This document shows positions 1-64,000 of a stretch of 64,000 nt of DNA, piece after piece (positions within the stretch are counted from its first letter, which is position 1; every line of letters starts with the position of its first letter). The position numbers and the translations under genes were made by a program. Under the pieces are notes generated by a model. The model was not told the origin of the DNA, did no database searches, and saw nothing but the letters and a program-made list of their open reading frames with translations. The stretch comes from Candidatus Woesearchaeota archaeon (lineage in GTDB: Archaea > Nanobdellota > Nanobdellia > Woesearchaeales > GW2011-AR4), in NCBI GenBank assembly GCA_016180235.1, contig JACPBQ010000005.1, positions 35,873 to 99,872 on the forward strand. Direction: 5' to 3'.

Positions 1-2
1 TT

Positions 3-698
3 GAGCAGGAATTCTCCCAATATGAAGGCGTTAAGCTTGACCTGGAAAAGAACGAGGAGCAGCTAAAGGGCGAGATAAGCAAATTCGAGAGGATGAGAGA
101 GCAGATAGGCAGCGTCAACATGAGGGCTCTGGAGATATATGAGGACGTGGAAAATGAGTACCGTATCCTGCTGGAAAAGAAAGAACGCCTCGGCAAGGAA
201 AAGGAAGATGTGCTGAAGATGATGGAAGAGATAGAAGGGAAGAAAAAAGGCCTTTTCATGAGGATATTTGATGCCATAAATGCCAATTTCCAGAAATTTT
301 TCACCATGCTCACGACAAAAGGGGCGCAAGCCACACTGGTGATAGAAGACGAGGAAAATCCTTTTGAGGCAGGAGTGAGGATCAATGTAAAGATTACAGG
401 AAGCAAATTCCTGGATATAAGAAGCTTAAGCGGGGGAGAAAAGACAATGACAGCCCTTGCCTTCATATTTGCAATACAGGAGCACGAGCCGGCTTCTTTC
501 TATGTTTTGGATGAGGTCGATGCGGCTTTGGACAAGCACAACAGCCAGAAGTTTGCCAAACTGATAAGGCAGTACTCCAATAATGCCCAATATGTAATAA
601 TAAGCCACAATGATGCTGTCATATCCGAGGCTGATACCCTGTACGGGGTTTCAATGAACGAGCACGGGATAAGCCAGGTTGTAAGCCTGAGGGTTTAG
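3..698 (+). CDS. smc: Chromosome segregation SMC protein, C-terminal part (5' end outside window)
   Basis: Open frame from the window edge; contains LSGGEKTMTALAFIFAIQ signature and VLDEVDAALD Walker B typical of SMC C-terminal ATPase. Confidence 0.93.
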   Translation, partial: EQEFSQYEGVKLDLEKNEEQLKGEISKFERMREQIGSVNMRALEIYEDVENEYRILLEKKERLGKEKEDVLKMMEEIEGKKKGLFMRIFDAINANFQKFFTMLTTKGAQATLVIEDEENPFEAGVRINVKITGSKFLDIRSLSGGEKTMTALAFIFAIQEHEPASFYVLDEVDAALDKHNSQKFAKLIRQYSNNAQYVIISHNDAVISEADTLYGVSMNEHGISQVVSLRV

Positions 699-847
699 AT
701 TTTCAAATAGTTTTTTCAATTAGCTTTAAATTTCCAATTATATTCTACGCAATAATTTTACCTTGCCATTCATAAAAAAGCCCTTTCAATAGGTTCAAAC
801 CAAAAATTATTAAAACGATTCGAGGGCCACTCCAGAAAGGAGGAAAA

Positions 848-2095
848 ATGAAAATTGCCGTATTTACAGACTCTTTTTACCCAAAAATAGATGGCATAGC
901 AATAAGCTCTCTGGAAACCATTAAGAGGCTTGCTGAAAAAGGCCATAAGCTAAAAGTTTTCTGCCCCGACAATCTCGGAAACAACGATGAAGTTAGAATT
1001 AAGAATACAGAATTACACAGGATTTTCAGTTTTCCACTATTATCATACAAAGAAGTGGTTGTTGCAGTTCCAAAAAAAAGAAGAATCCTGAAGATTGTTG
1101 AAGGATTTAATCCTGATGTATTATATCTTCTTAGCCCAGGACCTATCGGCATAACCGCGACGTATATCAAAAAAAAGCTGAAAATTCCGTTGGTTGGAGC
1201 ATACACCACAGTAATTGCTGAGCAGCTTATGTATCTTTCTCCGATACGCCTGCTTAAACTTGACGCGGTCAAAGAGACTTTGTTTAAAAAGCACCATTTC
1301 CACAAGCATAAGGAAGAAACCATGCTGAAAAAAATAGTTTGGGGCATAAGCCTGCACATTTATAAAAAATGTGATTTTATCACAGTCCCATCGTATCCGA
1401 TAAAAGAAGAGCTGATTAAGAGAAAAATGGAAAAGCCAATTCAAGTCATTTCTTGTGGTATCGACATTAAAAATATAAAAAAAAGAAGCCCCTTGAAAAA
1501 AACCGGATTTTCTATACTTCATGTAGGAAGGCTTTCCCATGAGAAAAAAATCGAGATTGTCATTGAAGCTTTTTCTCATTTAGTAAAAAAATATCCACAA
1601 GCAAGCCTGGATATAATAGGCGACGGCCCTGCCAGAAAAAGCCTCGAAATATTTTGCAGCAACCTAAGTTTAGGAAACAAAGTCTTTTTTCATGGTTATG
1701 TAAAGCATGAAAAGGTGCTCAATATGTATAGAGATTATGACTTATTTGTAACTGCAAGCGACATGGAAACTTTAGGCCTGGTCGTTGTTGAAGCTATGGC
1801 CTCTGGCTTGCCTGCTATTGGGGTTGACAAGTATGCGCTGCCAAGCATAATAATAAATGGGAAAAACGGGTTAATCTGCAAGCCAAATGATGTTGATTGT
1901 ATAGCAAAATCCTGTGAAAAAATTTTATCAGATGAAATCCTATACAGAAAATTTTCGAGAAATTCCTTAAGATTTGCAGAGGAACACGGTATTGGGAGAG
2001 TAATTAGCAAACTGGAAGCGGTTTTTCTAAAACTTGCTAAAGACAAAAAAAACCGCTTACCCGGAAACACCAACATGGAATTTCAGATAAGGTAG
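848..2095 (+). CDS. Glycosyltransferase family 4/1 (GT-B fold)
   Basis: 415-aa ORF; MKIAVFTDSFYPKIDGIAIS N-terminus, GRLSHEKKIEIVIEAF, EAMASGLPAIG motifs. Confidence 0.9.
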   Translation: MKIAVFTDSFYPKIDGIAISSLETIKRLAEKGHKLKVFCPDNLGNNDEVRIKNTELHRIFSFPLLSYKEVVVAVPKKRRILKIVEGFNPDVLYLLSPGPIGITATYIKKKLKIPLVGAYTTVIAEQLMYLSPIRLLKLDAVKETLFKKHHFHKHKEETMLKKIVWGISLHIYKKCDFITVPSYPIKEELIKRKMEKPIQVISCGIDIKNIKKRSPLKKTGFSILHVGRLSHEKKIEIVIEAFSHLVKKYPQASLDIIGDGPARKSLEIFCSNLSLGNKVFFHGYVKHEKVLNMYRDYDLFVTASDMETLGLVVVEAMASGLPAIGVDKYALPSIIINGKNGLICKPNDVDCIAKSCEKILSDEILYRKFSRNSLRFAEEHGIGRVISKLEAVFLKLAKDKKNRLPGNTNMEFQIR

Positions 2096-2547
2096 AAAAC
2101 AAAAAGGCTAAGGAATATCAGAAGCCCTATGGCATAACCTGCAAGGATATCCTTGAAATAATGCTTTTTCAGGAAATGCCTTGAATAGCCCACGAGCATG
2201 ATTATCAGGATGAAGATAGTATCAATAAGCAGGCTGTCCACGCTCTTGATTATAACCAGACCGGAGTACATTATACTGGCTGAATGAACGCTTGGAAAAC
2301 TGCCTGATTCTATTTTTTCGAGAAGGTTTGTGAAATCCTCCTTATCAGGCCTGTCCTTATGGAAGATGAGCTTTATGAAGTAGCATATCGCAAGAGTTAT
2401 AACGAGACCAAGGCTAGCCCGCTTAAGAAGGGACTGTTCAACAACAAGAAGGTAAAAAATTAGGATGATCAATACATTTCCAAGTCCTGAAAAGTCCCTG
2501 AAAAACTCATAAGTCTGCGTTTTTAAAAAGTTCCTGTATTTTTTCAT
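2083..2547 (-). CDS. PAP2-family phosphatase (membrane)
   Basis: KLIFHKDRPDK...SGSFPSVHSASIMY...GYSRHFLKKHYFKDILAGYAIG motifs; start placed at MKKYRN because the upstream part of ORF 2083-2712 is the tRNA-Gly gene. Confidence 0.85.
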   Translation of the reverse strand: MKKYRNFLKTQTYEFFRDFSGLGNVLIILIFYLLVVEQSLLKRASLGLVITLAICYFIKLIFHKDRPDKEDFTNLLEKIESGSFPSVHSASIMYSGLVIIKSVDSLLIDTIFILIIMLVGYSRHFLKKHYFKDILAGYAIGLLIFLSLFVFYLI

Positions 2548-2555
2548 TGTAAAAT

Positions 2556-2710
2556 GCGTCGGCCGGGACTCCCAAATCCCGAGGAATTTTAGCTGCCCTC
2601 TGGGATATTCGAACCCGGATAAACGGCTGTCTTTGCGCAAGCAGGGATCCAGCGAATCTTTGATCTTAGCGCGTGGAAGGCCGTTGTCATAGCCGTTAGA
2701 CCACCGACGC
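2556..2710 (-). tRNA. tRNA-Gly(TCC) with two introns (anticodon-loop ~2629-2673, T-loop ~2569-2607)
   Basis: Acceptor GCGTCGG/CCGACGC, anticodon stem ACGGC/GCCGT, loop CTTCCA|A, T-stem CCGGG/CCCGG; 155 nt reduces to 71 nt after removing 45+39 nt. Confidence 0.88.
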
Positions 2711-2818
2711 ATCCATGGTAAAAGATTGTCAAGAGATTTATAAATTTAATTGTTTTAAAGTAAAATAGCGAGCAACTTTGATCTTAGGACAAAATTCATT
2801 CTGTTCGCTTCGCTCACC

Positions 2819-3409
2819 ATGCCACTGACCAAAATACCAAAATTATTAAATACTCCACTAAATAAGACATACTTAACGGGGGTGATAAGATTGCAGTCTG
2901 AAGAAAGTTCTACTTATAAAAATCTAATTTCCAATATAGACCTCAACAGAAGCATAGACACTATTGATTATTTTAATTTTTCAGATATGGATAAAGAGCC
3001 AAAGTTCATGGAGTTTTTAAATGATATCAGCCAGGACAATGATACAATAGAGCTCAGCCTGATAAAGAATAAAGTGTACAAGGAAGCGGTAATAATGTCA
3101 TTGAATATAATCAATGCTGAAAAAGGCCTGCTGAAAGAGATAATAAAAGACGAGCAGAAGACTTTCGGCGGAAGCAAGCTTTTTTATGTGAATGACGGCT
3201 TTGACAGGATACTGGTAATGGCTGTGCGGGGAAGCATGGACGGAAAACTGAACATGGCCATAAACAGGCTGAACAAGGCAAATGAGAAAATATACAGGCT
3301 GAATGCGAAGATAAAAAAGGACAATATGGAAGTTTATATGAAGAGGAAAAGCATAAACGACAGGAAAGATTCAATAGCAAATATGATCAATAATAATCTT
3401 AAAGTCTAG
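2819..3409 (+). CDS. Hypothetical protein (true start possibly TTG/GTG near 2882-2891)
   Basis: Long ORF; GGGGGTG Shine-Dalgarno-like sequence upstream of ~2891. Confidence 0.6.
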   Translation: MPLTKIPKLLNTPLNKTYLTGVIRLQSEESSTYKNLISNIDLNRSIDTIDYFNFSDMDKEPKFMEFLNDISQDNDTIELSLIKNKVYKEAVIMSLNIINAEKGLLKEIIKDEQKTFGGSKLFYVNDGFDRILVMAVRGSMDGKLNMAINRLNKANEKIYRLNAKIKKDNMEVYMKRKSINDRKDSIANMINNNLKV

Positions 3410-4434
3410 GCCAGATTTTTCTTCAGATTCTCTACGAACTCCCTGAACTGGCGCTGCTTTACATTTGCGCCGCATGCATACTCGTGGCCTCCGCCATAGC
3501 CCTCTAAGCCGGCCAATGCCTTGTCAAGGAGCGGAGGCAGGATTGTGTTTTTGCTCCTTATGCTCATCCTCACATCATCATCTTTTTTCCTTCCAACCAA
3601 TATCACCTTATCCGGGAATTGGTACAGCAGCTCATTTGCTATATCACCGGTAAAGCTCATCTTGTCATCTTCGTATGTAAAAACCAGAAGCTTATCCCTG
3701 GTTGCAGCCTTGACTGCGCTTTTCAGCATATCATTGTATATTTTATTGAGCTTCTCATACCGTTTGTAGATGAATTTCCCGGCAGCGGTTTCCTGGTTGA
3801 GGATCTCGTAAGGGGTCTTTATCCTTGTAAGTATCTTGATGTTTTTCATGACGTCTGCTGTTTTGCCCTTCAGGCAGAAAGAAAATATTTTGATCAACGT
3901 CCCAAGTTTTGTTGTAAAATAAATGTCGCCTATCGTATTTTTATCTTCAATCAAATCCGGATACTGCTTTCTGAAATCGCCAAGAAATTCAGGAATATAG
4001 TAATCTGCTATGCTCCCTAAAGCCGCTATCCACAAGTCCTGCTTAACGACATTATAGCACATGTAGGTCGTAGGGGTATTTGAATCCTTTTTCCTAATCC
4101 TTGGGTTGAAATACAAAACACCATTAACCTTGTGCGGGCCGTGGTGGTCAATCCAGACTATGGGCTCGGGGCATGCATCCACAAAATCCTGGCCCAAAAG
4201 GGCAACATCGAGCACAAAAACCTTGTCAGGCTTATAGTCTTCCAGGCTTGGCGATAATCTGGCATCAAGCTTTGGGTGCGTCTTGACTACAATCCCATGG
4301 CCCTCCTTCTTGTAGCGATAAAGCAATAAGAAAGAGGACAATCCGTCAGGATCATCATCAAAGAAATACAAAGGATTCTGGCAGTGGTCCAGCTCATCCT
4401 TAATATGCTGGTACTGTTTTTGCGTCAATGCCAT
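3406..4434 (-). CDS. DHH-family phosphoesterase
   Basis: FDDDPDGLSSFLLL, IVWIDHHGPH and GYGGGHEYACGA motifs; start set at MALTQKQYQ. Confidence 0.88.
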   Translation of the reverse strand: MALTQKQYQHIKDELDHCQNPLYFFDDDPDGLSSFLLLYRYKKEGHGIVVKTHPKLDARLSPSLEDYKPDKVFVLDVALLGQDFVDACPEPIVWIDHHGPHKVNGVLYFNPRIRKKDSNTPTTYMCYNVVKQDLWIAALGSIADYYIPEFLGDFRKQYPDLIEDKNTIGDIYFTTKLGTLIKIFSFCLKGKTADVMKNIKILTRIKTPYEILNQETAAGKFIYKRYEKLNKIYNDMLKSAVKAATRDKLLVFTYEDDKMSFTGDIANELLYQFPDKVILVGRKKDDDVRMSIRSKNTILPPLLDKALAGLEGYGGGHEYACGANVKQRQFREFVENLKKNLA

Positions 4435-4524
4435 GAAAAATAAATAAAAGAGGCTATATTTAAATATATGCATCATGCCAAAACACATGATTAAGTTAAA
4501 ACAACAAAATTCCACTTATGATGG

Positions 4525-5769
4525 GTGGTTTTTGACATGAAAAAAAAATTTTCTTTGGGAGCGCTGCTTTTTGTAGTCTTTATCGATTTAGTTGGAATAG
4601 GCATAATAATCCCAATTCTGCCCCTAGTGCTGCTGGAAAGCAGCATGACAGCAGGCCTGGAAGACTCCATAAAGACCTTCCTTACCGGCCTGCTGCTTGC
4701 CAGCTACCCCTTTGCGCAGTTTTTTGGGGCCCCTATACTCGGAGCACTGAGCGACAAGCATGGCAGAAAACCTATCCTTATACTTTCGATGATTGGGGCA
4801 TTTTTTGGATACACACTTTTCGCTTTCGGGCTATTGGCAGGGAATATCTTTTTTCTGTTTATCAGCAGGATACTTGCTGGCTTTACGGCTGGAAATATCG
4901 CGGTTGTAAAGTCAATAATTGCGGATACAAGCGATGAAAAATCAAAGGTAAAGAATTTCGGGCTTGTAGGGGTGGCATTCGGACTGGGATTCATACTTGG
5001 GCCTTTTTTAGGCGGAGTGTTGAGCAATTCATCATTGATTCCCTGGTTCGGCATTGAGACTCCTTTCTGGTTTGCAGCATTGCTGCTTTTTGCCAACATA
5101 GGGATGGTATTGCTTCTTGTGAAGGAGACGCTGCCAAAGCCGTCAAATATTTCAATAAACCTGCTCACGGGACTAAAGAATGTAAAAAAGGCCGTTTATT
5201 ATCCAAACCTAAGGATAGTTTTTCTTTCGTATTTCCTTTTTATGTTTGGATTTACCTTTTTCACCCAGTTTTTTCCCGTGTTCCTCTATGACAGGTTTTC
5301 ATACACTCCGTCTCAGATAGGGCTTCTCTTTGCATATGTGGGCTTATGGATAGCCTTTGCGCAGGGAATCATGGTAAGGCCAATAGCGAAGAGATTTAAG
5401 CCCCATGCTGTCTTAAGGTATTCTATGCTTGCCATACCGATAGTGTTATTGCTGCTATTGATCCCAGAGGATGCCCATTACCTTTATTTTATCCTTCCCC
5501 TGATGGCGCTGGCAAATGGGCTGAACCTTCCCAACTTCTCTGCATTGTTCTCCAACCTCGCAAGCAAAAGCTCACAGGGCGAGATACTCGGCATCGAGCA
5601 GTCCCTTCTTTCGCTTGCAATGATAGTGCCGCCAGTAATTGCGGGAATCGCTGCTGCTGTCTCTTCCTCGCTTCCTATTTTGCTGGGCAGCTTATTCGTG
5701 TTTACCGGCTGGGCTGTTTTTGCGCTTTTTTACAAGGAAAAAAGAAAAGAAGTTTTCGAGGAAGTCTGA
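4525..5769 (+). CDS. MFS transporter (TetA-like)
   Basis: 12-TM-like protein with GALSDKHGRKPILI motif. Confidence 0.9.
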   Translation: MVFDMKKKFSLGALLFVVFIDLVGIGIIIPILPLVLLESSMTAGLEDSIKTFLTGLLLASYPFAQFFGAPILGALSDKHGRKPILILSMIGAFFGYTLFAFGLLAGNIFFLFISRILAGFTAGNIAVVKSIIADTSDEKSKVKNFGLVGVAFGLGFILGPFLGGVLSNSSLIPWFGIETPFWFAALLLFANIGMVLLLVKETLPKPSNISINLLTGLKNVKKAVYYPNLRIVFLSYFLFMFGFTFFTQFFPVFLYDRFSYTPSQIGLLFAYVGLWIAFAQGIMVRPIAKRFKPHAVLRYSMLAIPIVLLLLLIPEDAHYLYFILPLMALANGLNLPNFSALFSNLASKSSQGEILGIEQSLLSLAMIVPPVIAGIAAAVSSSLPILLGSLFVFTGWAVFALFYKEKRKEVFEEV

Positions 5770-5819
5770 AGGCAAAATGCTGCTTTGCGATTTCCGACAC
5801 ATTTATATTCTGATTTTCA

Positions 5820-7043
5820 TTGTTAAATGTTATGCACATTCCAAAATATACTGCAAAAAACCATCCTTTGTTCAACTGCGGCAATCCAAACTGCGCTATA
5901 TGCGCCAAGGCATATTCCCATATAAGGATAAAGAAGCGGATTGTCAGGGAGGATTTTTCTACAGATGCTGTTGCCCCTTTTGTGGGAAGGTACGGGTACC
6001 CTAACATAAATATAGGGATATTAGCGCCCCCGGATGAGCAGGAAGACTCATGGCTTTATGACGCTCCAAAATTCTGGGCTGCAAACAATTTCCAGATACC
6101 AAGGGTAGTTGATTTCAGGAGCTCTTTGATAAACTCCAGGGATAAAATTGACATCAAAAAAAGAAGCAAATTTCTGGAGCTAAACCAGGAAGTTAGCATG
6201 GCTTCGATGCCAACGGATATCGATATCAATCTTAAAAATAAGCCAAGGTTTAGGGTAAACTACGATAATTTCATGGCTCCTACGGGGCCTTATGCAGAAC
6301 TGAAAAATGCCAAATTGACTGAGAACCCAAAGATACACACCAAAGTTCAGAAAGTGCATTATGATACGGACTTAAAGGCGAATGAAGCCTTGGTTTATTT
6401 ATATGAAAATAAATTTGACGAGAATTTCTTGTCAAGAATATTAAGCGTCGGCACTTTAGGCATTGGGAAAAACAGGAAATTAGTGCCGACAAGATGGTCA
6501 ATCACGGCAACAGATGACACTTTGGGAAAGCATCTGATTAATAAAATAAAAAAACATAATCAAATTAATTATTCTGCCTTTTTTGGAAGCTATCTTGGGA
6601 ATAATTACCTGATACTATGCTTTCCGGAAGTGTGGGGCTATGAGCTGTTTGAAACAACGGTTGCAAATCCGCAACATTACATGACTGACCATGAATTCTA
6701 TGACAGCAGGAAGGATTATGCTGATAACACAGCAGGCGGCTATTATACGGTAAGGCTTGCAATTCTGGAGAGATTAAATGAACTGAGAAAACAAGGAAGC
6801 TGCCTGGCTTTGCGCTTTATCACCGGAGATTATACTCTGCCTCTAGGGGTGTGGGTTACCAGGGAAGCTGCAAGGAATGCTATGTCAAGCAGGCCAATAG
6901 AGTTTTCCTCCAAGGAATTAATGCTGGAATATGCAAGGAAGCTTATCAAAAGGAAGTTTAATTGTGATGCTGATGTTTACCTAAAACAGAGCAATATCTT
7001 AAGGAATATCAGGAGCCAATCAAAATTGATGCAATATTTATGA
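5820..7043 (+). CDS. nreA: Archaeal DNA repair protein NreA
   Basis: CGNPNCAICAKAY zinc-binding N-terminus, FVGRYGYPNINIGIL; C-terminal QSKLMQYL resembles a PIP box. Confidence 0.87.
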   Translation: MLNVMHIPKYTAKNHPLFNCGNPNCAICAKAYSHIRIKKRIVREDFSTDAVAPFVGRYGYPNINIGILAPPDEQEDSWLYDAPKFWAANNFQIPRVVDFRSSLINSRDKIDIKKRSKFLELNQEVSMASMPTDIDINLKNKPRFRVNYDNFMAPTGPYAELKNAKLTENPKIHTKVQKVHYDTDLKANEALVYLYENKFDENFLSRILSVGTLGIGKNRKLVPTRWSITATDDTLGKHLINKIKKHNQINYSAFFGSYLGNNYLILCFPEVWGYELFETTVANPQHYMTDHEFYDSRKDYADNTAGGYYTVRLAILERLNELRKQGSCLALRFITGDYTLPLGVWVTREAARNAMSSRPIEFSSKELMLEYARKLIKRKFNCDADVYLKQSNILRNIRSQSKLMQYL

Positions 7044-7177
7044 TTTAGCAATATTTGAAAAAAAATGGTTAAAACCAATGCCAATAAAAATAACCCAATA
7101 ATAAAAACCAGAATAGTTAAAAAAACAAATAAAACAAAAAAGTTTAAATATAAAATACCAAATCTAAAAGGAATAAA

Positions 7178-7258
7178 ATGGCTAACAATGATAATAAATT
7201 AAGTTCTGGAAGTGTTTTGTTAGCTTTGAATCTTTTATTGCTTCTGCTGCTGTTATAA
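7178..7258 (+). CDS. Possible micropeptide MANNDNKLSSGSVLLALNLLLLLLLL
   Basis: 26-codon ORF with hydrophobic C-terminus, preceded by TTTAAATATA and AAAAGGA. Confidence 0.35.
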   Translation: MANNDNKLSSGSVLLALNLLLLLLLL

Positions 7259-7350
7259 GGCCCAATTATAGCATATTCTTAACGGGTCTTGCATCGCTTA
7301 AAGTTTCTAGGTTCTGGGATATGCTAAAAATAATTTAAGAGTGATATAAA

Positions 7351-7608
7351 ATGAATGGAAAAGAATATCCAATCCAGGTTTTGTTTAAAAATCCAAATTT
7401 GGCTCGTGATGTCTATAAAAGATACCAAACTAGCTATAGAGCAATGGGAGTTACTTTAGATGGTCAAGTAAGATTAGGAGGCCCTAGGCTTTATGTCTGT
7501 AGCGGAGCAGGCAGATTTCTTAATGACTTTATCGAAGAAGCTTCTGCCAAGCACCCAAATCCCAGGTATAAAATTGAGAAGGGCAGAGAGCATCTTCACT
7601 CTACCTAA
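7351..7608 (+). CDS. Hypothetical protein
   Basis: 85-aa ORF in an otherwise free interval. Confidence 0.5.
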   Translation: MNGKEYPIQVLFKNPNLARDVYKRYQTSYRAMGVTLDGQVRLGGPRLYVCSGAGRFLNDFIEEASAKHPNPRYKIEKGREHLHST

Positions 7609-10123
7609 AACCCCTTAGTTCATCCAAAAACCTCTTAATAGTCTTAGGCACGTGCTCCGGCTGCGTCTGCAGTATTTTGGAAATTTCCGCAAGAACATCC
7701 CCTTTAAATGGCTCTTTATTTTTTAAAGTCAAATCCTCCTTTGATAATTTAATCCCCTTGTTTGCCGCTTTTCTTGCCTTTTTCCATTTGTCAAACAGCT
7801 CCTGGACTCTTGCCGGCAGCTGATTTATTTCAACGTCCAATAATCCTGCGCTCTCTTCCAGTATCCTGTTTTTTCCTTCCAACTCTTTTTCAGCAGCTTT
7901 TCCAGCAGTAAACTCTATCCTTACGATGCTGTCAGATATTTTTGTTGACTTGAGAATTTTTATTTTTCCAGCTTCCGAAGTGTTGTTAAGATGGGTGCCA
8001 CCGCAAGCCTGAGTGTCAATGCCTTTTATCTGCACAATCCTCAGTTTTTTGCCCGGGACTGCGCCTCCCTGGTAAATATTCATGCTGAACAGTTTTTCGG
8101 CTTCTGTCCTGGGATAAAATTTTTTTATGATCTCTATCTTTGAATTGACAATTTTGTTGGCTTCATCTTCTATTTTTTTTGTTTGTTCAAGGTTTAGGCT
8201 TTCGTAATGGGTAATGTCTAAAGTTGCTTTCTCTTTTGTTTTTTTGGCTCCTGCCTGGTTGACATGCTTTCCCAAAACCTTCCTAGCGGCAGCTCCAACT
8301 ATGTGAGTAGAGGTATGGTGCTGGGCAAGCTGTTTTCTCCTGTCCAAATCAACCACAACGTTCACATTATCCCCGACTTTGAATTTTGGCTTATTTTTCA
8401 AAACATGGACTATTATATTTCCCTGCTTGAAGACATCCGTTAATTCCTCATCATCTATTTTTCCAAGGTCGTTTATCTGGCCCCCTGAAGTCGGATAGGC
8501 AACGGTCTTATCCAGGATTACATTATTGCCTATGATTTTGAGAATTTTCCCTTTGCTTTCGGTCTTTAAAGGATCGTCATAGTAAAGCGCCTCTGTTTCG
8601 GGCAAATTTTCAAGAGCAAGCTTTTCTTCCCTTTTTGTCTCATGCTCCTGTTTGCGGCTTTCATGCATCCCAGACACAAGAGCATAGAAATTATCGGGGA
8701 TTTTGATTTCCTTGCCGAGCTTTTCAGCCTCTTCCCCGATTAATTCTGGGGCAATTCCCTGGCTGTCGTACAGCATTAATAATTTTTTTTCATTTATTTC
8801 TTCTTTAATTAATTTTGATATTATTGAATGAGTTTTTTGTCTTGTGGCTTCATATTTTCTCTTTTCAACGCCCAATATTTCATTTACCTCGTCCAAATTT
8901 TCGCTTAATTCCGGATACAGCGGCTTCAGATATTTTGCATGTATTTCGCATAACTCATTAAAATCAATTTCCCAGCCGTATTTGTCCATCAATGACATTG
9001 CCCTCCTGAATAAAACTCTTAGATTATAGCCGCCGCCTACATTGGAAGGCAAGGCCCCATCCGACAAAGCTACAAGCAATGCTCTTGAATGCTCAGCTAT
9101 AGAATACAAGGCTGCTGATTCTGAGATCTGCTTTTTTAATTCATCAACATTATAGCCGGTTTTTTTTGAAACTAAATTCCATGTTTTTTCTATGTCTTCC
9201 ACTTCATCTACATTTAAATAAGAAGAATAAGGCAGGAATTTTTTCATAAGCTCCGGGTCTATTTTTATCCCAGTAGCTTTTTTTAGCTTTTCAACCACTG
9301 TCGGAAAAGTTGTCTCATAGCTTGTCGATTTTCCCTGAGTAAACCATGCATTCCTCTCGTGGCCCATCCCCATGTCAAGCACTTTCAGATTAAGCTCTTT
9401 GTTGCCGGAAGGCGTCTGCTCGAAAAGCATGTAAACTTGGTTTCCAAGCTCCAGGCCGCGGCTAAAATATTCCATGCACGGCCCGAAATTTCCTCCTCCT
9501 GCCCATGCATCCTCATGGAACTTTATCTCCTGGTTTTTTAATCCCAGGCCCTGCTTCAGCCAGTTATGGATGTCGCGAAAATGCCTTGCCTGGTCCCATT
9601 CTTTTGGCTTCATGAATGCATGCTGGCCAATCATGTCAAAGCATGAATAATGGGCACCAGTAATGCCAATGTTATCTATATCATTAAACCTCAGGCATAA
9701 TTGGGGAACAACTAACGGATTGGCAGGAGGCTCTACTTCCCCGCTCACCACATAAGGCTGAAAATCGTAAATAGATGCCTGCACAAAATCAGTATCCTGG
9801 CGCCATCTCGCGGTTACGGGATAGCGGTTTATAGGAGTGTATCCCCATTTTCCGAATAATTTTGCAAATTCTTTCCAGACGCCAATATAATCCAGTTTTT
9901 TTGTAGCCGGGGTATTGCCAATAAACCTAAAGCCTCCGGAGCAGGCAGGGTCTCCGCAGAAATCGTCATTGGTTGTCTGCCAGAAATGAGTGCCGCATTT
10001 TGAGCATTTTTTCCTTGAAAAGCCCTCTTTCTTAAGGACAGAAGTTGCGTAGTAATTGTCAGGATTTTGAGAGGCTTTTAATTTAAACTCCTTTTTGATT
10101 TCCTTGTCTGTTTTCATAGACAA
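7601..10123 (-). CDS. alaS: Alanyl-tRNA synthetase (archaeal type)
   Basis: 840 aa; HHTSTHIVGAAAR editing motif, CGGTHL, archaeal N-terminal CSKCGTHFW zinc motif. Confidence 0.97.
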   Translation of the reverse strand: MSMKTDKEIKKEFKLKASQNPDNYYATSVLKKEGFSRKKCSKCGTHFWQTTNDDFCGDPACSGGFRFIGNTPATKKLDYIGVWKEFAKLFGKWGYTPINRYPVTARWRQDTDFVQASIYDFQPYVVSGEVEPPANPLVVPQLCLRFNDIDNIGITGAHYSCFDMIGQHAFMKPKEWDQARHFRDIHNWLKQGLGLKNQEIKFHEDAWAGGGNFGPCMEYFSRGLELGNQVYMLFEQTPSGNKELNLKVLDMGMGHERNAWFTQGKSTSYETTFPTVVEKLKKATGIKIDPELMKKFLPYSSYLNVDEVEDIEKTWNLVSKKTGYNVDELKKQISESAALYSIAEHSRALLVALSDGALPSNVGGGYNLRVLFRRAMSLMDKYGWEIDFNELCEIHAKYLKPLYPELSENLDEVNEILGVEKRKYEATRQKTHSIISKLIKEEINEKKLLMLYDSQGIAPELIGEEAEKLGKEIKIPDNFYALVSGMHESRKQEHETKREEKLALENLPETEALYYDDPLKTESKGKILKIIGNNVILDKTVAYPTSGGQINDLGKIDDEELTDVFKQGNIIVHVLKNKPKFKVGDNVNVVVDLDRRKQLAQHHTSTHIVGAAARKVLGKHVNQAGAKKTKEKATLDITHYESLNLEQTKKIEDEANKIVNSKIEIIKKFYPRTEAEKLFSMNIYQGGAVPGKKLRIVQIKGIDTQACGGTHLNNTSEAGKIKILKSTKISDSIVRIEFTAGKAAEKELEGKNRILEESAGLLDVEINQLPARVQELFDKWKKARKAANKGIKLSKEDLTLKNKEPFKGDVLAEISKILQTQPEHVPKTIKRFLDELRGFR

Positions 10124-10190
10124 GAATATTTAAGGTTAATATAAAAAGATTTAGGTTTTGTTAATTGGAATAGAAATACCTAAAAAGATT

Positions 10191-10436
10191 TTAAAGCCCT
10201 GTGGCTGCAATCTCCTCTAAATGTCTTAAAACAGCTGTATCCTCTGGTGCCTCTCTTCTTCGATTTTCAATTGATCCCACATATTCCAATGCAGGATCCC
10301 CCATGGTAATAGCTCCGATTCCCAACATTAAGGGGTCAGCTTCTTTCTGCACTGGAACTGCATCATTCGCTGGCCTAGGAGGCACTGCGTAATCCAATCC
10401 TTTTTCTGGATCATAACGAAAAGCAACTCCGTCCAT
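10191..10436 (-). CDS. Hypothetical protein
   Basis: 81-aa ORF with good composition. Confidence 0.45.
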   Translation of the reverse strand: MDGVAFRYDPEKGLDYAVPPRPANDAVPVQKEADPLMLGIGAITMGDPALEYVGSIENRRREAPEDTAVLRHLEEIAATGL

Positions 10437-10527
10437 TTTAATTCAAAAAGGTGATAAAATACTGCATTTATAAATCTTTCCATTTTATAACTATGAATAA
10501 GTGGTAAAAAGAAGAATAAAGTTTTGA

Positions 10528-10818
10528 TTAAACCCTGTACACTACATCATGCTGCCTTGCATGCTCTTTTACCTTCAATCCGATGCTCTGGCCCTTTTTA
10601 GCTTCCTGTATCTTGTCTTGTTCTATCTGCATGCTCTCCACTTTCTGGGCAAAGTCGCTTGTAGCGCCTTTAATTTTTATCTTGTCTCCTACCTTTAGCG
10701 TATCGCTCAGCTCGACTACTGCAACACCGATGTTTGTGTAGTAGTGGGTTATTTTTCCTACTTTCTTGCCCAATTCCTTTTCAGCGGCTTTTTTCTTAGT
10801 TTTTTGCTCTTCAGCCAT
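10528..10818 (-). CDS. Translation elongation factor-like (EF-Tu domain 2-like beta-barrel) protein
   Basis: IGVAVVELSDTLKVGDKIKIKGATSDF...VESMQIEQDKIQEAKKGQSIGLKV. Confidence 0.75.
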   Translation of the reverse strand: MAEEQKTKKKAAEKELGKKVGKITHYYTNIGVAVVELSDTLKVGDKIKIKGATSDFAQKVESMQIEQDKIQEAKKGQSIGLKVKEHARQHDVVYRV

Positions 10819-11008
10819 AAAACCACCCTAAATAGATTATTCTTCTTTTGGAATATTTAAAATTGTCGGAAATTTGTTGAAAGAATAGTGGAAAAGTCTG
10901 CGTGACTGCGGTTATAAAAACTTTTCCCGCGCCTGGTTTTTTATTATTTTTTTATTATGTATGCCGAAACATATTTAAAACCACATAAAAATCCAAAGGT
11001 GCTTAAAT

Positions 11009-11163
11009 GCCCCGGTAGCTTAGACATGCTAATCATGGAGCAACAGGTAGAGCGTGCGTGTTCTACCATCAGAACCACGAAGCTGTTAGACTTGCTAGCG
11101 GGCACCGCAAGCCTTGATATTGTAAGGCCGGTAGAGGTCACCAGTTCGAGTCTGGTCCGGGGC
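11009..11163 (+). tRNA. tRNA-Arg(TCT) interrupted by about four introns (D-loop, canonical 37/38, anticodon 3' stem, variable region)
   Basis: Acceptor GCCCCGG/CCGGGGC, D-stem GCTT/GAGC, T-stem ACCAG/CTGGT; BHB GTTC-TAC-CATCA-GAAC-CAC around anticodon TCT; 155 nt reduces to 72 nt with ~20+12+26+25 nt removed. Confidence 0.75.
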
Positions 11164-11184
11164 GTTTATTTTATACCAATCCAC

Positions 11185-11310
11185 GGGCCTGTAGTTCAGC
11201 CTGGTTAGAATGCTCGAGCCTCCAGAAAAGGCGGCAAAACTGATAACCGGCTGTTAGACATCGAGAGCCAAAAGCCGAGAATGGTCGACAGTTCAAATCT
11301 GTCCAGGCCC
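11185..11310 (+). tRNA. tRNA-Ile(GAT) interrupted by about three introns (31/32, 37/38, variable region)
   Basis: Acceptor GGGCCTG/CAGGCCC, anticodon stem CTCGA/TCGAG, loop CTGATA|A, T-stem GACAG/CTGTC; 126 nt reduces to 74 nt with 22+14+16 nt removed. Confidence 0.8.
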
Positions 11311-11392
11311 ATCATACTTTCGAACGAAATGAGAAAGCTCTTGAGGGCTTATAAGGGCAGACTGCCCTTATGTTCGAACTGAGCAGGCCCAT
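11291..11392. repeat. Degenerate direct repeat of the tRNA-Ile 3' end (11291-11312 and 11372-11392) flanking a small inverted-repeat segment
   Basis: GTTCAAATCTGTCCAGGCCCAT versus GTTCGAACTGAGCAGGCCCAT, 9-bp exact CAGGCCCAT; TAAGGGCAG-A-CTGCCCTTA palindrome between. Confidence 0.6.
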
Positions 11393-11500
11393 TGATTCTT
11401 ACCGCTATAACTTATGAAATCCGCAGGCATTGATAAAAATTTTTACTACCCAAAAAGTTTAAATATAAGTTGCTATTTTAGAATAGATACTAATTAAAAG

Positions 11501-12499
11501 GTGGTGTTTTTGGCGAATAAAGAGATTTTTTTTGCACTGATAATAATTTCTGTGTTTCTTGTTAGCGCATGCGATGTATACAACACGATGTATACCAAGC
11601 AGCCTGCCATACAGGGAGATGCTGTTGAGGTTCCAGACATAAATGCCACTCTTGTGATTCCGGCTGATATGCTGGCTGAAGAAGCAGAAGAAGAGATGCC
11701 TGAAGCAGCAAATGTAATCATAATTGATGAGAATGAACAGGTAACCCTAACGCCAAAAGCGGAAGACCCTGACAATGACGCCTTAATATTCACTTTCACA
11801 AGCCCTCTGGACAGCAATGGGCAGTGGCAGACAGCTTACGGAGATGCGGGGGAATACACAATTACAGTAACTGCAAGCGACGGCTTTTTGACTACAAGCA
11901 AGGAGGTCCTCATCATTGTAAAAAAGAAAGAGGAGGCTCCTGTGCTTGAGAGCTTCAATCCAGAAGATGCTGCTGTTGTAGTCAAGGAAACCGAGGCTGT
12001 TGATTTTGAAGTTGTTGCATCAGACCTGAACAAAGACACGCTGTCATATGAATGGAAGCTTGACGGCGTGAGCGTAAGCGATAAAAATTCCTATACATAC
12101 CAGACAACCTACGATGACTCCGGGAGCCATACAGTGAAAGCCAAAGTTACAGACGGCATTTTTGACACGGAGAAGATATGGGCTGTTACTGTGAATAATG
12201 TAAACAGGAAGCCAGTGCTTGAAACGCTCAATAATATAAAAGCAAAAGAAACCGATAAAGTCATAATTGAGCTAAAAGCAAGCGATCCGGACGGGGATGA
12301 GTTAAGCTACAGCATAATCGATGAAAGATTTGAGCAGGACGGAAGCACATTCATATGGGAAACAAATTATGATGATGCTGGCCAATACACATTTACTGTA
12401 AGCGCGTCTGACGGAGTGGATACAGCAAGCCAACAGGTAAACGTGGCCGTTGAGAACGTAAACAGGCCACCAGTGATACTTGATATAGTGCAGAAGTAA
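11501..12499 (+). CDS. Putative lipoprotein with tandem PKD/cadherin-like Ig repeats
   Basis: LVSAC lipobox; repeated DPDNDxLxFxF...YGDAGEYTITVTASDG units. Confidence 0.8.
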   Translation: MVFLANKEIFFALIIISVFLVSACDVYNTMYTKQPAIQGDAVEVPDINATLVIPADMLAEEAEEEMPEAANVIIIDENEQVTLTPKAEDPDNDALIFTFTSPLDSNGQWQTAYGDAGEYTITVTASDGFLTTSKEVLIIVKKKEEAPVLESFNPEDAAVVVKETEAVDFEVVASDLNKDTLSYEWKLDGVSVSDKNSYTYQTTYDDSGSHTVKAKVTDGIFDTEKIWAVTVNNVNRKPVLETLNNIKAKETDKVIIELKASDPDGDELSYSIIDERFEQDGSTFIWETNYDDAGQYTFTVSASDGVDTASQQVNVAVENVNRPPVILDIVQK

Positions 12500-12529
12500 A
12501 CTTTTCTTTTGCTGCATGAACAATGAAAA

Positions 12530-14419
12530 ATGAAAAAGCTGGCAATATTTTTAACTTTATTTTTTGTTTTAGCCTATTCTGCTGATTCTTTGAAGACATT
12601 CGAAATAAACGAGACGGATAAGATAAGCCTTGCTCCAAAAGCAGATGATCCCGATGCGGACAGGCTAATCTATACATTTACCGAGCCTCTTGATGCGGAT
12701 GGAGAGTGGCAGACGACCTATGGCGATGCCGGGAACTATAAGGCCATAGTAACAGTAAGCGACGGAGAAAATCAAGCCAGCGAGGATATCATCATTACAG
12801 TCAACAGGAAAGAGGAGAAGCCATCAATAGATGATTTTGAGCCGAAAGAAAGCACTGTTGCAATAAACGAAGGGAACAGCATAAAATTCAGCATTACCGC
12901 TTCTGATTTGAATAATGATGAGCTAAGCTATGTATGGAGTATTGATGGCAAGGAAGTTTCAAATGATAGGGAAATAATGTTTGAAACGGGCTATGAGGAT
13001 GCGGGAGAATACAAAATTTCTGTATCCGTAAGCGACGGAACTTCTGAAACGACAAAAAGCTGGGATGTCAGGGTAGAGGATGTTGATGTCTCTTCAATAT
13101 TAAATGGAATTAATGATGTTACTATAACAGAGACAGAGACTGCAAGCCTAAAACTTCCTGATTTCAAGGCATATGGGCTAAGATATGAAATATCCGAGCC
13201 TTTGGGAAACGATAATAGCTGGAAAACCGGCTATGATGATGCAGGGGAATATGAAGCAACTGTAAAGGCAGAAGGCAAGGGTTTTGAAGGGGAAAGGAAA
13301 ATAAAAGTTACAGTCAAGAATAAAGACAGGAAGCCTGAATTCATCGGTTTAAAGGATGCAAGCGTAAATGAGAATGAGCAGCTTAACATAGCGCTTAAGG
13401 CTGATGACCCGGACAACAATAAAATAATTTTTTCCGTAGAAAATATCCCGGAAGGGGCTGAATTAGCGGATAATGTGTTTGTCTGGAAGCCGGGTTATGA
13501 TTTCGTGCGGAAGGAAAATGCCATTGATTATGTGCTTGATAAATTCAGGCTGTTGAGCAGAAGCATAGATGTAAAGTTCATAGCGCAGAGCGGCAGCCTA
13601 AAGGACGAGAAAAATGTAAAGATTACGATTAAAGATGTAAACAGGCCTTTCGCTTTAGAGCCGATAGGGGATATTGAGGTAAATGAAGGCCAGGAAATTG
13701 CTATCGAGCCAAAGTATAACGATCCCGACAATGATAAAGTATCTTTTTCCTATTCCGGTTTCATGAACAGCAACAAAAAAATGACAGGCTTTAACGATGC
13801 AGGCCAGTATATTGTGAAAATTACTGCTAGCGACGGCCATTTTGAAGAAACAAGATTTTTGAATGTAAAAGTAAGGAATGTTAACAGGAAGCCTATTTTT
13901 GATATGAAAGACAGATTTGATGCAGTTGAAGGGGAGGAATTGATGATAGAGCTGCATGCTTCTGATCCTGACAATGATGCTGTAAGGTACTCTGCTGCCA
14001 GTTTGCCAAGGGGCGCAAGCTTAAGGAATAATTTGTTTACATGGGAGCCGGATTTTGACATCGTGAACGGGACTGAGAAGCAGTTTGGAATTGAGTTTAT
14101 AGCAGGAGATGACAAGAATGAAAGCGCTGCCAAGAAAATAATAATAACAGTCCTGAATAAAAACAAGGCTCCTGAGATAACAGGTGCGAGCGATAATCTT
14201 ATTGTAAATAAAAATGAGCCGACTTTATTTGAAGTTATTGCGGAAGACATAGACGGGGATGAATTAACCTACAGTTGGGATTTTGGCTTCCTGGATAAGT
14301 TTGATGGAACTAATACGCACCAAAGGATATTCACCGCTGCCGGAAGCAAGGAAGTCAAAGTGACAGTTAGCGACGGGAAGGAGAAAGCGGAGAAGGTGTG
14401 GAAGGTTGAGGTTGTTTGA
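12530..14419 (+). CDS. Secreted multi-repeat PKD/cadherin-like Ig protein
   Basis: Signal peptide-like N-terminus; repeated DPDNDxxxF...YDDAGEYxxxVxxSDG units, paralogous to the upstream gene. Confidence 0.82.
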   Translation: MKKLAIFLTLFFVLAYSADSLKTFEINETDKISLAPKADDPDADRLIYTFTEPLDADGEWQTTYGDAGNYKAIVTVSDGENQASEDIIITVNRKEEKPSIDDFEPKESTVAINEGNSIKFSITASDLNNDELSYVWSIDGKEVSNDREIMFETGYEDAGEYKISVSVSDGTSETTKSWDVRVEDVDVSSILNGINDVTITETETASLKLPDFKAYGLRYEISEPLGNDNSWKTGYDDAGEYEATVKAEGKGFEGERKIKVTVKNKDRKPEFIGLKDASVNENEQLNIALKADDPDNNKIIFSVENIPEGAELADNVFVWKPGYDFVRKENAIDYVLDKFRLLSRSIDVKFIAQSGSLKDEKNVKITIKDVNRPFALEPIGDIEVNEGQEIAIEPKYNDPDNDKVSFSYSGFMNSNKKMTGFNDAGQYIVKITASDGHFEETRFLNVKVRNVNRKPIFDMKDRFDAVEGEELMIELHASDPDNDAVRYSAASLPRGASLRNNLFTWEPDFDIVNGTEKQFGIEFIAGDDKNESAAKKIIITVLNKNKAPEITGASDNLIVNKNEPTLFEVIAEDIDGDELTYSWDFGFLDKFDGTNTHQRIFTAAGSKEVKVTVSDGKEKAEKVWKVEVV

Positions 14420-14537
14420 TTAGAGTATTAGTAAAGTTTTAATGATTTTGCACAATTTTCTTTCTTACTAAGAGGGTACTATTATCACATCTCTTATTAT
14501 AATAAAGTTTTTATAATTACTCTTTATATCTAAAGTC

Positions 14538-15440
14538 ATGTTATCTAGTCAATCAAAGAGAACTATTTTTGTTGCAGGGGTATATGGAATTTTAGTCATA
14601 CTTAGTTACTTTCTAAATAAATATGTGACTACTTTAGTTATTATTTTAGGCTTTATTTTATTAGTAATTCCTTTTTTAAAACAAAAATATTTCAACATTA
14701 CACTTTTTTATGCACTAATAATAGTTCTTATTTCTACCAATTTTTATATTTTGCAATTACAATCCGATCAAAAACAATTAGACATTTCAAACCAGACTTT
14801 AAGTCAATGTAAGGAATGTAATCGTAAAATAATTGGGATTCAAACCTCATGCCTAGATAAAATTGAAAATATTACAAAGTCTTTTCAAAATTTTGATTGT
14901 GGTATTATTCAACAAGAAAATGAGATTTGTTACAGCAATGTTACATTAGTTAAAAGTCCCAAAGATACTGCAATTTTGATAGATGAATGTGACTTCTATT
15001 TTGTTGGTAAACCTCTTAGTATGAATACTAGCGTAGGAACCATAGTAACTACCATTAGTCCGCGATGGAAGGACGAAAATAAACATATATTGATTAGTTT
15101 ATCAGATAAAATGGTAATGTATGTTGAAAATGGCCTTTTAAAATTTAAAATAGTAGAATTAGATAATACTGAGCATATATTAATTAGTGATATACCGATT
15201 AATTGGAATAATGAAATTTGGTATGAATTAGCATCAGAATGGAATGTAGATACTGGAGAAATTAAATTATTTTATAACGAGACATTAGTTGCTCATTCTA
15301 CAATAAAAAATCTTAATATCCAAATGAATAATCTAACATTTTATTGGGGTGTGGATAGTGAAGGAAGATATCAAGCAAATGCTGCTTTCGATTGGGTTGG
15401 ATTTTCATATAAGTCTGTTGAAGAATTAACTAAAAAATAA
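14538..15440 (+). CDS. Membrane protein with LamG/concanavalin-like C-terminal region, hypothetical
   Basis: TM-rich N-terminus; AT-rich gene; C-terminal DKMVMYVENGLLKFKI...WNVDTGEIKLFYNETL. Confidence 0.6.
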   Translation: MLSSQSKRTIFVAGVYGILVILSYFLNKYVTTLVIILGFILLVIPFLKQKYFNITLFYALIIVLISTNFYILQLQSDQKQLDISNQTLSQCKECNRKIIGIQTSCLDKIENITKSFQNFDCGIIQQENEICYSNVTLVKSPKDTAILIDECDFYFVGKPLSMNTSVGTIVTTISPRWKDENKHILISLSDKMVMYVENGLLKFKIVELDNTEHILISDIPINWNNEIWYELASEWNVDTGEIKLFYNETLVAHSTIKNLNIQMNNLTFYWGVDSEGRYQANAAFDWVGFSYKSVEELTKK

Positions 15441-15486
15441 AAGTAAACCAACAACTTTATAAAATTCTTGATTATCTCATATTTCA

Positions 15487-17040
15487 ATGCCAGTAAAAAA
15501 AATTACTTCTGAAACCGGAAATGCTGCTCTTGACTTGGCAATAGACACCATAAAAATTGGAAAGCAGGCTTTGGTTTTTGTAAACACAAAAAGGAGCGCA
15601 GAGAAAACGGCAGAGGACATTTCTGCAAAAATAAAAACCGATGACGAGAAATTAAGAGAATTGAGCGAAAAGGCCCTAAAGGCGCTTTCAAGGCCGACAA
15701 AGCAGTGCGAGAGGCTGGCAAGATGCGTAAAGAAAGGGATTGCATTCCATCATGCCGGCCTGGTTGCAAAACAAAGAGAGCTGATAGAAGACAACTTCAG
15801 GAACGGCTCGATAAAGATAATTTGCTCGACTCCGACACTGGCATTCGGCCTGGATTTGCCGGCTTTCAGGGCTATAATCAAGGATTTGAAAAGATATGGC
15901 AGCCACGGCTTGACATATATTCCGGTTTTAGAATATCTGCAGATGGCAGGAAGAGCTGGAAGACCTAAGTTTGACAATGAAGGGCAGGCAATCTGCGTTG
16001 CGATATCTGAAAACGACAAGAAAAACCTGCATGAAAAATACGTGCTTGGAGAACCTGAAGAAATCTATTCCAAGCTGGCTGTCGAGCCTGTCCTGAGGAC
16101 TTACTTGCTGAGCCTGATAGCTGCAAATTTTGTCAACACCAAAAAACAGATTATTGATTTTTTCGGGAAAACATTCTGGGCATACCAGTTTGTTGATATG
16201 AGCAGATTAGAGCAGATAATAGACAGGATGCTTGACCTGCTGGAGGAATGGGAATTCATACAGAGCCAGGGAAAGGAAGATTTTACTTCCGGAGATAAGA
16301 TAAATGACGGGAAAATAAATGCTACAGCCATGGGAAAAAGGGTTGCAGAACTGTATTTGGATCCTTGGACTGCTTATTTTTTCATAACTTGCTTAAGAAA
16401 TGCGTCTGACAAAAAGGTGAATGAAATCTCTTTTTTGCAGATGATAAGCCATACCCTGGAGATGATGCCTTTGCTGAGGGTTTCCATAAAGGAAGAAGAA
16501 AGGATACAGCAGGAATTGCTAAAGCTCTATGATTATTTGCTTGAGAAAGAGCCTTCTTTGTATGAGCCGGAATATGTGGATTTTGCGAACAGCGTGAAAA
16601 CAGCCCTGATGATGGACGAGTGGGTCAATGAGAAGGATGAGGAGTATCTGCTTGAGAACTACAATGCAAGGCCCGGAGAGATAAGGGGAAAATTAGAATT
16701 GGCAGACTGGCTTTTGTACGCTTCGGAGGAGATATCAAGGATTCTGCATTATCAGCATTTAAACAAGGAAATTGTAAAGCTAAGGCTGAGACTGAGGCAT
16801 GGCGTCAAGGAGGAATTATTGCCGCTGATAAGGCTGCATGATATAGGCAGGGTAAGGGCAAGGAAACTGTTTGCAAACAGGATTAAAGATGTCAAAGATG
16901 TGAAAGACGCTGATTTGATGAAATTAAGCCAGATACTGGGAAAGCAGGTTGCCTTGAGCGTGAAGAAGCAGGTAGGGGAAGAGTTCAAAGAAGTGCCTGA
17001 GGGGAAGAGGAAAGGGCAGATGGCGTTGGGGAAGTATTGA
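15487..17040 (+). CDS. Ski2/Hel308-like helicase, C-terminal half only (RecA2, WH, ratchet, HhH)
   Basis: ALVFVNTKRSAE, AFHHAGL, CSTPTLAFGLDLPA, QMAGRAGRP motifs present; no Walker A or DExH. Confidence 0.85.
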   Translation: MPVKKITSETGNAALDLAIDTIKIGKQALVFVNTKRSAEKTAEDISAKIKTDDEKLRELSEKALKALSRPTKQCERLARCVKKGIAFHHAGLVAKQRELIEDNFRNGSIKIICSTPTLAFGLDLPAFRAIIKDLKRYGSHGLTYIPVLEYLQMAGRAGRPKFDNEGQAICVAISENDKKNLHEKYVLGEPEEIYSKLAVEPVLRTYLLSLIAANFVNTKKQIIDFFGKTFWAYQFVDMSRLEQIIDRMLDLLEEWEFIQSQGKEDFTSGDKINDGKINATAMGKRVAELYLDPWTAYFFITCLRNASDKKVNEISFLQMISHTLEMMPLLRVSIKEEERIQQELLKLYDYLLEKEPSLYEPEYVDFANSVKTALMMDEWVNEKDEEYLLENYNARPGEIRGKLELADWLLYASEEISRILHYQHLNKEIVKLRLRLRHGVKEELLPLIRLHDIGRVRARKLFANRIKDVKDVKDADLMKLSQILGKQVALSVKKQVGEEFKEVPEGKRKGQMALGKY

Positions 17041-17044
17041 AATA

Positions 17045-17926
17045 TTATCTCGGATTTTTTTTCATCCAGTACATCCTTTCTTCAGCTGATTTTATTGCAG
17101 TTTTATAGGCTGATGTTCCTATAGCTGCACCTATATCCATATGCATCTGAGGGCGTCCTGAATCTGCTCTCTTCATATTGAATAGTGCCTGAGCTTGTTT
17201 TAGCCTCTTTTCAACAATGCCAATATTATCTTCCGTTATCCCGGGCAGCACAACAAGGAATTCATCACCGCCAAGCCTTACAACATAGTCGGTCTCCCTG
17301 ACGACGTTATTTTCCAGCAAAATAGCCACCTCCCTTAGCATTTGGTCTCCTGCAGTATGGCCTTCACTATCATTTAATTCCTTAAACTTACCCAGATCTA
17401 TATACAGAAAACCTACAGAATAAGACATTCCTTGCTTGCCCTTAATCTGGGAGGTCCCATTAAGCGATGGCATTAGTTTTTCATCAAAATATTTCCTGTT
17501 AAAAACCCTTGTTAAGCCATCAATATATGCCTCCAATACTTTTCCAGTAACATCGTATGCATCAACCCTTATCCCGCCTTCTAGCCTAGAAAAATGCATA
17601 TCAAAGTATTTTGTTTTGCCATTGTGCCCTGCTTCAACAGAGTCCATTGACGCCGAGTCAAGATTTCCTTGGAGCATCTTTTGCAGCAATGCCCATGCTT
17701 CCTCATCCTTGCCTGAAAAAGGGACACCTCTAAAAAGAGCCTTACCTATCAACTCAGCAGGCTTTGTCCTATCTCCGGAAAACCCGAAATATCTTGCCTG
17801 CAGTCCGTTAAAATACCTTATATTTAATCCTGTATCGACTAAAACAGTTCCAAATGGAGCTGACTCTAAAACAAATCTAGCTTCCGGGCTATTCAAAATG
17901 CCTTCTAAGGTAATACCTTCTCCCAT
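17045..17926 (-). CDS. PAS-like plus GGDEF domain protein (putative diguanylate cyclase)
   Basis: LTRVFNRKYFD, RETDYVVRLGGDEFLVVLPG; PAS-like N-terminus. Confidence 0.9.
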   Translation of the reverse strand: MGEGITLEGILNSPEARFVLESAPFGTVLVDTGLNIRYFNGLQARYFGFSGDRTKPAELIGKALFRGVPFSGKDEEAWALLQKMLQGNLDSASMDSVEAGHNGKTKYFDMHFSRLEGGIRVDAYDVTGKVLEAYIDGLTRVFNRKYFDEKLMPSLNGTSQIKGKQGMSYSVGFLYIDLGKFKELNDSEGHTAGDQMLREVAILLENNVVRETDYVVRLGGDEFLVVLPGITEDNIGIVEKRLKQAQALFNMKRADSGRPQMHMDIGAAIGTSAYKTAIKSAEERMYWMKKNPR

Positions 17927-18052
17927 AGATGATATAATGGCAATTAACCTTTATAAATCTTTCTATTTTATACTACTTTATAGTAGTTATAAATTTATGG
18001 CTGTTGATTGCGCAAGAATATTTATAAACCGGATATAATTTGCTGGATTTGC

Positions 18053-18136
18053 GCCCCTGTAGTATAGTGGATCAGAACGTGAGGTTGCGGACAATGGCAG
18101 AAACCTTGAGACCTGGGTTCGATTCCCAGCAGGGGC
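18053..18136 (+). tRNA. tRNA-Arg(GCG) with 12-nt canonical intron (18091-18102)
   Basis: Acceptor GCCCCTG/CAGGGGC, T-stem CTGGG/CCCAG; BHB TTGC-GGA-CAATG-GCAG-AAA. Confidence 0.88.
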
Positions 18137-18265
18137 ATCATTTGATAAAGAAATTACAGGCTTATTTTCCAAAAAGCCAGAACGTGATGCCAGTCATTTC
18201 TAATGCAAATATACAGGCAGCTTAATTTTAATTCTCTTTAAGTTTTATATATACAATAAAAGAAA

Positions 18266-20458
18266 TCAGAGCCCGACCATCGCATCTGTCAGTCCTTTCC
18301 TGTTCTTGATTTCCTGGGTGACTTTTGCCTGCAATTCATATGGAATCCTTTCGAAGCTCTGGTCAACCAGGCTGGAAAAGCCGCGGCCTTCTGTTGCCGA
18401 CCTTAAGTCAGAGCTCCAGCCAATCATGTTCATAACCGGCATTTTCACCTTTACAAAAGTCAGGTTTCCTTCCTGAGTAACATCAAGCAGCTGCCCTCTT
18501 AAGCTGTTGGCAAGCTTTGACAAACTTCCGGTATATTCAACCGGCGCCTCAATCAGCATTACCTGCAACGGCTCCAATAAAATCGGGCTGGCTGTCAGCA
18601 TCGCTCCCCTGATGCCTGCCCTAACAGCAGGATAAACCTGTGCAGGGCCCCTATGAATAGCGTCCTCATGCAGGCTCATATCCATCAAATTCACCCTTAC
18701 CCCTACGCAAGGCTCCCTGACCAACGGCCCTTTTCTCATTACCTCTTCGAACATGTCAAGAATCATCTCAAGCACTTCGCCAAGATGAACCTGGCCGCGA
18801 GTCTTATCAACAAAGATATTGCCCTTGTAAATATCCTTTATCTGGTCTGCTTCCTTTGCCACCATCCCTGTCTGGATAAAAAAATCCCTGACCTCAAGAT
18901 TTTTTTTCTTTATCCTGCCTTCCGGAACCGTGCCCTCTTTTATTAATTTATAAATCTCAGGGCTTAATGGCTCAACTGTAAAATAAAATTTATTGTGCTT
19001 ATTGGGAGTCTTGCCCTCGATTTCCTGCGATGCTTTAGTCACAGATTCGCGAAAAACGACAATAGGGGGGGATGTTTTAACCTCAACATTTTTTTCTGTT
19101 ATTATCCTGTTTTCAATTATTTCCAGGTGCAATTCACCCATTCCTGAAATTAAATTTTCCCCGGTTTCTTCATTGATCTCAATCGTTATGGAAGGGTCTT
19201 CTCTTCCGACTTTCCTTAAGACCTCAATCAATTTTGGCAGGTCGCTTGGCTTTTTCGGCTCAATTGCTTTTGTAATAACAGGCTCAAAAATGTGCTTTAG
19301 CTCCTCAAAAGCATCCTCTTCGCCAATTGTCACTGTTTCTCCAGCATTGCCTATGACCCCGGAAATAGCGCAAACATTCCCGGCAGGAATGTACTCAATT
19401 ATCTCCGGCTTTATGCCATTATAAATGTAAAGATTCTGGATCCTCTGCCTTTGCTTTGCATTGTTCAGGTAAACTTCAACTCCTGGCCTTAGGGTGCCGG
19501 AAAATAATCTTCCAGCGGAAATATCCTTTCCAGACCTTGGATCAACAACTATCCTTGTGATTACAAATGCAAGCTTTCCATTAGGGTTACAGGCCAGCAA
19601 GTCCTTGCCAAATTCACTTTCTTTGTCCCCATGCCAAATTTTCGGAATCCTGTATGCTTGAGAGGTGATAGGATCCGGATGGTGCTTTATGACCATATCA
19701 AGAATAACTTCATGCAATGCCGCATTTTCCCAGACCCATTCTTTCCTTTTTTCCTCTTCCATCTCATAAATATTAAGAATGTCCTTAAAAGAAATGTTTT
19801 TTTTCTGCATAAAAGCAAATGACAGCGCCCAGTTCTCCCTTGCAGAGCCGAAAGCCACAGAGCCGTCCATTATGCTTACCTTCCATGCCTCCTTAAACTG
19901 AGGCTCGGCAATATCCTCTATCAGCCTGTTGAATCCTGCAATCAGTTTTACAAACCTTTCCTGTATTTTTTCAGGAGTCAGCTTCAATTCCTTGACAAGC
20001 CTGTCAACTTTGTTTATGAAAAGCACCGGCTTAACGCGTTCCCTCAAAGCCTGCTTGACAACTGTTTCCGTCTGCGGCATTATTCCTTCAACAGCGCATA
20101 TCAAAACTACAGTTCCGTCAATTGCCCTCATAGCCCTTGTTACATTGCCGCCAAAATCAACGTGGCCTGGAGTGTCAATCAGATTAATAAGATACTCATG
20201 CCCCTGATAACTATGGACCATTGAGACATTTGCGGCATCAACAGTCATCAGCCTTTCCTGCTCATCCTTATGCTGCCATGTCGCCATTCCTTCATTCAGA
20301 TTTCCGGCATGCTTTTCCGCCATATGACCGGAAGCTGCCAGCAGATTGTCTGTAAAGGCTGTCTTCCCATGATGGATATGGGCAGAGGTGCAGATATTCC
20401 TGATAAATTTAGGGTTTTTAGTTATCCTCGCGACCTTATCAACCATCCTTTCAGCCAT
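18266..20458 (-). CDS. fusA: Elongation factor 2
   Basis: 730 aa; AHIHHGKTAFTDNLLAASG, DTPGHVDFGG, INKVDRL; archaeal EF-2 C-terminus. Confidence 0.97.
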   Translation of the reverse strand: MAERMVDKVARITKNPKFIRNICTSAHIHHGKTAFTDNLLAASGHMAEKHAGNLNEGMATWQHKDEQERLMTVDAANVSMVHSYQGHEYLINLIDTPGHVDFGGNVTRAMRAIDGTVVLICAVEGIMPQTETVVKQALRERVKPVLFINKVDRLVKELKLTPEKIQERFVKLIAGFNRLIEDIAEPQFKEAWKVSIMDGSVAFGSARENWALSFAFMQKKNISFKDILNIYEMEEEKRKEWVWENAALHEVILDMVIKHHPDPITSQAYRIPKIWHGDKESEFGKDLLACNPNGKLAFVITRIVVDPRSGKDISAGRLFSGTLRPGVEVYLNNAKQRQRIQNLYIYNGIKPEIIEYIPAGNVCAISGVIGNAGETVTIGEEDAFEELKHIFEPVITKAIEPKKPSDLPKLIEVLRKVGREDPSITIEINEETGENLISGMGELHLEIIENRIITEKNVEVKTSPPIVVFRESVTKASQEIEGKTPNKHNKFYFTVEPLSPEIYKLIKEGTVPEGRIKKKNLEVRDFFIQTGMVAKEADQIKDIYKGNIFVDKTRGQVHLGEVLEMILDMFEEVMRKGPLVREPCVGVRVNLMDMSLHEDAIHRGPAQVYPAVRAGIRGAMLTASPILLEPLQVMLIEAPVEYTGSLSKLANSLRGQLLDVTQEGNLTFVKVKMPVMNMIGWSSDLRSATEGRGFSSLVDQSFERIPYELQAKVTQEIKNRKGLTDAMVGL

Positions 20459-20520
20459 TTTTGTTTGCTCCCCAGTTTACGGCAATAGATTTTATTTTAA
20501 AATGATTAAAAAACAAGCCC

Positions 20521-21039
20521 TTACTTTTTCTTAGACTCATCTTTCCAAAAACTCTCGGTTTTAGTGACTTTTTTGGATTCCACAGCATAAATAGCCTGGA
20601 TAAGCTCATGCGGCCTAAACCATAATTTGATTTCCCTTTCAGCTTCCTTTTGATTTTCGGAAGCGTGCACAACATTCTCAAAAACACCCTTTGTGGTTAT
20701 CCTGCCAAATTTTCCCCTTATACTTGAAGGGTGTGCCTGCTCGGGATTGGTTGCTCCAACGACCTCTCTTACGCTTGCTATTGCATTTTCACCATGATAA
20801 ACCAAAGCTAAAATGCGCTTAACATGAAATTCCCCCATTATGTACCTAATTAGCTCGTCAAAGAATTTTTCCTCCCTTAAATGCTGGTAGTGCTCCTCAG
20901 CCAGCTCCCTTGTTACCTGCACTATTTTTGCCCCTACAACAATCAGACCCGTACCAGAAAGCTCTGTAAGTATGTTGCCTGTAAGGGATTTAGCCAAGCC
21001 ATCGGGCTTTATCAAAACCAGGGTCTGCTGGACACTCAT
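20521..21039 (-). CDS. ndk: Nucleoside diphosphate kinase
   Basis: TLVLIKPDGLAKSL, GATNPEQAHPSSIRGKFG. Confidence 0.95.
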   Translation of the reverse strand: MSVQQTLVLIKPDGLAKSLTGNILTELSGTGLIVVGAKIVQVTRELAEEHYQHLREEKFFDELIRYIMGEFHVKRILALVYHGENAIASVREVVGATNPEQAHPSSIRGKFGRITTKGVFENVVHASENQKEAEREIKLWFRPHELIQAIYAVESKKVTKTESFWKDESKKK

Positions 21040-21206
21040 TTTTCATACCTTCCGCTCCACTTTGTCGTTATGGGCTTTCTTCTGAGCTTAAGCATGTTCT
21101 TCTCGCATTTTGAGGAGCAGAAGTAGAGCACTTTAGCATCCTTCTGCACATAGATTTTCCCAGTTCCTCTTGGTAAGTTAATACCGCAAAAAGTGCATTT
21201 TGCCAT
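21036..21206 (-). CDS. rpl24e: 50S ribosomal protein L24e
   Basis: Not in the supplied ORF track; translates to MAKCTFCGINLPRGTGKIYVQKDAKVLYFCSSKCEKNMLKLRRKPITTKWSGRYEK, ATGA overlap with ndk. Confidence 0.93.
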   Translation of the reverse strand: MAKCTFCGINLPRGTGKIYVQKDAKVLYFCSSKCEKNMLKLRRKPITTKWSGRYEK

Positions 21207-21208
21207 GT

Positions 21209-21520
21209 TTAACCGGAACCTCTTCCAGATCTTGTCAATTGCCTTGCTTCTATTTCGGTTTCCCTGAGCATCAGAATATCACCAAGCTGTATAGGACCGC
21301 GAACATTCCTTCTTAAAACCTTATTCTTGTCGCGGCCGTCCAAAATCCTGCATCTCACCTGTATGGCTTCTCCTCTTGTTCCAGTCCTGCCCATGATTTC
21401 CTCTACTTTAGCAGGCCATGCCATTGAAAAATTAACGGAGCCTTTCGGCGCTTCCTGAACTACAGGCTTTTTTTCCCTTCTTTGCCTTTCTTCCGGATTT
21501 TTTTGTTTTTCGTCTGCCAT
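21209..21520 (-). CDS. rps28e: 30S ribosomal protein S28e (with N-terminal charged extension)
   Basis: [59 protein letters not shown]. Confidence 0.93.
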
Positions 21521-21525
21521 CTTTA

Positions 21526-21873
21526 TTACTGCTTAGCTCTGCTTACCAGTTCCTTTATCAGGTTTTTTGCTTCGCCTTCCTGGATGACTGCAACGCTTCC
21601 TGTAGGCACCTGTATGCCTGCTGCTGCCCCTAATTCCTCCTTGCTGGGCACCTGGAAGCATGGAACATTCTTCTCCTCTGCTATCATTGGTATGTGCATT
21701 ATTATCTCTGCAGGCTCCACATCTTTTGCGACTGCAACAAACTTTGCCTTTCCTTTTTCAATGGATTTTGTGGTCTCGTTTGTGCCTTTCTTTATCTTTC
21801 CTGTAGATTTAGCTACCTCTATAATTTCATAGATTTTGTCCACCATTTCCTTCGGTATTTCTACAACTGCCAT
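21526..21873 (-). CDS. rpl7ae: 50S ribosomal protein L7Ae
   Basis: [52 protein letters not shown]. Confidence 0.95.
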
Positions 21874-22060
21874 TTTGATTTCCTCCTTAATCTTGTTATG
21901 TGAGGCAATATAAGAAAATGAACCTCACTCGGGCCATAATTTCTTACGGCCTTCATCATTTCATTGGTAAATTTGAGGAAAGAAAGGCTATTTAAAAAGG
22001 TTATTGTTTTTTGTAAATAAGTTCACGAAATACCCAATAATGATAAATAAATCTCCGCAA

Positions 22061-22107
22061 CTATAGTGCGAAGCCTCGCTGTCTAGCACACGCTCGGCTT
22101 CGCATAT
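22061..22107. repeat. Dispersed intergenic hairpin, family B copy 1
   Basis: TGCGAAGCC...GGCTTCGCA inverted repeat; related to 33131-33180 and 59728-59776. Confidence 0.6.
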
Positions 22108-22207
22108 CTATTAACATTTACTTTTGATGCTTAAGTTGGTAACACCTTGTTTTCAAAAGTTATAGCAGCAGATACATATTTATACATCATTATAGAGTTT
22201 ATAGCTT

Positions 22208-22924
22208 ATGTCAAATGAAATCATATTTTTGCTGTTAGCATTTATAATCTCGATATTCGCAACTCCCATCGGTTTTGGCAGCGCATTACTGCTGGTTCCA
22301 TTGTCCTCTTTTTTGCTTCCAATTAAGAGCGCAATTGCAGTCCTGACCATATTTTTTATGGCAAGCAATGTAAGCAGGATAATTATTTTCAGGAAGCACA
22401 TTGACTGGAAAATAACTCTTTTTATATTATATGGAGCAATCCCTTTTGTTTTTGCCGGGGCGTTATTGCTTGTGTATGCCCCCAGCGATATTATTGAAAA
22501 AATACTGGGAATTATAATATTATTATATGCAATCAATGACTATCTTAATATTACAAAAAAAGTAAAATTAAAAAATTATGCCATATCTATGGTTGGAGGA
22601 TTATTTGGCTTTTTCTCTGGCATAATAGGAACAGGAAATGCCATAACTGCGGCATTATTAACCCACATGGGGATAAGAAAAGAGAGATTTATAGCGACAA
22701 TGGCCATCACCGCACTTTTTGTCAATGCCATAAAAATAGGGATATACTCTAAGTTTGCCTTAGTCACAATAGATGACATTCCATTAGTAGCTGCTTTAAT
22801 CATTATCGCTTTTGTTGGAGCTTATCTCGGAAAGAATCTTGTAAAAATGATTAAACCCGAGTTATTTAGGAGATTAGTGCTGATATTGTTGCTTGTGGTT
22901 TCATTGAAACTATTATTTTTTTGA
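22208..22924 (+). CDS. TauE/SafE-family membrane permease
   Basis: Multi-TM; ATPIGFGSALLLVPL and GFFSGIIGTGNAI repeat halves. Confidence 0.85.
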   Translation: MSNEIIFLLLAFIISIFATPIGFGSALLLVPLSSFLLPIKSAIAVLTIFFMASNVSRIIIFRKHIDWKITLFILYGAIPFVFAGALLLVYAPSDIIEKILGIIILLYAINDYLNITKKVKLKNYAISMVGGLFGFFSGIIGTGNAITAALLTHMGIRKERFIATMAITALFVNAIKIGIYSKFALVTIDDIPLVAALIIIAFVGAYLGKNLVKMIKPELFRRLVLILLLVVSLKLLFF

Positions 22925-22985
22925 TTCCTTAACAGAAACTTATATAAATAAAGAATTCTTACCGTATTAACAATAGTTAACCGAG

Positions 22986-23597
22986 GTGGTTTTTATGCAC
23001 ACATTGCCGAAATTGCCGTATGCTTATGATGCTTTAGAGCCGCATATAGATGCCAAGACTATGGAGATACACCATACAAAGCATCACCAGGCCTATATTG
23101 ACAAGCTTAATGGGGCTATAAAAGGGACTGATTTTGAGGGCATGGAGCTCAACCACCTAATCAGGAATGTTGACACTCTGCCACAGGACATCAGGGCAAC
23201 AGTCAGGAACAACGGCGGCGGGCATTCCAACCATTCTTTTTTCTGGGAGATAATGGGGCCAGATTGTGGTGGCGAGCCTTCTGGAGAAGTTGGAGATGCT
23301 ATAAACGAAGCATTTGGAAGTTTTGACAAGTTCAAGGAAATTTTTGCAAATGCCGCTGTCAGCAGGTTTGGAAGCGGATGGGCATGGCTGATGGTTGAAG
23401 ATGGAAGGTTAGGCATTACGTCAACGCCAAACCAGGACACTCCAATAATGGAAGGCAAAAAAGTTATTTTGGGATTGGATGTGTGGGAACATGCATACTA
23501 TCTAAAGTACCAAAACAGAAGAGCAGATTACATAGCGCAATGGTGGGATGTTGTAAATTGGGAGAAGGTCAATGAGCTGTTTGAAAAAGCGAGATAA
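22986..23597 (+). CDS. sodA: Superoxide dismutase (Fe/Mn)
   Basis: [41 protein letters not shown]. Confidence 0.96.
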
Positions 23598-23660
23598 TTA
23601 TTCCACATTAAGCCCAAAACAATAATATTTAAATAATATAGGAATAAAACAACAAAACGG

Positions 23661-24251
23661 ATGGTTATAATGGAACAAAAATCATTGCTGATAACAAAGG
23701 AAACAATCATAGCGGATATCGTGGAAAAATACCCTGAAACCATAGAGCCATTAATGGAGATGGGAGTGCATTGCGTTGGCTGCCATGTAAGCCCTTATGA
23801 AACCCTTGAAGGCGGATTTAAGGGGCATGGAATGACAGATGAGGATATAAGCGAAGCAGTAAAAAAGCTGAATGAAGTAGTGGCTAAAAACGGATCCTCA
23901 CATGACAAAGAAGAAGAGTTTGACTTCTCCAAAGCTAAACTTGATATTACAGAAAAAGCTGCTGTCAAGATAAAGGCCCTAATAGGCCAGGAAAAGATGA
24001 AAGGGCTGAGAATTTCTGTCGTGCCTGGAGGATGCTCTGGATTCAAATACGGGATGGAACTTGACAGCAAGGCAAAAGAAACTGATGTTGTTGTAGAGGA
24101 AAAAGGGATAAAGGTCTTTGTTGACAGGAAAAGCATGGAAAGGCTTGACGGCTCTGTTGTTGATTATGTTGAGGCTTTGCAAGGAGCCGGATTTAAAATA
24201 GAAAATCCAAATTCAACGAAAAGCTGCGGATGCGGGAATAGTTTTCGCTAA
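23661..24251 (+). CDS. Fusion of DUF1858-like domain with A-type Fe-S carrier (HesB/IscA)
   Basis: N-term VEKYPETIEPLMEMGVHCVGCHVSPYETLE; C-term VVPGGCSGFKYGMEL...SCGCGNSF. Confidence 0.88.
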   Translation: MVIMEQKSLLITKETIIADIVEKYPETIEPLMEMGVHCVGCHVSPYETLEGGFKGHGMTDEDISEAVKKLNEVVAKNGSSHDKEEEFDFSKAKLDITEKAAVKIKALIGQEKMKGLRISVVPGGCSGFKYGMELDSKAKETDVVVEEKGIKVFVDRKSMERLDGSVVDYVEALQGAGFKIENPNSTKSCGCGNSFR

Positions 24252-24958
24252 ATCTTCTTAGCCATCATACAAGTGAATGCATATGCTTTTTCTCCAAAAA
24301 AAACAGGGTAAAATGTATTATCACCCAATGCAGTGAGTTTGAAATTTACCAATGGCTGGCTAACTGATTCCCTTAACACACCATATACCGAATAAAATTC
24401 CTGCATAACAGCTGATACTGTGCCATGATACATACCCATTGCCTTCAATGCGCCCAATACCACATTGTAGCCATGATTTGGACTTGTGCGCTCATCAAAT
24501 TCTATTGAAATTCCGGCATTGGCATGGTCGATTAATGATCTTCCCTGCGCAATTTGCGGTTCCATATACACTACTTTTGGCAGAGGAACCAAAGAAGCTA
24601 GTTGCTTTGCTTGTTCATCCAGCCCGGTAATAACCACAAAACTTTGAGTGCAAGCTGTTGTACTATGAACATCAATCACATAATCAAATGGTTTCAAACG
24701 ATGAGTGAGATCTGCCGCAATTTGTTCCTCCCTGTTTCCGGTGGAATTCCCGGGAAATATCCTGTTCAGATCCGAATCCAGAAATCTTGTTCTTACATCT
24801 ATTGCCTCTTCATTTGCTATTATCAGGTCCAATGTGCCTTTATCTGGACGCACTGTAACCAGTCTTTCAATTATATCCCTTCCAATCAGTTCATCGCCGT
24901 GCTGGCATCCGATGACTGCCGTACGCGGCGATCCAAAGCCGATAGTATAATGCTGCAT
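24248..24958 (-). CDS. Succinylglutamate desuccinylase/aspartoacylase-family metallohydrolase
   Basis: GCQHGDELIGRDI, RFLDSDLNRIFPG, DVHSTT. Confidence 0.82.
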   Translation of the reverse strand: MQHYTIGFGSPRTAVIGCQHGDELIGRDIIERLVTVRPDKGTLDLIIANEEAIDVRTRFLDSDLNRIFPGNSTGNREEQIAADLTHRLKPFDYVIDVHSTTACTQSFVVITGLDEQAKQLASLVPLPKVVYMEPQIAQGRSLIDHANAGISIEFDERTSPNHGYNVVLGALKAMGMYHGTVSAVMQEFYSVYGVLRESVSQPLVNFKLTALGDNTFYPVFFGEKAYAFTCMMAKKI

Positions 24959-25011
24959 GTTCTTTTATCCCCCTAAAATTTTTGCGGCTGCGGGAATAGT
25001 TTTAGGTAAAT

Positions 25012-25581
25012 TCAGACCGAACTGAAAGTCATTTTCGTGAGAGTTCTTGTTTCTATTCCGTTTTCTTCCAGCATTTCAATCAAATACCCCAAACATCCGT
25101 TTGTTTCAATTCCCACATCATACCCCCATCCGCTTTCCACTACCTGTTTCAGATATCCGCCAGCCATTAATATTGGTTTTTTGAATCCAACGACTAACTG
25201 AATAAATTTCTCATATTCAATTTCCGAAAAGAAAAGAAAACTTTCTGCTGTTTTGATAAAAAGCCTGTTTTGGGTTGCTCCAAGAGACTTGTAATAATTT
25301 GCAGTTGCCTCTAATTTTGATTCTGCCTCAAGAGTTATTACAGTGCCATTAAATCTTCGGACAAATCTTGCGAGATTTTTTACATATGGCATCCTATCAA
25401 AATGAGGATTATCCAATTTAATATAATAAAAAGGATGGACTACTATTGATAGAGTCTGCCCGTTCCGGAAATTATATGGGACCATTGAATATATTCCTGT
25501 TGAAATTTGCTCTAGTGCCATGTCAGTATGGACCTCCCCATACATTTGTGAATTGTCTTCTTTCTTGCTTTTTTTCCTCAA
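25012..25581 (-). CDS. Hypothetical protein
   Basis: Long ORF, start uncertain (overlaps the next gene). Confidence 0.55.
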   Translation of the reverse strand: MRKKSKKEDNSQMYGEVHTDMALEQISTGIYSMVPYNFRNGQTLSIVVHPFYYIKLDNPHFDRMPYVKNLARFVRRFNGTVITLEAESKLEATANYYKSLGATQNRLFIKTAESFLFFSEIEYEKFIQLVVGFKKPILMAGGYLKQVVESGWGYDVGIETNGCLGYLIEMLEENGIETRTLTKMTFSSV

Positions 25582-25849
25582 ATTTTTCTATAGTTACCGG
25601 GCCTGCATACAATTGGAGGAATTTATGTGCAACAAGATCTGATATTCTTGCCTCAAGAGCGAATTGCCTTCCTGTTGCCTCTATCACCAGGTGTCCATTT
25701 CTCCTTGCCATTGAGACCGACATTAAACTTTTATAAGGGTCTTTTTTCATATAACGACTAATGGCCCTTTCCAGTACATCAAGACCTCTTTCGTAATGAT
25801 GCAGCCTGTGTATGGTTATTTTGTATGATGCTTCCATTTTTAATCTCAA
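25523..25849 (-). CDS. Hypothetical protein
   Basis: 108-aa ORF. Confidence 0.55.
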   Translation of the reverse strand: MRLKMEASYKITIHRLHHYERGLDVLERAISRYMKKDPYKSLMSVSMARRNGHLVIEATGRQFALEARISDLVAHKFLQLYAGPVTIEKFEEKKQERRQFTNVWGGPY

Positions 25850-25881
25850 CCAGGGAAAATGATCTAATTTTCATGGATTCT

Positions 25882-26370
25882 CTAAAGAATTTGGAAGTAC
25901 CTGGCTCCTAATATGACATGAGATAAATTTATTACCTGTAATTCGTGGGATTGTGCAACACTACGCACTATTGCTCCCGTTTCTTGTATAAACAATGGTT
26001 GCCTTGCTCTGTAATAAAGACCAAAATTAAATCCTCCAAATCCCATATCAGTGCCTATTCTGGAACAAGGGGCATGTTGAGTAACTTCATCCATTTCCAT
26101 ATACAACCCTTGTTGAGTTTCAAGTGTATATTCTATCCCCCCTCTAACATCCCCTGTAGCCTTAAAGGAGTTTCCTGTAGTCCTCTTAATCTGCTTCATA
26201 ATCTCAGTTCTTGCAGCATCAAGGTAATCTTTTCTTATAGAACCCACTACTAAAAACTCTTCAATATGATGAGCATTTTCTTGTTCTAGCTGCTCGGAAA
26301 TCGTAAGTTCATTCATTTCCCTGAGTGTAGTCAAATCCCACATTTTTTCACCTAAATCAATTACCTCCAT
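25882..26370 (-). CDS. Hypothetical protein
   Basis: 162-aa ORF. Confidence 0.6.
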   Translation of the reverse strand: MEVIDLGEKMWDLTTLREMNELTISEQLEQENAHHIEEFLVVGSIRKDYLDAARTEIMKQIKRTTGNSFKATGDVRGGIEYTLETQQGLYMEMDEVTQHAPCSRIGTDMGFGGFNFGLYYRARQPLFIQETGAIVRSVAQSHELQVINLSHVILGARYFQIL

Positions 26371-26453
26371 TAATTTTAATCCCTTTAGAAATCAAACAAA
26401 CAACTTAAACTTTATGTCACAAAATCATAAAATTTATAAATAAAAACTCAATT

Positions 26454-27113
26454 GTGTCTTTTATGACAAATATATCCGACAAAATAAAAGTATTCCTGGA
26501 TAATGATTTTATTATCAGAAGATGCCTCTTTCAGAATATCCTTAGCTTAAGGGCCCTTTCCAGGCACATAATCAAAGAAATTAATCTTGAGCAGGCGAAT
26601 ATGGATGCTGTTATGAGCGCGATAAGGAGGTACAAAAAGGACAACAAAGCAAAAGAAACCCAGAGAACTCAAAAAATTATTTCTGATGTGTCCATTAAGA
26701 CTAAAGACAGGATTTTGGACGTATACCTGCCAAAAAACAAAGAAGTTCAGGCAAAAATAATCGAACTGAACAAGCACATTGATTTTGAGAAGGGAGAGAT
26801 ATTAAGAATAATCCAGGCCGAGCAGGGCATAAGGGTGATTATAGAGGACAAAAATTTTAAGCATTTATCTGATATTTTTAATAAAAAGGATATAGTTTCC
26901 ATAAACAGAAATTTAACAGAAATCAATATTCAGTTTTCATTGCATGCTGCAAAAACACCCGGAATAATAGCATTGATAAGCTCAAGTTTGAATTCTGAAA
27001 ACATCAATATCGTTGAGATTATGAGTTCTGCACCGGAATTAATTATCTTGCTTGATCAGAAAGACCTTATAAAAGCTTTATCAACATTAGAGAATCTAAA
27101 AAATATTTATTAA
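26454..27113 (+). CDS. Conserved archaeal protein, ACT-like C-terminal region
   Basis: FSLHAAKTPGIIALISSSLNSENINIVEIMSSAPELIILLDQKDL resembles an ACT fold. Confidence 0.6.
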   Translation: MSFMTNISDKIKVFLDNDFIIRRCLFQNILSLRALSRHIIKEINLEQANMDAVMSAIRRYKKDNKAKETQRTQKIISDVSIKTKDRILDVYLPKNKEVQAKIIELNKHIDFEKGEILRIIQAEQGIRVIIEDKNFKHLSDIFNKKDIVSINRNLTEINIQFSLHAAKTPGIIALISSSLNSENINIVEIMSSAPELIILLDQKDLIKALSTLENLKNIY

Positions 27114-27541
27114 ACATCAACAACAACCAAAGCCTTGTAGCCGGCTTTTGTTTTCTCAACTTTGAACATGTGCAATGTAATGGCTTTGATGTCGTTCCTT
27201 AACTCGTGCTTTTCAGTGTTGATTTTTTCCCCGGATAATTCTGCATGCAGGCTATAATTACTATTCTTTTTTACTATTTTTATCTTTGAGCTCTTGAAAA
27301 TCATTGAATAAGTGTCTTTTAAAAATAATATCTCCGAGAGGAAATCAAACAATAGGTCCTCTGCATTTTTTGCGCTTAATTTGATTGTTTTTTTCTCTTT
27401 TTCACTGATTTTTTTTATATCTGCAGATTCCTCAAAGATTGCATAAGCAGAATTCTCAAATAATTCATCAAGGTTTTTTCCATATGCCTCTATTGCAATG
27501 TCGGCAATGGCAACGTCTTCAAGAATTTTGTATTTTTTCAT
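27110..27541 (-). CDS. Archease
   Basis: MKKYKILEDVAIADIAIEAYGKNLDELFENSAYAIF...LLFDFLSEILFLKD...DIKAITLH pattern of archease. Confidence 0.88.
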   Translation of the reverse strand: MKKYKILEDVAIADIAIEAYGKNLDELFENSAYAIFEESADIKKISEKEKKTIKLSAKNAEDLLFDFLSEILFLKDTYSMIFKSSKIKIVKKNSNYSLHAELSGEKINTEKHELRNDIKAITLHMFKVEKTKAGYKALVVVDV

Positions 27542-27655
27542 TTCAACAATAAAATAATTTTTTAATAACAATAACCCGATTTTCAATAATAAACAAAGTT
27601 GGTTTAAATAATAAAACAATACAACATTAATAATAAAAATTATAATTTGCCGTCA

Positions 27656-29128
27656 TCAACCCTTGACATTCGCTATCGGAATCAATTTGACGACTCTCTT
27701 TGATATTCCTGCCTTATGCACAGTATCAATGACTTCGTCTACATTCTTATAGGCTATGCCGGCTTCTTCCGCCAGTCCTGCCATTGAAACTGAACGCACG
27801 TAAATTCCCTTCTTTTCCATGTCTTTCTGCAGCTTATCGCCCCTGACTTCCCTTTTTGCCCTTGCCCTTGACATTGTCCTTCCGGAGCCATGCGCCGTTG
27901 AGCCCCAGGTCTGCTTCATTGCCCCTTCGGTTCCGACCAGCAGATAGGAACCGGTCTCCATTGAGCCCCCAATGATGACAGGCTGGCCTGTTTTTTTGAA
28001 TAAAGTATTTAATTCTGGATGTCCTGGAGGGAAAGCGCGGGTTGAGCCTTTCCTGTGCACAATCAATTTTTTCTTTTTCCCATCAACTTCATGCTCTTCC
28101 AGCTTGGCTATATTATGCGCGACATCATATACCAGGTGCATCTCCATCTTTTCAGCATCTTTATTGAAAACTTTCTGGAAGCCTTCCCTTATCCTATGCA
28201 AAATAACCTGCCTGTTTGAGAAAGCCATATTGGCTGCGCAGGCCATGGCCCTGTAGTAATCCTGGCCTTCATTTGAGTTAAAGGGAGCGCATGTCAATTC
28301 ACGATCTCTTATCTCAATATTGTACTCTTTCATTACTGGCTCGAATTTCCTTAGGTAGTCGGTTCCTATCTGATGCCCAAAGCCGCGAGAGCCGCAATGC
28401 ACCATGATTACAATCTGGCCAGCGGAATGTATTCCAAATGCTTTTGCAGTTTCTTTATCAAAAATATTCTCGGCTTTTACAAGCTGGGTCTCAAGATAAT
28501 GGTTTCCAGAGCCTAATGTGCCCAACTGGTTGATTCCTCTCTGAAGGGCCTTGTCGGAAACTTTGGTATGGTCTGCCCAGTCTATTTTTCCATGGCCTTC
28601 AGTCCTTTCTAGGTCTTCCTTCCAGCCGTATCCATTTTCGATGCACCACTTGCTGCCATTCTCTATAATCTCTATAAACTGGGATCTGTTTACATCAACA
28701 AAGCCCTTGCAGCCAACGCCTGCAGGAACAAGCTTGAAGAGAGTATCAGTAAGTTCTTTTAGTTTGGGCTTTACTTCATCATAGGTAAGATTAGTTGTGA
28801 CCAGGCGCATTCCGCAATTTATATCAAAACCTATGCCGCCAGGGCTTATAATGCCGTTTTCCTCAGGATCAAAAGCAGCTACTCCGCCAATTGGAAATCC
28901 ATAGCCCCAGTGGCCATCAGGCATGCAAAAAGAGTATTTCTGGATTCCGGGAAGGCAGGCTACATTTGTAACCTGATCGAAGACTCCGTTGTCCATCTGT
29001 TCAATAAGGCTTTTGCTAGCATAGATTCTAGCTGGCACTAACATGCCTTTCTTGTGAGTCTTTGGAATCTCCCAGATAAAATCACTTACCTCGTTTATTT
29101 CCTTTGGTCTTTCAGGTTCGGGTCTCAT
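27656..29128 (-). CDS. rtcB: RNA-splicing ligase RtcB
   Basis: PDGHWGYGFPIGGVAAFD, GGIGFDINCGMRL, HCGSRGFGHQ, SRARAKRE. Confidence 0.97.
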   Translation of the reverse strand: MRPEPERPKEINEVSDFIWEIPKTHKKGMLVPARIYASKSLIEQMDNGVFDQVTNVACLPGIQKYSFCMPDGHWGYGFPIGGVAAFDPEENGIISPGGIGFDINCGMRLVTTNLTYDEVKPKLKELTDTLFKLVPAGVGCKGFVDVNRSQFIEIIENGSKWCIENGYGWKEDLERTEGHGKIDWADHTKVSDKALQRGINQLGTLGSGNHYLETQLVKAENIFDKETAKAFGIHSAGQIVIMVHCGSRGFGHQIGTDYLRKFEPVMKEYNIEIRDRELTCAPFNSNEGQDYYRAMACAANMAFSNRQVILHRIREGFQKVFNKDAEKMEMHLVYDVAHNIAKLEEHEVDGKKKKLIVHRKGSTRAFPPGHPELNTLFKKTGQPVIIGGSMETGSYLLVGTEGAMKQTWGSTAHGSGRTMSRARAKREVRGDKLQKDMEKKGIYVRSVSMAGLAEEAGIAYKNVDEVIDTVHKAGISKRVVKLIPIANVKG

Positions 29129-29327
29129 TTTTCCTCCAATAAAGGTATGAATAGCATTGCATAGAAGCCGTAACTTCTACGCATACTCTCTGCAAAAGAT
29201 TTATTGCGAGCATGCGCAGCACTATAACAGCGGAAAGGATTTGGTTATTTAAAGGTATTGATTGTGGATTGTGTTACTTACTTAATTTGATAATAAAATT
29301 TTTAAACAATCCTATAAAGCTTCGCTT

Positions 29328-30305
29328 ATGAAAAATAAACCTGTTTTATTGGTGCTTATTGCTTCTCTTGGGTTCAGCTTTAATCCGGTTATAACAAAAA
29401 TCCTGTCTGATGAGATATCTATAAATGGCATATTATTCCTGCGCTTTCTATTGGTCACAATATTATTTCCTTTAGTCGCTATACCGTTAAGCGGGCACAC
29501 TCTAAAATCCTTTTTTGCCATAAAGCCAAAGCAATTGATGGTTTTTTTCCTGCTTTCTTTTTTGTTGGTTGCAAATATGCTCCTTTTCTTTAACGCATTC
29601 TATTTCATAAATGTAAACAGGGCATTGTTTATCCATCTGATGTATCCGGTAGTTGCCATTATACTGGCACACATATTCATAAAAGAGCCCGTAACCAAGC
29701 AGGACTTGATTGCTGCTTCCGTGTCTTTTTTGGGCATAGTGGCTATATTCTGGAACACCAGCCTGAAAGGGGGGAAAATTTTAGGCGACATAATGGTTAT
29801 TTTGTCTTTAATCTTATGGTGCAGCTACATGGTATTTAACAGGTATACTTCCTTAAGGGAGATACATTACAGGCAGACATTCTGGCTGTTTTTATTTGGC
29901 ACCTTGCTGTTGTTTCCTTCTTACTTACTATTCGGCATTGGGCAGCCAATAAGCAACATATCTATGAACGGGATATTTCTTATCCTGATTATAGTAATCT
30001 TCAGCACTTTAATACCCTACTCCATACTTTCTTATGTATCCAGGCACATAAAAACTTCCACCACGGGCCTTTTGCTGCTTTTGAGCCAGGTAATCTCAAT
30101 ATCATTGTCATTCATCATCCTTAAGGAAACCCCTGCAGCAAATGTGATTATTGGCGGCGTGCTTATAATTTTTTCAGCAGTAATCTCCATATACTCGTTT
30201 GACAAGCTGTTTTCCTTCAGGAAGTACCTTAAGGCAAAGAATCTCTATCGCGGCTTTGTCAAGGCAATAGATATCATTTACCGCAAGTTCGTTTACCGCA
30301 AATAA
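29328..30305 (+). CDS. EamA/DMT-family transporter
   Basis: 10-TM-like duplicated EamA pattern. Confidence 0.87.
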   Translation: MKNKPVLLVLIASLGFSFNPVITKILSDEISINGILFLRFLLVTILFPLVAIPLSGHTLKSFFAIKPKQLMVFFLLSFLLVANMLLFFNAFYFINVNRALFIHLMYPVVAIILAHIFIKEPVTKQDLIAASVSFLGIVAIFWNTSLKGGKILGDIMVILSLILWCSYMVFNRYTSLREIHYRQTFWLFLFGTLLLFPSYLLFGIGQPISNISMNGIFLILIIVIFSTLIPYSILSYVSRHIKTSTTGLLLLLSQVISISLSFIILKETPAANVIIGGVLIIFSAVISIYSFDKLFSFRKYLKAKNLYRGFVKAIDIIYRKFVYRK

Positions 30306-30462
30306 TTCATCATACTAATAACATCAAACAGCATTTTTTAAAATACAAAAACGAACTTATATATTTTATAACCACAACATTTAAATACAAGAAGGCACTT
30401 TGAAAAAAGTGCCAAAAAACACAATAGGTTGTGGTTCTTAGACAGGGTATATACGACATGTT

Positions 30463-33066
30463 GTGTCTATGTCCAGTGGTAAAAAGAGGGGTAGAGGGAT
30501 GCAAATGGTATCAAAAATTTCTCAGATAAAAAAACGCGATGGGAGCGTAGTTTCGTTCGACAGCAGCAAGATAGCCAACGCAATATTCAAGGCTGCAAGG
30601 TCTGTTGGCGGCCAGAACAGGGAAGAAGCAGACAGGCTTGTGGTTCAAGTCATCAAGGAGCTTGAAGAGCAGACAGAAGGCATCCCGACAGTTGAGCAGG
30701 TCCAGGATTTAGTGGAAAAAGTGCTGATAGAAGCAGGCCATGCAAAGACAGCCAAATCCTATATTGTATACAGGCAAAAAAGGGCAGAAGCAAGGGAAGA
30801 GAAGATGAGGGTCCTGGAAAAAGACTATCTGGACGAGGTTGACAAGAGGTTTGATGTCAATGCCTTGAGGGTTTTAAAGGCGAGATACCTAAAAAAAGAT
30901 GAGAAAGGAAAGCTTACAGAAACCCCAAAGCAGCTTTTTACAAGGATTTCCACCCATTTGGGGGTGCCGGAGATATTTTATGATGAAAAAGTGTTTGATA
31001 TAAATGAAAGGCAAAATGTTTTTGAGATTGAAGAATTTGAGAAGGAAAAGCATGACAACAAGCTATCAATAGGAGGCTACAAGCTAAACCAATACCACAT
31101 GGAAGGAATGAGAAGGCTTTATGAAAGATACAATAAGCAGAAAAAGATGAAGGTTTCATGGAGCCAGTTTTTAGAGCTCCTGGAGCAAGGCTATTTCAAC
31201 AAGTATGAGCGAAACATAGATGAATTCTATAACCTGATGGTTGAAAAAAAATTCATGCCTAACACTCCTGCAATAGCAAACTTCGGCAACTCTCTTGGAA
31301 TGGGATCCGCGTGCTTTGTCCTTGGAGTAGAAGATAGCATGGAAAGCATCATGGACACTTTGAAGCATACAGCTATAATCCACAAAAGCGGCGGAGGCAC
31401 AGGATTTAATTTCTCAAAGATAAGGCCTGAAGGCGATTTTGTGAGCTCAACTTCAGGAGCTGCATCCGGGCCATTGTCCTTCATGAGGATGTTTGACACA
31501 ATGACAGAGGTCGTAAAGCAGGGAGGGATAAGAAGAGGCGCAAATATGGGGATATTGAACAGCAACCACCCTGATATAGAGAAGTTCATAACAGCAAAAG
31601 CAGGAAACAAGGCTTTGACCAACTTCAATATATCTGTTTTGCTGATGCCGGATTTCTGGGAATGCTATGAAAAAAACAAGCCTTATCCATTATTGAATCC
31701 GAGGAATAATGAAGTGGTAAAGACCGTTGACCCCAGAGCCCTTTTTGACAAGATTGTTTTCCAGGCTTGGGAAAGCGCTGAACCGGGAGTGATTTTCTTT
31801 GATATTGTGAATGACTACAATCCGTTCTTTGAGCATCTGGGACCGATAGTAACGACAAACCCATGCGGAGAGGTATTGCTTTATCCGGATGAGCCATGCA
31901 ATCTGGGAAGCATAAACGTATGGGCTTTTGCAAAAGAGGACGAGCAGGGAAATGTGTATTATGACTGGAACAGCCTTAAAGAGGTCACAAAGAAATGCAC
32001 CAAGCTGCTTGACAATGTCATAGATGTGAATAAGTTTCCTTTAAAGCAGATAGAGGAGATGAGCCTCAACACAAGAAAGATTGGATTAGGGGTAATGGGA
32101 GTCGGAGACTTATTGTATGAGCTAAGGCTTCCGTACAACAGCGAAGAAGGAAGGAAGTTCATGGAAAAGCTGATGCAGTTCATTGCCTATCATTCGCATG
32201 TTGAAAGCATGGAGCTTGCGAGGAAGAGAGGAAACTTGCCTTATTATGACAAGAGCTTCTACCAGGAAGGAAGGCTTCCTTTCAGGGGCTTTGAGCTGAA
32301 GGATGAATGGGAGCATGACTGGAAAAAATTAAGCGATGATATTAAAAAATACGGCACAAGGAACGGCTACACTACAGTAATTGCGCCTACCGGCAGCATA
32401 TCAATGATAGCAGGATGCTCATCCGGAATGGAGCCTGTGTACAGCCTGGCTTTTGAGAAGAATGTCAAGGTCGGCAGCTTCTACTATGTTGACCCTGCTT
32501 TTGAAAGGGCATTGAGGAGGGAAGGCTTGTACTCCGAGGAGCACATGCAGGAAATATGCGAGAATGGAGGAAGCGTTCAGGGCCTGGAAGATTTTCCGGC
32601 AAAGCTCCAGAAGGCCTTTGTCACAGCGATGGACATAAACCCAGAAGACCATATAAGGGCACTTGCGGCATTCCAGAAATGGGTTGACAGCTCGATTTCA
32701 AAGACAAATAATTTCCCGGCAGATGCTACTGTTGAGCATATGAGAGACAGCTATATACTGGCTTACAGGCTCGGATGCAAGGACGTTACTGTTTTCAGGG
32801 ACTCAAGCATAAAGAACCAGGTTTTAGTAGCGCCTAAGAAGAAAGAAATTGTTAAGAAAGCTGCTGTTATCGAAGCTGCTGAGATAAAGCATGAGCTTGG
32901 AGCTGCGGGAAACGGAAGCGCAATGGCGCAGAAAGAGCTTGACTCCGGAAGGCTGGTCATGCAGAGCGAGAGCAAGACAAGAACATGCCCTGAATGCGGA
33001 GGCCAAGCGCAGATACAGGAAGGCTGTGTAAGCTGCAAGGCTTGCGGCTGGGCACTGTGCAAGTGA
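30463..33066 (+). CDS. nrdJ: Adenosylcobalamin-dependent (class II) ribonucleotide reductase with ATP-cone and C-terminal Cys-rich tail
   Basis: ATP-cone N-terminus, ACFVLGVEDS, TTNPCGEVLLYPDEPCNLGSINV, C-term CPECGGQAQIQEGCVSCKACG; start may be ~30502. Confidence 0.93.
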   Translation: MSMSSGKKRGRGMQMVSKISQIKKRDGSVVSFDSSKIANAIFKAARSVGGQNREEADRLVVQVIKELEEQTEGIPTVEQVQDLVEKVLIEAGHAKTAKSYIVYRQKRAEAREEKMRVLEKDYLDEVDKRFDVNALRVLKARYLKKDEKGKLTETPKQLFTRISTHLGVPEIFYDEKVFDINERQNVFEIEEFEKEKHDNKLSIGGYKLNQYHMEGMRRLYERYNKQKKMKVSWSQFLELLEQGYFNKYERNIDEFYNLMVEKKFMPNTPAIANFGNSLGMGSACFVLGVEDSMESIMDTLKHTAIIHKSGGGTGFNFSKIRPEGDFVSSTSGAASGPLSFMRMFDTMTEVVKQGGIRRGANMGILNSNHPDIEKFITAKAGNKALTNFNISVLLMPDFWECYEKNKPYPLLNPRNNEVVKTVDPRALFDKIVFQAWESAEPGVIFFDIVNDYNPFFEHLGPIVTTNPCGEVLLYPDEPCNLGSINVWAFAKEDEQGNVYYDWNSLKEVTKKCTKLLDNVIDVNKFPLKQIEEMSLNTRKIGLGVMGVGDLLYELRLPYNSEEGRKFMEKLMQFIAYHSHVESMELARKRGNLPYYDKSFYQEGRLPFRGFELKDEWEHDWKKLSDDIKKYGTRNGYTTVIAPTGSISMIAGCSSGMEPVYSLAFEKNVKVGSFYYVDPAFERALRREGLYSEEHMQEICENGGSVQGLEDFPAKLQKAFVTAMDINPEDHIRALAAFQKWVDSSISKTNNFPADATVEHMRDSYILAYRLGCKDVTVFRDSSIKNQVLVAPKKKEIVKKAAVIEAAEIKHELGAAGNGSAMAQKELDSGRLVMQSESKTRTCPECGGQAQIQEGCVSCKACGWALCK

Positions 33067-33130
33067 TTTCAACTTTAGTTTTTTGCTTTTTCTTTAATGA
33101 TTTATTATAATCATCAATCCGCCTTCGGCA

Positions 33131-33180
33131 AATTTTAGTGCTCGGCGTCGCTCTCTAACATACGCTCCGCCTCGCTCACC
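33131..33180. repeat. Dispersed intergenic hairpin, family B copy 2
   Basis: TTTTAGTGCTCGGCGTCGCTCTCTAACATACGCTCCGCCTCGC, similar to copies at ~22.06 and ~59.73 kb. Confidence 0.6.
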
Positions 33181-33250
33181 TATTGGGACTAAATTAATTA
33201 TTCAAAATTAGAAAACTATTAAAAATAAGCATTTATTAGCCTATTCCATT

Positions 33251-33865
33251 ATGGTAACAAAGCTAAAGAAGAGGATTATAGTGGAAGGGGATGAGAATAA
33301 GGAGCATCTTGGATTAGTCCATGTTGTAACAGGAGATGGCAAAGGCAAGACAACAAGTTCTTTAGGCCTTGCGGTAAGGGCATTGGGCAGCAATTTAAAG
33401 GTTTATATGGTGCAATTCCTTAAGTCAGGAACAACCGGAGAGATCTTTACGATACAAAAGCACCTGCCGGGCATGAATATAATGCAGTTTGGAGTTGATG
33501 CGGTAAAAGAAAGGCAGGAGAACCTGGATGCTTTCAGGGACAAGGGGAGCAAATTTGTGTTTAATCCGGATGAGGAGGAGAAGGGAGCTGCAATTATGGG
33601 CTTTGAGCATGCAAAAAAGATAATAAAGTCAGGAGAGTATGACCTTGTGATATTGGACGAGATAAATGTTGTACTGGATAAAGGGATAATTCCGATAAAA
33701 GAAGTTCTTGGGCTGATGGAGAACCACGGCAATGTGGAGCTGTACTTTACGGGAAGGGATGCCCCTCAGGAGATCATTGACAAAGCTGATTATGTTTCGG
33801 TTGTTAAAGGAATAAAGCATCCCTGGCAAAGGGGAATAAAAGCCAGGAAGGGAATTGAGTTTTGA
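33251..33865 (+). CDS. cobO: Cob(I)yrinic acid a,c-diamide adenosyltransferase
   Basis: HVVTGDGKGKTTSSLGLAVRALG P-loop, LVILDEINVVLDKG. Confidence 0.95.
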   Translation: MVTKLKKRIIVEGDENKEHLGLVHVVTGDGKGKTTSSLGLAVRALGSNLKVYMVQFLKSGTTGEIFTIQKHLPGMNIMQFGVDAVKERQENLDAFRDKGSKFVFNPDEEEKGAAIMGFEHAKKIIKSGEYDLVILDEINVVLDKGIIPIKEVLGLMENHGNVELYFTGRDAPQEIIDKADYVSVVKGIKHPWQRGIKARKGIEF

Positions 33866-35751
33866 GAAAGAATATGGCAAAAATAAAGCTTAGCAATAAT
33901 GCACTGCAAATCCTGGAAAAGAGGTACCTCAGGAAAGATCCAGAAGGAAAAGTGACAGAGAAGCCAGAGGATTTGTTTTTGAGAGTTGCTAGCAATATTG
34001 CAATTGCAGATGCAAAATATCTGCTAAAAGGAGAAATTGAGCAATTGCAGCAGGAGCTCAATAAAGAATATTATGAATTAGCAAAAGAAAGAGCAGTTCA
34101 AAATCTGATAAACAAGAATAAGAAAATAAAGGATAAAATAAAAAAAACCGGGAAAGAATTCTATGACATGATGGCAAGGCTTGATTTCCTGCCTAATTCT
34201 CCCACTTTATTCAATGCCGGCAGGAAGCTGCAGCAGCTTGCTGCTTGTTTTGTTTTGCCAGTTGAAGATGATCTGGATTCAATCTTTAAAGCGCTGCATT
34301 ATGCTGCCAAGATTTCCAAGTCGGGCTCCGGAACAGGATTTAATTTCTCCAGACTAAGGCCAAAAAATGACGTGATAGCCTCTGTTACCGGATTTTCCTC
34401 AGGCCCGTTGTCTTTCATGAAAATCTTTGATGCTGTGACAGAGCAGATAAAATTAGGGGGGTTAAGAAGGGGAGCGCATATGGGCATTTTGAGGGTTGAC
34501 CATCCGGATATAGAGGAATTTGTCACGATAAAGGCAAGGGAAAAGGTCCTTGAAAACTTCAACATATCTGTCTCAATAACCGACAAGTTCATGCATGCTG
34601 TCGAGAAAAACAAGGATTATTCTCTGATAAACCCAAGGACAGGGGAAAAAGCAAAAGAGGAAAATGCGAACAGGATTTTTGAGATGATATGCCAGACATC
34701 CTGGAAGACCGGAGACCCTGGGCTTCTATTCATTGACAGGATAAATGAGAATAATCCTACACCCAGGCTTGGCATGCTGGAGAGCACTGACAGTTGCGGG
34801 GAGCAGCCCCTGCTGCCATATGAATCGGCAAACTTAGGCTCCATAAACCTTTCAAATATGATAGATAGCGGGAAGATTAATTTTAAAAAATTGGAAAAAA
34901 CTGTACATTTAGCCATACATTTCCTTGACAATGTCATAGACATGTGCAATTACCCGACTCCTGAAACAAAGGATGTTGTGGGCAAAAACAGAAAAATCGG
35001 CTTAGGAATAATGGGTTTTGCTGAAATGCTTGTAAAGATGAAGATACCATACAACTCCGATAAAGCAGTCAAGGCTGCCGGGAATTTAATAAGTTTCATA
35101 AGGGAGGAAGCTGATAAAGCCTCTATTGAGCTGGCTAAGGAAAGAGGATTTTTCCCTGGCTGGGAAGACAGCATTTACAACAAGGAAAGCAAGAGCTTTA
35201 GGGGAAAGCACCTCAAACTGAGGAATGCGACAAGATTAACTCTAGCTCCAACAGGAAGCATAAGCATAATTGCAAACACTTCCTTCGGTATTGAGCCTTT
35301 GTTTGCATTAAGCTTTGTAAGGATGCTCAATGACGGCTCCGAGCAGATGAATGTGGACAGAAATTTTGAGGATATTATGAAAAAAAGGGGATTATACAGG
35401 GACGAGCTTATGAGGTTCATAGCGAAAAAGGGAAGCATACAGCAGATTGCTTCGATACCGAAGGATATAAGGGAGGTTTTTGCAGTGTCTTATGACATAA
35501 CCCCGGAATACCATGTAAAGATACAGGCTGCTTTCCAGAAGCATGTTGACAATGCTGTCTCAAAAACAGTAACATTGCCCAATGAGGCAAGCGTGGAGGA
35601 TGTAAAAAGGACTTACATGCTTGCCTATAAGATGGGGTGCAAGGGGATTTCGATTTACAGGTTTGGAAGCAGGGATGACCAGGTATTGTTTTTGAGAGGC
35701 ATTAAAGATAATCAAGTGAGTTTGACAAACTGGCTGAAGCATTTGAGGTAA
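33862..35751 (+). CDS. Second class II ribonucleotide reductase paralogue with altered active site
   Basis: RNR alpha homology (ACFVLPVEDD, LAPTGSISIIA) but STDSCGEQPLLPYESANLGSINL and no C-terminal Cys pair. Confidence 0.9.
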   Translation: MRKNMAKIKLSNNALQILEKRYLRKDPEGKVTEKPEDLFLRVASNIAIADAKYLLKGEIEQLQQELNKEYYELAKERAVQNLINKNKKIKDKIKKTGKEFYDMMARLDFLPNSPTLFNAGRKLQQLAACFVLPVEDDLDSIFKALHYAAKISKSGSGTGFNFSRLRPKNDVIASVTGFSSGPLSFMKIFDAVTEQIKLGGLRRGAHMGILRVDHPDIEEFVTIKAREKVLENFNISVSITDKFMHAVEKNKDYSLINPRTGEKAKEENANRIFEMICQTSWKTGDPGLLFIDRINENNPTPRLGMLESTDSCGEQPLLPYESANLGSINLSNMIDSGKINFKKLEKTVHLAIHFLDNVIDMCNYPTPETKDVVGKNRKIGLGIMGFAEMLVKMKIPYNSDKAVKAAGNLISFIREEADKASIELAKERGFFPGWEDSIYNKESKSFRGKHLKLRNATRLTLAPTGSISIIANTSFGIEPLFALSFVRMLNDGSEQMNVDRNFEDIMKKRGLYRDELMRFIAKKGSIQQIASIPKDIREVFAVSYDITPEYHVKIQAAFQKHVDNAVSKTVTLPNEASVEDVKRTYMLAYKMGCKGISIYRFGSRDDQVLFLRGIKDNQVSLTNWLKHLR

Positions 35752-35756
35752 AATAT

Positions 35757-35900
35757 CATAAAAATCGGTCGCAAGTGTCCTACTCAGCCCTAAAGGGCTG
35801 AGTTTGAACGGACACTTGCATCTATAGACCGATTTTTAGGATGCCAAAAATGCTTCATCCAGCACCTAAAGGTGCTGGTTTTCGCATTTTTGTGCATAAT
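35757..35900. repeat. Nested-palindrome repeat, family A copy 1 (two modules)
   Basis: AAAAATCGGTC/GACCGATTTTT and GCAAGTGTCC/GGACACTTGC enclosing CTCAGCCCTAAAGGGCTGAG, then CCAGCACCTAAAGGTGCTGG. Confidence 0.8.
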
Positions 35901-36208
35901 AAATAATTGATTAAATTGGCATACAAATAAAAAACAATGCCAATAAAGTTTACCAACAAGTGCACAATCATTTGATTAAATAAATATGACTTGCAAATTG
36001 ATAAGTTAGTGCAATAAAAAATAATTACCGAGCGTTTTTGCAATAAAAAGTTGCCAGCGGCACTCGCTATGCTCGTGCAATTCACTGGCAAAAACGCAGG
36101 CTTATTATTAAATATTTTTTATTGCCCGAAGAATATTAAAAGTGAAATTAAAAAACAGCAGAACAACTAGTTGTGAGCATAAGATAAGAATCAAAGGAAT
36201 AATTCAAA

Positions 36209-36928
36209 ATGCAATCAATAAAACTAAGCGATAATCTTGCAATAAGGAACCTGAAAAAGGAGTATTTATTGAAAAAGGAAAGGATAGCTAAAAGGCTGCA
36301 GGAGTTTGACAGATTTTATTCCGGGAATTATTCATGGCATTTTGAAGACAATGTTATGGAATTAAGGCAAAATAATAAGAATCCTGATTATAATTTGTTT
36401 GAGGAGCTTTGCTTCTGCATTTTGACTGCAAATACAAGCGCTGAGATGGGGATGAAAAGCATCGATAAGATAAGGAATCTGCTCATTGAAGGGAAATCTG
36501 AAGAGATGTCAAAAGAACTTGAGGGAACTTACCGATTTAATAACTTAAGGCCTGCATTCATTGCTTATACAAGGGAAAAATTACAAAAAAGCCATAATTT
36601 TGAATTAAAAAATATTATTGAAACTCTGAAAAATAACCCGGATATGCTGAGGGATTTTTTTGTCGAGAATGTAAAGGGCTTCGGGTACAAGGAAGCATCC
36701 CATTTTCTGAGAAACATAGGGCTTAAGGGCTATGCAATCCTGGACAAGCACATACTTAATTCAATGATTGAATTCAATATAATAGAGGAAATAAAAATGC
36801 CCTTGAATAAAGACCGGTATAAGGAGCTGGAAGCAAAACTAAGGCAGTTCAGCAACGAGATTGGGATACCGATGGATGAGCTGGATTTGCTGCTTTGGAG
36901 CAGGAAGAACGGAAGGATCCTGAAATGA
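36209..36928 (+). CDS. ogg: N-glycosylase/DNA lyase (Ogg2-like)
   Basis: HhH-GPD protein; LCFCILTANTSAEMG, GFGYKEASHFLRNIGLKGYAILDKHIL. Confidence 0.87.
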   Translation: MQSIKLSDNLAIRNLKKEYLLKKERIAKRLQEFDRFYSGNYSWHFEDNVMELRQNNKNPDYNLFEELCFCILTANTSAEMGMKSIDKIRNLLIEGKSEEMSKELEGTYRFNNLRPAFIAYTREKLQKSHNFELKNIIETLKNNPDMLRDFFVENVKGFGYKEASHFLRNIGLKGYAILDKHILNSMIEFNIIEEIKMPLNKDRYKELEAKLRQFSNEIGIPMDELDLLLWSRKNGRILK

Positions 36929-36937
36929 GGCGGTTTT

Positions 36938-37402
36938 ATGATTAGTTTAAAAGAAGGCCAGAAAGCCCCTGATTTTAAGCTTAAAGACAGCAATGGAAAA
37001 GAGGTAAAATTATCGGAGTTTAAAGGGAAAAATGTTGCATTGTATTTTTATCCCAAGGATGATACTTCAGGCTGCACCAAACAAGCATGCGATTTCAGGG
37101 ACAATATAGGCAAAGTAAAAAAACTGAATGCTGTTGTCCTGGGCATAAGCAATGACGATGAGAAATCGCATAAAAAATTCACGGAGAAATATGGGCTAAA
37201 TTTCACTTTATTATGCGATACTGACAAGAAGGTTTCAAAGGCTTATGGAGCATATGGGAAAAAGAAATTCATGGGCAAGGAATACATGGGCATAACCAGG
37301 TCAACCTTTGTAATAGACGAAAAGGGCAATATATCAAAAATATTCTACAAAGTCAACCCTGAAAAAAGCATTTCGGAAGTTCTGGAAGCGCTAAAGAAGT
37401 AA
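36938..37402 (+). CDS. bcp: Thioredoxin-dependent peroxiredoxin (Bcp/PrxQ)
   Basis: YFYPKDDTSGCTKQACDFRD. Confidence 0.95.
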   Translation: MISLKEGQKAPDFKLKDSNGKEVKLSEFKGKNVALYFYPKDDTSGCTKQACDFRDNIGKVKKLNAVVLGISNDDEKSHKKFTEKYGLNFTLLCDTDKKVSKAYGAYGKKKFMGKEYMGITRSTFVIDEKGNISKIFYKVNPEKSISEVLEALKK

Positions 37403-37461
37403 TGCCATTACAACAAACAATTCCGGTAACATTAATATATCCAAACAATATTACAAATTAA

Positions 37462-38061
37462 ATGCTGAAAGCCCCTAAAAACATTGGCAAGATAATAAAG
37501 CTGCTAAAAAAAGAGATAAGGCAATTTAAGGAGCCAATAGCAACGGAGATAGGAGAAAAAACAAAAGATCCTTTCCTTGTCCTTATTTCCTGCATAATGA
37601 GCCTGAGGACGCTTAAATTATCAAAAAAGCAGATAGAAAAGGCAATTTTTCCAGTCGGCTTCTATCCGACAAAAGCGAAATATATTATAGAGACGTGCAA
37701 AATTCTGATTGAAAAATATGATGGCGAAGTTCCTGACAATGAAGAAGAATTATTGCAGTTGCCAGGCATTGGAAGGAAATGCATGGGAATTGTCATGTGC
37801 TATGGATTCGGAAAAAATTCCCACATACCGACGGACACTCACGTGCATAAATTGGCAAACAGGCTTGGCTGGGTCAAAACAAAAACCCCTGAAAAAACAG
37901 AGATTGCCTTAACAAAAACAATCCCAAGAAAATACTGGCATGACCTGAATAATCTGCTTGTAGCGCATGGCCAGAATGTCTGCGTTCCTGTAAGCCCTTT
38001 CTGTTCAAAATGCGCCATTAGCAAGTATTGCCCAAAAATAGGGGTCAAGAAGTCAAGATAG
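37462..38061 (+). CDS. nth: Endonuclease III
   Basis: LPGIGRKCMGIVM, PTDTHVHKLANRLG, CxxxxxxCxxCxxxxxC Fe-S motif. Confidence 0.93.
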   Translation: MLKAPKNIGKIIKLLKKEIRQFKEPIATEIGEKTKDPFLVLISCIMSLRTLKLSKKQIEKAIFPVGFYPTKAKYIIETCKILIEKYDGEVPDNEEELLQLPGIGRKCMGIVMCYGFGKNSHIPTDTHVHKLANRLGWVKTKTPEKTEIALTKTIPRKYWHDLNNLLVAHGQNVCVPVSPFCSKCAISKYCPKIGVKKSR

Positions 38062-39171
38062 CTACAAAGTCATCACTTTCCTCGCGGTAGACCTTCCGAA
38101 ATCCGTAAGCCTGAGGAGCTTTCCGTCATCCACTATCAAGCCTTCCTTGACAGACTTTGATATGACCTTCTCTGCAAATCTTTTCGGCCATCTCATGTGT
38201 ATGAGGGAGTTTGTAAAGGTGTTTTCCTCTGTTTCTTTCCTGGTGCCTTCGTGGGCAAGAAGATGCACTGCAAGCATACTTAACGCAAATTCATATCTCC
38301 GGTTGCGGTGGGTTATCAATTTTGCAATAAGGCCGCTGCCCGGAGCAAAAAGCAGTGCTGCAAGGAAGAAAATTCCAGACATCATCGCCATTGACCCTGC
38401 TATAGAGGCATCAAAAATCCTTGCGAGGTAAAATCCGGATACTGAAGATATTATGCCGATCAATGCGCTGACATATATCATGGAATGAAGCCTGCTGGTC
38501 AGGAGGAATGCTGCTGAAGGAGGCGCTATTATAAGAGCTACTACCAGAATAGAGCCGACTGAATCAAAAGCGCCTACTGCCGTTATGCTTACCAAAGCCA
38601 TGAGAGCATAGTGGATAATTGCAGGGCTGAAGCCGAGTGAAACGGCCAAAGCTGAGTCGAAAGTTGCCAGCTTCAGCTCCTTGTAGAAGACAATTATGAA
38701 TATCAGATTCAGCAGGAGTACCGAGCCCATTATCCACCATGATACCGGGCCCAAGTCAATGCCATTTATCAGCAGCCTGTTGAAAGGTGCCAATCCTATT
38801 TCTCCGAGAAGCACGGCATCAGAGTCTATATGGACATTGCCTGCGAATTTTGATATAAGGATGACCCCGATTGAGAATAGTGCCGGAAAAACAAGGCCTA
38901 TGGACGCGTCTTCTTTCATCTTGCCTGTCTTTTTCAGCAGCTCTGTAAGTATCACTGTCAATACTCCCACTAATGCTGCCCCGATTATGAGAAAAGGGGA
39001 GGACACGTCGCGGATTATGAAGAAAGCAAGCACTATGCCAAGAAGGATGGAATGGCTGATTGCATCACTCATCAGAGACATGCGCCTCAATACCAGAAAA
39101 ACTCCCGGAAGGCCGCAAGCCACGGCAACGATGGCCGCAAGGATGAGGATCTCTGCCTGGGGAGAGAGCAT
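38062..39171 (-). CDS. Metal (Zn/Mn) ABC transporter permease with C-terminal winged-helix-like extension
   Basis: ABC-3 family TM region; C-term HLLAHEGTRKETEENTFTNSLIHMRWPKRFAEKVISKSVKEGLIVDDGKLLRLTDFGR. Confidence 0.9.
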   Translation of the reverse strand: MLSPQAEILILAAIVAVACGLPGVFLVLRRMSLMSDAISHSILLGIVLAFFIIRDVSSPFLIIGAALVGVLTVILTELLKKTGKMKEDASIGLVFPALFSIGVILISKFAGNVHIDSDAVLLGEIGLAPFNRLLINGIDLGPVSWWIMGSVLLLNLIFIIVFYKELKLATFDSALAVSLGFSPAIIHYALMALVSITAVGAFDSVGSILVVALIIAPPSAAFLLTSRLHSMIYVSALIGIISSVSGFYLARIFDASIAGSMAMMSGIFFLAALLFAPGSGLIAKLITHRNRRYEFALSMLAVHLLAHEGTRKETEENTFTNSLIHMRWPKRFAEKVISKSVKEGLIVDDGKLLRLTDFGRSTARKVMTL

Positions 39172-40325
39172 CAGAAAACACCTCCCTGGGCCAGCGATCT
39201 TGCCTTTTCAATTCCCTGCTTTGTAAGGCCCCATCTGCTGCCTGCCCGCTTTACGAGTCCATTCTGCTCAAGCTCAATTGCAGCCTCTCTGACTCCTGTC
39301 GGATCTATTGCCATCAGAGACTTAAGGTCATGGGCATGATAAGGATCGTTGTGGCTTTTTGAGAGCCTGAACAGGTTAAGGAGAGTGTTATCAAGCCTTA
39401 TTTTTTTCCTGTTCTTTTTTTTCCTGTACATGTCCCATAAAATACCGCGATTAGGGGCCAGTGCCAGGGAGAAAAGAACAATTGCGCTTATAACAAGCAC
39501 TATTGTGGGGCCCGTGGGCATCTTCTGGACCAGGCTGCTTATCAAAGCTCCCGAGATTCCGGAAAAAGCGCCGAACAAAGCTGCGAGGAGCACCATGACA
39601 GATAGGCTGTTCGTCCACTGCCTTGCTGCAACTGCAGGAGCTATGACCATTGCACTCATCAAGACAACTCCGACGGTCTGCAGACCTATCGCTATCGCAA
39701 ACACCAATAATGCAGTCAGGATTATGTTTATTGTTTTTACCGGCAACCCAATAGATTTTGCAAAGCTATAATCAAATACTATTATCTTGAAATTCTTCCA
39801 GAAAAAGAGCAATACAATGAAAATCATCAATGCGAACAAGGACATGAGCCTGACATCGCTCTGCAGCAATGTTGAGGCGTTTCCGAAAAGGAATGTCTCC
39901 AATCCAGCTTTGTTGGATGTTGGCAGCTTCTGTATTATTGTGAGGAGAAAAATGCCAAAGCCGAAGAATACTGACAGGATTATGCCTAAGGCTGCATCTT
40001 CCTTTGTTTTTGTAGTGTGTGTGAACAGCAGCACCAATAAAGTGCCTATAAAGCCTGCGGCTGCGGCTCCGAGAAGAAGGATTAAAGGGCTTTTGCTGAG
40101 CGTTAGAAGAAAAGCCAATGCAATGCCAGGCAACGCTGCGTGGGATATCGCATCTCCCAGAAGGCTCTGCCTTCTCAAGACGGCAAAACAGCCCAAAGAG
40201 CCCGCTATTATGCCGACTATCGCGCTTCCAAGGATCACATTCCTCAATGTATAGTCGCTAATAATATTATACAATATCTCAATCATTTTGGCTCTTGGCA
40301 GCAAGGAAAGGCGCCCTTCCCCCAT
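39171..40325 (-). CDS. Metal (Zn/Mn) ABC transporter permease with C-terminal winged-helix-like extension
   Basis: ABC-3 family; C-term [44 protein letters not shown]. Confidence 0.9.
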
Positions 40326-41031
40326 AAGTCTGCTCGAGATTTTTTGGAGTGATCACTTTTTTTACGGGGCCCAGAGCAATCCTTCTTACGTTCAGGAGCA
40401 TTGCCCAGTCATAATATGACTTTAAAGTCTCAAGGTCGTGGTGCACAACAATAACGGTCTTGCCTCTTTTTCTCAGGTCCTGCAGCAAAGTGATTATTGC
40501 CTTTTCAGTTGTTGCATCAACCCCCACAAAAGGCTCGTCCATGAAGTATACCATCGCATCCTGCACCAGGGCGCGGGCGAGGAAAACACGTTGCTGCTGG
40601 CCCCCGGAGAGCTGGGAAATCTGCCTGTGGGCAAAATGAGACATGCCAACTTTCTCAAGGGCTTCCATCGCCAGTTTTTTCTCTTCCTTTCCCGGGCGCC
40701 TGAGCCATCCAAGCTTTCCGTACAATCCCATCATGACGACATCCAGGGCATTTGTAGGAAAGTCCCAGTCCACGCTTCCTCTCTGTGGGACATAGCCGAC
40801 AAGATGCTGCTGCTGTTTGTACGATGCTCCAAATATCTCCACAGTTCCGGCTGCAGGTTTTATCAATCCCAGGATTGTCTTGATTAACGTGCTTTTTCCA
40901 GCTCCGTTGGGCCCTACAACAGCAAGAAGAATCCCCTTGGGAACCGCCATGTCAATGTCCCACAATACCGGCTTTTCATTATATGCCACCGTAAGGTCTT
41001 CCACATTGACTGCCATCCTTTTCTTCGCCAT
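40279..41031 (-). CDS. Metal ABC transporter ATP-binding protein
   Basis: [44 protein letters not shown]. Confidence 0.96.
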
Positions 41032-41972
41032 TATCTCAAAGCCCCGCTTATAGTGTCTATGTTATGGGTTACCATCCCGATATAAGTCCCTTCGAAAGTC
41101 CCTTCATCCCCCATAGCGTCAGAGTAAAGGTATCCTCCGATTTTTACATCCCATCCTTTTGACTGGGCTGCTTCCTGAACTGCCTTTATGTTCCTCTCGG
41201 GAATTGAAGTTTCAACAAATATCGCTTTTATTTTCCTTTCTACGATGAAGTTGACCAAATCCTGGACATCTTTTGTCCCTGCCTCGGACTCTGTTGAGAT
41301 TCCCTGCAGGCCAAGGACTTCAAAACCGTATGCCTTCCCGAAATACTGGAAAGCGTCATGCGCTGTCACCAGGACACGCTGCTGTTCAGGAACTTCTCCT
41401 GCTTTTGACCTTACATAAGAGCCAAGCCCTTCCAACTGGCTTATATAATGTTCAGCATTATTCCCGTATTCTTCTCCATTATCCGGATCAATATCTATCA
41501 ATGAATCCCTTACTTTTTCCACTGCGCTTATCCACATGCTCACGTCAAACCACACATGAGGATCATACTGCCCAGGGTATGCAGGAAAATCAAGAAGAGC
41601 TTCCTTGCCTATGTAGTCCGTCACCGCAACTGTCTTTTTCATCTCCCCGAGCTTCTCCAGGACTTCTCCCATCCTTGCCTCAAGATGCAGGCCATTATAG
41701 AAAATGATGTCTGCTTCCGACAGCCGGGTAACATCGCCTTCAGTCGCCTTGTAAAGGTGGGGATCAACTCCCGAGCCCATCAATCCCTGCACGGAAACTT
41801 TGTCTTTGCCAACATTCTCAACTATGTCCGTTATCATGCCGATTGTTGTTACGGCCTTTATTTTATCATCAGGGATATTGTCTTTTTGAGCGCATCCAGA
41901 CAGCATCACTGCAAAAGCTAAAAAAAACATTAAAACGATATTATTTGCCCTGTTGCTTTGGTTTCTTTTCAT
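41031..41972 (-). CDS. Metal ABC transporter substrate-binding lipoprotein (ZnuA/MntA-like)
   Basis: VMLSGCAQ lipobox, [30 protein letters not shown]. Confidence 0.94.
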
Positions 41973-41982
41973 TTTATTGTTA

Positions 41983-42387
41983 TTAAGAAATCCTCGGTAT
42001 CGGCTTCCCGTGGGGGTCTGTTTTAGGGTTGTGGAGCATCTTCCTTATCTTTTCTATTGATTCGGTGCTGAAAGCATGTTCCAGCCTATGGGCTTCCTCG
42101 TGTATTGCATTCGGGTTTATTTTCAGCGTGTCCTTGAGGAAAGCCTCTATTATCCTGTGCCTTGCTGTAAGGTTCTTTGCAATGTTAAAACCTCTTCTTG
42201 TAAGGTTTATCTTTGAATATCTTTTGTATCCTATCAAGCCGTCTTTGTCCAGATTTTTGAGCATTTCAGAAACAGATGGCTTGGATATGTTAAGGTAATC
42301 GGCAACTTCGACAGACCTGACTTCCTTATTTTCCTCCATAAGGTGGTATATGGCCCTCAAATAATCCTCCCTGCTTATGCTTTCCAT
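41983..42387 (-). CDS. DtxR/MntR-family metal-dependent repressor
   Basis: REDYLRAIYHLMEENKEVRSVEVADYLNISKPSVSEMLKNLDKDGLI, EEAHRLEHAFS. Confidence 0.94.
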   Translation of the reverse strand: MESISREDYLRAIYHLMEENKEVRSVEVADYLNISKPSVSEMLKNLDKDGLIGYKRYSKINLTRRGFNIAKNLTARHRIIEAFLKDTLKINPNAIHEEAHRLEHAFSTESIEKIRKMLHNPKTDPHGKPIPRIS

Positions 42388-42391
42388 TAGA

Positions 42392-42411
42392 AAGTTAGGT
42401 TAACCTAACTT
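42392..42411. promoter_or_regulatory. Perfect 20-bp palindrome AAGTTAGGTTAACCTAACTT, probable DtxR/MntR-type operator
   Basis: Lies between a TATA-like TTTATATA (minus strand) and the dtxR-family ATG. Confidence 0.8.
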
Positions 42412-42477
42412 GTATATAAAGGTTTGTATTTTATAGAAAAAGATAAATTAATATATAGCCTCTAAATATAAATTTGC

Positions 42478-43974
42478 ATGGCATTAAAAATTGAGGCGAT
42501 AAGCAAAAATATTGCTGAAATAGAGGATAAATGCATTGCCATCGCTTTCTTTGAGGATAATCTAAAGCTGAACATGGAATTAGAGGAATTAGACAGGAAA
42601 ACAGGTGATGGGATAAAAAATCTCATTAAAAACAAGGATTTTAAGGCCGAAGCAAATGAAGTAAAAACATTCTATGCAGATACCAAGGGAGTAAAGTATG
42701 TTGCACTGCTTGGGCTTGGCAAGGAAAAAGAATTTAACCTAAACAAACTGATGGATTCCGCAAGCGTTTTGTCAAAAAAAATAAGGGGCATGGACATCAG
42801 GAGCTTCAGCATATATTTTGACTCTTTCAGGAATAAAAATTTTGATTTTGAGGCTTATCTGGAAAAAATTACGCAGGCAGCAGCCTTTTCCCTTTACCAG
42901 TTCACAAAGTACAAGACAAAAGACCTTGATAAGATAAAGACAGTGGATAAAGTCAATATTATAGTCAATAAAGATGATGCAAATAAAGCCAAAAAAGCAG
43001 TTGATGATGCCTTAGTCTATTCAGAAGCCGTGATTAAGACAAGGGATTTGGTGAATACTCCGCCAAATGTGGCTATTCCGGAGTATGTTTCTGCTTATGC
43101 AAAAGAGACTGCAAGGAAGAACGGCTTAAAGTTCACTGTCCTTGACGAGAAGCAGCTTGAGAAACTTGGAATGGAATGCTACATGGCTGTTGCAAGGGCT
43201 TCTGTAAACAAACCGAGAATGTTCATCCTTGAGTACAAAGGCGCTGGAGATGAAAAGCCGATTGTCCTGATAGGGAAAGGAGTAACTTATGATACTGGCG
43301 GTGTTAATACAAAACCGGCTAATTACATGGCCAATATGAAGGATGACAAGGCAGGGGCATGCTCAGTTATTCATGTTCTTGAGGCCTGCGCAAGGCTAAA
43401 ATTAAAAGTAAATTTGGTCGGAATAGGGGCAATGGCCGAGAATTCAATCTCAGGAAGCGCTTACAAGCCCGATGATGTCTTAAAGTCTTATTCTGGAATC
43501 ACAGTTGAGGTAATACATTCTGATGCTGAAGGAAGGATGGTTTTGGCTGATGCCCTTGCTTACTCCTTGAAATTCAAGCCGAAAGCGATCATAGACCTCG
43601 CAACGCTTACAGGAGCCGCAATAATAGCCTTGGGGTATAATGCAAGCCCTATCATGGGAAATGACCAGAAACTCATAGACAAGATGAAGAAAGCGAGCGA
43701 TAAAAGCCTTGAGAAGGTATGGGAATTCCCGTTATGGGAGGAATACGAGGAGCTGATAAAGAGCGACATTGCAGACATAAAGCACCTGGGCTCTGATATA
43801 GATGCAGGCTCAATCATAGGGGGGATTTTCCTGAAAAAGTTTGTCAATGACACGCCCTGGGTCCATATTGACATCGGAGGTGCTGTCTGGGCAAAGCAGG
43901 AGAAAAGCTACAAGACAAAAGGCGCTACAGGCTTTGGGGTAAGGCTATTGATTGATTTCCTGAGAGGATTATAA
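42478..43974 (+). CDS. pepA: Leucyl aminopeptidase (M17)
   Basis: GKGVTYDTGGVNTKPANYMANMKDDKAGA, NSISGSAYKPDDV, HSDAEGRMVLADAL. Confidence 0.96.
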   Translation: MALKIEAISKNIAEIEDKCIAIAFFEDNLKLNMELEELDRKTGDGIKNLIKNKDFKAEANEVKTFYADTKGVKYVALLGLGKEKEFNLNKLMDSASVLSKKIRGMDIRSFSIYFDSFRNKNFDFEAYLEKITQAAAFSLYQFTKYKTKDLDKIKTVDKVNIIVNKDDANKAKKAVDDALVYSEAVIKTRDLVNTPPNVAIPEYVSAYAKETARKNGLKFTVLDEKQLEKLGMECYMAVARASVNKPRMFILEYKGAGDEKPIVLIGKGVTYDTGGVNTKPANYMANMKDDKAGACSVIHVLEACARLKLKVNLVGIGAMAENSISGSAYKPDDVLKSYSGITVEVIHSDAEGRMVLADALAYSLKFKPKAIIDLATLTGAAIIALGYNASPIMGNDQKLIDKMKKASDKSLEKVWEFPLWEEYEELIKSDIADIKHLGSDIDAGSIIGGIFLKKFVNDTPWVHIDIGGAVWAKQEKSYKTKGATGFGVRLLIDFLRGL

Positions 43975-44076
43975 ACCAGTTCCAATAATGAAAATTTAAT
44001 AGATAAAAAACAATAATAAAAATGCCAATAACCAACAAACCAATAAAAAAGATTAATCCAACAAAAATAATTAAAA

Positions 44077-44286
44077 ATCATAAAAATCCGCAAAAGTGCC
44101 CTACTCAGCCCTAAAGGGCTGAGTTTGACGAGCACCTTTATATAGCGGATTTTTAGGATGCAAAGAAATCCTATAAGGATTTCTTGCACAAGAAATGCTT
44201 TGCATTTCTTTGTGCCATAAATGGCGTGGTTTTAAACCCGTTTTAAACCCCGCAAAAAAATGTTTGACGACATTTTTGTGCATAAC
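44077..44286. repeat. Nested-palindrome repeat, family A copy 2 (longest)
   Basis: AAAAATCCGC...CTCAGCCCTAAAGGGCTGAG...GCGGATTTTT, followed by GCACAAGAAATGC/GCATTTCTTTGTGC hairpin. Confidence 0.85.
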
Positions 44287-44372
44287 AATAACCATAAAAA
44301 AGAAAACAATAATCAAAGACAAAATTCTCAAATAAAAAACCTTTAAAAACAACTGTTAGTTCCTTTTTTCTT

Positions 44373-45083
44373 ATGGAGAAAGCCAGCGAGCATAAATTGA
44401 AAATAATTGGAGTTATAGATGAAACCCACGATACAAAGACTTTCAGGATAGAGAGGCTTCCGGGGATTGATTTTTTCCCGGGGCAGTTCTTCATGGTGAG
44501 GTTTCCCAATGATGAAACATTTAAAAGAGCTTATTCAATAGCCTCTTCTCCAACTGACAAAGGTTTTTTAGATATAACTATGAATTTAATTGGGGAGTTT
44601 ACAAAAAAGTTATGGGAATGCAAGGCTGGAGATTATCTGATTTTTACAGGGCCTTACGGGAAATTCTTTTTTAATGAGGATATGAAGCAGGATTTGGTTT
44701 TGATTGGGGGAGGATTGGGAATAACACCTTTAAGGAGCATAATAAGGTACTGCGCCAGCAAAAACTTATCCAATAAGATAAAGCTGATTTATAGTGTAAA
44801 GACTCCTGATGCTATAGTCTTCAAAGATGAACTTGAGGATTTCAAAGAAAAAAATTCAAATTATGATTTTGTCTTTACAATAACAAGGCCGGAGCCGGAG
44901 CATGACTGGAATGGAAAGACAGGAAGGGTAGATGAAAAATTATTAAGCAACAATATCGAGGATATGGAAAATTCATTGTTCTTTCTTTGCGGCCCATTGG
45001 AGTTTGTCAAGGATACAAGGGCGATGCTTGAAAAGTTAGGGGCCAAAAAAGAGCGGATAAAGGCAGACATTTGGGGAGAATGA
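44373..45083 (+). CDS. FAD/NAD(P)-binding oxidoreductase (ferredoxin reductase-type)
   Basis: KRAYSIASSPTDKGFLDI, GGGLGITPLRSIIRY, LCGPLEFV. Confidence 0.9.
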   Translation: MEKASEHKLKIIGVIDETHDTKTFRIERLPGIDFFPGQFFMVRFPNDETFKRAYSIASSPTDKGFLDITMNLIGEFTKKLWECKAGDYLIFTGPYGKFFFNEDMKQDLVLIGGGLGITPLRSIIRYCASKNLSNKIKLIYSVKTPDAIVFKDELEDFKEKNSNYDFVFTITRPEPEHDWNGKTGRVDEKLLSNNIEDMENSLFFLCGPLEFVKDTRAMLEKLGAKKERIKADIWGE

Positions 45084-45142
45084 TTACTAATTCCTGAGTG
45101 AAATCAAAAAGTTTATAATCACCAAATTCCAGGATCAATCCC

Positions 45143-45928
45143 ATGTACAAAAGAATAGTCTCGATGGCTCCAAGCAATACAGAAATTCTATATGCCTTGG
45201 GGGTTGAGGATAAAGTTGTTGCTGTCACAAGATACTGCGATTTTCCAGCTGAGGCAAAGAAAAAGCCGAAGATAGGGGGATGGCTTGACATCAAAGAGGA
45301 ATTAGTCATGAACTACAAGCCTGACCTGCTGCTTACCTCCACTTTTGTGCAGAATGAGATAACGGAGAAGTATAAGAAAAGAGGGATGAATGTCGTGCCA
45401 TTGATGCCTACTACCTTGGTAGGGGTCTTTAATTCTGTCAAGAAGATAGGCAAACTTGTGGGAAAGGAGAAAGAGGCAGAGACTTTGGTCAGGGACATGA
45501 ACAAAAGGATAAATGATGTCAAGAATAAGGCTAAAAATGCTGATTTCAAGCCAAGGCTTTACATAGAAGAATGGCATAAGCCGCCTACAATATCTGGCAA
45601 TTGGGTCCCTACTTTGGCGAGGTTTGCAGGAGCGGACTATAGTTTAATAAGAGCAGGATACCACAGCAGGGAAGTTTTTCTAGATGAAATAAAAAAATAC
45701 AATCCCGAGTTCATCATTCTGTCAATTTGCGGGCTGAGCGACAGGGCTCCAAAGGAATTGATTGTGAAAAGGGAAGGATGGGAGAATCTAAGGGCTGTAA
45801 AAGAAGGGAATGTTTTTGTCTTCGATGATTCTTTATTGAACAGGCCGGGACCAAGGCTTGTGGATGGCTTGGAGAAGCTTGCCAGGATACTGCATCCTGA
45901 AGTTTTCAAAGAGATGGGCATGCATTAA
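45143..45928 (+). CDS. BtuF-like cobalamin-binding periplasmic-fold protein lacking a signal peptide
   Basis: RIVSMAPSNTEILYALGVEDKVVAVTRYCDFP; KPDLLLT; no hydrophobic leader. Confidence 0.85.
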   Translation: MYKRIVSMAPSNTEILYALGVEDKVVAVTRYCDFPAEAKKKPKIGGWLDIKEELVMNYKPDLLLTSTFVQNEITEKYKKRGMNVVPLMPTTLVGVFNSVKKIGKLVGKEKEAETLVRDMNKRINDVKNKAKNADFKPRLYIEEWHKPPTISGNWVPTLARFAGADYSLIRAGYHSREVFLDEIKKYNPEFIILSICGLSDRAPKELIVKREGWENLRAVKEGNVFVFDDSLLNRPGPRLVDGLEKLARILHPEVFKEMGMH

Positions 45929-46673
45929 ATTTACTTTTCATTTTTTCAATGCAAAATTCCGCAATTTTTTTCAAATTGATTATATCCTCCTCATTGTATT
46001 CGACCAATAAATTAAGGTAGTAATCATCCCCTGCTGCCCGGTACATCCTCCACAATCTCAATGCGTCTCCTCCATAAAATCTTTCTATGATTCTTTTTCT
46101 TCTGATGCCCAATGTTTTTTCCACTTCCTTTAAGCCTCCTTTAAGCTCCAATCTGCCGGTTATGGTCTTTACATCGAAATTCGGGATATCTGGAAGCAAA
46201 CCCGGATATAGCTTATCAATAAATGGAACGTCAAAACTAGCTCCGTTGAATGTGACGATTAGCTTATATCTGCTCAATTCTTTTTTTAATCCCTTTAAAT
46301 CAAAATTGATGCCTTTAATCATTGTTTTTGTGTCTATGCCGTTGAATAATCCTATAAGGGTTATATCATCATTCTTTTGGTCCAATCCTGTAGTTTCGAT
46401 ATCAAGGAAAATGGCATCTTCTTTGAAAAAATCATACAGCCGGTAATATTCCGAGCTTGGGAGTATTTTTTTAAAATAAGAAGAATCAAAATTGTACAAT
46501 GCCTTCCTTGCTTCCAGGATTTTCCTGTCGTAATATAATTTTCTTTTTTTGCCTATTCCGGCTATTTTTTCCCTATTAAGAAAAGAATCCCAATCCCTTA
46601 TGCCCTGCTGCCATAAGCTTTCCTCCAGGCCTCTTTTTACCCTTTCAAGGAAAAGGAAGGTGTTTTGGATCAT
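45906..46673 (-). CDS. RNase H-like exonuclease, YprB family
   Basis: IFLDIETTGLDQKNDDITLIGLF, TFNGASFDVPFI, YNEEDIINL. Confidence 0.85.
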   Translation of the reverse strand: MIQNTFLFLERVKRGLEESLWQQGIRDWDSFLNREKIAGIGKKRKLYYDRKILEARKALYNFDSSYFKKILPSSEYYRLYDFFKEDAIFLDIETTGLDQKNDDITLIGLFNGIDTKTMIKGINFDLKGLKKELSRYKLIVTFNGASFDVPFIDKLYPGLLPDIPNFDVKTITGRLELKGGLKEVEKTLGIRRKRIIERFYGGDALRLWRMYRAAGDDYYLNLLVEYNEEDIINLKKIAEFCIEKMKSKFNACPSL

Positions 46674-46715
46674 TTTTCAGTAAAATTTATATTTTAAGCA
46701 TACTATAATTCATTT

Positions 46716-47021
46716 ATGAATGTATTATTTATCTGCAACCAAAACCTGAATAGGAGCAAGACTGCTGAGCAGGTTTTTAAAGGTAAGTTTAAAACCAAAT
46801 CAGCCGGGCTTTACAATGAAAAGCCGGTCACTGAAAAGCAGCTTTCCTGGGCGGATGTTGTGGTAGTTATGGAAGATTCGCAAAGAACAGAAATTTCTAA
46901 GCGTTTTCCAAAGCAGTATATCAAAAAGCGCATTCTTTCCCTCGGTATTCCTGATGTTTACCATTACAACCAGCCCGAGCTGATTAAGACCCTGAATTCT
47001 AAAGTTAAGGGCCTATTTTAG
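46716..47021 (+). CDS. Low-molecular-weight phosphotyrosine phosphatase-like protein
   Basis: VLFICNQNLNRSKTAEQVF, FPKQYIKKRILSLGIPDVY. Confidence 0.8.
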   Translation: MNVLFICNQNLNRSKTAEQVFKGKFKTKSAGLYNEKPVTEKQLSWADVVVVMEDSQRTEISKRFPKQYIKKRILSLGIPDVYHYNQPELIKTLNSKVKGLF

Positions 47022-47204
47022 CCAATCATCAAATTGTTTCTTTGCTTTCTTTTTAGTCCTGAATAATTTAGTTTCTGAGACAGACATTTCCGGAATTCTC
47101 CTTGTTACCTTGAACTTCCTGCCGTTATCTTTTAATTCCATTATTGACACTTCCCACTTCTTGAATTTATGCTTTTTAGTCTTTGCCATAATATTCACAT
47201 TCAA
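47013..47204 (-). CDS. Hypothetical small basic protein
   Basis: 63-aa ORF, Lys-rich. Confidence 0.55.
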   Translation of the reverse strand: MNVNIMAKTKKHKFKKWEVSIMELKDNGRKFKVTRRIPEMSVSETKLFRTKKKAKKQFDDWLK

Positions 47205-47283
47205 AAACTTATAATTTCAGAAATCCTTGTTTATAAACCTGACGCGGGAATGTCCAGTGCAATATAAAAGATGTCCAGTGGGG

Positions 47284-47349
47284 AAAAGTGCGTATAACTA
47301 TCTTTTGCGAACATTTTATGTTTGGAAAAAGTATGTTATGCGGACTTTT
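47284..47349. repeat. attC-like imperfect palindrome, site 1
   Basis: AAAAGTGCGTATAAC...CTTTT...GAACATT...AAAAG...GTTATGCGGACTTTT; homologous to site 2 at 48655-48732. Confidence 0.6.
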
Positions 47350-47411
47350 GACGCGTGTTGCAGGAATTTCTTTGAAAGAACAATCAAAGCCCAATTTCAC
47401 TGACATTTATT

Positions 47412-47482
47412 ATCATGAAAATCCTCGGATTTTCAGGATGCAAAGAAATCCTATAAAGACTTGGCGACATTTTTGCGCATAA
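47412..47482. repeat. Family A repeat, internally deleted remnant
   Basis: TCATGAAAATCCTCGGATTTTCAGGATGCAAAGAAATCCTATAA...CGACATTTTTGCGCATAAC matches both ends of copy 2. Confidence 0.65.
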
Positions 47483-47528
47483 CGCTTCAGAAAAGTTTAT
47501 AAGTAATTAAGACTTGTAAAAAATCAAC

Positions 47529-47978
47529 ATGTCAGGCAACAGCGTAACATTGCACAGGGTCCTTAAAGCGGCACCTGAAAGGGTTTATCGCGCCTTTACA
47601 CAGGCTAATGCGCTTGCATCCTGGATTCCGCCCTATGGGTTTATATGCGTTGTTCACAATATGGACGTGAAAGTGGGCGGAAATTACAAGATGTCATTCA
47701 TCAATTTTTCCACAGGCAACGGACATTCTTTTGGCGGAAAATATCTTGAACTTAAGCCAGGCGAGTTCTTAAAATACACCGACAGATTTGATAATCCAGA
47801 TTTGCCCGGGGAAATGGTCACCTCTGTCTGGCTCAAGAAAGTTTCCTGCGGTACGGAACTTAAAGTTATCCAGGAAGGCATTCCGGCTGCTATACCAACT
47901 GAGATGTGTTATTTGGGATGGCAGGAGTCATTGGAAAAACTGGCAAAATTAGTCGAGCCGGAAATCCCGGATGGCTGA
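47529..47978 (+). CDS. SRPBCC/AHSA1-family protein
   Basis: LHRVLKAAPERVYRAFTQANALASWIPPYGF. Confidence 0.88.
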   Translation: MSGNSVTLHRVLKAAPERVYRAFTQANALASWIPPYGFICVVHNMDVKVGGNYKMSFINFSTGNGHSFGGKYLELKPGEFLKYTDRFDNPDLPGEMVTSVWLKKVSCGTELKVIQEGIPAAIPTEMCYLGWQESLEKLAKLVEPEIPDG

Positions 47979-47990
47979 TCAAATAATCTT

Positions 47991-48356
47991 ATGGCCAAAA
48001 AAGAAATTGCAATATCATTCCTGCAGCTAGCCTCTTCTGGGAAAGTGAAAGAGGCGTACGAGAGATATGTTCATTCTGATTTTATTCATCATAATGCTTA
48101 TTACAAAGGAGATAGAGAAACGCTTTTGAAGGGTATGGAAGAGAATTCAAAACAATTCCCCAATAAGAAATATGAAACACTACGGGCTCTGGAAGAAGGA
48201 AATTTAGTGGCTGTTCATGGAAAGGTAGCACTATCATCTGATAAAATTTTTTCAGTCATCCATCTTTTTCGTTTTAAAGGAGATAAAATTATAGAAGAAT
48301 GGGAAGGTGGACAGGAATTGCTCAAAGATTCTCCTAACGAAAACGGGATATTTTAA
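47991..48356 (+). CDS. SnoaL-like (NTF2 fold) protein
   Basis: YVHSDFIHHNAYYKGDRETLLKGMEEN...VIHLFRFKGDKIIEEWEGGQ. Confidence 0.85.
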   Translation: MAKKEIAISFLQLASSGKVKEAYERYVHSDFIHHNAYYKGDRETLLKGMEENSKQFPNKKYETLRALEEGNLVAVHGKVALSSDKIFSVIHLFRFKGDKIIEEWEGGQELLKDSPNENGIF

Positions 48357-48360
48357 TAAC

Positions 48361-48630
48361 ATGAAGTCAAGAATCTCTAATAACAAAAAAGAAATCTCTA
48401 CCGGTGTGGCGCACAAAGTGCCAGCCGAACTGCGAAAAGCCCTGACTTCTTCCTCGGCAGTGCGAGACGCGTGGAATGACCTTACACCACTTGCACGCAA
48501 TGAGTGGATCTGCTGGGTTACTTCCGTCAAGAAAGAAGAGACAAGAAGACATCATATCGAACGAGTATGCGCGGAGCTTTTAGACGGAAAACGCCGGCCA
48601 TGCTGCTGGCCCGGCTGCCCCCATCGTTAA
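48361..48630 (+). CDS. YdeI/OmpD-associated family protein (C-terminal type)
   Basis: VPAELRKALTSSSAVRDAWNDLTPLARNEWICWVTSVKKEETRRHHIERVCAELLDGKRRPCCWPGCPHR. Confidence 0.85.
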   Translation: MKSRISNNKKEISTGVAHKVPAELRKALTSSSAVRDAWNDLTPLARNEWICWVTSVKKEETRRHHIERVCAELLDGKRRPCCWPGCPHR

Positions 48631-48654
48631 AGGTGCCCGGTCACAGGTGTCTAA

Positions 48655-48732
48655 AAAAGTGGGTATAACATGCTTTAATGAACATTATTTGTTGCGGAGC
48701 GGACGTTAAAGCTGAGTGTTATACGGGCTTTT
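48655..48732. repeat. attC-like imperfect palindrome, site 2
   Basis: AAAAGTGGGTATAACA-T-GCTTTAA...TTAAAGC-TGAG-TGTTATACGGGCTTTT. Confidence 0.65.
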
Positions 48733-48744
48733 CCAAAAGAGAGG

Positions 48745-49173
48745 TCATTTCCTTTCCGGAACAATAATCCATGCAACTATATAAGCTAATATTGCGCCTC
48801 CGAAGCTAAGGAATACCAATAATAACCATATGAGCCTTATGACTGTAGGGTCTATTTCAAGGTACTCCCCTATGCCTCCGCAGACTCCTGCTATGATGCG
48901 GTTTTTAGAGCTCCTGAACAGCTTTTTCCCTTTTATCTGCTTTTCTTTCGGCAATTTAGCACCTCCGGGTTTTGAAAAGATGAAATACAGCAAGGCTCCA
49001 AGCACGCTAAACAGCACTAGGACAATCATCCATAATAATTTTTCAGGCATGCTCATCCTCGATGCCAGGCAATGGATCATCGCCCAAACCCAAAAAACAA
49101 GCAGCAGGATGACCAGCAAAATAATAAAAACAACTATCCACAGCGGAAAAAATACGAATGCTGATATTCCCAT
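48745..49173 (-). CDS. PspC-domain membrane protein with PLDc_N-like N-terminus
   Basis: KLFRSSKNRIIAGVCGGIGEYLEIDPTVIRLIWLLLVF. Confidence 0.92.
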   Translation of the reverse strand: MGISAFVFFPLWIVVFIILLVILLLVFWVWAMIHCLASRMSMPEKLLWMIVLVLFSVLGALLYFIFSKPGGAKLPKEKQIKGKKLFRSSKNRIIAGVCGGIGEYLEIDPTVIRLIWLLLVFLSFGGAILAYIVAWIIVPERK

Positions 49174-49174
49174 T

Positions 49175-50278
49175 TTAAAGCACTATGTAAGGCTTGAGCT
49201 TTATCTTTAAGGATTCCTCTATGTTTTTCTCATCCAGGGACGTAGTGTAAACGAGCTTTTTCTTTTTCTTGTCGTACTGCTTTATCCTGAATTTCATCAG
49301 TTTCTGATAATCCTTGATATAATCATATTTGAAATGCTCCAGGTACAGGTCAAGCTTTGGGATGAAGAAAGAGGCCTTAAAGTCATCCTTGTCTGCCCAG
49401 GCTACAGCAGCGTTGTACTGGAATATGAGGTTATTGTCAAAAAGGAAGTTGGCAACGGCCATTTCCGCGCTGTTGCTCACCAAATGGCCTGTCTTTGTCT
49501 TGAACTTCAGGTCGGAATCCGGGATTTTTGAATGCTTTATCTCCACGCCTTTCTCCATCTTTATGTCATCAAACAAGGCTATGCCTTCCTTGTTCCCGTA
49601 ATTTTTTTCTATCATTATGACATTGTCAAAGGAAAGCATGGCATCTTTGACAAGCCCCATCAGAATCTCAATATGGCCTTTCTTGTACCATGAATCTGCA
49701 TTGCGATTGTCTATTTCAGCGGCTTTTGCAAAGCATTCATGGGCTTTCTCAAGCAGATTCTGCTTCTCATCCATTTTTTTCAAAGTTTCCAAAGTGCTGT
49801 CATCAATGTCAAACTCAGATTCCATCCTTGTCTTGTATGTTTCATCGTCTCCCTTAAGTATCTGCTTTGCCAGATAAAATGAGTTTCCCTTGCCCATCAG
49901 GGCCTTTACCTTGTTTTCATTGTCAACATTGCCTATTCCCAATGCCTTGTCAAAAAACGCTATAGAATCCTTGAATTTGTTCATATAAGAGTATGAAGCT
50001 GCTATGTTATAATAGATTTTAAAGAAAAATTCTGCGGGCTTTTTGAACATGAGCTCCTTTTCGTTATAGGGGAAGATTTCCAAAGCCTTGTTGTATTCAT
50101 TTATGGCATGCTTGTACTGCTTCAAATGGGCTAACCTGTCAGCTTCCTTCTTTATCTGCTCTGCCTTCATCATATCTTCTGATTCCCTGTAGCTTTCCAG
50201 CTTTTCCTGCTCTGCACGCTCCTCTTCTTTCCTCTTTCTTCTCTCTTCCAAAGCTTTCTTAATCCTGCCAATTACCAT
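49175..50278 (-). CDS. TPR-repeat protein
   Basis: YKHAINEYNKALEIFPYNEKE, FKDSIAFFDKALGIG, AHECFAKAAEIDNRNADSWYKKGHIEI. Confidence 0.82.
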   Translation of the reverse strand: MVIGRIKKALEERRKRKEEERAEQEKLESYRESEDMMKAEQIKKEADRLAHLKQYKHAINEYNKALEIFPYNEKELMFKKPAEFFFKIYYNIAASYSYMNKFKDSIAFFDKALGIGNVDNENKVKALMGKGNSFYLAKQILKGDDETYKTRMESEFDIDDSTLETLKKMDEKQNLLEKAHECFAKAAEIDNRNADSWYKKGHIEILMGLVKDAMLSFDNVIMIEKNYGNKEGIALFDDIKMEKGVEIKHSKIPDSDLKFKTKTGHLVSNSAEMAVANFLFDNNLIFQYNAAVAWADKDDFKASFFIPKLDLYLEHFKYDYIKDYQKLMKFRIKQYDKKKKKLVYTTSLDEKNIEESLKIKLKPYIVL

Positions 50279-50330
50279 TTTATAGTAATTTCACAACAAG
50301 GGAATATATAAATTTTTGTTTTTCGGCAAA

Positions 50331-50494
50331 TCATAAAAATCCGCAAAAGTGCCCTACTCAGCCCTAAAGGGCTGAGTTTGATGAGCACTTTTATCTATAG
50401 CGGATTTTTAGGATGCAAAGAAATCCTATAAGGATTTCTTGCACAAGAAATGCTTTGCATTTCTTTGTGCCATAAATGGCGTGGTTTTAAACCC
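50331..50494. repeat. Nested-palindrome repeat, family A copy 3
   Basis: Near-identical to copy 2 from TCATAAAAATCCGC to GTGGTTTTAAACCC, then diverges. Confidence 0.85.
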
Positions 50495-50496
50495 AG

Positions 50497-50730
50497 ATAG
50501 GGATAGATGTATATACTCTGGAGCTGATTTATGACGTCAAGGTTGAGGATGGGAAGGCTAAAATATTAATGACGCTGACAACTCCAATGTGCCCTTACGG
50601 GCCCATGCTTATTGAGGAGATAAAGTCAAAGGTTTCTGGCATAAAAGGCATCAAAGAAGTTGAGGTTGAGGTCACTTTTGATCCTCCGTGGGAGCCTTCT
50701 GAGCAGCTAAGGGCAACTTTAGGGGTTTAA
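50497..50730 (+). pseudogene. DUF59/MIP18 (SufT/PaaD-like) protein, 5'-truncated
   Basis: Frame reads IGIDVYTLELIYDVKVEDGKAKILMTLTTPMCPYGPMLIEEIKSKVSGIKGIKEVEVEVTFDPPWEPSEQLRATLGV*, with TAA just upstream inside the repeat and no start codon before IGID. Confidence 0.8.
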
Positions 50731-51170
50731 ACCTTCTTTTGGTAAATTGTGTAAACTGGGCCGAATCCTAACTTTTCATGAAATCCAACAGAATTCTTAT
50801 TTGCATCAAATACATCAATAATTATTTTTTTAAATCCTTTCTTTTTTGCTATTTTAAAGGCATCATTGTATAATAACTTTCCTAATCCTTTACCCCTATA
50901 ATTTTGATTGACATATATTAAATCTACCCAAAAGAATTTTTCATAAATATACATTAGTTTGAAATCTGTTCTAAAGTATAAGAAAGCAACAGGCTTTCCT
51001 TTATCTTCAACAATCCTAATATTCTTTTTTCTTATAGCTTCTCTAAATTCTTTTTTATCTGATGGTCTTGCTTTAATATCTTTTTTAGGACGATTTTCAA
51101 GAATTCTATTTTTTTCTAAACTTTCAATGAGAAAATCAAAATCACTTTTTATTGTGTATCTAATTTTCAT
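50727..51170 (-). CDS. GNAT-family N-acetyltransferase
   Basis: VDLIYVNQNYRGKGLGKLLYNDAFKIAKKKGFKKIIIDVFDANKNSVGFHEKLGF. Confidence 0.9.
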   Translation of the reverse strand: MKIRYTIKSDFDFLIESLEKNRILENRPKKDIKARPSDKKEFREAIRKKNIRIVEDKGKPVAFLYFRTDFKLMYIYEKFFWVDLIYVNQNYRGKGLGKLLYNDAFKIAKKKGFKKIIIDVFDANKNSVGFHEKLGFGPVYTIYQKKV

Positions 51171-51216
51171 AGTAATAATTTATATTTTAATCTATTTAAA
51201 TAGTTAATGATTGTTT

Positions 51217-52290
51217 TTAGAACTCAGTCAGTTTCTTAGTCTTGGTAGCGTATTTTACTATTGTGGTGTTGCCGTCCTTGCCGCCAGATGTCTTTTTGAC
51301 ATTTATGAACTTGTTTTTTTCCAGTTTTTCAATCTTCCTCTGGAAGCTCTTGTAAACCAATTTGCCACCTTGCTCCCGGTAGGTGCTGTATAGGTCTCCA
51401 ATCTTCTTCTCGGAATTGCTTTTTATCATGCTTAAAATGGACTGCTCGTCTGGGGTCAGGTCAGCGCTTTTTTTTATTGTAAAATTGCCGGCTTTTTTCA
51501 GGGCTTCTTCGGCATATTGCAGGGTTATTTTCCTTGATGATTTGTCCTCTGCCATGTTTGCCGCTTCCCTCATAAGGTATAATCCTGCCCTCATGTCCTC
51601 TGCTTCTGCTGTTTTTTTCACTATCAATTCAAAAGCATCCTTTTCCCAGACATTAGGGACAAAGGCGTAATCCATGCGCTGCCCGAGAATATCCCTGGTT
51701 TCTTCAAGATTGTACGGCTTGAATTCAAGGGTTTCTGACATCAGCCTTGACTTGACGCGGTCATCAAGGTCGTCAAACCATCCCTGGTAGTTTGTTATCA
51801 AAATAACCGATTTCCTGTATATCTCCTCAAGGATAGAGTAAAGGAAATCATACTCCTCTAATTTATCCACTTCATCAAATGCAAAAACGATTGATTTTTT
51901 GTTTGCTATTGCCTTTATTATTTCGAAAAGCTCTTCTGTCCGCTTGTTATGTGTTAATTTATAGCCAAGCTGCTCGCATATGTCCACTATAATCTTGAAA
52001 GTGGTGTTTTTCTGCCAGCAGTTTATGTAAATCGGGGTGACTTCATCTGTCTCCTCTTCCAGCTCGTTGATTACATGCCTGATAGCAGCTGTTTTTCCTA
52101 TTCCAGGGGCTCCAAAAACAAAGACGTTTTTTCCGTTTTTTCCCATCAACAGGGGCTTTACGCATGCTGCTATGTACCTCTGCTGATTTTCCCTGTGCGG
52201 CAATAGCTTTGGCAGGAAAGAATAATCCAGTGCCATCTCATTCCTGAAAAGAGATTCGTCTGAGCCTAGCATGTCCTTAAAGAGAGCCAT
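51217..52290 (-). CDS. Orc1/Cdc6-family AAA+ ATPase
   Basis: LLPHRENQQRYIAACVKPLL, VFGAPGIGKTAAIRHV, IVFAFDEVDKL; C-terminal WH. Confidence 0.87.
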   Translation of the reverse strand: MALFKDMLGSDESLFRNEMALDYSFLPKLLPHRENQQRYIAACVKPLLMGKNGKNVFVFGAPGIGKTAAIRHVINELEEETDEVTPIYINCWQKNTTFKIIVDICEQLGYKLTHNKRTEELFEIIKAIANKKSIVFAFDEVDKLEEYDFLYSILEEIYRKSVILITNYQGWFDDLDDRVKSRLMSETLEFKPYNLEETRDILGQRMDYAFVPNVWEKDAFELIVKKTAEAEDMRAGLYLMREAANMAEDKSSRKITLQYAEEALKKAGNFTIKKSADLTPDEQSILSMIKSNSEKKIGDLYSTYREQGGKLVYKSFQRKIEKLEKNKFINVKKTSGGKDGNTTIVKYATKTKKLTEF

Positions 52291-52544
52291 TAAACCACCT
52301 TAAAGGGCATATTGGGATTATGGTATTTTTATGTGTTTTGGTTTTTTATAAGGGATTTAATAGGGATATAATCAAAAATCATTCCCTCAAATTCTAGGCT
52401 CGGCGCAGTGAATTGCGAGCGACTCGCTAAAAAGGCGCTCGTCGCATCTCAATGGCCTCGCATTTATTTGGATGTACCACATTAAGAACACGTTCGCATT
52501 GGCTCGTGCATTTATGTTTGATGTTAATAACAGGCTTATGGTAT

Positions 52545-53021
52545 CTATTCCCTTACGCACTTATCACCGCTGCAGACATAGCCTTCATTGCAGCCGCAGA
52601 GGTTGCAGTTGAAAACCAAGTTTCCATTGTCGCAGAATTTTCCATTCAAGAATGAGCATTCTCCGTATATTGAGCCGTCAGCGCATTTTTCTATCGGAGC
52701 ACATGTCCCGAACTCTGTGCAAGTCTGCCCTTCATTGCAGCCGCATTCAGTGCATTTATAGACTAAATTTCCGTCATCGCAATATAACGGCTTGGTGTTT
52801 GAGCAGGAATCATGCGGAATATCCCCAACGCATGAATTTCCAATATCGTTATTTTCATTAAACTCAATATCCTCCTGATTGTTCATTTCCGCTAAATTAT
52901 CCTGCTGATTTACAACAAAACCTGTTGTTTTCGGCTCTGAAAAAAACAAGGCCATTATAGAAACAAACATAAGCAAAGCGAGCAGAATTCCATAGAAATT
53001 TGATTTTTTGCTTAATGCCAT
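52545..53021 (-). CDS. Secreted/membrane-anchored Cys-rich repeat protein
   Basis: N-terminal TM; repeats CDDGNLVYKCTECGCNEGQTC and CDNGNLVFNCNLCGCNEGYVC. Confidence 0.65.
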   Translation of the reverse strand: MALSKKSNFYGILLALLMFVSIMALFFSEPKTTGFVVNQQDNLAEMNNQEDIEFNENNDIGNSCVGDIPHDSCSNTKPLYCDDGNLVYKCTECGCNEGQTCTEFGTCAPIEKCADGSIYGECSFLNGKFCDNGNLVFNCNLCGCNEGYVCSGDKCVRE

Positions 53022-53031
53022 TGTAGCCAGA

Positions 53032-54333
53032 TCATTGCTTTTTGTTGTTTGAATTATTTCTTTTTCCTATAGCCTTAATGCCGTTCATGTAAGGGACCAA
53101 AACGTCAGGTACTTTAATGCTGCCATCTTTCTGCTGGCAGTTTTCCAGTATTGCCCTTAAAGCCCTTGAAGTTGCAATAGCTGTTGAGTTCAGTGTATGC
53201 GCATATTCCTTTTCGCTGCCTTTCTGGTATTTTATATTCAGCCTTGCTGCCTGGTAAGCGGTGCAGTTTGAGCACGAAACTGCTTCCTTGTACTCTTTCT
53301 CCCTGGGCATGTAAACTTCAAGGTCATATTTTTTTGCAGCCACTATTCCAATATCTCCTGTGCACACGCTTACAATCCTGTAAGGCAATTTTAATTTCTG
53401 GAACAATTCTTCTGCATTTTTTATCAGCTCTTCATGTATTTTCCAGCTTTCTTCCGGCTTTGAAAAGACAAACTGCTCAACCTTGTTGAATTGGTGGACC
53501 CTGAACAAGCCTTTTTCGTCTATGCCGTGGCTGCCTATCTCTTTCCTGAAGCAAGCGCTTACACCAACATACCTTAAAGGCAAATCATCTTCGTTAAAAA
53601 TATAATTCTGGTACAGGGCTGCAACCGAATGCTCTGATGTCGCTATCAGATAAAGGTCTTCGTTCTCTATCTTGTACATCATTGTCTCAAAGTCCTTCAG
53701 GTCTGTAACGCCTTCATACGGCTTTCTCCTGAGCATCAAGGGGACCTGGGCCAAAATAAACCCTTTTTTAACCAGAATATCCACGGCAAACCTCTGCAAG
53801 GCCAGCTCCATCAAGGCCAATTCGTTGAATAAATAATAAAAGCCTCGCCCGGAGACTTTTGCCGCATTGTCAAAATCGCCAAGGTTCAAAGTTTCTATCA
53901 AGCTGCCGTGGTCTTTTAACTTAAAATCAAATTTTTTAATTTCGCCCCATTTCCTCACAACCTTGTTTTCAGAATCATCCTTGCCTACAGGGACGGATTC
54001 ATGAAGAATGTTAGGCAGCCTCATCAGGTAATAGCTGATTTTTTCCCTTAATTCCTCAACCCTGGAAGCAAGCTCTTTTACTTTTTGCGGAAGCTCGCCG
54101 GCTTCCCTGACTTTTGCCTTTATGTCTTTGCCCTGCTTCTTTAATTCGTTTATTTCCTCCGTTATTAAATTTCTTTTATGCCTCAGCTCCTGCTCTTTCT
54201 GCAACAGCTTGAGGTATTCCTCATCCTTTTTAATCAAGTCATCAAGCCATTTTATTTTTTCCGTGTCGTTCCTTTTCTTGAGATCCTTTCTTACAATATC
54301 AGGATTTTCCCTTATGAATTTAATGTCAAGCAT
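53032..54333 (-). CDS. serS: Seryl-tRNA synthetase
   Basis: MLDIKFIRENPDIVRKDLKKRN, FRKEIGSHGIDEKGLFRVHQFNKVEQF, NSTAIATSRALRAILEN. Confidence 0.97.
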   Translation of the reverse strand: MLDIKFIRENPDIVRKDLKKRNDTEKIKWLDDLIKKDEEYLKLLQKEQELRHKRNLITEEINELKKQGKDIKAKVREAGELPQKVKELASRVEELREKISYYLMRLPNILHESVPVGKDDSENKVVRKWGEIKKFDFKLKDHGSLIETLNLGDFDNAAKVSGRGFYYLFNELALMELALQRFAVDILVKKGFILAQVPLMLRRKPYEGVTDLKDFETMMYKIENEDLYLIATSEHSVAALYQNYIFNEDDLPLRYVGVSACFRKEIGSHGIDEKGLFRVHQFNKVEQFVFSKPEESWKIHEELIKNAEELFQKLKLPYRIVSVCTGDIGIVAAKKYDLEVYMPREKEYKEAVSCSNCTAYQAARLNIKYQKGSEKEYAHTLNSTAIATSRALRAILENCQQKDGSIKVPDVLVPYMNGIKAIGKRNNSNNKKQ

Positions 54334-54378
54334 AAGCCTGAATACTAAAGAAGTGTATAAAAATGTTTCTGAAAGGAA

Positions 54379-55467
54379 CTATGCTGCAAATCGTTTTTCT
54401 AAAGGTACTCCATTATCATTTAAAGGTACTCTTTGAAGAGCAATTATCAGCATAGCATGAGCCCAAGCTAGCGGAATATTTTTATTAGGTGTTCCTGTAT
54501 CTGCATAATACAATTCAGGTAATTCACCTCCTTCATTGAGAAGTCCAACTGTTTTTCTTAAATAATGTAAAGCTTGTTGTGGTTTGCCCGTCAGAGAATG
54601 AGCTATAGCAATCCATGGCAATCCCATAGACCACCTAGCCTCCTCACCTCTATTGTCATAATCATCGCCCAAAAACCGAACAACCCCATTTTCTTTTACA
54701 AGGCTACGTTCTATATTGTCCAAAATGGTTGTTGTCCGTTGTCCTGCCAAAATATTATAAGGGTACATTAATGAGAGCAATGCCATATCAACTTCCCTTC
54801 CTTCTGATTCTCGTGGCAGCAACCTATCAAGAGTGGCATACCCATTTGCTATTAGGTTGCTGTCTACTGGTATTATACGCTGTAAAGCTGACAGTCCACC
54901 CACACATGCACCAATAGAAGAAGCATGCAGGTCATGACCAACTTCCCACATCCCCTGATCTTTATCGTGCCAGTATTGTATGCTTACAAGGTAATCAACT
55001 AGCTTACCTAAAATTCTTCTGTCATGTTCATTTCTTAACACCTTTATTCCCCTAGACTCTAAATCTGCTATCTCAAACATCATTACTCCAATCGAGTCAT
55101 TTTGACTGTTGCCCCATTCGCCTGGAATTTCTTCGAGGGTGTGTGGGTTATATCTGGGATGAATATATTGGTGTGCACTCTGAGGCTTTTCTCTTATGGC
55201 TGAACCTATCTTGGATTCATGCTTTAGAAGGATATCAAGCAATGACTGTAAGGTCCTTACCGCTTCTTTGGGATGTCCAGCAGCGTCAAGCCCCATTGCA
55301 ACATAAGCATTGTCCCTGATCCAAACTTTATCATATCCATTTACTGAATTAGCAGATGCTGCAAAAAGTCCATTGGGGTACCTCATAGGTATTAGTATAG
55401 CGACTGATTGCATTACTAATTCTTTCGTATATACCGGGTTTACAAATCCTGGAATAATATACATCAC
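54379..55467 (-). CDS. GH15-like/glucoamylase-phosphorylase kinase fold protein
   Basis: NGYDKVWIRDNAYVAMGLDAAG, GNSQNDSIGVMMFEIADL. Confidence 0.82.
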   Translation of the reverse strand: MMYIIPGFVNPVYTKELVMQSVAILIPMRYPNGLFAASANSVNGYDKVWIRDNAYVAMGLDAAGHPKEAVRTLQSLLDILLKHESKIGSAIREKPQSAHQYIHPRYNPHTLEEIPGEWGNSQNDSIGVMMFEIADLESRGIKVLRNEHDRRILGKLVDYLVSIQYWHDKDQGMWEVGHDLHASSIGACVGGLSALQRIIPVDSNLIANGYATLDRLLPRESEGREVDMALLSLMYPYNILAGQRTTTILDNIERSLVKENGVVRFLGDDYDNRGEEARWSMGLPWIAIAHSLTGKPQQALHYLRKTVGLLNEGGELPELYYADTGTPNKNIPLAWAHAMLIIALQRVPLNDNGVPLEKRFAA

Positions 55468-55554
55468 CAGTTAAGAGTTGAGTATTTTACGATATCACTT
55501 ATTAATAAATTTTTTGTTTCGCAAAATATTTTAAAAGAATAACTAAAATAAAAC

Positions 55555-57414
55555 TCAAACCATTAGCCTAACCTTTTCCCCCTTTTTCATAGCATCCAAA
55601 ATCATCTTTCCTATATTGTTGTGCTTTTTTATCTTAATTAATCCTGTCTTGCCGGCCTTGGCTGTAAGCAGCAGATTGTCTCCAAGGTAAACATTGATGT
55701 CCTTGTGCTGCATCCTGATGCCCAGATCAAAAAGCAGGCTGTTTTTTTTCGTGTTTAATTCGTAATGGACTTCTTCCTGTGATTTTGCTTCTGGGGCTTT
55801 CTGGCTGCTGCTTCCAAGCTCCTGGACATCAATGCTCATGCCAAGCTTTTTTTCAATCTCCGATATGTTCTTTCCCTGCTTCCCAATAATTTTTGCAATA
55901 TCTCTCTCAGGAACGTAGACAATGCATTTATTGTCGCTTAAAACTTCAACCTGAGCTTCCCTTGAGTATTTCCTGAATTCATCTTCTATCGATGAAGCGG
56001 CAAGCTTGTGGACCCCTCTTGATGCTGCGCCTGTTTCCTGCACAGGGATTACGACTGTCTGCTCACCATAGCTGTAGATTTCATATTCCAGCTTTCCTGT
56101 CTCAAAATCGTTAACTACAACGACCGGCCTTGCAAGATCGGCTTCTGTCATTCCTGACGGAACTTTTACAGTCATCTTCAATGAAAGCACTTTATTGATG
56201 AAGCCGTTTTTTATGAAAACCACAGTGTCAATGACCTGAGGGATTACTCCCATCTCTATTCTTCCGATAAACCTCTGTATGGCATCTATGGGGTTGGTTG
56301 CATGCACTACACCGACCATGCCTACGCCAGCAAGCCTCAAATCTGCAAACAATTCGAAATCCTTTGTATTGCGCATCTCATCAAATATAGTATAATCCGG
56401 CCTTGACAGCAATAATATGTCATGTATTTCCTGGGCATCCCCGTGGCTTATTGCATACTGGGTTATGTTATCAGACAGAATTAAGTCGCGAGGGGCCTCA
56501 ACCGTCTTTACTATTTTTTCCCTGGAAGCGTAAAATTCGCATAAAGCCTGCGCAAGGGTTGATTTTCCCATGCCTGGACTGCCCGCTATAAGCACACCTT
56601 CTGCCTGATCACAGATTCTTTTCATAAGCTTTTCCGACAGCTTATAATCCTCTAAACTTAATTTTTTCACAGGCCTTACGGCAGTTATTTCCCATCCGTC
56701 AGAGAATGGAGGCCTTGTTATCACAATCCTATACCTGCCCAACTGCACAATAGTGCTTCCAAAGCGCTCTATCTCGATAAAGCTATCCCGCCTTAATTTT
56801 GAGTCTTCTATAATTTCGCGGCTTATCTCCTGGATTTCTTCCTGGCTAAGCACTTTTTTTCTTAAAGCCTTAAATTCCCATTTTCCGGGCATTCCTTTCT
56901 TTGCATAAGGCATCACATTTTCCCTTAAATGGACAGACATAGTTATCTCATCGAAGAATTTTTCGAGCTTAAGCTTCTTAAGGCCTTTCTCAGAAGGCCT
57001 AAAATAGACTGATTTTATGCCCCTGGCCAATGCGACTTCTGACTGCACTTTGTCTGATGTAATTAATGTGGCATCCTCATCATAAGCCAGCTGCCTTATC
57101 AAAGCGTCTATTTCACCTAAAGAAGCATGCCTTATTTCAGCTGCTCTTGGCCTTGTGCCCTTAAAAGAAAGCTCAAATCCCTTATTTTGCGTGAGCTGCT
57201 TTATCCTTTTTATTTCATCCAGCCCCAAAAAGCCGATTGCCTTGCCAAGATTTGCCTGGTGCTCCAGCTCAGCTAAAACAGCCTCATGAATTATGACCTC
57301 GTTTGCTTTAATTTCACCTTTACCTATCTTTTCCGATAAAAGGCCTTCAATTATTACAGAAGTATCGGGCACTATCCTTTCAACATTTAAGTCTTTTTTA
57401 GTTTCAGCATTCAT
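55555..57414 (-). CDS. PIN-domain plus PilT/VirB11-like ATPase plus KH protein
   Basis: IVPDTSVIIEGLLSEKI PIN, LIAGSPGMGKSTLAQAL, YTIFDEMRNTKDFELFADLRLAGVGMVGVVHA, KIIGKQGKNISEIEKKLG KH. Confidence 0.93.
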   Translation of the reverse strand: MNAETKKDLNVERIVPDTSVIIEGLLSEKIGKGEIKANEVIIHEAVLAELEHQANLGKAIGFLGLDEIKRIKQLTQNKGFELSFKGTRPRAAEIRHASLGEIDALIRQLAYDEDATLITSDKVQSEVALARGIKSVYFRPSEKGLKKLKLEKFFDEITMSVHLRENVMPYAKKGMPGKWEFKALRKKVLSQEEIQEISREIIEDSKLRRDSFIEIERFGSTIVQLGRYRIVITRPPFSDGWEITAVRPVKKLSLEDYKLSEKLMKRICDQAEGVLIAGSPGMGKSTLAQALCEFYASREKIVKTVEAPRDLILSDNITQYAISHGDAQEIHDILLLSRPDYTIFDEMRNTKDFELFADLRLAGVGMVGVVHATNPIDAIQRFIGRIEMGVIPQVIDTVVFIKNGFINKVLSLKMTVKVPSGMTEADLARPVVVVNDFETGKLEYEIYSYGEQTVVIPVQETGAASRGVHKLAASSIEDEFRKYSREAQVEVLSDNKCIVYVPERDIAKIIGKQGKNISEIEKKLGMSIDVQELGSSSQKAPEAKSQEEVHYELNTKKNSLLFDLGIRMQHKDINVYLGDNLLLTAKAGKTGLIKIKKHNNIGKMILDAMKKGEKVRLMV

Positions 57415-57523
57415 AGTTATAATTAATTTTTACTTTCTTTATAAAACTATGCATTTTTATTAAATTTCTATATTGAAAATAATATAGTTTAGCTTAATTT
57501 TATTTATTTACAATAATGAAAAT

Positions 57524-59587
57524 TTATTTTCTCTTGAAAATAAACCTAATAATAAGGAAGAACACTATCAAGCTGCTTATTCCAACCAATAGCAATGTTT
57601 TAGGCTTTTCAAGGCTTCTTGTTATGCTGTGGAAGGCAAGCAGGATATTCTGGACTAAAGTGACATTAGAAAGCTCAACAGCAAAATTTTCGCTTGCTTC
57701 GTATTTTTTCCTGTTATTATCCTGGTATTTAACATCAATATTGAATTCGTTAGCTCCCTTGCTTAAATCCTTTCCGAGCAGGTTAACTATGAATTTCCTG
57801 TCTTCAGAAAGCTCGCTTACGACCCAGGCCTTCTTAATATTCTTATTGGACAGCGTAATCTCTACATTTTTGGGGCTTGACCTTGATTTTTTTTCCAGCA
57901 GGAATGAGAGCTTATATTCGTCTTTATACCCAACCTTGGCAGGGGCTTCTATCCGGCTTATCGTTATATTTGGAGCATCCAGAACATCAACATCAAGGTA
58001 AGCTGCTTTCGAGACATCTGCATTTTTTAAATCCAATACCAACTGCTGCTTTTCTTCCCTAATGTCTTCCACAGAGAAATTAAAGCTCTTTTCCTGCGAT
58101 ATCCCAAGATCAAATTTCTCGCATTCATTTGCCAAGCAAAAATCAAAATTTTCCAGGAAAGCATTCCCGATATTTTTTACTCTGCACTGCACCAGGGCAG
58201 TTTCGTAGGAATAGAATTCATTTTTATCTATGCTGCAACCGATGCTTACATCCTTTGAATATATTTTTTGCTCCTCTTCCTGCTTCTGCCTGAGGACGCT
58301 GTGAATATCTTCCAAAGAAAGGACAATATCATTTTTTGCTGACTTGAATTCGATGCTTTCTGTAAAATTCCTCAAAGTGCTTACTGTGACCGGGAAAGTA
58401 TAGGCATAATTATTCTCCAGATTCTCAGATATTTTTGCGATCCAGAACACGCTTTTCTTTTCCTTCGGCTTTAACACTATATTTTTGGCAAAGTTTTCTG
58501 TCAATTCAACCTCTTTTGGCCTCGAGAGATAAATCTCTGAAGAAATGTAGTAATCTTCGAGGTTTTCCAAAGAGACCATTATCAGGTTATATGAGCCAAA
58601 GCCGACATTGTCCTTTAAAACGTCAATGCCTAAACCAATGGGCTGCCCTGCCCTTCCTGACTTTGCCTCAACATCTGCTTTTACGTCAAGATCTTTTGTT
58701 TCCAGATCAACATTTCTTGAGAGCCACTTGTACTGGACAGAAGGCTCTGCGCTGTCTATTGATTCCTTCAGCTTTACATGCGTAGGGTCTATGTAGCCGA
58801 ACTGGCCGTAGGTAACATCATAAGGGACCCATCCATAGCCCGGAAAGTAAACCTCTGCCCAGCCATGAGAGCCCCAGTTTTCCGGGAACAGGTCGCTGTT
58901 CGTGTATGCCACGCCAGAAACGAATTTTGCCGGAATTCCAACAGACCTCAGCATCGCGATGAATAAGCTTGTCAATTCATCACATACGCCTTCCCTGTTT
59001 TCCAAAACCCATGATGCTTTCTGGCTCACATCAGCAGTCAGGGTGCTTAAGTCATATTTTATGTTGCCTTTTGTCCACTCAGCCAGCTTATCCACAACAA
59101 CATACAAATCATCCTGGCCCTCAACCAGCTGGGATGCAAGATTTATTACATCCTCATCATTAGAATCTATTATCTCCTGCGGCTGTATGAATGGTTTTAG
59201 GTCCTCCGGCAGGTCTGCTATCGGGAACGGTATTTTTTCCGTTATTTCTATAAGATCATTGCTTGTCTTCATTTTTGCCCTGTAGCCGAAGCTTATCTTG
59301 CTTTTTGGATTCTGCCATTCAAACTGCAAAGAATTGCTTTCCTTTTTCGCCTCCGGGTAAACCTCAAATGCCACGACTTCCTGGTTGAAGCTGCCATAAG
59401 GATAATGAGTCAGGTTAACTTTTATATAATCTACTTTATAATCAGAATCCCTTGGAGTTATATCAGCTCCGGAGGAAAGATTCACATTTATTATAAGATT
59501 CTGGCTGTTGATGAACCAGTCGTCCTGAGAGTAAGCAATATTAACAACCAGCAAAAAAGATATAAAAAACAACAATATTTTTCTCAT
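57524..59587 (-). CDS. Transglutaminase-like domain membrane protein
   Basis: NREGVCDELTSLFIAMLRSVGIPAKFVSG, NWGSHGWAEVYFPGYGWVPYDVTYG; C-terminal TM. Confidence 0.9.
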   Translation of the reverse strand: MRKILLFFISFLLVVNIAYSQDDWFINSQNLIINVNLSSGADITPRDSDYKVDYIKVNLTHYPYGSFNQEVVAFEVYPEAKKESNSLQFEWQNPKSKISFGYRAKMKTSNDLIEITEKIPFPIADLPEDLKPFIQPQEIIDSNDEDVINLASQLVEGQDDLYVVVDKLAEWTKGNIKYDLSTLTADVSQKASWVLENREGVCDELTSLFIAMLRSVGIPAKFVSGVAYTNSDLFPENWGSHGWAEVYFPGYGWVPYDVTYGQFGYIDPTHVKLKESIDSAEPSVQYKWLSRNVDLETKDLDVKADVEAKSGRAGQPIGLGIDVLKDNVGFGSYNLIMVSLENLEDYYISSEIYLSRPKEVELTENFAKNIVLKPKEKKSVFWIAKISENLENNYAYTFPVTVSTLRNFTESIEFKSAKNDIVLSLEDIHSVLRQKQEEEQKIYSKDVSIGCSIDKNEFYSYETALVQCRVKNIGNAFLENFDFCLANECEKFDLGISQEKSFNFSVEDIREEKQQLVLDLKNADVSKAAYLDVDVLDAPNITISRIEAPAKVGYKDEYKLSFLLEKKSRSSPKNVEITLSNKNIKKAWVVSELSEDRKFIVNLLGKDLSKGANEFNIDVKYQDNNRKKYEASENFAVELSNVTLVQNILLAFHSITRSLEKPKTLLLVGISSLIVFFLIIRFIFKRK

Positions 59588-59727
59588 TTGAATTTTTTAA
59601 GTATTTTAATTTAAATAAGTATTGGTGTTTTTGAGCACCAGTCTGATATTATTAACTGAATCTCAATCTGTTTGCCTTCGGCAAAAGTCTAAATTTATTA
59701 TTATCTTATTTCAATCTTCCCCGCAAT

Positions 59728-59776
59728 TCTAGTGCGAGGCGTTGCTCTCTTACATAATAACGCAACGCCTCGCGGA
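59728..59776. repeat. Dispersed intergenic hairpin, family B copy 3
   Basis: GCGAGGCGTTG...CAACGCCTCGC 11-bp perfect inverted repeat. Confidence 0.65.
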
Positions 59777-59824
59777 TTTATTTTTAATAAGCTTTATAAA
59801 CGAAATTGTAATTTCTTATTTTAT

Positions 59825-59946
59825 GCCGCGGTCGCTTAGCCTGGTATAGCGCTGGATTGCTAGAAGCATCGCTTCTTAGAAACCTACTATACTTTACAAA
59901 AATTCAGTGTCCGCAAGGACTCGAGAGTTCAAATCTCTCCCGCGGC
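59825..59946 (+). tRNA. tRNA-Ser(GCT) with 39-nt canonical intron (59863-59901)
   Basis: Acceptor GCCGCGG/CCGCGGC, long variable arm TGTCCGCAAGGACTC, anticodon stem CTGGA/TTCAG. Confidence 0.92.
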
Positions 59947-59959
59947 GTTTTTTTTTAAA

Positions 59960-60346
59960 ATGCCAACAGCTACAGAATTAGAAAAGGGAAGCTATTTTAT
60001 CCACAATAACGAGCCTGTCAGGGTTACAAGAAAAGAGATTGTTGCTTATGGGACCCATTCACACAGCAAGCTAAAGATATTCTTTCAGGGCTTAAATGAA
60101 AAAGGCGAAAAAAGCATCAATTTGCACCATATGGACAAAGTTGAAATAGTGGATATTATAAGAAAGCTTGGCCAGGTTATATCAAAAACAAACAATAAAG
60201 TACAGGTAATGGATATGGTAAGCTATGAAACTATTGAATGCAATGCTGCCCCAGAAATTTTCAATAATTTAAATGAAAGCGACCAGGTTACTTTCATAGA
60301 TTTTAAGGGCAGTTTTGAAATCATAGAAAAAAGAGAGGGCAACTAG
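59960..60346 (+). CDS. aIF5A/EF-P-like translation factor with non-canonical hypusine loop
   Basis: LEKGSYFIHNNEPVRVTRKEIVAYGTHSHSKLKI...VQVMDMVSYETIE aligns to aIF5A architecture. Confidence 0.82.
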   Translation: MPTATELEKGSYFIHNNEPVRVTRKEIVAYGTHSHSKLKIFFQGLNEKGEKSINLHHMDKVEIVDIIRKLGQVISKTNNKVQVMDMVSYETIECNAAPEIFNNLNESDQVTFIDFKGSFEIIEKREGN

Positions 60347-60383
60347 TAATCTTTTTAAAGTAACTTCAATTCTTAAATTTTAT

Positions 60384-60469
60384 AGCGGGGTAGGGCAGTC
60401 AGGAGTGCCCGGAGGGCTCATAACTCTGTTAGAAACCCTCAGGTCGGAGGTTCAAATCCTCTCCCCGCT
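60384..60469 (+). tRNA. Initiator tRNA-Met(CAT) with 12-nt canonical intron (60423-60434)
   Basis: A1-U72 acceptor AGCGGGG/CCCCGCT, GGG/CCC anticodon stem base pairs, BHB CTCA-TAA-CTCTG-TTAG-AAA. Confidence 0.93.
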
Positions 60470-60517
60470 ATTTTTTTCAAAAAGTTTAAATACAGATTAA
60501 CTAAACCAAATAGGAAA

Positions 60518-60595
60518 ATGAGCTGCCAAAATACCTCAATTATAAGAATAATTCTAAGCATCATTATTATAGGCAGCATTATCATTATTGCTTAA
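60518..60595 (+). CDS. Possible hydrophobic micropeptide MSCQNTSIIRIILSIIIIGSIIIIA
   Basis: 25-aa ORF downstream of TTTAAATA box. Confidence 0.35.
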   Translation: MSCQNTSIIRIILSIIIIGSIIIIA

Positions 60596-60666
60596 AAAAA
60601 TTCTGATGTTCTTTCTGCAAAACAAGAAGGACATCAGATTTCTCTATAAAAAATTAGGTGATAAAA

Positions 60667-60732
60667 ATGGATGAAATGCATTGGAAAACGATGAATATGG
60701 AAGATAAGATGGAGGAATTGGAGGAGAAGTAA
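60667..60732 (+). CDS. Possible acidic micropeptide MDEMHWKTMNMEDKMEELEEK
   Basis: 21-aa ORF preceded by TTAGGTGATA SD-like, ends 1 bp before next ORF. Confidence 0.35.
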   Translation: MDEMHWKTMNMEDKMEELEEK

Positions 60733-60733
60733 T

Positions 60734-61117
60734 ATGGGGCCTAAGGAATTTGAAGCAGTTAAGACTCTTTTGAATACTGGCTCAAATGGGGATGGCAGAT
60801 TGCCAACTATGCATCAATTACCAGATCCACACACTAAATGGGACGAATTTATAGATTTTATGAGCCGTTCTCCAATTCTTGCATTGGAAGGAAACGGAAA
60901 CGTCTATAGGGTTATAGAAGTAACTTCTGGTTCAGCTTCTTTTGAATTTGATAAAACAGGTTTGCTTAAAAAAGTTACGTTCAAAGGAAAAGCATACCAT
61001 CCTAATGGAAATGAAGTAATAACACAGTTAGATGCATGGTGCGGATATGAACGAGATTCATTTACAGATTCTGATTTGGAACGCGACAGAGTTCACTATA
61101 TTCCAAGAAGCTATTAG
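60734..61117 (+). CDS. Hypothetical protein
   Basis: 127-aa ORF with SD-like GAGGAG upstream. Confidence 0.6.
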   Translation: MGPKEFEAVKTLLNTGSNGDGRLPTMHQLPDPHTKWDEFIDFMSRSPILALEGNGNVYRVIEVTSGSASFEFDKTGLLKKVTFKGKAYHPNGNEVITQLDAWCGYERDSFTDSDLERDRVHYIPRSY

Positions 61118-61183
61118 ACAGAGTTTATATATAATTTTAAATATAACCTTCATTATTCTTCTTTTATTGAAAAGGTGATATAA

Positions 61184-62059
61184 ATACTAATTTGCGGTAT
61201 TGATGAAGCCGGCAGGGGCCCAGTTTTAGGGCCTTTAGTAATGTGCGGCCTCGTTATTAAAGAGGAAGACGAGAAGAAACTGATAAAGCTGGAAGTCAAA
61301 GACTCAAAGCTGCTGACAAAAAAACAAAGGGAATTTCTTTTTGGCAGGATAAAGGCTGTTTCCCATAAATATGAGGTTGCTATAATAGAGCCTGAGGAGA
61401 TTGACAAAGCTGTCAATAATCATGACGGGCTGAATTTAAACAGGCTGGAAGCGAACAAAACAGCTGAAATCCTTAATTTATTGAATCCCGACAAGGCAAT
61501 AATAGATGCGCCGAGCAACAATATAAAAAGCTACAGGCAGTATCTGGCCAGATTCGTAAAAAACAAAAATATGGGGATTATTCTGGAGCATAAAGCTGAC
61601 TTGAATTATCCAATTGTAAGCGCTGCCTCAATCATAGCAAAAGTTACAAGAGACAATGAAATAGAGAGGATAAAGAAGGAAATAAAAATTGATTTTGGAA
61701 GCGGCTATATGACAGATCCAAAAACACTAAAATTCCTGGAAAAATATTATGAGGAATATGAGCACCTGTTCAGGAAAAGCTGGATGCCGTACAAAGATAT
61801 CATGGGCAAAAAATTTCAGAGCAAATTGGAGGATTTTTCAAAATTTATAGAGAAAGTTGGAGATAAAAATAAAGGCATTATAGAGAAGCTAAAAATGCTC
61901 GAAGACTTTGGGTACAAGTTTGTCCCCACTTCAACAGAGCATGAGCACGTGAGGATGAAAGGGCCATGCACAATAACATTGTACAAAAACGGCAAACTGC
62001 TTATACAGGGAAAAGATGAGCATAAAAAGGCCATTGAAAGCGTGCTGGGCAAAATTTAG
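61184..62059 (+). CDS. rnhB: Ribonuclease HII, apparent AUA start
   Basis: In-frame upstream extension reads (M)LICGIDEAGRGPVLGPLVMCG; AAGGTGAT SD upstream; no ATG before the catalytic motif. Confidence 0.9.
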   Translation: MLICGIDEAGRGPVLGPLVMCGLVIKEEDEKKLIKLEVKDSKLLTKKQREFLFGRIKAVSHKYEVAIIEPEEIDKAVNNHDGLNLNRLEANKTAEILNLLNPDKAIIDAPSNNIKSYRQYLARFVKNKNMGIILEHKADLNYPIVSAASIIAKVTRDNEIERIKKEIKIDFGSGYMTDPKTLKFLEKYYEEYEHLFRKSWMPYKDIMGKKFQSKLEDFSKFIEKVGDKNKGIIEKLKMLEDFGYKFVPTSTEHEHVRMKGPCTITLYKNGKLLIQGKDEHKKAIESVLGKI

Positions 62060-62110
62060 CTGGATTCTAATTAACAAGGTTTAAAAATATGCATAATTAA
62101 TGAATTTACC

Positions 62111-62734
62111 ATGATAGACATAAACAAGCTAAAAGAGGAGCAGATAAAACTTGCGAAGAAAGTCATCATTAACGATAGTGTAAAAAATATAAAAACAATA
62201 GCCGGGGCGGAGCAGGCTTTTTTCAGCAATAAGGTTGTTTCTGCGATTGTTGTGTGCGATTATAAGAGTTTCAATATCATTGAGGAAAAATATGCTATAG
62301 CTGATGCAAAGATACCTTACATAAGCGGCTTTATGTTTTACAGAGAAGGGCCTGCTGTCATGGAGGCTTTTAACAGCTTAGAGCAGAAACCGGATGTTCT
62401 TATGGTGAATGGAAACGGCATATTACATTCGAGAAGGATAGGGATGGCCTCGCACCTTGGAATATTGCTTGATACACCAACAATAGGCGTTGCAAAAAGA
62501 GCTTCTTTGGGAGAGATAAAGGAAAAAACAATCTATGTGGACAAGGAGGCAAGAGGCTATGAGTTCGTAAGCAGGGAGCATGCAAAACCTTTGTATGTGA
62601 GCCCGGGGCATAAGGTCTCGTTAAAGACAAGCTTTGATATAGTGAAAAAATGCACAATATACCCGCACAAGCTTCCTGAACCGTTGCATCTGGCGCATAG
62701 GTATGCTAATAAAATCAAGAAATCCGAAGTTTAA
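62111..62734 (+). CDS. nfi: Endonuclease V
   Basis: GAEQAFFSNKVVSAIVVCDY, YISGFMFYREGP, VNGNGILHSRRIGMASHLGILLDTPTIGVAK. Confidence 0.95.
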   Translation: MIDINKLKEEQIKLAKKVIINDSVKNIKTIAGAEQAFFSNKVVSAIVVCDYKSFNIIEEKYAIADAKIPYISGFMFYREGPAVMEAFNSLEQKPDVLMVNGNGILHSRRIGMASHLGILLDTPTIGVAKRASLGEIKEKTIYVDKEARGYEFVSREHAKPLYVSPGHKVSLKTSFDIVKKCTIYPHKLPEPLHLAHRYANKIKKSEV

Positions 62735-63348
62735 AGCTGCTTGTAATAATCTATAACTATCCCTTTCTGCTTTAGCATGTCTAATGTGCCACGCGGCATC
62801 TTCCTTACCTTCAATTTTTTTGTTTCCGGCTCGATCTCCCACAGGTCAGAATCGTCAACCCTGGACATACCCAATTCCCGGGATTTTATCTCTTTCATGG
62901 CGTTTTGTACTGCGCCGATATCCTCTTCTCTTCTGATATAAAAATCCTGATCGATAATGTAATCTGCCTTTCCTGTTTCTGAGGCATATTCCGGCTTGGC
63001 ATTCCCGGCAGAGTATGTTTTCTGCATTGCTCCGGATTGCAGGGATTTTTCGTATTTCAATGTCTTCTGGCTTATATCCTGCAGAATTTCCTGCTGCTCT
63101 GGAATCTTAGGGCCTTCCCCAACATTCTCTTTTTCCCCTGCAACGGCTTCTTTTATCTCTTCCTCAAGAGTTTCTTTCATAGAAAACTTTTTTTTATTGG
63201 CAAGGCTCCATGCATTAGCGCAACTCAAGCCGCAAAAATTTTTTTGGATTCCTTCTGAGCCTTTTTTCATTACAGCAGTGACTTTATAGAAATCCCCGGC
63301 TTCTTCAATAATTTTTCCGCAGCTATCGCATTTGAACTTTTGTACCAT
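62731..63348 (-). CDS. Hypothetical protein with N-terminal Cys-type (zinc finger-like) motif
   Basis: FKCDSCGKIIEEAGDFYKV...KNFCGLSCANAW. Confidence 0.6.
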   Translation of the reverse strand: MVQKFKCDSCGKIIEEAGDFYKVTAVMKKGSEGIQKNFCGLSCANAWSLANKKKFSMKETLEEEIKEAVAGEKENVGEGPKIPEQQEILQDISQKTLKYEKSLQSGAMQKTYSAGNAKPEYASETGKADYIIDQDFYIRREEDIGAVQNAMKEIKSRELGMSRVDDSDLWEIEPETKKLKVRKMPRGTLDMLKQKGIVIDYYKQL

Positions 63349-63405
63349 CTTAGGACATGATATAGTTTATCATATTAAAAAGTTTTGGCAAATCAAGGAA
63401 AAATG

Positions 63406-63954
63406 CTAAGCCCTGTACCTTAAGAACTCATACCCGGTTTGGTATCTTGCATTTTCCGAGCTTACAGACTCTTTCTGGGACATTGCAAGAGCGTGAGTGT
63501 CGAGGTCCTCTGGGCTGCCCATGACCCTATTCCACTGCGGATTCAGCTGGGCCAATATGCGCTCATACACCCTTATTATCTTGAGCAAAGTCAATTTGAC
63601 GAAAGTATCAACTTTCTTGCCGGCTTCTTCAATTGCGCCATATGCCTTTTTGCTATACTTTGCAGAACTGCCATACATGTTTTTTAAAAATCTTGCCAAA
63701 GGATTTTCCTTCGCGGCATAATCCACTTTTTTGCCTTCATTTCTTGATAGCTTCATTTCGATATTTTTCACGTTAATCTGATTTTGGGGTCCAAGCAGCT
63801 TTTCAATGCCGTCTTCCGCTTTTAAAAAGAATCTGCTTATGCTTCCTTTTGCTTTTGACACTGCTTCGCTGGATTTGTTTATTAGCCTACTTACCGATTG
63901 AGAAATTTCTTTTTTAGCGCTGCCTGAAAGGTAAATCTCGGCAAAAGATGCCAT
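63406..63954 (-). CDS. Hypothetical protein
   Basis: 182-aa ORF. Confidence 0.5.
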   Translation of the reverse strand: MASFAEIYLSGSAKKEISQSVSRLINKSSEAVSKAKGSISRFFLKAEDGIEKLLGPQNQINVKNIEMKLSRNEGKKVDYAAKENPLARFLKNMYGSSAKYSKKAYGAIEEAGKKVDTFVKLTLLKIIRVYERILAQLNPQWNRVMGSPEDLDTHALAMSQKESVSSENARYQTGYEFLRYRA

Positions 63955-64000
63955 GGAGAAATATAATAATTTATTGGCGTCAAAAACTTTAATTGGATTT

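Follow-up and report, generated by a model that had tools for sequence, protein, structure and literature searches.

A probable integron-type gene cassette between attC-like hairpin sites in a Woesearchaeota genome

The window analyzed here, 64,000 nucleotides of DNA from a Candidatus Woesearchaeota archaeon, is part of contig C1 of a 1.04 Mb genome (G000) that is 80.8% complete, and carries a block of three genes between two attC-like palindromes. We consider it quite probable that this block is an integron-type gene cassette exchanged by a host Xer-type enzyme, and a cassette is the best reading of it because relatives and the genome's own contigs show exchange at the cores of these sites. 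In outline, single strands of the two sites would fold into hairpins usable by a tyrosine recombinase, presumably a host Xer-type enzyme and most likely XerA; exchange would occur at the G|TT of the R' box; and a circle with the AHSA1, SnoaL and OmdA genes and attC A would have entered attC B, behind the PspC gene, on its R' side, landing between the PspC attC (site B) and the left flank.

Both palindromes described by an earlier sequence-only reading are present, and by their internal asymmetry they have the same (direct) orientation, with the integron sense on the minus strand. Site A (47284–47349, minus strand) has its R'' box at 47335–47349 and its R' box at 47284–47298, and belongs to a family that has at least 40 members in relatives; site B (48655–48732, minus strand) has R'' at 48718–48732, R' at 48655–48669, and a branched tip. 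The sites are 1.3 kb apart and carry hairpins of 36–48 nt. attC recombines through its bottom strand, and in site A it is the equivalent of this, the plus strand, that folds better. As single-stranded DNA both sites fold more stably than shuffled sequences (z = -6.9 for A, -3.9 for B), and a search for AAC/GTT arm pairs with at least 12 of 15 complementary bases finds exactly two in the window, against a mean of 0.065 and a maximum of one in 200 random windows of the same first-order composition; palindromes A and B are far from chance. If accepted as attC, they form a CALIN, with at least two attC within 4 kb and no IntI. An Rfam gathering search returned tRNAs only; two tRNA genes in the window (11185–11311 and 59825–59947; 123–127 nt) are recovered by the Rfam model and not by ARAGORN, and probably contain introns.

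The three genes between the sites are transcribed rightwards and are those named from the sequence: an AHSA1/SRPBCC gene of Bacteroidota type (47529–47978; Pfam AHSA1, 97.5 bits), a SnoaL-like gene (47991–48356; Pfam SnoaL, 32.2 bits), and an OmdA/YdeI-like gene (48361–48630; Pfam OmdA/YdeI, 64.2 bits), the start of which is taken at the ATG at 48361. They run against the attC polarity, since the integron sense of A and B is the minus strand. The flanking host genes are both transcribed leftwards, a PspC-domain gene (48745–49173) whose 3' end abuts attC B at a distance of 13 bp, and an RNase_H_2 gene (45906–46673) that forms the other host boundary. By attC polarity, attC B would belong to PspC, and the proposed cassette (47298–48668, minus strand; 1,371 bp) would run from the TT of the site B R' box to the G of the site A R' box and comprise the three genes and attC A, its boundaries being drawn by analogy with the relatives G012 and G024 described below.

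The bacterial character ascribed to these genes holds for AHSA1, which reaches 85% identity to Bacteroidota proteins and is nested among Bacteroidota in a tree, where it and two further DPANN sequences make up a small clade (support 98/80; the deeper forks are weak). At least one of the three cassette genes is thus, by its sequence affinities, borrowed from bacteria, and the tree suggests that the gene was transferred once and then spread among these archaea. We note that other Woesearchaeota/Nanoarchaeota MAGs (L112, L115) have the same Bacteroidota-type AHSA1, with 92% and 85% identity, and that no R2-type (hairpin) site lies near the gene in these MAGs.

Bordering site A are two copies of the motif CACTGGACA (47251–47280, minus strand), upstream of a TATA-like box and placed as a promoter element. 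The genome contains 19 occurrences of the motif and none of the pattern read backwards; most of the 19 directly precede a TATA-like box. It precedes genes that by eye resemble MCM, RadC, a RadA operon, topoisomerase I, a Cas4-like nuclease, and a cassette antitoxin (besides the window copies, loci C9:272705, C9:246320, C9:242019, C2:78760, and C9:298190 in G000; L230–L248), and in relatives also several Xer paralogues. It may mark a replication and repair regulon, an archaeal analogue of SOS control.

The gap between the PspC and RNase H genes varies among relatives. It is ~60 bp long in G004 and ~270 bp in G002, where it includes a tRNA-like sequence; in G001, of the same genus as the window genome, it is occupied by a ParE/RelE-type toxin-antitoxin insert together with a hairpin of opposite orientation and a second long site; and in the window genome it holds sites A and B plus the three genes. 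Neither an excised circle nor a cassette-free copy of the exact window block was seen among the genomes compared.

A search for more copies of the palindrome, as the sequence-only reading had proposed, was made by Blast, pattern, and covariance searches and found at least four additional full copies within the window genome (C9:297306, C9:354299, C8:9124, and C6:120965) together with a half copy, and at least 40 in relatives, none of them outside a single family of DPANN (Woesearchaeota-like) archaea. A second model, built from 22 sites, matches 20 of the 36 genomes of this family at E <= 0.01, and in an order-wide scan at E <= 1e-4 matches 16 of 359 genomes, all within the one family; more diverged sites elsewhere could be missed, because the model was trained on this family. 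The sites are dispersed, single or paired, and are not in one array.

In consensus, the first half of a site consists of AAAAGTKCGTATAAC, 2–3 nt, an inner stem, and a variable tip, and the second half of the complementary inner stem, 0–4 extra nucleotides, and GTTATRCGNACTTTT. The AAC/GTT core is invariant, and the inner stems covary, their sequence changing between sites with pairing kept (CTTTTT/AAAAAG, GATTTAAC/GTTAAATC, TTTTAAAC/GTTTAAAA, CATTTTAT/ATAAAATG); z is below -2 in 33 of 47 inner hairpins. Tip length is highly variable, with folded hairpins of 33 to ~160 nt. The asymmetric layout of extrahelical bases seen at first in site B alone recurs in the family: the extra unpaired bases sit on the GTT side, and the strand reading AAC...GTT folds more stably than its complement in 31 of 35 sites. 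Covarying stems, an AAC/GTT core, strand bias, and one-sided extra bases are attC traits, and as foldable hairpins with this core and paired inner boxes the sites are of the attC type. The earlier caution that the outer boxes are inexact was justified, as GTATAAC/GTTATRC misses RYYYAAC/GTTRRRY at one paired position; the G001 toxin-antitoxin cassette has GCCTAAC/GTTAGGC, a full match to the R-box consensus. At 18 sites a gene ends within 60 bp of the R'' (GTT) side, against seven sites for the opposite side (p = 0.02), a moderate bias, with ORFs called mechanically, that agrees with units of a gene and its attC.

Cassette exchange is seen in one genus (g10), in which a hairpin site directly follows the stop codon of a gene identified by eye as TYW1-like. 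Five species are ~80% identical over the ~400 bp to the right of the AAC, the gene side, and unrelated to its left save for one 35-bp match between two of them. At this locus G024 has the site alone, with nothing more before the next gene (phosphoesterase-like), and in G016 and G022 both site and cargo are absent. G012 has a 4,158-bp insert, a restriction-modification cassette with a C5 methylase, Vsr, a PLD-like protein, and one unassigned gene; it starts with TTATATTCAC and ends with ...GAATATAAC, the hairpin, and G. Excision of this cassette in silico at G|TT leaves a sequence with 142 of 155 positions identical, and one gap, to that of the cassette-free G024. The insertion lies within the existing hairpin site, the cassette's own hairpin is at one end only, and there is no target duplication at the cassette boundaries. 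Another, methylase-rich insert is found in G023 and a toxin-antitoxin-like insert in G031; G030 and G031 have a common hairpin (72 bp) and left flank at different, neighboring gene ends, so that this unit sits in another place or orientation. Compared at the sequence level, the relatives show that cassettes with restriction-modification, toxin-antitoxin, or other cargo lie precisely at the junction of an attC-like hairpin behind a host gene and the former downstream sequence. The integron-cassette reading of the window is supported by this precise G|TT insertion with differing cargo and by the attC architecture of the sites; insertion at G|TT is seen in the comparison of G012 with G024, and would apply to the window block by extension.

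A second line of evidence comes from the window genome, where contigs C6 and C8 (L220, L223) end in an identical 99 bp, the assembler overlap (C2 and C9 likewise join by 99), and separate immediately after GTATAAC, with a naked dif-like site on one side of the fork and hairpin site E on the other. The fork means that one flank is joined at the core to two different partners in the sample; this could be due to repetition of the cassette or to population variation. The beginning of an unassembled gene seems to lie within the shared 99 bp.

The intI search that had been proposed returned Xer-type recombinases only. In the window genome, 80.8% complete, the sole match to an integron-integrase model is XerA (252.7 bits for NF040815, above the cut-off), and the IntI-specific patch of ~45 residues is absent; among the relatives, none of 148 genomes matches TIGR02249 at E <= 1e-60, where IntI1 as positive control scores 508.6 bits in the integron-integrase model. 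Directly upstream of xerA is a dif-like sequence, AAAAGTGCATATAA-TGCATA-TTATGCGAACTTTT (L026:6825-6858), and in most relatives within this archaeal order a similar site is found ahead of xerA, often 10–60 bp upstream. The outer arms of the hairpin sites match the arms of the genome's own dif at 10.7–11.5 of 14 positions, against a background of ~6.5. Since they match the dif-like site directly upstream of xerA, the recombinase is likely a host Xer-type enzyme, most probably XerA and not IntI. This link to Xer is not genome-specific, because the arms fit foreign dif sites about as well; the one genome-specific match found is the AAAAC start of three G004 sites, which equals one G004 dif arm. 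XerA is also present in relatives without hairpin sites, and G001, which is 96% complete, has sites and no XerA match. We also note that further Xer clades in the order have attC-like hairpins directly upstream of the recombinase gene (L192–L198, L211, L071, L074, L075). Xer paralogues with their own upstream hairpin are alternative candidates for the enzyme. The dif-like site upstream of xerA and the hairpins upstream of the Xer paralogues could correspond to an attI beside intI; no cassette was seen joined to either.

An IntI could lie in unassembled parts of the genomes or act from outside, and the block would then belong to a classical integron whose integrase is missing from incomplete assemblies or is supplied by other cells or elements. 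We think this unlikely. Archaeal integrons, mostly clusters without IntI, have been described from nine phyla, and attC also from Nanoarchaeota (Ghaly et al. 2022, PMC9668308), which bears out the statement that integron cassettes have been reported in archaea; IntI, too, is reported among these MAGs (PMC9668308), and the window genome is incomplete. However, IntI is found in none of the 148 relatives at the above threshold, with the control scoring as stated, the sites are dispersed, and their arms are dif-like and longer than R boxes.

Less probable still is a dif module driven by Xer, as in Acinetobacter pdif or IMEX, in which XerA would act on double-stranded dif-like sites and each hairpin would be two close inverted dif-like sites. 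The outer arms resemble dif arms and match the host dif, naked 34-bp sites with a 6-bp center occur near cassettes, and toxin-antitoxin cargo is typical of such modules. Yet the inner stems covary, fold far better than shuffles, and have tips of up to ~160 nt; exchange follows attC polarity and not a symmetric 6-bp core; and in place of two arms around a 6-bp center, A and B carry their 36–48 nt hairpins, with only some other sites naked.

The sequence-only reading had observed that similarity extends past the boxes and had offered a mobile unit bounded by terminal inverted repeats as an alternative; the similarity is real, but it exists because the outer arms are dif-like Xer arms and not transposon repeats. 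Palindromic, repeated, and scattered sites, and the inverted repeats that border the G001 toxin-antitoxin cargo, could suggest a transposon or MITE; we nevertheless reject this as very improbable, as A and B are direct and not inverted, inverted ends with a target duplication are lacking, and the G012 insertion, inside an existing hairpin at G|TT and with its own hairpin at one end only, contradicts it in the comparison with G024. That the hairpins are merely transcription terminators is hardly credible and was set aside: many do lie 0–30 bp behind stop codons, but several have no gene 3' end nearby, and cassettes are exchanged with base-level junctions at the AAC core.

Beyond the integron-type cassette itself, we tentatively suggest that these sites may constitute an IntI-less integron, in which dif-armed attC-type hairpins behind chromosomal stop codons are recombined by the archaeal host Xer, and that the family could be an intermediate between Xer and integrons, showing ordinary genes acquiring attC and becoming cassettes. 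Archaeal integrons are already known; the dispersed, IntI-less, and dif-armed form is new, and we call it a new variant because it combines sites dispersed at gene ends, dif-like arms, and the lack of IntI. In the open-licence literature we found no paper containing both 'Woesearchaeota' and 'integron'. Two questions still open are the origin of integrons from Xer recombinases and the way in which genes come by attC sites. In the present set of related genomes, dif-armed attC-type sites occur together with one locus in both its cassette-free and its occupied state. Through these sites, restriction-modification systems and bacterial genes would enter small archaea, a concrete route of transfer from bacteria to archaea, and it becomes testable whether a cassette system can be run by a plain Xer enzyme.

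The system can be compared with four others. In the CTX phage, attP(+) is a folded single-stranded hairpin that offers a dif-like site to the host Xer recombinases, much as proposed here, but there a phage genome integrates at one dif, whereas here small gene cassettes are found at many loci. The pdif modules of Acinetobacter plasmids (PMC6449649, PMC13141974) similarly carry toxin-antitoxin and other cargo between Xer-type sites and likely use the host Xer; their sites are short, double-stranded, and of dif type, whereas those described here are mostly folded, covarying hairpins of 33 to ~160 nt. With archaeal XerA/dif (PMC2958812) there is a common XerA-family recombinase, dif-like arms, and a 6-bp center; the Thermococcales dif is at the terminus and does not adjoin xerA (PMC2958812), whereas here a dif-like site is directly upstream of xerA and its arms recur in the cassette sites. 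Unlike integrons, this archaeal family has no IntI that we could find, its sites are dispersed at chromosomal gene ends, their outer arms are dif-like and ~14 bp long with R boxes one paired position off, and the orientation of the cargo is free; with integron cassettes, attC, and CALINs (PMC9668308) it nonetheless shares hairpin sites with AAC/GTT cores, covarying stems, strand asymmetry, insertion at G|TT, clusters without IntI, and mixed cargo of bacterial type.
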